Assembly: GCA_022340665.1 (NCBI GenBank)
Contig: JAJDNM010000123.1
Coordinates: forward strand, 1 to 32,632
Source of the DNA: Acidobacteriota bacterium
Lineage (GTDB): Bacteria > Acidobacteriota > Thermoanaerobaculia > Thermoanaerobaculales > Sulfomarinibacteraceae
Length of the DNA stretch: 32,632 nt
Direction of reading: 5' to 3'
Shown here: in pieces, positions 1-32,632 of the stretch
Layout of the letters: the number at the start of each line of letters is the position of its first letter
How positions within the stretch are numbered: the stretch's first letter is position 1
Notes under the pieces: generated by a model
What the model saw: only the letters and a program-made list of their open reading frames with translations
What the model was told of the DNA's origin: nothing
Database searches by the model: none
Made by a program: the position numbers and the translations under genes

Positions 1-383
1 TGCCGGCACTGGCTCCTTTCGATGAGTTGGCGGCTCTTCTCGATCGCCTCGGCGGACGGATCGGCCGGGAGCCGGCCGAGGCCATCTGTGATCGTTTGGC
101 CGGCGGCTTGCGCCGGTATCTCGAGCGCGCGAGTGGCGAGCCGGCGGAGGAGATGACCTCATTCGAGCTGCGATTGCTGGCTCGCAGGTTGGAATGGCCG
201 GAGACGGTGCAGCGCGGGATTCACGCCGTGATGGACACCGCTGACCGGGTTCGCTTCGGACGCATGCCGGCCGATGAGAATCATCTCCGACGAGCGATCG
301 AGGAGAGCCGCGGCGTGGCCGAAGACCTCGAAAAACACCTGGTCGCGGATGATGAAGCGGAGGAACTGGAGGCCACCGGATGA
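1..383 (+). CDS. C-terminal fragment of a DUF4381-like Bat-operon protein
   Basis: The reading frame is open from base 3 at the left edge, so the start lies outside the window; the in-frame TTG at 27 is not needed as a start. About 126 residues are visible. They are helical and charged, with a pattern (LRRYLERASG, TSFELRLLARRLEWPE, ADRVRF) that resembles the cytoplasmic end of small proteins found between the DUF58 and BatA genes of aerotolerance operons. The stop TGA overlaps the BatA start as ATGA, which implies translational coupling. The DUF4381-like label rests on pattern and position, not on a database match. The role of such proteins is not established; they probably assist the neighbouring membrane vWA proteins. 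Confidence 0.6.
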   Translation, partial: PALAPFDELAALLDRLGGRIGREPAEAICDRLAGGLRRYLERASGEPAEEMTSFELRLLARRLEWPETVQRGIHAVMDTADRVRFGRMPADENHLRRAIEESRGVAEDLEKHLVADDEAEELEATG

Positions 384-1374
384 TACGGCTGGCCGCGCCC
401 ATGTGGTTGGCTCTCGGTGGCGTCGGGCTGATCGCCGCGATCCTGTGGCTCCTTCGCCGGCGATGGCAGCGCTATCCATTCCCGATTGGCGGAAGGGTCG
501 AGGGAAAGCGAGGCGGACGATTGAGTTGGACGGCGATTGCCGGGATTCTGGCGGCCCTCGCCTTCGCGCCCCTGGCGGTGTCTCTGGCGCGGCCCCAGGA
601 AGTGCTCTCGAGGCAACTCGAACACGCCGAGGGCGTGGACATGGTGGTGGTTCTAGATATTTCGGGTTCGATGGCAGCGCTCGACTTCCAGCCCACCGAT
701 CGCCTTGGTGTCGCCAAGGAGACAATTGCAGACTTCCTCGAGCGCCGTCCTCACGATCGCATAGGACTCGTCGTCTTTGCCGGCGCAGCAGTCACGATCT
801 GCCCCCTGACTCTCGATCACGAGGTTGCCGGCCATCTTCTCGAGCAGGTCGAGCTGCGAACGCTGCCCGACGGGACGGCCATCGGGCTGGGGCTCGGAAC
901 GGCGGTCAACCGCCTGCGGGTGTCGACCTCCGACTCCAAGGTCATTGTGCTGGTGACCGATGGCTCCAATAACGCTGGCCAACTCGACCCCCGGACTGCG
1001 GCAGAGCTCGCGAGGGACGAGGAGATCACCGTTCATACCGTTCTCGTTGGCAGGGGCGGGAAGGTGCCGATTCCGGTGTGGATGCGCGATCCGCGGACCG
1101 GGCGCGAGTTTTCACAGATTCAGAACGTCGAGGTTGAGATCAACCCCGAGCTGCTGGCCGAGATCTCGCGAAGCACCGGCGGTGCCTCGTTTCGCGCCCG
1201 CGATCCAGAGGCGCTTGCCGAGGTCTTCTCCGAGATCGACAGGATGGAAAAGACTGTCTTCACGTCGACCCGGCTGGTTCGCTACCGTGAACGATTCGAG
1301 CCGTGGGCGCTCGGTGCACTCATTCTGCTGGCCGCCGGCGTGGTGCTCGAGGGGGTGGCTGGGAGGACGCCGTG

Positions 1375-1378
<4 letters not shown>
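380..1378 (+). CDS. batA: BatA-like membrane von Willebrand factor A protein
   Basis: The 332-residue protein has two N-terminal membrane segments (about residues 8-26 and 51-70), a vWA domain (about 88-285) and a C-terminal membrane segment (about 308-326). The MIDAS metal site is visible as DISGS at 93-97, with a TDG motif near 194. This is the standard BatA layout, with the vWA domain held on the periplasmic side by flanking helices. Bat proteins are linked to oxygen or envelope-stress tolerance in Bacteroides and Francisella, but their biochemical role is unresolved. The ATG at 380 overlaps the upstream stop, and a GGAGG at about 368-372 fits as its ribosome binding site. The downstream BatB start overlaps this gene's stop. 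Confidence 0.88.
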
Positions 1379-3125
<1,747 letters not shown>

Positions 3126-3129
<4 letters not shown>

Positions 3130-4790
3130 GAGCACGTTCCCTTGCCGTGATCGCCATTCTGGTGGCCGGTGTGACGGCGGCTTCTGCAGCCGAACCAAGC
3201 CTCGAGGTTCACCTGGACCCCCGCAGGATCGGAATCGAGGATGCAACTCTGTTGGTGGTGCGTATTCTTGAGCCGGAAGGAACGCCCGAGGTCGATCTCG
3301 GACCCCTCGAGAACCTGGAGGTGGTTTCCGGCCCGTCGACCAAGACCGAGTTCTCGTGGATCAACGGTGCTGCCAGCCGTGCCATGAGTTTCAGCTATGT
3401 CTTGCGAGCGCTGGAGGTCGGGGAAGGCACAGTCGGACCGGTGACCGTGAGGGTCGATGGCACCGAGCTCAGCTCGGAAGTCCTCAAGGCCGAGGTCGTG
3501 CCCGGCAGTGTCGTTCCGCAACAGCCGAGCAGACGTCGGTCGGCGTTCCCATTCGACCCCTTCGAAGACCTCGTTCCGCGTCGTCGGCCGACGAGCTCCG
3601 CCCGGGTCGTTCTCAGACAGCTCGTGTCCGATCGGCAGATTGCGCTCGGTGAGCCGGTCAACGCCACCATCGTCCTCGACACGACCGCGGGCGGGGTGGA
3701 CGGTTTCGAGTGGGTGTCGCCTCCTTCGTACCCCGGCTGGTGGGCGCAGAGGGTTGAGCCGCCCGAGCGGGTGACTGGCGAGGTTGTCGAGGTCGAGGGC
3801 GTCCGATTCAACCGTTTTGTGGTCTCGCGACATGTTCTGGTTCCTCTCAAGACCGGTCAGTTGGAAATTCCCGAGGTCGGTGCGCGAATCGGTATTCGAA
3901 CCGCGAGCCTTTTTGCCCCGCAGCAAGTCGTCGAGCGAAATACCCAGATGATTCCGGTCGAGGTGTTGCCGAGGCCGAGGCCGCCGGAGGGTTTCTCCGG
4001 CGCGGTCGGGAATCTCCGTTATCGGGCGAAGTTGGAGCCCGAGCACATCGATTTTGGCGAATCAACGGTGCTCACTATCGAGCTCTCGGGGAACGGCAAT
4101 CTCCCTCTGGTTGAGCCACCGGCGCTCTGGCCGACGTGTCCGGATTGTGAGAGCTACCCTCCCGAGGAAGAGAGCGACGTCACAGTGGACGCCAGCGGAA
4201 TCCACGGCAGCCGTTCCTGGCAAATGACTCTGGTACCGCGGAGCGCGGGCGAGGTCGATATCCAGCCGGTGATCCTCGCCGTGTACGACCCGGCCGCAGG
4301 CCACTATCGCAGCCACTCCCTGGGTCCTCTCAAGCTGCAGGTCGAGCCACCGCCGGCGACACCAACGCCTCCGGTGGTCGAGGCAACACCAATCCGTGAA
4401 CGGGAGGCGACGAACGAGGTCGTCTTTTCTTCTCGCGACACCGAGGAAGGTGTGCCGTTGTGGGTATGGATTGTCGGCGCGCTGGCAGCGGGCGTTCTCT
4501 TGGGGGGCGTCGTGCCGGTCGTGATCGCACGGCGGAAGAAGGGCGCGCTTCCACCTCGCCGGGACGGCGAAAGCCCCGCGGAACGTGCTCGCGAGCTTCA
4601 GGTGGCGTTGGAGAGGTGGTGGATGGATGCTCGGGCCCACGCGAAGGGGCGTGCTCTCGAGGAAGAAATGCGCCAGCTGCGACAGGAGCTCGAAGCGATC
4701 AGGTTCGCGCCCGGGAGGGCCGACCACACGGAGACGGTGATCGAGCTCGAAGAGAAGCTGCAACGGCTGATGCGTCGCGTGATACGATGA
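3126..4790 (+). CDS. batD: BatD-like oxygen tolerance protein
   Basis: This 554-residue protein begins with a signal peptide (VRARSLAVIAILVAGVTAAS followed by an AEP region), then has a long beta-rich periplasmic part with repeated immunoglobulin-like segments (about 25-420). A single membrane helix follows at about 443-466, then a basic anchor and a charged, helical cytoplasmic tail of about 85 residues. This is the usual BatD organisation, and its position directly after BatA and BatB supports the call. GTG 3126 overlaps the batB stop as GTGA; TTG 3123 is an alternative start. A purine-rich GGAGAAGG precedes it. BatD is thought to act with BatA and BatB in the envelope; the mechanism is unknown. 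Confidence 0.85.
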
Positions 4791-4797
4791 TTTTGTG
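4780..4797 (+). promoter_or_regulatory. Extended -10 element at the start codon of the diguanylate cyclase (leaderless candidate)
   Basis: TGA-TACGAT (hexamer 4783-4788) is followed by six bases and then GTG 4795, inside the end of batD. No Shine-Dalgarno sequence precedes the GTG. A transcript starting about 7 bases after the hexamer would begin at the start codon. No convincing -35 box is visible. The same arrangement occurs before four other genes in the window. Confidence 0.4.
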
Positions 4798-5907
4798 GGC
4801 GCACCAGAGGTCTACAGCCTGCCCCTGGGTGATCTCGAACCCTTCCTAGATCGTAAGCGCTACTCGGCGTTTGCGATGTCACAGCTGCAGCTGCCTTCCT
4901 TTCTCGGCGAGATTCTGAGGAAAGCCAACGACTTCGTGCCGTCAGAGGCGGGATCGATCCTGATGGATCGACCGGTGGAAAGGGGGGACACTCCCTCCGA
5001 GATCCAGCTCTACTTCCTGGCTGCGTTCGGGCCTTCGAGCGCCGCCCTGCTCGGCAAGAGCTTGCGCGCCGACCGGGGCGTTGTCGGCCACGTCTACCGA
5101 ACCGGTGAGCCGTACGTCATGGCGGATCCCGAAAGCGATCCGAATTTCTACTCCAAGTTCGACGAGGACCACGAGTTCGAGACATCCGGCGTGGTTGCTG
5201 TTCCGGTGCGCATCGAGCGCGCGGTGTGTGGCGTGCTCGAGCTGCTCAATCGATCGGATGGCGAGCGCTACACCGAACGCAACATGAGGATGCTCGAAAT
5301 ATTCGCCCGTTACACGTCGATTTCGATCGAGAATCTCCTCGACGCGCAACGGGCGACCGAAATGGCGCGCCGCGACGACCTCACCGGGCTCTACAATGAT
5401 CGGTTCTTTCACCATCGGCTGAGTGAAGATCTGATTCGAGCGGATGTGACCCGCTCGACGGTGGCCCTGCTGTTCCTCGACATCGATGACTTCAAGTCTG
5501 TCAACGACACCCATGGCCACCTGGCGGGTTCCCAGGTGCTCAAAGAGTTCGGCTGGCTGCTGACCCGGGCGGTGATCGACGAAAAGGCGACCCTCGCGAG
5601 ATACGGTGGTGACGAGTTCGTGGTCATCCTCCCCGATCACGATCTCGAAGCGGCGTGCAGCGTGGCGAATAACATCCAGAGTGAGCTTGCCGCCACCAAG
5701 TTCCTTCAGGGCTCGTTTTCGTGGTCGGAAGGCCCCGTCTATTGGAGGCGCCCTCTGACGAGCTCGATCGGAATCGCAGTCTATCCGCATCATCTGCCTC
5801 GGCAGGGCACGACCGACATGAAGAAGAATTTGCTCCTTCGCGCGGCCGATCTCGCCATGTACCGGGGCAAGGAAGACGGCAAGAACCAGATTCGCATCGC
5901 GGATTGA
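4795..5907 (+). CDS. GAF-GGDEF diguanylate cyclase
   Basis: A cytoplasmic 370-residue protein with a GAF sensor domain (about 35-185) followed by a GGDEF domain (about 190-368). It shows the DDLTGLYN entry motif (194-201), the metal-binding LDIDDFKSVND region (228-238) and an intact active-site GGDEF at 271-275, so it should make cyclic di-GMP from two GTP. The RxxD inhibitory site is absent: the matching positions (262-265) read DEKA, so product inhibition through that site is not expected. No membrane segment is seen. The gene starts four bases after batD but has its own -10-like element and no ribosome binding site. The GAF ligand cannot be told from sequence. A c-di-GMP link to the T4P genes in this window is possible but unproven. 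Confidence 0.9.
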   Translation: MGAPEVYSLPLGDLEPFLDRKRYSAFAMSQLQLPSFLGEILRKANDFVPSEAGSILMDRPVERGDTPSEIQLYFLAAFGPSSAALLGKSLRADRGVVGHVYRTGEPYVMADPESDPNFYSKFDEDHEFETSGVVAVPVRIERAVCGVLELLNRSDGERYTERNMRMLEIFARYTSISIENLLDAQRATEMARRDDLTGLYNDRFFHHRLSEDLIRADVTRSTVALLFLDIDDFKSVNDTHGHLAGSQVLKEFGWLLTRAVIDEKATLARYGGDEFVVILPDHDLEAACSVANNIQSELAATKFLQGSFSWSEGPVYWRRPLTSSIGIAVYPHHLPRQGTTDMKKNLLLRAADLAMYRGKEDGKNQIRIAD

Positions 5908-5912
5908 AATTC

Positions 5913-5936
5913 GATCCCGATCCCGATCCCGATCCC
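5913..5936. repeat. 6-bp tandem repeat GATCCC x4
   Basis: Four perfect copies of GATCCC begin five bases after the stop codon of the GGDEF gene and run into a GACGCC variant. The array lies outside any coding sequence, so copy number is free to vary. Confidence 0.9.
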
Positions 5937-6076
5937 GACGCCGCCCACCCACCCACGGTAAGACGGCGCCCCCCTGTCCCCCACCACGGCTGGACGGCTC
6001 GACGGGTTCCGCCGGCCAACAACCCACGGCCATCAGGCACCTACGGAAGAGAAGCCAGAATCAATGGTCAACCGTG

Positions 6077-6132
6077 TTGCCGTCCTGCCGTCTTGCCGTT
6101 TTGCCGTCGGGCCGTCAGGCCGTCAGGCCGGA
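6077..6132. repeat. 8-bp tandem repeat NNGCCGTC, about 7 copies
   Basis: Seven consecutive 8-bp units share the core GCCGTC with two variable leading bases: TT, CT, TT, TT, GG, AG, AG. The third ends in GTT and the last is degenerate (AGGCCGGA). The period is exact across 56 bases. It lies in the gap upstream of htrA, about 220 bp before the start codon. Confidence 0.85.
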
Positions 6133-6353
6133 GGGCCCTTCTTCCGCGTCAAAATGGCAGAAACCCGTTCCCAGCAACGGCCGTATTTCGACGGTAGATG
6201 CCCGTGCGAAGCGAAAATCTCTGAATTTCGGGTCGATTCGGGTATTTTTCTGAGAAAATGCTGCCAATCGGAAACTTGGCAGGACTTTTGCTGTTGTACA
6301 TCGGGACGATGCGGTCGCGCCTGAGCGCGCCGGCATTGCGTGGAGGTTATCGA

Positions 6354-7853
6354 ATGAAAAACGATGTCCAGAAAGTCTTCTCACTCGCGGCGGTGATCGT
6401 CGCTGCGATCCTGTTCGGGATGGTCCTTTCCGGGGGGCTCGACGTGACTCCGAGGGTCGAAGCTGACCTGTCGGACCCGGTGCCGGCTGCAGCCTCGACC
6501 GGAATGCCTCTGCCGGACTTCGCGACCCTCGCGGAACACGTCGTACCGTCCGTCGTATCCGTCTACTCGGACGAGGTGCGGGACTCGTCAGAGGACCAGC
6601 GCGGTATGCCGAACGACCCCTTCCACTTTTTCTTCGGGCCGCGCGATGACGGGCGGCGGAATGTGGATCCGCCGGTCCGCCGTTCGTCGGGCTCCGGCTT
6701 TTTCATCACCTCGTCGGGGGAGATCATCACCAATAATCACGTCATCGAGGATGCCGACAAGATCCGGGTACGCCTCGCGGACGACGTCGAGTATCGGGTT
6801 GAGGTCGTCGGCAAGGACCCGGCCACCGACCTCGCGCTTCTTCGGGTGATCAATCCGGACCGCGACTTCGACCACCTTTCGCTCGGCGACTCAAGCGCTG
6901 TCCGTGTCGGTGAGTGGGTGATGGCCGCGGGCAATCCCCTCGAAATGGAGCACACGGTAACCGTTGGTGTGGTTTCGGCCAAGGGGCGGGCACTCGGGCT
7001 CTCAGCCGAGTCGAGCTCCTTCGAGAACTTCATCCAGACCGATGCTGCGATCAACTTCGGCAACTCCGGCGGTCCGCTGGTCAACCTTCACGGCAACGTC
7101 GTGGGCATCAATACGGCGATCAACGCTGCCGGCCAGAACATCGGGTTTGCGATACCCGTCGACGTGGCCCGCCGAATCCTGCCGCAGCTCCGCGAGCGCG
7201 GGCGGGTCGTGCGCGGCTACATGGGTGTGGCAATCCAAAATCTCGAGCCCGGCGAGGCTGAAGCCTTCGGGCTCGACAACAATGATGGCGCCCTCGTGGA
7301 GTCCGTAGTGCCGGACCACGCGGCCGACAAGGCCGGAGTACGGCACGGCGACGTGATTGTCTCGGTGAACGGCGAGCCGGTGAAGAACACCCGCCAGCTC
7401 ATTGACACCGTCTCGGCCCTTCCACCCGGCACGGCTGTCGAGCTCGGTGTGATCCGAAACGGCAAACCTGAGAAATTCAAGGTGGTTCTCGAAGAGCGCG
7501 ACAGCGGCACCTCCGGTGAGGAACCTGACGATGAATCCAGTGGAGAAGGCACGGTCTTCGAGAGAGTCGGAGTGACCGTTTCCGCGCTGGATCCGATGGT
7601 GCGGCGGAATTTCCGGATCGAAGAGGATATCAACGGTGTGGTCGTAACCCGAGTTCGCCCGTTATCACCTGCCGGCGAGGAAGGCATGACGCCCGGGCTG
7701 GTCATCACGGAGGCCAACGGCGAGCCGGTCGACAGCCCTGCGGATCTGGGTAAGGTCGTCGAGCAGGTCGATGCGGGAGGCTATGTGCGTCTGTACGTCT
7801 ATAGCCCGAGAGCCGACGTCTATCGGTTCGTGATTCTGCAGCTCGAGCAGTGA
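6354..7853 (+). CDS. degP: HtrA/DegP-type periplasmic serine protease with two PDZ domains
   Basis: A 499-residue protein with a signal or anchor helix (about 8-27), a trypsin-like protease domain (about 55-275) and two PDZ domains (about 285-380 and 400-499). The catalytic triad is complete: H129 (NNHVIE), D159 (ATDLAL) and S238 in NSGGPL. It should degrade or refold misfolded envelope proteins. ATG 6354 is chosen because GGAGG lies seven bases upstream (6342-6346) and the signal begins directly after it; the longer open frame from 6258 adds residues that do not resemble the family. The gene is monocistronic and ends at a strong terminator. DegQ- or MucD-type naming is equally possible. Confidence 0.93.
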   Translation: MKNDVQKVFSLAAVIVAAILFGMVLSGGLDVTPRVEADLSDPVPAAASTGMPLPDFATLAEHVVPSVVSVYSDEVRDSSEDQRGMPNDPFHFFFGPRDDGRRNVDPPVRRSSGSGFFITSSGEIITNNHVIEDADKIRVRLADDVEYRVEVVGKDPATDLALLRVINPDRDFDHLSLGDSSAVRVGEWVMAAGNPLEMEHTVTVGVVSAKGRALGLSAESSSFENFIQTDAAINFGNSGGPLVNLHGNVVGINTAINAAGQNIGFAIPVDVARRILPQLRERGRVVRGYMGVAIQNLEPGEAEAFGLDNNDGALVESVVPDHAADKAGVRHGDVIVSVNGEPVKNTRQLIDTVSALPPGTAVELGVIRNGKPEKFKVVLEERDSGTSGEEPDDESSGEGTVFERVGVTVSALDPMVRRNFRIEEDINGVVVTRVRPLSPAGEEGMTPGLVITEANGEPVDSPADLGKVVEQVDAGGYVRLYVYSPRADVYRFVILQLEQ

Positions 7854-7866
7854 CATCGACCTCATG

Positions 7867-7903
7867 AAGAAAAAAGGCGCACCTTCGGGTGCGCCTTTTC
7901 TTT
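7867..7903. terminator. Bidirectional intrinsic terminator
   Basis: A perfect 8-bp stem GGCGCACC (7876-7883) and GGTGCGCC (7888-7895) closes a TTCG tetraloop. It is flanked by six A (7870-7875) on one side and TTTTCTTT on the other, so it has a U-tract when read in either direction. It should stop htrA transcripts and those of the converging DUF3467 gene. Confidence 0.95.
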
Positions 7904-7924
7904 GAAGGTCAGACGGCCGGACGG

Positions 7925-8233
7925 CTAATTCGTGCCCTTCGGGGATACCTCGGCTGCCCCGTCCGGCGGGTCGGGAATCGGGCCGAATGTATTTTCGTAC
8001 ATTTGAACGTTGTGGTTCAGAGCCCGCAACAACTGTTTCGCCTGAAAGGGGTTCATGATGATGCGCGCTACCACCGGAATGTCCTCGCGCCCCGGCAGCG
8101 TACGGCCGAAATCGAGCAGGACTTCGGAGTAGTTGTGGGCGATGCTGACAAAGTTGGAGTAGTGACCGAGACCTACCTCGGCGGTCAGCGTAAGCTTGGG
8201 TGTTTTCGGGATCTTGGGCGTTTCGTCGCTCAT
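7925..8233 (-). CDS. DUF3467 domain protein
   Basis: This 102-residue cytoplasmic protein carries the DUF3467 pattern: YSNFVSIAHNYSEVLLDFGR, then VVARIIMNPFQAKQLLRALN and ENTFGPIP. The function of the family is not known; members are small, stand-alone and widely scattered. ATG at 8233 is chosen because GGAGGAGG lies five bases upstream, whereas the longer frame to 8266 would contain that ribosome binding site. The start is followed by a K/P/T-rich flexible N-terminus. The gene converges on htrA at a shared terminator and has its own candidate promoter. Confidence 0.82.
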   Translation of the reverse strand: MSDETPKIPKTPKLTLTAEVGLGHYSNFVSIAHNYSEVLLDFGRTLPGREDIPVVARIIMNPFQAKQLLRALNHNVQMYENTFGPIPDPPDGAAEVSPKGTN

Positions 8234-8255
8234 GATGGCCTCCTCCAGCTGGGTC

Positions 8256-8282
8256 GGTGTAAGCACGGTAACACGTTGTCAA
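8256..8282 (-). promoter_or_regulatory. Candidate promoter of the DUF3467 gene
   Basis: Read on the minus strand, a perfect TTGACA (8277-8282) is followed after 15 bases by TACACC (8256-8261), or after 14 by TTACAC preceded by TGC. Transcription would begin near 8249, leaving a short leader that holds the GGAGGAGG ribosome binding site. The -35 is strong; the -10 is weak and the spacing short. Confidence 0.4.
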
Positions 8283-8306
8283 ACGAGAAGCGCATGCCGT
8301 GTCGAC

Positions 8307-8389
8307 GACACCGGTGCCACCTTCACAATTGTCCGTATCGATCTGCCGACCCGAACGCGCTGGTGAAATTTGTGAAAGTGGCACCTGTC
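8307..8389. repeat. Long imperfect inverted repeat (REP/MITE-like)
   Basis: The arms at 8307-8330 and 8367-8389 are reverse complements with a core matching at 15 of 16 bases (TTGTGAAGGTGGCACC against TTGTGAAAGTGGCACC), extending to GACA/TGTC ends with a 2-base offset. The 36-bp centre is unrelated. The GACAGGTGCCACTTT-type ends recall termini mobilised by RAYT/IS200-like transposases. That comparison is from memory and unverified; no transposase is present. Confidence 0.5.
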
Positions 8390-8489
8390 TCGATTCTTTG
8401 AGGATACGTGGTGACCTTGGTGTTTTCGTGGTTCAGAAGGGTGGGTGGACGCGGCATTCGGAATTCGGCTTCAGGCATCTGCAAGCACG

Positions 8490-8507
8490 TGGCACAATCG
8501 TCCAGTG
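8490..8507 (+). promoter_or_regulatory. Extended -10 element at the start of the eIF-2B-like gene (leaderless candidate)
   Basis: TGG-CACAAT (hexamer 8493-8498) is followed by six bases and GTG 8505. No Shine-Dalgarno sequence is present. It has the same geometry as the elements before the GGDEF, lolA-like, rel and aroK genes. Confidence 0.4.
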
Positions 8508-9287
8508 AATCGCGAGGACGAGATTCTGGTGCTCTTCCGAGCGGCGGCGAATGACCGTGAACACGGTGCGATGGAGATCGAGAGGTCTCTTGTTCGCGGC
8601 CTGCTCGAAAGTGGGTGCAGGATTCGCCTGGATGCCCTCCACAAGGGTTTGCAGATGCTTGCCGAGGGACAGCCGGCGATGGCCAATCTACGCTCGATGG
8701 CGGCATGGATGGCGGCAGTCGAAAGCCCCGCCTCGTGCATGGCCCGGCTTACTCGCCGTGCGGCCGTTCTCGAGGAGCTCCCCGACCGTTTCTCAGCCAA
8801 CGCCTGGCCTCTCGTCGCGAACCGACGGATGGCGGTAACGATCTCCCGGTCGTCCGCGGTGGCCGCTGTGGTGGAGGGGGCGTGGCAGCGTGGCTGGCAG
8901 GGATCGGTAGTTGTGCTCGACGGGACCGCAGCGGGACGGGGAGCCGAGCAGGCCGAGCGGCTGGCCGCGTCGGGAACAGCCGTCGCTCGGCCCGACGCGG
9001 CCGCGACCGAGTTGCTCGATCGTGACGCTGTGGTCGTGCTGGTCGGTGCCGACGCGGTTGGGCAAACACGATTCGTCAACGCAACCGGGACCGCGGCTCT
9101 CCTCGAGGCGGCCCGTACCCGAAGCGTGGAGACGGTGCTGGTTGCTGATACCGGCAAGGTGGTGGAGGAAGGGGTGGTCGACGAGATTGTCGCGCGTTCT
9201 CCGCGTCACCGGGAGGCCCCCGATCGCGAGTGGCCAATCTTCGAGGCGGTCCCGCTCGCTCTGGTGTCCGTTCGCGTCACGGAATAG
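8505..9287 (+). CDS. eIF-2B alpha/beta/delta family protein (sugar-phosphate isomerase-like)
   Basis: A 260-residue protein whose C-terminal half carries the eIF-2B/MtnA/R15P-isomerase pattern: VVVLDGTAAGRGAEQAERLA, LDRDAVVVLVGADAV, then RFVNATGTAALLEAA and VLVADTGKV. In bacteria and archaea this fold is found in methylthioribose-1-phosphate isomerase and ribose-1,5-bisphosphate isomerase, but the substrate here cannot be assigned. The helical N-terminal half (about 1-100) is also typical. At 260 residues it is shorter than MtnA (about 340), which favours a divergent member. GTG 8505 is preferred because residues upstream of it are unlike the family and a -10-like element lies just before it. 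Neighbours give no metabolic hint. Confidence 0.7.
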   Translation: MNREDEILVLFRAAANDREHGAMEIERSLVRGLLESGCRIRLDALHKGLQMLAEGQPAMANLRSMAAWMAAVESPASCMARLTRRAAVLEELPDRFSANAWPLVANRRMAVTISRSSAVAAVVEGAWQRGWQGSVVVLDGTAAGRGAEQAERLAASGTAVARPDAAATELLDRDAVVVLVGADAVGQTRFVNATGTAALLEAARTRSVETVLVADTGKVVEEGVVDEIVARSPRHREAPDREWPIFEAVPLALVSVRVTE

Positions 9288-9294
9288 CGGTCGG

Positions 9295-9359
9295 CAATCT
9301 GCCATCAGGCATCGACAGTTGGATTCCTGCAGGTATTGATAGCCGATGGCAGCTGATTG
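9295..9359. repeat. Imperfect inverted repeat upstream of the lolA-like gene
   Basis: CAATCTGCCATC (9295-9306) pairs with GATGGCAGCTGATTG (9345-9359) apart from a small insertion, leaving a 38-base loop. It sits in the 101-bp gap before the lolA-like gene and just upstream of its candidate promoter. It could be an operator or a decayed repeat; no U-tract follows. Confidence 0.35.
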
Positions 9360-9372
9360 CTTCGCGCTCTTG

Positions 9373-9391
9373 TGCTAAAGTACTCGCCGTG
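9373..9391 (+). promoter_or_regulatory. Extended -10 element at the start of the lolA-like gene (leaderless candidate)
   Basis: TGC-TAAAGT (hexamer 9376-9381) is followed by seven bases and GTG 9389. A poor -35 candidate, CTGATT (9353-9358), lies 17 bases upstream. There is no Shine-Dalgarno sequence. Confidence 0.45.
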
Positions 9392-10108
9392 AAAGTTTTG
9401 CGACGACTGCTGTTGATCGTTTGCCTGGTGTTCCTGACGTCGTTGTCGTCGTCTGCCCCGGCGCCGATAATGGCGCCGATCGACGACCTGGAGGGCAGCG
9501 CCAAGCTCGAGGCGCTGATCGAAAGGGTCGTCGAGCGCCAGCGCGCTCTGCAGACCCTCGAGGCAGAGTTCGTGCAGCTCAAAAAGAGCTCTCTGCTGCT
9601 TGACGCGGTGGAGTCGACCGGGGTCTTCCTCTTCCGTGCTCCGGATCTGGTTCGCTGGGACTATCAACAGCCGGATCAGATGGTGGTGCTGTTCTCCGAG
9701 GATACGGTGACGACCTATCACCCCTTGCAGGCTCGCGCCGAGCGCATCAAGGTGTCGGGGAAACAGCGCCGCTTCGTGAGGGTACTGGCCGGCACCCAGC
9801 CGCTTGATGATCTGACCTCACACTTCAGCATTACTCTCGATGACCCGGGTGGGCATGCTCGCTATCTGCTGACTCTGCGCCCGGTCGGAAACATGCTTTC
9901 GAAGAAGCTGCAATCGGTGGAGATCGAAGTCGATCGGGACCTTTTTCTGCCGGTGGTGATCGAGTACAACGAGGTTGACGGTGACAGCACCCGCTACGAG
10001 TTCAAGGATCTGATGATCAATACGGAGATCGAGGATTCGCGCTTTGACCTCGAACTTGGCGCCGACGTGAAGCTGGAAACCATCGACGCCTCGACCGGCG
10101 TCGGCTGA
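9389..10108 (+). CDS. lolA: LolA-like outer-membrane lipoprotein carrier protein
   Basis: A 239-residue secreted protein. A signal peptide (about 1-23, KVLRRLLLIVCLVFLTSL) precedes a LolA-like fold. Family features include the opening helix LQTLEAEFVQL, the GVFLFRAPDLVRWDYQQPD stretch with its conserved tryptophan, and a C-terminal series of beta strands (YEFKDLMIN, RFDLEL). LolA shuttles lipoproteins across the periplasm from LolCDE to the outer membrane, which fits the lipoproteins encoded downstream. GTG 9389 is chosen as the codon directly before the signal peptide; the frame is open to 9230 but overlaps the previous gene. It may be the first gene of a tgt-yajC-secDF transcript. A LolA-like paralogue with another role is possible. 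Confidence 0.8.
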   Translation: MKVLRRLLLIVCLVFLTSLSSSAPAPIMAPIDDLEGSAKLEALIERVVERQRALQTLEAEFVQLKKSSLLLDAVESTGVFLFRAPDLVRWDYQQPDQMVVLFSEDTVTTYHPLQARAERIKVSGKQRRFVRVLAGTQPLDDLTSHFSITLDDPGGHARYLLTLRPVGNMLSKKLQSVEIEVDRDLFLPVVIEYNEVDGDSTRYEFKDLMINTEIEDSRFDLELGADVKLETIDASTGVG

Positions 10109-10120
10109 TACCGACGCCGG
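10095..10120. terminator. GC-rich hairpin across the lolA stop codon
   Basis: A perfect 10-bp stem, CCGGCGTCGG (10095-10104) and CCGACGCCGG (10111-10120), has a 6-base loop CTGATA that contains the TGA stop codon. There is no U-tract, so full intrinsic termination is unlikely. It may stabilise the 3' end or pause polymerase before tgt, which begins 20 bases later. Confidence 0.55.
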
Positions 10121-10139
10121 GGTCGGCTCACACTCCTGT

Positions 10140-11297
10140 ATGTTGCCCTTTGCCCTTGTCGCTGAGGACCCCGGAAGCTCTGCTCGAGCGGCCGAACTGA
10201 CGACGCCACACGGGGTCGTGCAGACACCGGCCTTCATGCCTGTTGGCACCGCTGGCACGGTCAAGGGTATGGCGGCCTGGGAACTCGAACGTCTCGGCCC
10301 GGAGATGATCCTCGGGAACACCTACCATCTCCTGCTGCGGCCCGGCCTCGAACGCATCCAACGCCTCGGCGGGCTGCATCGATTGATGGCCTGGTCGGGT
10401 CCGATTCTCACCGATTCCGGAGGGTTCCAGGTCTTTTCATTGGCCAAACGGTGCACGATGGATGCCGATGGGGTGACCTTCAGGTCGCACATCGACGGCA
10501 GCGAGCACCGCCTGACACCGGAAAACGTCATCGAGACCCAGGCGGGTCTCGGTGTCGATATCGCGATGGTGCTCGATGAGTGCCTCCCGTATCCGGTCGA
10601 ACACCAGCGGGCACAGACGTCGACGATGACCAGTATTGACTGGGCGCTGCGGGGCCTCGACCGTGCGAAAAAGATCCGCAGTGGTGGCAGGAGGTGGAAG
10701 GGCGGCGTGTTTGCGATCCAGCAGGGTTCGCTCGACGCCGAGCTCCGTCGCCGGTCGAGCGAAGATCTGGCGGCGGCCGATTTCGATGGTTTCGCCATCG
10801 GGGGCCTGGCCGTCGGCGAGCCGCCGGAGGCGCTGCACGATGGGGTGGCCATGGCAGCCCCGATGCTCCCAGCGGGCCACCCGCGGTATCTGATGGGTGT
10901 TGGCTACCCGGAGGACGTGGTGCACGCGGTCGCGTGTGGGGTAGACCTCTTCGATTGCGTGCTGCCGACGCGGTCGGCGAGGACCGGCAAGGTCTTTACC
11001 TCGACCGGGGATCTGGTGATCAAAAACGCGCGCTACGCCGACGACACTCAGCCGCTCGACGAAAGCTGTTCCTGCCCGACATGCGGTGCTTACTCCCGTG
11101 CTGCCCTGCGCCATCTATTCGTCGCCAACGAGGTCACCTCGGTGGTCCTGTTGACGATGCACAATTTGTGGTACTACATGAACTTGATGCGCGAGGCTCG
11201 GGAAGCTATCATGACGGGCCGTTACGCGCGGTTTCGCGCCCGGGTAGAGAGCAGTCGCGGCTCCGTGAGAGGGCGTGAAGTGTCCACTGAAATGTGA
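10140..11297 (+). CDS. tgt: tRNA-guanine transglycosylase (queuine/preQ1)
   Basis: A 385-residue cytoplasmic enzyme that swaps guanine-34 of GUN-anticodon tRNAs for preQ1 in queuosine synthesis. Visible family marks are GNTYHLLLRPG (59-69), the DSGGFQVFS base-binding motif with D92, the nucleophile D272 in LFDCVLPTR, and the zinc ligands C310, C312, C315 and H341. Length is normal for the bacterial enzyme. ATG 10140 is the only good start: the frame is in phase with the family N-terminus, though it has neither a clear ribosome binding site nor a -10-like element. It is followed by yajC-secD-secF, a gene order common in many bacteria. Confidence 0.97.
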   Translation: MLPFALVAEDPGSSARAAELTTPHGVVQTPAFMPVGTAGTVKGMAAWELERLGPEMILGNTYHLLLRPGLERIQRLGGLHRLMAWSGPILTDSGGFQVFSLAKRCTMDADGVTFRSHIDGSEHRLTPENVIETQAGLGVDIAMVLDECLPYPVEHQRAQTSTMTSIDWALRGLDRAKKIRSGGRRWKGGVFAIQQGSLDAELRRRSSEDLAAADFDGFAIGGLAVGEPPEALHDGVAMAAPMLPAGHPRYLMGVGYPEDVVHAVACGVDLFDCVLPTRSARTGKVFTSTGDLVIKNARYADDTQPLDESCSCPTCGAYSRAALRHLFVANEVTSVVLLTMHNLWYYMNLMREAREAIMTGRYARFRARVESSRGSVRGREVSTEM

Positions 11298-11305
11298 GGT
11301 GAATC

Positions 11306-11599
11306 ATGGAAGGTGGAGCCGGGGGAGGTCCCCTGTCAATGATGATGATGTTCGCCCTGATTTTCGGGGTTTTCTATTTCCTCGTCATCATGCCGGCCAA
11401 GAAACAGCAGAAACAGAAAGACGCCATGGTCGCGGCCCTCAAGAAGGGCGACAAGGTCGTGACGTCGGGCGGGATCTACGGCACTGTGGCTGCCGTCGAG
11501 GATCAAACTGTACTGCTCAAGATTGCTGAAAACACCAAAATCCGGATCTCCAAGTCCGCGATCGGCGGTCCGGTTGGCTCGGAAGAAGTTTCTTCCTGA
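11306..11599 (+). CDS. yajC: Sec translocon accessory subunit YajC
   Basis: A 97-residue single-pass membrane protein. It has a glycine-rich N-terminus, one membrane helix (about 12-29, ending in FYFLVIMPAKKQQKQ) and a small cytoplasmic domain with the conserved KKGDKVVTSGGIYGTV stretch (46-61). YajC associates with SecDF. GAGGTGA lies four bases before ATG 11306. The gene follows tgt by eight bases and precedes secD by 13. Confidence 0.96.
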   Translation: MEGGAGGGPLSMMMMFALIFGVFYFLVIMPAKKQQKQKDAMVAALKKGDKVVTSGGIYGTVAAVEDQTVLLKIAENTKIRISKSAIGGPVGSEEVSS

Positions 11600-11612
11600 A
11601 GCGGAGGCGAGT

Positions 11613-13178
11613 GTGGACTCGAAAATTTTGTGGCGAGTTGTACTGATCGTAGCGGTCGTGGGGCTGAGTCTCTGGTCGCTGTATCCGCCGGGGGAGAAGA
11701 TCAACTATGGTCTTGACCTTTCCGGGGGTATTCACCTGGTGCTCCAGGTTCAAACCGACGATGCCATCAAGGCAGAGCTCGATGACGCGTCTCAGCGGCT
11801 GGTGAGCCGCGCGCGGGATGAGAACATCCAACTCACCCAGGGCGAGAGCAACATCGAGGACCTGAGCTTCACCGTCCGTGTGCCGGCCGACACGGACCCA
11901 TCCGCCCTGCGCGAGGTGGCGGACAACTGGGTTCCGGGCTACACGGTGAGGCCCGGAGCCGGCACCTGGACGTTTCAGCTTCCCCCGAACATGGACAAAA
12001 CGGTCCGCGACATGGCGGTCCGCTCGTCCCTGGAGACCATCTGGAATCGTGTCGATCAGTTCGGCGTGGCCGAGCCGGTCATTCAGCGGCAGGGCCTGGA
12101 CAGCGATCGTATCCTCGTCCAGCTGCCGGGAGTGGATGACCCTGCGAGGGTCAAGGACCTGATCTCCTCGACCGCGTTCCTGGAGTTCCAGGAGGTAGTT
12201 GCCGGCCCGGCGCCGGATCGCCAAAGCCTCCTCTCCTCGATTGGCGGAACTGTGCCGTCCGACTCCGAAATATTGCCAGGAGACCGCCGCGGGCTCGACG
12301 GCACGGTGCTCGGAGTCGAGTACTACCTGCTCAAGAAGGCAGCGATCATTTCAGGGCAAGAGCTGCGATCGGCCCGGCGGAGCCAGGACGAGTATGGCCA
12401 GCCGGTGGTCAACTTCGCGACCCAGCCACACGCAGCGGAGAAGTTCGGCCAGTACACAGGCTCGCACATCGGTACCCGCATGGCGATTGTCCTCGACGAA
12501 AAAGTCATTTCGGCGCCGACAATCGAGTCGAGGATTCCGGGTGACGGCCGGATCACGGGCAGCTTCACGATCGAGGACGCGGAAGATCTTGCATTGAAGC
12601 TGCGCGCGGGCGCCTTGCCCGCGACCATCGTTTACCTCGAGGAGCGAACCGTGGGGCCATCGCTGGGGCGTGACTCGGTTGTGCGCGGCGTTCGCGCGGC
12701 GGTCGCTGGCCTGCTCATAGTCATGGCCTTCATGCTTGTCTACTACCGGCTCTCAGGTCTCAACGCCAACGTCGCCCTGATCCTCAACCTCATCATTCTG
12801 CTCGGGGCGATGGCCTACTTTGGTGCCACGCTGACTCTGCCGGGTATCGCCGGCGTGATCCTCACGATCGGCATGGCGGTAGACGCCAACGTTCTGATCT
12901 TCGAGCGAATCCGAGAGGAGCTTCAGGTCGGCAAGACCGTACGGGCGGCGATTGACACCGGCTTCGCCCGCGCCTTCGGTACCATTCTCGATGCCAATCT
13001 GACGACTCTGATTGCCGCTCTTTTCCTGTTCAATTTCGGCACCGGGCCCGTCAAGGGTTTCGCGGTGACTCTCTCGATTGGCATTCTTGCGAGCGTCTTT
13101 ACGGCCGTCTTTGTGTCCCGAACCATATTCATGATGGTGCTCTCGGGTCGCGAACGCGTCGAGAGCCTCAGCATCTGA
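11613..13178 (+). CDS. secD: Protein translocase subunit SecD
   Basis: A 521-residue RND-family membrane protein that, with SecF, uses the proton gradient to help pull proteins out of SecYEG. It shows an N-terminal membrane helix, the D1 motif YGLDLSGGIHLVLQV, a large periplasmic domain (about 35-345) and five C-terminal helices including LPGIAGVILTIGMAVDANVLIFERIREEL (described by its core TIGMAVDANVLIFERIREE). GTG 11613 is chosen: GGAGG (11603-11607) is well spaced and the residues before it would overlap yajC in a basic, non-family stretch. Confidence 0.96.
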   Translation: MDSKILWRVVLIVAVVGLSLWSLYPPGEKINYGLDLSGGIHLVLQVQTDDAIKAELDDASQRLVSRARDENIQLTQGESNIEDLSFTVRVPADTDPSALREVADNWVPGYTVRPGAGTWTFQLPPNMDKTVRDMAVRSSLETIWNRVDQFGVAEPVIQRQGLDSDRILVQLPGVDDPARVKDLISSTAFLEFQEVVAGPAPDRQSLLSSIGGTVPSDSEILPGDRRGLDGTVLGVEYYLLKKAAIISGQELRSARRSQDEYGQPVVNFATQPHAAEKFGQYTGSHIGTRMAIVLDEKVISAPTIESRIPGDGRITGSFTIEDAEDLALKLRAGALPATIVYLEERTVGPSLGRDSVVRGVRAAVAGLLIVMAFMLVYYRLSGLNANVALILNLIILLGAMAYFGATLTLPGIAGVILTIGMAVDANVLIFERIREELQVGKTVRAAIDTGFARAFGTILDANLTTLIAALFLFNFGTGPVKGFAVTLSIGILASVFTAVFVSRTIFMMVLSGRERVESLSI

Positions 13179-13190
13179 TTGGATTGATCC

Positions 13191-14369
13191 ATGCGCATCA
13201 TCGGTGACACCAACATTCCGTTTCTCTCATATCGAAAGATTGCCCTGACGCTGTCCGGGTTGGCGATCATCGCCGGCCTGGCTTACCAGTTTCTCGGACC
13301 CGGGCTCAACCTCGGCATCGATTTCGTAGGCGGTACCCAGGTCATGCTCAAGTTCCACGAGCAACCCGAACTCGGGGCCCTGCGAGAGTCGATCTCGGAA
13401 CTGGCCGTTGGCACGCCGCTCATTCAGCGGTTCGACGAGGCCGAAAAGCACGAGATCCTGATTCGTGTGGAAAATCCCGAGGGCGAGGAGGGTGACTTCA
13501 CCGCCCCGATCCTCGAGATTATGAACGACGATTACAACCGGGATCTCGGGAACAAGTTCGACCTCAACACGAGGGGATCGTTGGATCTCCTCGGCTTGCT
13601 CGTGGCGGCCGACCCGGACGGTGTGGGCGGCGATTTCGAGGGCCGCGAGGCCTATTATCAGCCGATGGCCGAGGCGGTGCTCGACTACCGAAAAACCAAT
13701 GGCATCTTTGGCTCGCTCGATGAGCTCGCGAACGTGGAAGAGTTGAGCGATGCAGCGAGAGCGCATCTCGAGAATGTGGCCGCGGTCGGCGCATTCGCAC
13801 TGCTCGGAGCCGACAGCGTTGGGCCGGCAGTTGGCGCCGATCTGCAGAAAAAGGCGATGCTCGCAATCGGCTTCTCACTCGTCGGAATGCTCATCTACAT
13901 CTGGATAAGGTTCCAACTGCCCTACGCGGTCGGCGCGGTGGTGGCTCTGTTTCACGATGTGCTCATCACCCTTACAGCCATCGCAATAACTCATCGCGAG
14001 ATCAACCTGCCGACGGTCGCAGCTCTCTTGACTCTTGTCGGCTATTCCGTGAACGACACTGTGGTGGTCTTCGATCGGGTGCGAGAGAACCTGAGGTTGC
14101 GACGCGGGGAGGATCTCGAGTCCCTGATGAATCTGTCGATCAATCAGACCCTCTCACGCACCCTCATCACCTCCGGCACGACCCTGGTCGTGGTGTTGAG
14201 CCTCTACATCTTTGGTGGAGACGTGATCAACACCTTTGCATTCGTCCTCCTCGTCGGCATTCTCGTCGGAACCTACTCGTCGATATTCGTCGCCTCGCCG
14301 GCGGCCTTGGGGATGAACAAGCTCCTGACCGCGCGTCGGGAGCGGAAGCGGGCGAGAGGACGCAGATAG
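13191..14369 (+). CDS. secF: Protein translocase subunit SecF with enlarged periplasmic domain
   Basis: A 392-residue SecD partner. It has the N-terminal helix (about 15-35), the D2-type motif LGIDFVGGTQVMLKF, and five C-terminal helices containing TLVGYSVNDTVVVFDRVREN. The protein is longer than typical SecF (E. coli has 323 residues): about 70 extra residues sit at roughly 128-200, between the periplasmic fold and the SVGPAVGADL motif. This extra part contains GIFGSLDELANVEELSDAAR, which resembles a helix-hairpin-helix unit. ATG 13191 follows secD by 12 bases and has only a weak ribosome binding site, so coupling to secD is likely. Confidence 0.94.
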   Translation: MRIIGDTNIPFLSYRKIALTLSGLAIIAGLAYQFLGPGLNLGIDFVGGTQVMLKFHEQPELGALRESISELAVGTPLIQRFDEAEKHEILIRVENPEGEEGDFTAPILEIMNDDYNRDLGNKFDLNTRGSLDLLGLLVAADPDGVGGDFEGREAYYQPMAEAVLDYRKTNGIFGSLDELANVEELSDAARAHLENVAAVGAFALLGADSVGPAVGADLQKKAMLAIGFSLVGMLIYIWIRFQLPYAVGAVVALFHDVLITLTAIAITHREINLPTVAALLTLVGYSVNDTVVVFDRVRENLRLRRGEDLESLMNLSINQTLSRTLITSGTTLVVVLSLYIFGGDVINTFAFVLLVGILVGTYSSIFVASPAALGMNKLLTARRERKRARGRR

Positions 14370-14378
14370 AACGAATGC

Positions 14379-14406
14379 GGAATGAGGAATTCGGAATGAG
14401 GAATTC
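14379..14406. repeat. Perfect 14-bp tandem duplication
   Basis: GGAATGAGGAATTC occurs twice back to back (14379-14392 and 14393-14406), ten bases after the secF stop. It lies in a 228-bp gap with no gene. The following stretch (14457-14490) also contains spaced ATCCA-type micro-repeats. Confidence 0.9.
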
Positions 14407-14409
14407 CCA

Positions 14410-14456
14410 CCCGCCCAACCCCGCGGACATCCATTGTGAGCGTGGGGTAGGGCGGG
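14410..14456. repeat. Inverted repeat in the secF-rel gap
   Basis: CCCGCCCAACCCC (14410-14422) and GGGGTAGGGCGGG (14444-14456) are complementary at 12 of 13 positions with a 21-base loop. No U-tract follows, so this is at best a weak, factor-dependent terminator or an RNA 3'-end stabiliser for the sec operon. Confidence 0.5.
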
Positions 14457-14582
14457 AAATCCAATATCCAGAATCCAAGATCTGAAATCTACCCGTTCGA
14501 CCGGTCGACCACGGTCCTTCCACCAACCCCTGCTGCGCCAGGCACCGGGAACGACCTGATTTCGGAGTTTTCTTGACCCGAA

Positions 14583-14600
14583 GGATAAAATAGATGGATG
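14583..14600 (+). promoter_or_regulatory. -10 element at the start codon of rel (leaderless candidate)
   Basis: TAAAAT (14586-14591) lies six bases before ATG 14598 and matches the consensus at five of six positions. Unlike the other four cases the preceding triplet is GGA, not TGn. No Shine-Dalgarno sequence is placed for this ATG. No -35 at normal spacing is evident. Confidence 0.45.
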
Positions 14601-16811
14601 GATGGCGGGTTTGCGACTGCGCGAGTCGAGGAGAAGATCCGCATCGAGGACATCCTCGACCGAATGGAGGAGTATCGTCCCGATCTGGATGAGGACCTGC
14701 TCCGCCACGCGTACGTCTTCGCCGCCAATCGGCATCATGGCCAGGTGCGGCGCTCCGGCGAGCCCTACCTGACGCATCCTCTGACCGTAGCGTGGATTCT
14801 CGCCGGCATGGAGCTCGACGAGGAAACGGTGGCTGCAGGGCTGCTCCACGATCTCCTGGAAGACACCGAAACGACGATCGAGGAGATCGAAGTCGAGTTC
14901 GGAGCCGAGGTCGGCCGGTTGGTCACGGCGCTGACCAAGATCGCCGATTTCGAGTCAAGCTACTCGAGCCGTGAAGCGACCGAGGCCGAGAACTTCCGTC
15001 GCCTGCTTCTCGCGTCGGTCGACGATCTGCGCGTCATTCTGATCAAGCTGGCTGACCGGTTGCACAATATGCGGACGCTGGGCTTTCTGCGTCGCGATCG
15101 ACAGATCGCGATCGCGCGGGAGACCCTCGAAATATTCGCGCCGATTGCCAACCGCCTCGGTATCGGCAGCATCAAGACGGAAATGGAAGATCTCTGTTTT
15201 CGGTACCTGCATCCCAAGGAAGCGGAAAAGCTGAACAAGGAGATCGAGGAGCGCAAGGATGCCGCTGACCGCTGGTTTACGGAGATTCAGGGTGTGCTGG
15301 ATCACCTGCTGGAGGAAAATGGCATTGACGGCAGTATCGACGGGCGGATCAAACATCTCTATTCGATCTTCGAGAAGCTCAAACGGCAGGGGATCGACGT
15401 TGCGAATGTGTTCGATTTCCTCGCCTTCAGAATCATCGTGTCGACGGTTGCCGACTGTTATGCGGCTCTCGGGCTGATCCACCAACAGTGGCCACCGGTG
15501 CCCGGACGCCTCAAGGATCACATCGCCATCCCCAAGCCGAACGCCTACCAGTCACTCCACACCACCGTGGTTGGCCCGGAGGGCCATCCCTTCGAGATCC
15601 AGATTCGGACCGACGAAATGCACAAGATCGCGGAGTACGGTATCGCCGCGCATTGGAGCTACAAGGAAAAGGGGTCACACGCGCCGGCAGAGGACTCACG
15701 CGTCGCCTGGCTGCGGTCGGTGCTCGACAATTCCGAAGGGACGTCGCCGCGCGAGTTCATCGATTCCCTCAAAGTCGATCTCTATCCGGACGAGGTGTAC
15801 AGCTTCACGCCTCGCGGCGATGTGTTTTCCTTTCCACGCGGCGCCACCATCCTCGACTTCGCCTATCGCGTCCACACCCAGGTCGGCCACACCTGTGTCG
15901 GTGGGAGGGTCAACGGCCGCTGGGTTCCGCTCAAGACCGAAATCGTGAATGGCGACATTGTTGAAATCACGACCTCGAATCGCCAACGACCGCATCACGA
16001 TTGGCTCAACATTGTTGCCACCAACCGAGCCCGTTCGAAGATTCGCGCGTGGCTCAAACGAGAGGAGAAAGTTCGCGCACTCGAGGTTGGTCGCAAGCTC
16101 GTCGATCGTGAGCTCCGCAAATTTGGCTCCTCCCTGCGATCGGTGAGTGGGAGCGAGGAGTTCCGGGAGCTGCTTCAAACCGGCTCGTACGCGAATGAGG
16201 ATGACCTGATCGCTGCGATCGGTTTCGGCAAGGTTCCGGTCAACAGCCTCACAGCGGCCTTTCGCAAGGAGGACGAACCGTCGGCGGAGTCCGAAGCGCC
16301 GGCGCCGAAGAGAAAGTCTGTCGCGGCCGCCAAGAGCGACCACGCCCTCGAGGTTTCCGGCGATGCCGATTTCCTGGTGTATCTGGCGAAATGCTGCAAA
16401 CCGCTCCCCGGCGAGGAGATCGTCGGTTTTGTGACCAGGGGCAAGGGAGTCGCCGTGCATGCGCGTGACTGCCCCAACGTTCGCAACCTTCTCTATCATC
16501 CGGAGCGCGAAATCGAGGTGCAGTGGGCGCCGAGCTCGGCGGCCTCGAAGGCTCCGAAGTCCCAGGTCGATGTCGACATGTCGTTCAACGACAGCTCGGG
16601 AATGCTGGCCTCGATCTCACAGGCCATTTCGTCCGAAGGCAGCGATATCCTCAGCTGCCGACTTCGCACCGAGCCCAACGACACGGGCTTCGCCGCCATG
16701 ACTATCGTCGTCCACGACGCCGACCAGCTCACCCGTATCCTGAGCCGTCTTCAGGGCCTGAAAGGGATGCTGCGGGTCGAGCGACGCGGCCAGGCTGGAG
16801 CGGCCTCATGA
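14598..16811 (+). CDS. rel: Bifunctional (p)ppGpp synthetase/hydrolase, RelA/SpoT family
   Basis: A 737-residue cytoplasmic enzyme with the full long-RSH layout: HD hydrolase (about 35-190), synthetase (about 235-350), TGS (about 390-450), a conserved cysteine region (LAKCCKPLPGEEIVGF, ARDCPNV) and a C-terminal ACT domain. Hydrolase residues are intact (H84-D85 in LLHDLLEDTE; LADRLHNMRT from 151). The synthetase shows PGRLKDHIAIPKPNAYQSLH, that is the RxKD form of bifunctional enzymes rather than the ExDD form of RelA. It both makes and removes the stringent-response alarmone. ATG 14598 is preferred; ATGs at 14594 and 14602 are out of frame. The gene stands alone and converges with rpmB. Confidence 0.96.
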   Translation: MDGGFATARVEEKIRIEDILDRMEEYRPDLDEDLLRHAYVFAANRHHGQVRRSGEPYLTHPLTVAWILAGMELDEETVAAGLLHDLLEDTETTIEEIEVEFGAEVGRLVTALTKIADFESSYSSREATEAENFRRLLLASVDDLRVILIKLADRLHNMRTLGFLRRDRQIAIARETLEIFAPIANRLGIGSIKTEMEDLCFRYLHPKEAEKLNKEIEERKDAADRWFTEIQGVLDHLLEENGIDGSIDGRIKHLYSIFEKLKRQGIDVANVFDFLAFRIIVSTVADCYAALGLIHQQWPPVPGRLKDHIAIPKPNAYQSLHTTVVGPEGHPFEIQIRTDEMHKIAEYGIAAHWSYKEKGSHAPAEDSRVAWLRSVLDNSEGTSPREFIDSLKVDLYPDEVYSFTPRGDVFSFPRGATILDFAYRVHTQVGHTCVGGRVNGRWVPLKTEIVNGDIVEITTSNRQRPHHDWLNIVATNRARSKIRAWLKREEKVRALEVGRKLVDRELRKFGSSLRSVSGSEEFRELLQTGSYANEDDLIAAIGFGKVPVNSLTAAFRKEDEPSAESEAPAPKRKSVAAAKSDHALEVSGDADFLVYLAKCCKPLPGEEIVGFVTRGKGVAVHARDCPNVRNLLYHPEREIEVQWAPSSAASKAPKSQVDVDMSFNDSSGMLASISQAISSEGSDILSCRLRTEPNDTGFAAMTIVVHDADQLTRILSRLQGLKGMLRVERRGQAGAAS

Positions 16812-16831
16812 CCGCGCGAGTGCTGTCGGAG

Positions 16832-17029
16832 CTAAATGCGGGGGGCTTTGGTGACCTTGCCCGAACGGATACAGCGGGTGCAGACCTTGATGTACTTCGG
16901 GCTGCCATCCACCATCGCGCGCACTCTCTGGATGTTGGGTTTCCATCTCCGCTTGGTCAGGTTGTGAGCGTGGGAGATGTTGTTTCCGGTCATCGGGCCT
17001 TTGCCGCAGATTTCACATCGCTGCGCCAT
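16832..17029 (-). CDS. rpmB: 50S ribosomal protein L28
   Basis: This 65-residue protein has the bL28 signatures AQRCEICGKGPMTGNNIS, HNLTKRRWKPN and KVCTRCIRSGKV. Two CxxC pairs mark the zinc-binding (C+) form. ATG at 17029 is chosen because GAGGAGG lies about eight bases upstream; the frame open to 17056 adds nine non-family residues across that site. It is a single-gene unit with a well-formed promoter. Its stop lies 20 bases from the convergent rel stop, and no terminator hairpin is visible between them. Confidence 0.97.
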   Translation of the reverse strand: MAQRCEICGKGPMTGNNISHAHNLTKRRWKPNIQRVRAMVDGSPKYIKVCTRCIRSGKVTKAPRI

Positions 17030-17069
17030 ACTGAAAGTCCTCCTCGAGGTCCCCACGCGGGGGTTGAAT

Positions 17070-17098
17070 TACATACCACAGGTGGCTCTGTTTTTCAA
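17070..17098 (-). promoter_or_regulatory. Sigma-70-type promoter of rpmB
   Basis: On the minus strand TTGAAA (17093-17098) is separated by exactly 17 bases from TATGTA (17070-17075). Transcription would start near 17063, giving a leader of about 34 bases that contains the GAGGAGG ribosome binding site. This is the best classical promoter in the window. Confidence 0.65.
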
Positions 17099-17212
17099 GT
17101 ACGGACGTCTCTCTTGTACCCATATTTTTGTCATCAGAAGCTCCGAAGAGCGCACTCAGAGGCGAAATGAAGGGGGGTATTTCGTTGTCGAATAGCGATT
17201 GGTCGGACGCGA

Positions 17213-17250
17213 TATTTCGGCTTCTGGTCGAGGAATTGTGTGCCGAAATA
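17213..17250. repeat. 9-bp perfect inverted repeat in the pil upstream region
   Basis: TATTTCGGC (17213-17221) and GCCGAAATA (17242-17250) are exact reverse complements with a 20-base loop. The spacing of arms (two-plus helical turns) would suit a dimeric regulator or an RNA hairpin. No U-tract follows. Confidence 0.5.
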
Positions 17251-17393
17251 GTGGGTCGGCCGAGCGCTTGGAATTCATCAAACCGTGTCTCGAACTCTCA
17301 CCGGCAATTTCGTGTGAGTACCGGTGGAGTATGTTGTAGATCACTCGAAGCCTTTTTTGGTGTGATCCATATTCTTGACCTTAGAGGGACCTT

Positions 17394-17424
17394 TTGTTAC
17401 CTTCAAAGTAGAGGGGTTTATGAT
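17394..17424 (+). promoter_or_regulatory. Candidate promoter of the pilMNOPQ operon
   Basis: TATGAT (17419-17424) is a good -10 box. TTGTTA (17394-17399) is 19 bases upstream, slightly long; TTGACC (17375-17380) with TACCTT (17398-17403) at 17-base spacing is an alternative. Transcription from TATGAT would start near 17431, giving a leader of about 30 bases that contains the AAGGTG ribosome binding site of pilM. Confidence 0.4.
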
Positions 17425-17461
17425 CCTGTCCAGAAAAACTTCTGCGATTAAGGTGTAAGCC

Positions 17462-18511
17462 GTGTTTGGAAAGACAAAAAAACAAGTCGTCGGTTGTGAT
17501 GTCGGATCATCCGCGATCAAGATTGTAGAGTTGAAGCCACTGAAAAGCGGCGAATTTCAACTTCTCCATGCGGCAATCGCAGATCTCTCGCCGGAAGCGA
17601 TTGTCGATGGGGCGATAATGGACTCGTCACTTGTTGTTGAGGCATTGTCGCGATTGATTTCCGAAAACAATATCAAGAATCCGAATTTCGGTGGCTCATT
17701 GTCGGGCCATTCCGTGATCATCAAAAAAATACAACTTCCGTCGATGACGGACGCCGAGCTCGCAGAGTCGATTCAGTGGGAGGCCGAGCAGTACATCCCG
17801 TTCGACATTAATGATGTGAATCTCGACTACGTGGTCCTCAAATCTGAAGCGGCCGACACGATGGACGTGCTGTTGGTGGCGGTGAAAAAGGATCGCATCG
17901 CGGACTACACGTCGGTCATCGTTCAAGCGGGCAAGGATCCGGTGCTGGTCGATGTGGACGTCTTTGCACTGCAGAACGCGTTCGAGGCCAACTATGATCT
18001 GGATCCCGAGGCGATCGCACTGGTCAACATCGGCGCGTCGGTGATGAACATCAACGTGCTCTATCACGGGAATTCGATCTTTTGGCGGGATGTGGCCTTC
18101 GGGGGGAACCAGTACACCGAAGCCATTCAACGGGAACTGAGCCTGTCCCGAGAGGACGCCGAGCGCCTGAAGCTCGGCGAGAAGGTCGGAGAAAATACTC
18201 TTCAGCAGGTGCTCAGCGTGCTCAACAGCGTGTCCGAGGATCTGACCGCAGAGCTTCAGAAGACGATCGATTTCTTTGTTGCCACCTCATCGGTCGATCA
18301 CATCGATCGTGTGGTGCTCGCGGGCGGAAGTGCTCAGATCGTCAGTCTCGACGAGGTGATCCGAGAGCGCTTTCAGGTCGCCGTCGAAGTCATGAACCCG
18401 TTCCGGAACATCCGCTACAGCGAGTCCGACTTCGATCCCGAGTGGATCAACCGACACGCTCCGGCGATGGCGGTGGCGGTGGGCCTCGCGGTGCGCAGGG
18501 TCGGAGAGTGA
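17462..18511 (+). CDS. pilM: Type IV pilus assembly protein PilM
   Basis: A 349-residue actin-like (FtsA/MreB-fold) cytoplasmic ATPase of the pilus alignment complex. The phosphate-1 loop GCDVGSSAIKIVEL (11-24) opens the protein. The conserved QWEAEQYIPFDINDVNLDY, LVNIGASVMNINVL and VVLAGGSAQI segments follow in order. PilM binds the N-terminal tail of PilN, whose gene follows after four bases. GTG 17462 is preceded by AAGGTG at suitable spacing. Codons and length are normal for the family. Confidence 0.96.
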   Translation: MFGKTKKQVVGCDVGSSAIKIVELKPLKSGEFQLLHAAIADLSPEAIVDGAIMDSSLVVEALSRLISENNIKNPNFGGSLSGHSVIIKKIQLPSMTDAELAESIQWEAEQYIPFDINDVNLDYVVLKSEAADTMDVLLVAVKKDRIADYTSVIVQAGKDPVLVDVDVFALQNAFEANYDLDPEAIALVNIGASVMNINVLYHGNSIFWRDVAFGGNQYTEAIQRELSLSREDAERLKLGEKVGENTLQQVLSVLNSVSEDLTAELQKTIDFFVATSSVDHIDRVVLAGGSAQIVSLDEVIRERFQVAVEVMNPFRNIRYSESDFDPEWINRHAPAMAVAVGLAVRRVGE

Positions 18512-18515
18512 CGCG

Positions 18516-19127
18516 ATGATCAAGATCAATCTGGTAGCGGAGACTCCGGCAGCGGCGACCACCAAAACCGAGCGCCCGCAGTTTTCGCTGGGCGCCAAGC
18601 AGGGCGACATCATTCTCTTGATCGTGCTGGCCGTCGCCTTGATCGTGGTCGGCACCCAGTGGTACCTCCTGAGCCACAACCGGTCCGAGCTTCAAGAGGT
18701 CGAGCGTCAGCGTCGGAAGGAACGCGACGAGTTGCTGGTCTACATCAAGAGGGTAGAAGAGCTCGAGGCCAAGCGCGACGCACTGCGACACAAGATCAAT
18801 GTGATCAATGAACTGAAGCGCAATCAGCAGGGTCCGGTTCGGATCCTGGATGAGGTGTCGCGCGCCCTGCCCGAGCTCGTTTGGCTGACTCAGCTGACGC
18901 TCAAGGGGAACAATGTCGAACTGAGGGGTACCGCGATGGATGAGAACGCGGTCGCAAACTACATATCGAACCTCGAAGCGTCGCCGTTCTTCGACGAGCC
19001 GAACCTCAGGAACATGGCTCGAGGGCGGGGTGATACCTTCAGTTTTGGTCTGAATTTCAACTTTGACAATTCTCCGCCGGAAATCGAGGCGGCCGAGGGC
19101 TCGCAAGCCGCGAGCTCCGGTCAATGA
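18516..19127 (+). CDS. pilN: Type IV pilus inner-membrane protein PilN
   Basis: A 203-residue bitopic protein. It starts with the PilM-binding motif IKINLVAE (2-9), has one membrane helix (about 32-53), a coiled-coil stretch (about 57-100) and a small periplasmic ferredoxin-like fold with LVWLTQLTLKGNNVELRG. It pairs with PilO to bridge PilM and the PilP/PilQ complex. The ATG is preceded by GGAGAG. Confidence 0.94.
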   Translation: MIKINLVAETPAAATTKTERPQFSLGAKQGDIILLIVLAVALIVVGTQWYLLSHNRSELQEVERQRRKERDELLVYIKRVEELEAKRDALRHKINVINELKRNQQGPVRILDEVSRALPELVWLTQLTLKGNNVELRGTAMDENAVANYISNLEASPFFDEPNLRNMARGRGDTFSFGLNFNFDNSPPEIEAAEGSQAASSGQ

Positions 19128-19146
19128 GGACGGGGGTCATACAGCC

Positions 19147-19737
19147 ATGGCGATAGATCTCAACTCCAAGCCCTGGTACGTGGCGGCCATCGTCGGTCTG
19201 GTCCTCGGTGTCGCGATGTACGTTGTCATGAACATATACGTGTTCAAGGACATCCGCACTGACATCGAGCGTCTCGAGGCCAATATCGATCAGCTCGAGC
19301 GTGAGATCGAGAAGGGCCGTGCGGCGAAAGCCGACCTGCCGCGCCTCGAAGAGGACATCCGCAACTACGAAATCGAGCTCGAGCGTCTGCGCAGGATTCT
19401 GCCAACCAAACGCGAGACCGACAACCTGATCAAACGTGCCAAGCAGCTGACCGAGCAGGGACGTTTCCGCCTGACCCGTTTCACGCCCGGGAACTTCGAG
19501 GAACGTGACTTCTATATGGAGTGGCCGATCCGGGTGGGTCTCGATGGTACCTATCACGAGCTCGGACTCTTCTTCGACCGCCTGAGCAAGTTTGCGCGGA
19601 TTATCAATGTCACCGAACTGACGATCAATCCGATGAAACAGAGTCAGAATAACGAGGGATTCACGATCACGGCCGACTTCGTGCAGCGCACGTATATTTA
19701 TAAAGAAGAGGTGCCCGAGACGGAGACGCAGCAATGA
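19147..19737 (+). CDS. pilO: Type IV pilus inner-membrane protein PilO
   Basis: A 196-residue PilN partner with one membrane helix (about 14-34), a long coiled coil (about 38-80) that includes the family-typical LRRILPTKRETDNLIK, and a periplasmic domain with MEWPIRVGLDGTYHELGLFF. ATG 19147 is chosen because the open frame upstream (from 19063) overlaps pilN and has no family match. Its stop overlaps the pilP start as ATGA. Confidence 0.94.
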   Translation: MAIDLNSKPWYVAAIVGLVLGVAMYVVMNIYVFKDIRTDIERLEANIDQLEREIEKGRAAKADLPRLEEDIRNYEIELERLRRILPTKRETDNLIKRAKQLTEQGRFRLTRFTPGNFEERDFYMEWPIRVGLDGTYHELGLFFDRLSKFARIINVTELTINPMKQSQNNEGFTITADFVQRTYIYKEEVPETETQQ

Positions 19738-20255
19738 ACCGCAATATTCTTTTCACGTGTGGTTTGATTGTGTTGCTGGCGGCCGGTGGCACCGCATGGT
19801 CGCAGGAAGAGACACCCGCGGCCGAGCAAGAGTACTCCCCTCTGACCGACGAAGAGGTCGATGTGTCGGGAATCGAACAGATTCTTCGCGGCGAGGAGGA
19901 GGTGCTTGAAGGCAGGATGTTCAGCTACGACCCGGCGGGTCGAAGAGATCCGTTCCGGTCGCTTCTCGGAGGCTTTGAAGAGACCGAAGAGGGGCCTGCC
20001 AGGAAGCGCCCTCCCGGCCTGCCGGGGATGATGGTCGAAGAACTTCAGCTCGAAGGCATCATCGACACGCCGAGCGGCATTCTGGCGTTCGTTCTCGGTC
20101 GCGACAACGTGTCCTACGTCATCTACCCGGGAACCAAGTTGTACAACGGTGAAGTGGCGGATATTCAGCCCAAAAAGGTGGTCTTCTGGCAATACGTGAA
20201 TGACCCCAATCGACGGAAACAGTACGACGAAGTAGTGCGAGAAATCACGGATTAG
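19734..20255 (+). CDS. pilP: Type IV pilus assembly protein PilP
   Basis: A 173-residue periplasmic protein that links PilNO to the secretin. It has the hallmark YDPAGRRDPFRSLL segment (about 63-76) and a C-terminal HR-like domain with LQLEGIIDTPSGILAFV and YPGTKLYNGEVADI. Typical PilP is a lipoprotein, but here the N-terminus (MNRNILFTCGLIVLLAAGGT) has its only cysteine at position 9, before the hydrophobic core, so no lipobox exists. Processing by signal peptidase I or an uncleaved anchor is more likely. Coupled to pilO by overlap. Confidence 0.93.
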   Translation: MNRNILFTCGLIVLLAAGGTAWSQEETPAAEQEYSPLTDEEVDVSGIEQILRGEEEVLEGRMFSYDPAGRRDPFRSLLGGFEETEEGPARKRPPGLPGMMVEELQLEGIIDTPSGILAFVLGRDNVSYVIYPGTKLYNGEVADIQPKKVVFWQYVNDPNRRKQYDEVVREITD

Positions 20256-20274
20256 CCGTGATCTGAGAGGAAAA

Positions 20275-22641
20275 ATGGGGGACGGCATGATGATGAAAAA
20301 CGTCCGCATCCTGGTGGCGGCTGCAGCTTGCGTCCTGCTGGGTATGCCGCTCCTCGCCGAGGAGCCCGTTCCGGTGATTCAGGGAATGGGTGTGGAGGCG
20401 GGGCCGTCAGGGCCCGTGCTCCGGGTCCGGGCGACGGGGGAGCTTGAGACGGTCCACTATTCGCCGCAGCCGGGTGTGTGGGTCGTGGAGCTGCCTGAGG
20501 CGAGCTGGGACCAAAGCGCGGGACTCATCGTGGAACCCGATCTCGGGATTGAGCGCGCAGAGCTCAACCACGTCGACGAGTTCGGGAAAAAGGTGTCTCG
20601 CCTCACGGTCTGGCTCGAAGATCCGGCGCAGCTGACGCTGAGCCGTTCAGCCGAAGGGCTGGAGCTCGCTTTTGCCTCGTTCGGGGACCTCAGCGCCGGT
20701 GCGCCGATTGCCGTCGCTCGAGAGGAGGTCGACGTTTCCGCCTCGCGGAAATCTGCGTCGACCACCCGGAATGATTCGCCAGCAGCGATCACCGGCTCCG
20801 CGAGCCTGGTCGACGTCGTGCCGGTGCGCACGGGCGACGGAGTGGTCGTCGAGCTGAAGTCGGATCGACCGATTTCGGTGCAGGCGTTCACCCTCCCCCA
20901 ACCGCGGCGATTGGTTCTCGACCTCGACGGCGTCATCAACCGCGTCGACCGCCACCTGTTGCCGGTGAATTCGCCCCTCGTGAGCCAGGTGAGGGTGGCG
21001 CAATTCCAGGCGACCCCGGTGCCGGTGACCCGCGTTGTCGTCGATCTTCGTGACGACGCAGAATATGCGGTCGATGAAACCGACTTTGGTGCGACGGTCA
21101 GTGTGGGCACCAATGGTGCCGCCCTGCCGGCGGTCACCGAGAGGGTTGACGTCGCTACCGCGGGGACTATCGAAGTCTCTCGGTCGACGCCCGAGACCAT
21201 TGAGCAGCCGGAGCCGGCTCAGGAAGTCATGTCGGCGATCTTTGATCCGCCAGAAGAAACCGCGAAGGCCGAGTTCGCCGGCAGTCCTCAGCCGGCCGAA
21301 CGCAGCCCATGGGTGGCGGACAGCTCGCAGCTGATCGAGCAGGCTGAAGCGGTCACCGTCCTCGAAGGCCCGACAACCTCGGCCGAAGGGTTCGAGGCAA
21401 CCGAGGTCTCTACCGAAGAGCAGCAGTTCACCGGCGAACCCATCACACTGACCCTCAAGGACGCCGATATCAAGGATGTTCTCAAGACCTTCTCGGTGTT
21501 GACCGATATGAATATCGTCCTCGACCCCTCGGTGGGCGGCTCGGTGACGGTGGAACTCCACGACGTGCCGTGGGACCAGGCGCTTGATTTGATCCTCAAG
21601 ATCAATGGTCTGGACTATGTGCTCGAGAACAACGTGTTGCGCGTCGCGCCGATCTCCAAGCTCGCAGCGGAGAAGAGCGCCAGGGCGGCGTTTGCCGTGG
21701 AGCAGGAGAAGGCCAAGCCGATGAGTACGGTTCTGAAACCGATCTCGTACTCCAAGGCGGGCGATATCGCCAACCTCCTGTCGAGCGACAGCTATTTGCT
21801 GTCGAGCCGCGGGTCGGTGACGGTGGACGAGCGGACAAACACCCTGATCATCCGTGATGTGATGGATCGGATCGAGGGCATCATGCGCCTCATCGAATCA
21901 CTGGACCTTCCGACTCCTCAAGTAGTTATCGAAGGCCGCATCGTCGAAACGACCAAGCAGTTTTCACGCGCTCTCGGTGTCACCTGGGGCTTCCGGGGAA
22001 CCATGGATGCAGAGCATGGAAACGATACCGGATTGAAATTCCCCAACTCGATCGAGATGACAGGCGACGTCCTGCTGCCGGCGACCGCAGCCAATGGTCT
22101 GTTTGGACTGACGTTTGGCGATATTCTCAACACCTTCAATCTCGATTTCCTGCTTTCGGCGGCTGAGTCTGACAACCAGGCGAGGGTCGTATCCACTCCA
22201 CGCGTAACGACCCAGAATCTGAAGACCGCTACAATTCGCTCGGGTCTACAGATTCCGGTGCAGACGGTGGCCAACAACACGGTCACGGTTCAGTACGTCG
22301 ACGCGACACTGCGCCTCGAAGTGACTCCGCAGATTACCGCAGAGGGCACGGTCAATCTCGACATCTCGATCAAGAAACAGCGTCCGGCTCCGGAATTCGC
22401 CGTGACCGGTGGACAAAACGCGCCGATCTTCACGCGCGATGCCGAAACCGAACTCCTCGTACGTGATGGTGGCACCACGGTTATTGGGGGGATTTACGAG
22501 CTCACTTCTGGGGACGGCGAAAACAGAGTGCCTGGTATGCACAAAATCCCGCTTTTCGGGTGGCTGTTCAAGAACAAAGCGATCAGGCGAGATCACGATG
22601 AGCTCCTGATCTTCATTACCCCGAGAATCGTGAAGTACTAG
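20275..22641 (+). CDS. pilQ: Type IV pilus secretin PilQ
   Basis: A 788-residue outer-membrane secretin through which the pilus exits. In order: signal peptide (about 1-28), two AMIN peptidoglycan-binding domains (about 31-130 and 165-265), a low-complexity linker (about 280-385), an STN domain (about 390-465, starting ITLTLKDADIKDVL), a secretin N-domain, and the secretin barrel to the end (VVSTPRVTTQNLKTATI near 638 onward, ending IPLFGWLFKNK and LLIFITPRIVKY). ATG 20275 follows GAGAGGAAAA; a start at the later ATG cluster (20287-20293) is also possible. Two AMIN domains are normal for PilQ. Confidence 0.96.
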   Translation: MGDGMMMKNVRILVAAAACVLLGMPLLAEEPVPVIQGMGVEAGPSGPVLRVRATGELETVHYSPQPGVWVVELPEASWDQSAGLIVEPDLGIERAELNHVDEFGKKVSRLTVWLEDPAQLTLSRSAEGLELAFASFGDLSAGAPIAVAREEVDVSASRKSASTTRNDSPAAITGSASLVDVVPVRTGDGVVVELKSDRPISVQAFTLPQPRRLVLDLDGVINRVDRHLLPVNSPLVSQVRVAQFQATPVPVTRVVVDLRDDAEYAVDETDFGATVSVGTNGAALPAVTERVDVATAGTIEVSRSTPETIEQPEPAQEVMSAIFDPPEETAKAEFAGSPQPAERSPWVADSSQLIEQAEAVTVLEGPTTSAEGFEATEVSTEEQQFTGEPITLTLKDADIKDVLKTFSVLTDMNIVLDPSVGGSVTVELHDVPWDQALDLILKINGLDYVLENNVLRVAPISKLAAEKSARAAFAVEQEKAKPMSTVLKPISYSKAGDIANLLSSDSYLLSSRGSVTVDERTNTLIIRDVMDRIEGIMRLIESLDLPTPQVVIEGRIVETTKQFSRALGVTWGFRGTMDAEHGNDTGLKFPNSIEMTGDVLLPATAANGLFGLTFGDILNTFNLDFLLSAAESDNQARVVSTPRVTTQNLKTATIRSGLQIPVQTVANNTVTVQYVDATLRLEVTPQITAEGTVNLDISIKKQRPAPEFAVTGGQNAPIFTRDAETELLVRDGGTTVIGGIYELTSGDGENRVPGMHKIPLFGWLFKNKAIRRDHDELLIFITPRIVKY

Positions 22642-22653
22642 GTGGAGGATCAG

Positions 22654-23217
22654 ATGAAGCGCACCATCAATCCCGTCTTCGTCGCGCTCGCCCTCGCCGT
22701 GGTGACCGTATCCTGCGGTGGCGGCAGCACCCTCGACAACACCGAGGCGTCGGTCTACCTGACGATCGATATCGACGAATACAACCCGGATATCGATATC
22801 TGTTCCCAGGGGTTCGACATCGCCATCTCGCAGATGTCGATCGCGTCGGAGACGAAGGACCCCGCGGGAGATGCCACCGCGCAGCAGGACGTGAATTTGA
22901 AGCAGTGGGTGGTCAAACCCTATCGCACCGACGGCGGGACGACTGCATCACCGGAGTGGACGTATGACCAGGCAGTCTTCGTTCCCGCGGGCGGTAACGC
23001 GGACCTCGAGAACTACAGGGTGTATCCCTTCGAGTACCTGAGTGAGGTGCCGCTGGCGTATCTGCTGCCGGAGAATGGCGGGTTCGATCCCGAAACCGGG
23101 AACATCAATATCCGCCAGAGCTTCGAGCTACAGATCTTCGGTCAAACCGTGTCGGGCAAGCGTGTTGCCACGACACCGATATCGATCGCTTTCAATTTCT
23201 TCTGTGCGGGCCAGTAA
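22654..23217 (+). CDS. Predicted lipoprotein of unknown function, pil-linked
   Basis: A 187-residue protein I do not recognise. The N-terminus is a clear lipoprotein signal with lipobox ending VTVSC (C21), followed by a GGGST flexible stretch. The mature part looks beta-rich and acidic, with an early DIDICSQGFDIAI and a C-terminal FNFFCAGQ, so two cysteines could form a disulfide joining the ends of the domain. ATG 22654 has an excellent ribosome binding site (GGTGGAGG, five bases away) that begins at the pilQ stop. Its place between pilQ and the IPT lipoprotein suggests co-expression with the pilus. A pilotin-like or surface role is conceivable but unsupported by any motif. Confidence 0.75.
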   Translation: MKRTINPVFVALALAVVTVSCGGGSTLDNTEASVYLTIDIDEYNPDIDICSQGFDIAISQMSIASETKDPAGDATAQQDVNLKQWVVKPYRTDGGTTASPEWTYDQAVFVPAGGNADLENYRVYPFEYLSEVPLAYLLPENGGFDPETGNINIRQSFELQIFGQTVSGKRVATTPISIAFNFFCAGQ

Positions 23218-23236
23218 CGAGTGGGGGTCTGAAACC

Positions 23237-25519
23237 ATGAAGAGGTTTATTCCGTTTATTGCTCTCTTGACGCTGGTCGTCATGGTTGGATGCTCGGCCG
23301 ACAGCCCGAAACCAAGTAATGGCACGCCCGGCGTCGTTCCAACGCCGGCGTCCGATACGTGGGCCGTCAGCTCGCTGACCGCATCGAACACCGCGCCGTT
23401 CGTCGGCTCTGTCATTCTGTTGCAGGCCGACGTGACCCTCAACAGCTCGGAGGCTCCGGATGACACGGTCGTCACCTTCGAGGCCAGCGGCGGCGAATTC
23501 TCGAGCGGTAGCACCACGGCTTCGCCCCTGACCTCGGATGGGTCCGCGTCGGTGGCTTTCGTCGCCGAAGAGGCGGGTTCATACGCGATCAGGGCCCGCG
23601 TCAAGGGAGCGAGCCGCGAGATCGTGGTGGAATATCAGGATCGCGCGTCCACCGACGCGCTCCAGCTTTCGGGAGTCGATCCGCGTCGCGGATCCTATGC
23701 CGGAGGCGACCAGGTCACGATCACCGGTAAGGGGATCCAGGCCCCGGTGGACGTTTTCTTCGATCTCGACGGCTTCCCCTATCAGGCGATCATCGTCGGG
23801 GTGACCGAGAGCGATCCGCTCAGCGCGGACGGCACGATCACCGTCGTCACCCCGGCCTTCACAGGGACAGACACCGGCATCCAGCAGACCGCCGACGTAC
23901 GGGTGAACACCAACGCGGGCACCGGCTCCCAGGAGAGCGACACGCTGCCCGACGCGTTCGTGCTGCTGCCCGGCGGCGGGCCGCTGATCTTCGGCGTCCA
24001 GCCGGCTTCCGGCCGGTCCTCGGGCGGCGAGGTGGTCAACGTGCTCGGCCAGGGCTTCGGTTCGGTGGCCTCTGACCTCAGCGTCAGCTTCGCAGACACC
24101 GCCGGGGTGGTAAAGATCGGCACCGTGATCTCGGTGTCGCCGGACGGCACTCAGATCCAGGTCGAGACGCCTCGCTTCAGCACCGTCCCGCTGACCGCCG
24201 ACGAACCGCAGGACGTGACGGTGGCGACGGTGGACGGCGTGACCTCTCTCGAGGACGCCTTCATCGTGCTCGCCGATGAGCCGACGCCCGAGATCGCGTC
24301 GATCTCACCGACCGCGGGACCGCTCGATGGTGGCACGCTGGTGACGATCTTCGGCAGCGGCTTCCAGGTGCCGATGCAGGTGTTCTTCGGCAACCTCACC
24401 GCCATCGACGTCAACGTCTTCAACGACACCACGCCGGCCGACAACGACCGCATCACCTGCGTCACCCCCGATTACAGTCAGCAGGGCGACGTGCCGCCGG
24501 TGGAGGTCGACGTCAGGGTGCGGAACATGAACTCCGGGAACGAGGCGAGCTACAGCAGCTTCACCTACGGCGACCCGCTCTACATCACCGGCAACACGCC
24601 GACCGAGGGCGGCCTCGGCGATCTCGTCATCATCTACGGCTCCGGCTTCGAGGACCCGCTGCAGGTGTTCCTGGGCAATGCGTTGATGGAAGTTATCAGC
24701 GTCTCCGGCACCGAGCTCGTGGTCAAGATTCCGGACGATCTGGCGACCGAATGTGGCGGTTCGGCCGGAACGTTCGAGGTCGTTCTCCTCGAGACCGGTC
24801 TCAGGACCTCTGGCGGCAACTTCCGCATCGTCGGCAACACCCCGACCGTGCTGTCGGTGAACCCCATCATCCTGCAGGAACAGATGGGTGGCGATCTCTA
24901 TCCGAATGACATCACGATCACCGGCCAGTCCTTCGCGGACGAGGTGCTGGTGCAGGTCGGCTCCTACATCATGCCGTCGTCCTACGTGACAGTGAACAGC
25001 GACACCTCGATTGATGTCGACAATCTGCCTGAGGTGTCGATCCTCGGCATCACCTTTGGGACGACTCCGTGTACGACTGCCGGCGGACTGCCTGGTGCTC
25101 AATCGTCGGCGACGCCCCTCCCTGTCTCGGTCACCAACTTCCCGGGGTCCTGTACGGACACGCTCGCTGGCGCCCTGGTCGTCGAACCGTTGGCGAGCAC
25201 GTGTACCGCGCTGTCGATGTCGGTCTCGCCGACAAACATCGACTTCGGCACCTCTGCAAGCACGCAGACGTTTACGATCACGAACGACGGTCCGGGACCC
25301 TACGGATGGACAACCACCCTGAGCGACTCGGACGGCGTGTTCACGGTGTCGCCGACCACCGGCTATCTGAGCCCCGGCGAAGCCGTGTTGGTGAACGTGA
25401 CGTTCTCTTACGCGGGTGGCGCGGGCACCCACAACGGGTCCATTTCCTTCACGACCAATCCTGTCGGAGTTCCTGGATCAGAGGTGACCGTAACGTTAAA
25501 TGCAGAAACACCCCCCTAA
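23237..25519 (+). CDS. Large lipoprotein with Ig-like and IPT/TIG repeats
   Basis: A 760-residue secreted protein. Its lipobox ends MVGC (C19), followed by a low-complexity linker. Then come an Ig-like domain (about 47-135, with VTFEASGGEFSSGS), about five IPT/TIG-type repeats (about 140-640) recognisable by the recurring pattern P-x-x-G-x-x-x-G-G-x-x-V-x-I-x-G-x-G-F, and a C-terminal ASH/BACON-like beta domain (about 655-758, SPTNIDFGTSASTQTFTITN). IPT domains are protein-interaction folds of cell-surface proteins. ATG 23237 is the codon before the signal; the frame open to 23042 overlaps the previous gene. An outer-membrane surface scaffold or adhesin linked to the pilus is an inference from position. 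Confidence 0.85.
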   Translation: MKRFIPFIALLTLVVMVGCSADSPKPSNGTPGVVPTPASDTWAVSSLTASNTAPFVGSVILLQADVTLNSSEAPDDTVVTFEASGGEFSSGSTTASPLTSDGSASVAFVAEEAGSYAIRARVKGASREIVVEYQDRASTDALQLSGVDPRRGSYAGGDQVTITGKGIQAPVDVFFDLDGFPYQAIIVGVTESDPLSADGTITVVTPAFTGTDTGIQQTADVRVNTNAGTGSQESDTLPDAFVLLPGGGPLIFGVQPASGRSSGGEVVNVLGQGFGSVASDLSVSFADTAGVVKIGTVISVSPDGTQIQVETPRFSTVPLTADEPQDVTVATVDGVTSLEDAFIVLADEPTPEIASISPTAGPLDGGTLVTIFGSGFQVPMQVFFGNLTAIDVNVFNDTTPADNDRITCVTPDYSQQGDVPPVEVDVRVRNMNSGNEASYSSFTYGDPLYITGNTPTEGGLGDLVIIYGSGFEDPLQVFLGNALMEVISVSGTELVVKIPDDLATECGGSAGTFEVVLLETGLRTSGGNFRIVGNTPTVLSVNPIILQEQMGGDLYPNDITITGQSFADEVLVQVGSYIMPSSYVTVNSDTSIDVDNLPEVSILGITFGTTPCTTAGGLPGAQSSATPLPVSVTNFPGSCTDTLAGALVVEPLASTCTALSMSVSPTNIDFGTSASTQTFTITNDGPGPYGWTTTLSDSDGVFTVSPTTGYLSPGEAVLVNVTFSYAGGAGTHNGSISFTTNPVGVPGSEVTVTLNAETPP

Positions 25520-25523
25520 CGGA

Positions 25524-25567
25524 GAAATTTTCCCGCCGGCCTCGACGGGCCGGCGGGAGTAAATTTC
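25524..25567. terminator. Strong two-part hairpin overlapping the next ribosome binding site
   Basis: An inner perfect 10-bp stem, CCCGCCGGCC (25532-25541) and GGCCGGCGGG (25548-25557), has loop TCGACG. An outer 7-bp stem, GAAATTT (25524-25530) and AAATTTC (25561-25567), is separated by a T/AGT internal loop. There is no long U-tract. The GGGAG that would serve the next gene (25555-25559) lies in the 3' arm, and the ATG follows at 25568. It may attenuate transcription, limit translation, or both. Confidence 0.7.
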
Positions 25568-26935
25568 ATGGATTATCGTCTCGAGCAATTTCGCTTTGAG
25601 CTCCGGGAGGACCCGTCCTCCCGGATATTCTTCAAGCTCGGCGAGCACCTCCGTCGGGAGGGCGAGCTCGAACAGGCGATCGAGATCCTCAAGGCCGGGC
25701 TCGAGCAGCACACGAACTACGTTGCCGCGTGGGTCAGCCTCGGCCGCGCGCAGCTCGCCAACGGTGATACACGAGGCGCCCAGACCTCGCTCGAGCGATC
25801 GCTCGAGCTCGACCCGGAGAATCCACTCGCTTCGCGCGTGTTGGGAGAAGCGGCGATCGCCAACGACGAGTGGGTGACGGCGGTCAAGGCGCTCAAGCGC
25901 GCCCGTGGCCTGTCGCCGCAAGACGATGAGCTCGATGAGCGCATCGAGTTCGTTGAGGCGCGCCTGGCCGACCTCGGCCTGCTCGAAAAGCCGCCACCGA
26001 AAGTGGTGTCGGTCGACGTGGAGGGCACTGGGTCCGAAGGGGAGCCCTTCGCCATCCATTCCACCGGCGACACCGGAATCTGGGACGATGCGGACGATGT
26101 GTTCGCGGCGGGTGAAGTGGAGGACGATTCGGAAACGGCGGAGGACGGCTCCAAGGACGAGGCCGAGGAGCTGGCCGAGGAGGCGCAGGAATCTGCCGAA
26201 TCATCCGATGAGTTCGCAGAACCCGAGCCGCTGACGGAGGACGAGCTCTCCTCGATAATGGAAGAGGAGAGCGAGGACGAGGGAGCCGAAACAGCGGTCG
26301 AAGCAGGCGATGAGGAAGGCCCTGAGCTCGAAGACTCGGAGATGTTCGAGGAGGAAGATTTCGCGGTACCCGATTTCGAGCAGGATCCGGAATTCGAAGC
26401 GGAGCCTGAGGAGGAGCCGGAAGCCGAGGGTGAACCCGGGCCTGCCTTCGACCAGGAAGCGGAGCCCGAAGTCGACGCCGAACCCGAACCCGAGCAAGCA
26501 TTCGAGTCCGAAACGGAGATCGAGCCGGAATCGGATGCTGAGCCCGAGCCGGAGGATGAACCAGAAGAGGAGCTCGAAACGGTATCGGATCCGGAACCGA
26601 CCCCTCTGCCGGAGCCGCTGCCAGACTCATGGCCGGATCCGGATTCGGGTTTCAACCTCGAAAAGGACTCGGATGGGATTCCGTTGCCTACCATGACTCT
26701 TGCACGTCTCGCCATCGACCAGGGCGACCTCGACCTGGCGGAGAGAACCCTGCGCGGGGTGCTGGAAAGGGAGCCCGATCACCCTGAGGCGATCGAGCTG
26801 CTCGAAACCATGATCGCCGGACCTCCCGAAGGTGTTCAGCAAGGGACGGGGCGCGATCTCCTCGACGCCAAGGCGGAAGCGTTGCAGCGTTGGCTGGACG
26901 CAGTTAGACTGGCCTCGGAGAGGCTGAAGACGTGA
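25568..26935 (+). CDS. TPR protein with long acidic linker
   Basis: A 455-residue cytoplasmic protein without signal or membrane segment. TPR-like repeats occupy about 1-140 (ELEQAIEILKAGLEQHTNYV, AWVSLGRAQLANGDTRGAQT). A highly acidic, low-complexity region rich in E, D, P, S and A spans about 155-365 and should be disordered. A further TPR-like unit follows (about 375-410, LARLAIDQGDLDLAERTLRG) and then a helical end. The layout recalls FimV, a T4P-associated protein with acidic and TPR parts, but FimV also has a LysM domain and membrane helix that are absent here. The gene follows the pilus block and its end overlaps the Roadblock gene, so those two are likely partners. Confidence 0.8.
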   Translation: MDYRLEQFRFELREDPSSRIFFKLGEHLRREGELEQAIEILKAGLEQHTNYVAAWVSLGRAQLANGDTRGAQTSLERSLELDPENPLASRVLGEAAIANDEWVTAVKALKRARGLSPQDDELDERIEFVEARLADLGLLEKPPPKVVSVDVEGTGSEGEPFAIHSTGDTGIWDDADDVFAAGEVEDDSETAEDGSKDEAEELAEEAQESAESSDEFAEPEPLTEDELSSIMEEESEDEGAETAVEAGDEEGPELEDSEMFEEEDFAVPDFEQDPEFEAEPEEEPEAEGEPGPAFDQEAEPEVDAEPEPEQAFESETEIEPESDAEPEPEDEPEEELETVSDPEPTPLPEPLPDSWPDPDSGFNLEKDSDGIPLPTMTLARLAIDQGDLDLAERTLRGVLEREPDHPEAIELLETMIAGPPEGVQQGTGRDLLDAKAEALQRWLDAVRLASERLKT

Positions 26936-27285
26936 GCTTCGAAGAGTCCATGAACGAGTTGCTGGAGAGCTGTCCAGGGGCCCGAGGCGCGGCCATCGTG
27001 GATCCCGACGGCATTCCGGTGGTGGTGAGCCCGGGCGACGGCTCTCTCGAGGTTCTGGCCGCGGAGGTGGCGACCATCCTCCAGGATCTCGACGAGGCTG
27101 CCCGGGAGCTCCAGCACGGTCCACTCGAACAGTGCTCTGTGTTTGCGGAGGACGCGACCATCGTTCTGACGACAATTGCGGCGGGTTATTTTCTCGTCCT
27201 GGTCATCGGCCGCGAAGGGTTGGTGGGGAAGGGTCGCTTCCTGAGCAGGCTCGCGAGCGCTCGTCTATACTCCGAGTTCATCTGA
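26932..27285 (+). CDS. Roadblock/LC7 domain protein
   Basis: A 117-residue single-domain protein. The fold pattern is visible: an N-terminal helix (EESMNELLESCPGARGAAIV), the DPDGIPVV hairpin, the long helix EVLAAEVATILQDLDEAAREL, and strands with ATIVLTTIAAGYFLVLVI. Bacterial Roadblock proteins such as MglB regulate MglA-type Ras-like GTPases that set polarity of type IV pili and gliding machinery; no MglA gene is in this window. GTG 26932 overlaps the upstream stop as GTGA and GGAGAGG precedes it. The partner and function are inferred only from family and position. Confidence 0.8.
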   Translation: MSFEESMNELLESCPGARGAAIVDPDGIPVVVSPGDGSLEVLAAEVATILQDLDEAARELQHGPLEQCSVFAEDATIVLTTIAAGYFLVLVIGREGLVGKGRFLSRLASARLYSEFI

Positions 27286-27297
27286 GGTGACGAATCG

Positions 27298-27771
27298 ATG
27301 TTCAAATTCGATGAAATATGCGAACTGATCAAGTTGGTCAGTTCGTCCGGTGTTGCGCAGGTCGAGATCGAGCATGCCGGATCCCGCGTGCGGATCGAAG
27401 GTCGTTCGCAGGCTGGGGTCGCCGCCTCTGCATCGCCGGCATCCGCCCAGGCGCCGCCAACCGCTGATCCGCCGGCGGCTTCAGCCGACGCCCCGACCGG
27501 CGAGGCGCCGGCGCCTCCAGAGGGTGACGACCTGCATCCGATCGCATCGCCAATCGTCGGCACGTTCTATCGCGCTCCCAACCCCGATGCGGATCCCTAC
27601 GTCAAGGTCGGCGACTTCGTCGAAAAGGGCCAGACCTTGTGTATCGTCGAAGCAATGAAGCTGATGAACGAAATCGAATGCGACATCAGCGGCACGATCG
27701 TCAAAGTGCTCCAGGAGAATGCTCAGCCGGTCGAGTTCGGCGAAGATCTTTTCCTGGTGCGGCCAGCGTGA
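27298..27771 (+). CDS. accB: Acetyl-CoA carboxylase biotin carboxyl carrier protein
   Basis: A 157-residue protein that carries biotin between the carboxylase and transferase halves of acetyl-CoA carboxylase, the first step of fatty-acid synthesis. The N-terminal part (1-37) is followed by an Ala/Pro-rich flexible linker (about 38-76) and the biotinyl domain (about 79-157). The biotinylation site is K121 in [17 protein letters not shown] lies just before ATG 27298. The next gene, accC, starts one base after the stop. Confidence 0.97.
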
Positions 27772-27772
27772 G

Positions 27773-29113
27773 ATGTTCTCCAAGGTTCTGATCGCAAACC
27801 GCGGCGAGATCGCGGTACGGATCATCGCAGCCTGCCGAGAGCTCGGCATCAGCACCGTGGCGGTGCATTCAGAGGCTGACCGCGATTGTCTCCACGCCCA
27901 GCTCGCGGACGAGGCGGTGTGCATCGGCCCGGCCGACTCGGCGGGCTCGTATCTGAATGTGACTGCGGTCATGTCGGCCGCGCGGATCACCCGCGCGGAG
28001 GCCATCCATCCGGGTTACGGGTTCCTGGCCGAAAACGCGCATTTTGCGGAGATCGTGCGCGAGTGTGGTCTCACCTTCATTGGCCCGCCTCCGGAGGCGA
28101 TTCGGCTGATGGGCAACAAGTCACAGGCGCGGAGTACGGTGTCGGCCAGTGAGGTACCGATTCTGCCGGGTTCGGATGGACCGCTCAAATCCAGTGATCA
28201 GGCGCTCACCCTGGCCGAGGAGATCGGGTTTCCTGTCATTCTCAAGGCATCCGCGGGCGGCGGCGGGCGGGGCATGAGGCTGGCGCGGGATGCAGAGGAG
28301 CTCCAGCGCGCGTACGACACTGCCTGGAACGAGGCGGAGAGGGCCTTTGGTGACCCGACGCTGTACCTCGAAAAGTACCTGCAAAACCCCCGCCATATCG
28401 AGTTTCAGGTGCTTGCGGACTCGTTCGGAAGGGTCGTCCACCTCGGGGAACGGGAGTGCTCGATCCAGCGTCGCCACCAGAAGATCATCGAGGAGGCCCC
28501 CTCGACCGCGTTGACCGCCGAGCTGCGAACCGAAATGGGAAAAGCGGCGGTTGCGGCGTCGCGGGCGGCCAAGTACCAGAACGCCGGCACGGTCGAGTTC
28601 CTGCTTGCAGAGGACGGCGGGTTCTACTTCATGGAGATGAACACGCGGGTTCAGGTGGAACACCCGGTTACCGAGCTCGTGACGGGTGTCGATATCGTCA
28701 AGGAGCAGATATTGATCGCCGCGGGTGAAGCGATGTCAGTGCCGAAGCGGCGGCAGGTGCGACCGGAAGGTCACGCCTTCGAGTTCCGAATCAACGCCGA
28801 GGATCCCCGGACCTTTGCCCCCTCGCCGGGATGTATCACCAAGCTCGCCCTTCCGGGAGGCCCGGGGGTTCGGGTGGACACTCACGTGTACGGTGGTTAC
28901 ACGGTTCCGCCGCACTATGACAGCCTGATCGCCAAGCTCCTGGTCCACGGTGCCGATCGTGAGGAAGCGATCATCCGCAGCCGCCGCGCTCTCTCCATGC
29001 TGCAGGTGGACGGCATCAAGACGTCGACCGAGCTGCACCTCAGAATCCTCGATTCAGAGGAGTTCGTGGCGGGGAAAATCGACACCCATTTCATGGAGCG
29101 CTTCCTCGGCTGA
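27773..29113 (+). CDS. accC: Acetyl-CoA carboxylase biotin carboxylase subunit
   Basis: A 446-residue ATP-grasp enzyme that carboxylates the biotin on AccB. It shows the N-terminal [13 protein letters not shown] motif, [16 protein letters not shown], the ATP-binding [14 protein letters not shown] glycine loop (near 158-171), [19 protein letters not shown] and the [19 protein letters not shown] active-site stretch. Length matches the family. ATG 27773 is one base after accB, so translation is coupled; the longer frame from 27719 lies within accB. The carboxyltransferase genes accA and accD are not in the window. Confidence 0.97.
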
Positions 29114-29180
29114 CCTGTTTCTGGCGCCTCGGTCAGGGAATGTACGAAGGGAGCGCACGTACGGGCAGCCAGCGGCCGGG

Positions 29181-29199
29181 TGATAACATTGTGGGGATG
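29181..29199 (+). promoter_or_regulatory. Extended -10 element at the start of aroK (leaderless candidate)
   Basis: TGA-TAACAT (hexamer 29184-29189) is followed by seven bases and ATG 29197. A GTG at 29191 is also in frame but would start inside the expected promoter gap. GTGGGG between them is only a poor ribosome binding site. The 83-bp gap after accC contains nothing else recognisable. Confidence 0.4.
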
Positions 29200-29715
29200 C
29201 CTCGCCTCTTCCTCGTTGGCTTCATGGGTGCAGGAAAGAGCTCGGTTGGCGCTGATTTGGCGGACCGCCTCGGATACGGTTTCGTCGACCTCGACGAAGA
29301 AATTTCGAAGCGTTTCGGGGCCCCGATTCGGGAGGTATTCTCCGACCGCGGTGAGCCGGTGTTCAGGTCCGCCGAACGTGAAGAGCTGCAACGTCTGGCG
29401 GGACTCGACGGTGTGGTGGTGGCGACCGGCGGCGGGGCGTTTTGCAGCCCGGGCAACCGCGAGATCATCCATCGGGAAAGCGGTGTTTCCGTCTTTCTCG
29501 ATGTGCCGTGGCACGAGCTCAGAAGACGGTTGGCTGGCGATCATGCTGGTCGGCCCATGTACGACGACGCTCAGCAAGCGAAGAGCCTGTTCGGCGAGCG
29601 GCTACCGCACTATCGGAGAGCGATGATCCGGGTCGCGCTTGAAGGAACCGAGACGCCCAGCGAGGTCTCCGAACTGGTGCTCGATGCGCTCCAGGAGGCG
29701 GCGTGCGGTATCTGA
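29197..29715 (+). CDS. aroK: Shikimate kinase
   Basis: A 172-residue cytoplasmic kinase that phosphorylates shikimate on the route to chorismate. The Walker A loop is G8-FMGAGKSS with K14; the substrate-binding D31/D33 (FVDLDEEI), R57 (VFRSAERE) and GGG at 78-80 are all present, and the lid carries LRRRLAGDHAGRPMY. Length is standard. ATG 29197 places the Walker A at the usual distance from the N-terminus. It overlaps the phosphoesterase gene by 13 bases. Confidence 0.95.
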   Translation: MPRLFLVGFMGAGKSSVGADLADRLGYGFVDLDEEISKRFGAPIREVFSDRGEPVFRSAEREELQRLAGLDGVVVATGGGAFCSPGNREIIHRESGVSVFLDVPWHELRRRLAGDHAGRPMYDDAQQAKSLFGERLPHYRRAMIRVALEGTETPSEVSELVLDALQEAACGI

Positions 29716-30458
29716 TCCTGAGCGACGTTCACGCCAACTGGGAGGCGCTGCAGGCGGTACGCGCCCACGTCCGTCGCAAGAGGTTCGACCGTGTGGTGTT
29801 TCTCGGAGATGCGGTCGGCTACGGCGCCTCACCGAACAGGGTGCTGGATTGGCTCCGATCCCTGGGTCACGACCTGGTGGCGGTGCGCGGCAATCACGAC
29901 CGCGTCTGCGCGGGGCTCGACAGTGCGGAGTATTTCAATCGCTACGCCAGGCAGGCTGCCGAGTGGACCCTGGATCGCCTCGACGACCGAAACCTGGAAT
30001 TCCTCAGGTCGCTGCCTGCCGGTCCGATGGAGTTGGAAGACGGCCTCGCCATCTGCCACGGGTCGAGCGTCGACGAGGATGCCTATGTGTTTTCCGGCTA
30101 CGATGCACAGCTCGCATTTGCCGGTATGCCCCATCCGTTGATCTTCTTTGGTCATACCCACGTGCCATCGCTATTCATGTTGCGCGAGGACAACGGCAGA
30201 CAGACGCTCAAGGTCAGACTGCTCTCCGGCCGCCGCATCGTTCTCGATCTGGATCCTGGCAATCGTTATCTGATCAACCCTGGATCGGTCGGCCAGCCGC
30301 GAGACCGCGACCCCCGTGCGGCGTACGCGATCCTCGACGTTGATCAGAACCGGGTCTACCTCTACAGGGTTGCCTACCGGGCGTCGGTCGCTCGCCGTCG
30401 CATTCTCGGTGCCGGTCTGCCGCCGGTGCTCGGAGACAGGTTGTTGTACGGGGCGTGA
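29703..30458 (+). CDS. Calcineurin-like metallophosphoesterase (YfcE/MJ0936-type)
   Basis: A 251-residue cytoplasmic protein with the complete metal-ligand set of the family: D8 and H10 (LSDVHANWEAL), D36 (VFLGDAVGYG), GNHD at 63-66, a downstream CHGSS histidine, and the GHTHVPS motif. INPGSVGQPRDRDPRAAYAI near the end is typical of the group. Substrates in such proteins range from phosphodiesters to nucleotides, and this one cannot be specified. GTG 29703 follows AGGAGG by four bases, inside the end of aroK; the first residues VRYLILSDVH fit the family start. Confidence 0.9.
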   Translation: MRYLILSDVHANWEALQAVRAHVRRKRFDRVVFLGDAVGYGASPNRVLDWLRSLGHDLVAVRGNHDRVCAGLDSAEYFNRYARQAAEWTLDRLDDRNLEFLRSLPAGPMELEDGLAICHGSSVDEDAYVFSGYDAQLAFAGMPHPLIFFGHTHVPSLFMLREDNGRQTLKVRLLSGRRIVLDLDPGNRYLINPGSVGQPRDRDPRAAYAILDVDQNRVYLYRVAYRASVARRRILGAGLPPVLGDRLLYGA

Positions 30459-30462
30459 GTCC

Positions 30463-32460
30463 ATGAGGTGCATTCGACCAGTCCTGATGTGTGTGTTGAT
30501 GGCTGCCACTGTCTCTGCGGCACAGGCGATACGAGATACGAGCTCGAGGCGGGCGTTTCTGTGGCGTGCCCTCGATGGATGGCTGCTGCCCATGTCGCAG
30601 GCGTCGGCAATGCGGGAGGACCCCTTTCCGACGGTAAGGGCGCAAGCTGCCGGGGTGATGGCGTCGAATGTCGATCCGGCAAGGATTCCGCTCCTTGCGC
30701 GGTACATGGGAGACGGCGACGCGAGAGTTCGCGAGCAGGTGATGCTGGCAGCCGGTCGCATCGGTCCCGCGGGCCTCGAGCTCGGCCTCCACGGCCTCAG
30801 GGACGTGACACCGAGAGTGCGCAGGGCGGCGGCATGGGCGGTTGCTCACGGCGGTTCCAGGGCCTTCGAGCCGCTGACAGCGCTCCTGTCAAAAGAGCGC
30901 AGTCCGCTGGTGAAAGAAACGCTGCTCGCGAACCTCTGGAGGCTCGAAGAATCCCCATGGCAGGCCGCTGTGTCGTCGTTTGCGGAAAATCCGGACCCAT
31001 ATCTTCGGCGGGCGGCCGCGTACTCTCTCTCGCGGACCGGAGAGTCCACAGCCCGCAAGGCCCAGCGCAAGCTGGTAGGCGACGTTGAACCGGTCATCCG
31101 GGCCACCATTCTGCGCGGATTCGAACGAGGATCTCTGGAAAAGGCTGACCTCGAGGTGGTCACGACTGCCCTCCGCGACCCTGACTGGAGGGTGAGAGCT
31201 GCGGCCTGTCGTGTGCTCGCAGCCCAGGCTCCTGTAGAGCTCGGACGGTCTGCGATTGACGCAGTGGTTGGCGGTTTCTCGTCCGCTCAACCGCACCTCG
31301 CGGTCTCGGCACTGGCGGCTGCCGGCGGTCAGCCGAAAATTGGCACCAACGAAGAGCTGCTCGCTATTGCCGAAAACGGGGAACCGTATCTCGCGGCGGC
31401 AGCACTCAACGCCCTGGCTCGACGGGACGCGGCCAAGGCCCGACCTCTGGCCAGAGCGTGGTTCGAATCAGCAGAACCGTGGCGATGGCGTGCTGCGGCT
31501 GCTGCGGCCGCCAAGCTCGACGGCGACCTCGAAAAGCAGGCCGCGACCCACGGCGAGCCGTCGGTTCGGCTTGCCTGGCTTTCGGGCCTCGAGAGGACAC
31601 GTGTCAGCGAGTTGCGTGACAAGCTGCTGACTCTGATCGAAAAAGATACAGATCCTGCAGTCCGCACGCAGGCCCTGTCGCTGATGCGATCTGCCGGCGT
31701 CGCTCCGGACGTGGATGATCTTGTCGGGCTCTACACTGCCTGGAAGAGGGATGTGATGCCCGATGCACGGGCCGAGGCCCTGGTTTCGGCACTTGCAACG
31801 TCCAAGGCCGCCGAGGAGAGGGCAGGAATCATCACTCTCGGGCTCGCCGATCCGGATCCTGCGGTGGCGGCCATGGTTGTCAACGGAGCGCGGTCGCTTG
31901 ACCTCCCGGTGACGTTGCCGGGCCGCGAACCCCGCCACGGGCGACTGTGGTACGACAAGCTCGCGAGCTGGGTCGAGGTACCGCGCTGGCTCGACGTCAT
32001 GACCGATCGCGGCACCTTCAGGATCCGTCTCGACCTCGAGGCGGCTCCTCTCACGTCACGGGAGATCTGGGACCTCGCATCCGGGGGTTTCTACGACGGT
32101 CTCGGCTTCCACAGGGTCGTCCCCAATTTCGTGGTTCAGGGCGGCGACCCTCGAGGAGACGGCTGGGGCGGTCCGGGTTTCGTCTTACCGGACGAGCCGT
32201 CGCTCCAACCGTTCGACTCGTGGCGGGTCGGGGTGGCGACGTCAGGACCGGAGACCGGTGGCTGCCAGCTCTTTTTCACCCTCCTCCCGGCCGATCACCT
32301 GACAGGTCACTACACGAACATCGGCGAAGTCGTGGCCGGACGCGAGGTATTGACCACTCTCAGGGTGGGTGACACGATTCAGAGCATCACCCCGCGCAGC
32401 GGCACTGACCTTCCGCAGCTCACTTCCTCCACAACCAAATCAGAGATCGTAAAACGCTGA
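30463..32460 (+). CDS. Secreted HEAT-repeat protein with C-terminal cyclophilin domain
   Basis: A 665-residue protein with a signal peptide (about 1-24, ending VSAAQA). HEAT/PBS-type alpha repeats span about 35-480 (units such as VRAQAAGVMASN, VRRAAAWAVAHGG, LRRAAAYSLSRTG, VRAAACRVLAAQ). A cyclophilin-type peptidyl-prolyl isomerase domain follows (about 505-655) with YDGLGFHRVVPNFVVQGGDP, GCQLFFTL and HYTNIGEVVAG. The catalytic arginine of FHR is kept, while the usual GSQFFIT reads GCQLFFT. It is probably a periplasmic foldase whose repeats bind clients or a scaffold; this is inference. ATG 30463 comes four bases after the phosphoesterase stop; the frame open to 30316 overlaps that gene. Confidence 0.88.
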   Translation: MRCIRPVLMCVLMAATVSAAQAIRDTSSRRAFLWRALDGWLLPMSQASAMREDPFPTVRAQAAGVMASNVDPARIPLLARYMGDGDARVREQVMLAAGRIGPAGLELGLHGLRDVTPRVRRAAAWAVAHGGSRAFEPLTALLSKERSPLVKETLLANLWRLEESPWQAAVSSFAENPDPYLRRAAAYSLSRTGESTARKAQRKLVGDVEPVIRATILRGFERGSLEKADLEVVTTALRDPDWRVRAAACRVLAAQAPVELGRSAIDAVVGGFSSAQPHLAVSALAAAGGQPKIGTNEELLAIAENGEPYLAAAALNALARRDAAKARPLARAWFESAEPWRWRAAAAAAAKLDGDLEKQAATHGEPSVRLAWLSGLERTRVSELRDKLLTLIEKDTDPAVRTQALSLMRSAGVAPDVDDLVGLYTAWKRDVMPDARAEALVSALATSKAAEERAGIITLGLADPDPAVAAMVVNGARSLDLPVTLPGREPRHGRLWYDKLASWVEVPRWLDVMTDRGTFRIRLDLEAAPLTSREIWDLASGGFYDGLGFHRVVPNFVVQGGDPRGDGWGGPGFVLPDEPSLQPFDSWRVGVATSGPETGGCQLFFTLLPADHLTGHYTNIGEVVAGREVLTTLRVGDTIQSITPRSGTDLPQLTSSTTKSEIVKR

Positions 32461-32529
32461 CGTCCGAGATCTGCGTTTGCATCGGCGCGATACGAACGCT
32501 GCGAGTGTCGCTCGACCGAAGGAGGAGCT

Positions 32530-32632
32530 TCACGAGACCTCCTCTTTTGTCACCAAAACGCGCTTTGCACGCCCGTTCTCGACCTCTTCGACCTCGAGGC
32601 GCAGCCCATCCCACTTGGTCACGGTGCCTTCG
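32530..32632 (-). CDS. C-terminal fragment of a CorC/HlyC transporter-associated domain protein
   Basis: Read on the minus strand from the right edge, 33 residues precede a TGA at 32530-32532. They read as a strand-rich end containing GTVTKWDGLRLEVEEVENGR and KRVLVTK, the typical end of the CorC_HlyC domain (G-x-x-x-x-W-x-G-x-x-x-x-V). Such proteins also carry CBS domains and often DUF21, and have been linked to Mg/Co transport. The start lies outside the window. The call rests on a short stretch. It converges on the HEAT-cyclophilin gene across 69 bp without a clear terminator. Confidence 0.55.
   Translation of the reverse strand, partial: EGTVTKWDGLRLEVEEVENGRAKRVLVTKEEVS

Follow-up and report, generated by a model that had tools for sequence, protein, structure and literature searches.

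A conserved hairpin directly before the start codon of a TPR gene: a probable terminator-type element at the end of an acidobacterial pilus-IPT unit

What role does a strong hairpin play when it fills the gap between two genes and runs up to the start codon of the second one? This question is raised by the window, a stretch of 32,632 nucleotides that represents contig C123 of a 3.95 Mb acidobacterial genome (G000). On its plus strand, open reading frame calls and Pfam searches gave the order weak PilP match (scoring under Pfam's cut-off), secretin, an ORF without match, IPT/TIG protein, TPR protein, Roadblock protein, biotin-carrier protein and biotin carboxylase. The gap between the IPT and TPR genes is 48 nt long and structured up to the downstream start (Table 1). 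A sequence-only reading had interpreted this structure as a device that buries the ribosome binding site of the TPR gene and lowers translation of the TPR-Roadblock genes relative to the pilus genes. Comparison with relatives leads us, with moderate confidence, to read the hairpin as a terminator-type 3' end of the pilus-IPT unit, which in the family of the window stands right against the TPR start.

Anatomy and stability of the hairpin

The inner stem consists of ten GC pairs and begins 12 nt 3' of the IPT stop; the fold model adds the pairs U25531-A25558 and U25542-G25547. The bulge G25559-U25560 separates it from the outer stem of seven pairs, and the ATG follows at 25568. Sequence and fold agree with the two-part hairpin described earlier, with stems of 10 and 7 bp ending on the base before the ATG, and the GGGAG in the 3' arm, the missing U-tract and the IPT stop four bases upstream were all found as reported.

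Table 1. Features of the IPT-TPR junction and its neighborhood, in positions of the window
Feature	Position	Strand	Basis or remark
Upstream IPT/TIG gene, HYDIN-like Ig domains	23042..25519	+	ORF; Pfam TIG 1.1e-26; start codon not fixed
Stop TAA of the IPT gene	25517-25519	+	outer stem begins after four further bases
GGAG next to the hairpin on its 5' side	25521..25524	+	last G pairs within the outer stem; same GGAGAAATTT block in G017, G018
Outer stem, 5' arm GAAATTT	25524..25530	+	fold; arms retained in G017, G018, and G001, G002 (one double change)
Inner stem, 5' arm CCCGCCGGCC	25532..25541	+	fold; GC stem in 15/15 family genomes
Loop TCGACG, 6 nt	25542..25547	+	fold
Inner stem, 3' arm GGCCGGCGGG	25548..25557	+	fold
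GGGAG, claimed ribosome binding site	25555..25559	+	mostly paired in the model; judged incidental
Outer stem, 3' arm AAATTTC, adjoins the ATG	25561..25567	+	fold
TPR gene	25568..26935	+	ORF; Pfam TPR_16 1.9e-16; relatives found by search
Second hairpin within TPR codons 12-19	25602..25625	+	listed by the terminator scan
Roadblock/LC7 gene	26932..27285	+	Pfam Robl_LC7 2.1e-11; overlaps the TPR stop

A stretch of 57 nt folds at -32.3 kcal/mol, compared to -16.7 ± 2.7 kcal/mol for 200 dinucleotide shuffles (z -5.7), none of which was as good; for a stretch of 121 nt the z value was -2.8 and one of 200 shuffles was as good. In a genome sample of 424,632 bases (849,264 nt with both strands) the site, scored on the minus strand, ranks 11th among 108 sites at or below -26 kcal/mol, and the gap with the hairpin ranks 5th among the 128 gene gaps scored. 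According to the fold model, the five bases of GGGAG are unpaired with probabilities of 0, 0, 0, 0.04 and 0.61, and the ATG of the TPR gene is mostly unpaired (0.87, 0.75, 0.41). The GGAG upstream of the hairpin is mostly paired in a 220-nt fold (unpaired 0.05, 0.18, 0.88, 0.01). A known Rfam RNA was rejected, since the window gave no Rfam match at the gathering score.

The second hairpin, inside the TPR gene, ranks in stability with the top 1.5% or less of synonymous recodings in 7/15 genomes of the window's family and in 1/15 of family f2, with the codon usage of G000 applied to all. As a proven partner of the junction hairpin it was rejected, because covariation was not clearly above controls (the score was reached in 19 of 500 shuffles and the number of paired cells in 46 of 500).

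The hairpin in the family and in related families

An alignment search in the window's own family (f1) gave matches in 17 of 20 genomes. Fifteen of these were retained, having a readable TPR start of the same gene; dropped were G003, in which the match was another TPR protein, G004, which came without a start, and G005, G010 and G016, which gave no match. Class-wide, 86 genomes had a match and 57 junctions were read, including those of the families f2, f3, f4 and f17 and leaving out 27 of f6-f16, G145 of f17, and G004; four TPR start positions were placed by hand. A wider contig scan for relatives returned two loci, that of G018 and, at 29%, a TPR protein of a planctomycete, and a search for plasmid relatives of the junction found none at E 1e-5.

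A strong hairpin fills the gap after the upstream stop in all 15 f1 genomes. Its inner stem is built of 9-13 pairs, including no fewer than nine GC pairs, and stops 10-18 nt short of the TPR start; the gap measures 48-59 nt in 14 genomes and 77 nt in G015. Since the stem sequences differ strongly between genera, it is the structure rather than the sequence that appears to be kept. By inspection, an additional AU outer stem, and with it the two-part form, is present in 6/15 genomes (G000, G017, G018, G001, G002, G012), and G006 has A- and T-rich flanks that are able to pair too. MAFFT displaced the outer arm of g2, another genus of the family, by one base, and outer-stem pairs were therefore counted on hand-set arms; among six pairs compared, one has changed on both sides, from G-C to U-A, between G000/G017/G018 and G001/G002.

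G017, G018 and G019 belong to the same genus as G000. In gapped alignments, the last 55 nt ahead of the TPR start show an identity of 0.77-0.82 among G000, G017 and G018, compared to 0.44-0.60 at fourfold sites, and the blocks GGAGAAATTT and AATTTC are identical across the three. The junction of G019 has an identity of 0.40-0.46 to those of the other three, likewise in gapped alignments, which is not above fourfold sites. A GGAG beside the hairpin was found in 3/15 genomes, all of one genus, and is absent from G019 of that same genus and from g2.

The families f2, f3 and f17 have their best stem farther from the TPR start, at a distance of 24-106 nt in all 39 junctions scored. Stems with at least eight GC pairs occur in 10/10 genomes of f17 and 16/16 of f3; 7/13 f2 stems have fewer than eight, and two further f2 genomes gave no stem. 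In the sole f4 genome (G055) the stem is again close to the start, at 9 nt, and a TAGAAT lies upstream of the stem. A T-tail was scored when the stem was followed by a T-run of at least four, or by six T in 9 nt. This rule gave T-tails in 6/15 f1, 7/10 f17, 5/13 f2 and 3/16 f3 stems; in f1 these are G006, G007, G008 and G011 by T-run, with T5-T7 tails at the same place in these four relatives, and G015 and G018 by T count. The window's stem, followed by AGTAAATTTC with a longest run of three and four T in 9 nt, fails the rule and is missing from the list of the terminator scan.

Domains of the upstream gene were checked in the 15 f1 genomes, 7/16 f3 and 9/15 f2 genomes. A TIG gene lies upstream in 11/15 f1 genomes and in 7/7 f3 genomes tested. 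The f1 exceptions are G017 with an Ig match, G012 with a weak Ig match only, and G009 and G011, whose upstream genes gave neither a TIG nor an Ig match. In f2, a T-tailed stem is present in five of six genomes with a TIG gene upstream (G025, G029, G030, G034, G035, G036) and in none of three with another gene at this position (G021, G028, G031); judging from these junctions, the f2 stem is linked to the identity of the gene upstream. This tracking of the upstream TIG gene and the layout in the relatives are the reasons for reading the hairpin as a terminator-type end of the upstream unit.

Start signals of the TPR gene

Shine-Dalgarno (SD) motifs were counted as GGAG, GAGG, AGGA or AAGG 4-20 nt before the start; upstream stop positions in this count are uncertain where the retrieved stretch was short. 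A motif was found in 1/15 f1 genomes, the window's own, and in 1/15 of f2, 2/16 of f3, 0/1 of f4 and 6/10 of f17 (three at -8 to -11). In G000, SD motifs are commonest 9-12 nt before candidate starts, and the GGAG at -12 of the TPR gene has an offset favored in this genome. TANNNT-type boxes have been taken as marks of leaderless genes in the work consulted (PMC3160421). Of 315 called genes of G000, 23 have such a box at -12 of a candidate start, compared to 13 at -13, 10 at -16 and 1-8 elsewhere. To judge from these counts, the genome uses both leaderless-type and SD starts.

TANNNT at -12 is present in 14/15 f2 genomes (TPR starts of G020-G036) and in 2/15 f1 genomes (G001, G002). Within f1, G015 carries it at -13, and a box anywhere in the last 30 nt is seen in 7/15 genomes, in four of these at -6 to -9 only. 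At no more than 30 nt from the start, the box was found in 10/10 f17 and 4/16 f3 genomes, and a looser box in f3 gave 13 matches at -18 to -36. A leaderless promoter for the window's TPR gene was rejected: positions -12 to -7 read GGAGTA and TANNNT occurs only at -8. A shared promoter position upstream of the f1 hairpin was not found, with no 4-nt bin beyond 16 nt having TANNNT in more than 3/15 genomes, and no promoter for the TPR gene stood out in f1.

Relatives therefore keep the stem (15/15) but not the sequestration of a binding site, and burial of such a site as the conserved function was rejected, with an SD motif near only one of 15 family starts. The GGGAG is most simply seen as the end of a G-rich arm, although the window's species may make use of it. 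What may survive of the proposed device is that a conserved hairpin at the start could hold TPR-Roadblock expression below that of the pilus genes.

Terminator-type end and competing explanations

In f2, f3 and f17, three other families of the class, the stem sits between the upstream gene and the TPR gene and would leave room for a TPR promoter, and a -10-like box is often found in that room; in f1 this room is missing and the stem stands directly before the TPR start. We infer that it was f1 that lost the spacer, not the other families that gained it. As the RNA leaves the polymerase, the GC stem would form 12 nt past the IPT stop and could cause pausing or partial termination, which would be weak in the window, without a T-run, and probably stronger in the relatives with T5-T7 tails. 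Only part of the transcripts would then reach the TPR-Roadblock genes, and in read-through RNA the stem would crowd the TPR start. If termination is strong, the TPR, Roadblock, biotin-carrier and biotin carboxylase genes, which lie close together, would need another promoter. A terminating ribosome covers mRNA beyond the stop codon, and by this footprint the inner stem lies at or beyond its edge. The AU outer stem, four bases past the stop, is within reach, and its opening by the ribosome finishing the IPT gene, as suggested before, is conceivable.

With intrinsic (Rho-independent) terminators the hairpin shares a GC-rich, short-loop stem soon after a stop, and four relatives have the T5-T7 tail; it differs in the missing T-run, the second AU stem and the adjoining start codon. 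I-shaped terminators, with a strong stem and no U-trail as in the window, have been described, but whether such U-less structures terminate is disputed in the literature consulted (PMC5335608). As a yardstick, the sequences behind 42 tRNA genes of G000 and behind its RNase P RNA were inspected by eye. T-tailed hairpins follow about 9/43 of them, and U-less palindromes stand at or near the RNA end in 8/43 (C7:1769, C7:12089, C40:7903, C60, C25, C68, C28 and RNase P), several of which combine an AT-rich outer stem with a GC-rich inner one. These palindromes are only suggestive, because a CACGGCGTAG stretch is common to four of the eight, which are maybe repeats. Together with the T-tailed relatives, they weaken the earlier view that the structure looks less like a plain terminator.

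The four tRNA genes concerned (C60:1250, C25:168, C68:2804, C28:43372) are directly followed by the palindromes and the common stretch, which may be tRNA-linked repeats. The GC palindrome of C40 (L031:1500-1541) has AAATTT flanks like the hairpin of the window; its neighbors are a class I (E/Q) tRNA synthetase gene on one side and a convergent tRNA-Leu on the other.

Several observations speak against a terminator. The window's stem has no T-run and escaped the terminator scan. The T-tail rule is failed by 9/15 f1 and 13/16 f3 stems, T-tailed hairpins do occur in G000, G019 of the same genus lacks the shared junction sequence, and G009 and G011 have no upstream TIG/Ig match, G012 a weak Ig match only. 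In addition, the constant gap (14/15) and the outer arms kept in one genus seem to exceed the needs of a plain terminator. One rival explanation, which we regard as unlikely, is an initiation bridged by the hairpin: the stem would fold out the gap and bring the IPT stop and the GGAG beside the TPR AUG, and post-termination ribosomes or a GGAG-bound 30S subunit would start the TPR gene without a nearer SD motif. The scarcity of SD motifs and of TANNNT at -12 at f1 starts, the narrow range of gap lengths despite very different sequences, and the blocks identical in G000, G017 and G018 at fourfold identities of 0.44-0.60 argue for it. T4 genes 25 and 38 with their split sites offer a precedent, having the same order of GGAG, hairpin and AUG at a gene junction; 44 nt would be folded out here, compared to the 16-17 nt given for T4 (PMC3014915), and the putative site lies on a bacterial chromosome, not in a phage. 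Bridging is opposed by the restriction of GGAG to 3/15 genomes, with G019 and g2 lacking it, by the pairing of the GGAG itself in the 220-nt fold and by the T5-T7 tails of four relatives; moreover, with the outer stem shut, about one unpaired base would remain between GGAG and AUG. Given a TPR start without conserved SD or visible promoter, a hand-over from IPT is possible if termination is weak and the operon lives on read-through. The fuller scenario, in which the f1 TPR-Roadblock operon lost its promoter and SD motif, the hairpin collapses the 48-59 nt gap and hands the IPT-ending ribosome to the AUG, and this split start evolved from a terminator, seems rather unlikely to us.

A translational brake, in which the 3' arm hides the GGGAG until the IPT-ending ribosome, a protein or heat opens the stem, is rather improbable as well. 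It agrees with a GGGA that is almost never unpaired in the model and with the favored offset of the GGAG at -12, and conflicts with the motif's occurrence near 1/15 family starts and the mostly unpaired ATG; the inner stem is all GC, unlike the stems of thermosensors. Coupling by unfolding has been discussed for rpmI-rplT at +52 nt in the source consulted (PMC12548453), where a structured gap comparable to the 48 nt here and an upstream stop beside the stem are found; the present junction differs in having no conserved SD motif to expose and an inner stem that begins 12 nt past the stop. An element for 3' end protection or RNA processing of the pilus-IPT mRNA, with no role for the TPR gene, would account for a stem in the short gap after the upstream stop in 15/15 genomes, T-tail or not, but would require neither the nearness to the TPR start nor a kept outer arm at the ATG, and we consider it quite improbable. 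That the hairpin is a copy of a dispersed palindromic repeat is extremely improbable and largely refuted: the genome has AT-flanked GC palindromes ending in GGCGGGAA, but no near-identical copies were found at unrelated places, the best DNA match elsewhere in the genome being 24 nt (E 0.011) with no second copy. The AAATTT-spacer-AAATTT pattern occurs at four places, two of them without evident GC stem by eye, and the hairpin is found at the same place in 15/15 relatives with different sequence.

Dispersed intergenic elements were seen at 14400-14500 of the window, at C7:2680-2740, C125:7140-7200 and C148:15810-15880 of G000, and elsewhere. In these elements, short AT-rich tandem repeats precede a GC hairpin with the GGCGGGAA ending or a similar one, which inverted AT repeats follow. 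Genome-wide, the core GGCGGGAAYTCAAAAYT is present 12 times and never read backwards; the element in the window is a looser match.

If the terminator reading is true, the family would carry a terminator on its neighbor's start codon at a place where relatives keep promoter room, with several forms visible among the relatives. If the hand-over were true, a start mode of T4 would be seen at work in a chromosome. In both cases, the junction advises caution against taking the G-rich arm of a stem for a ribosome binding site.
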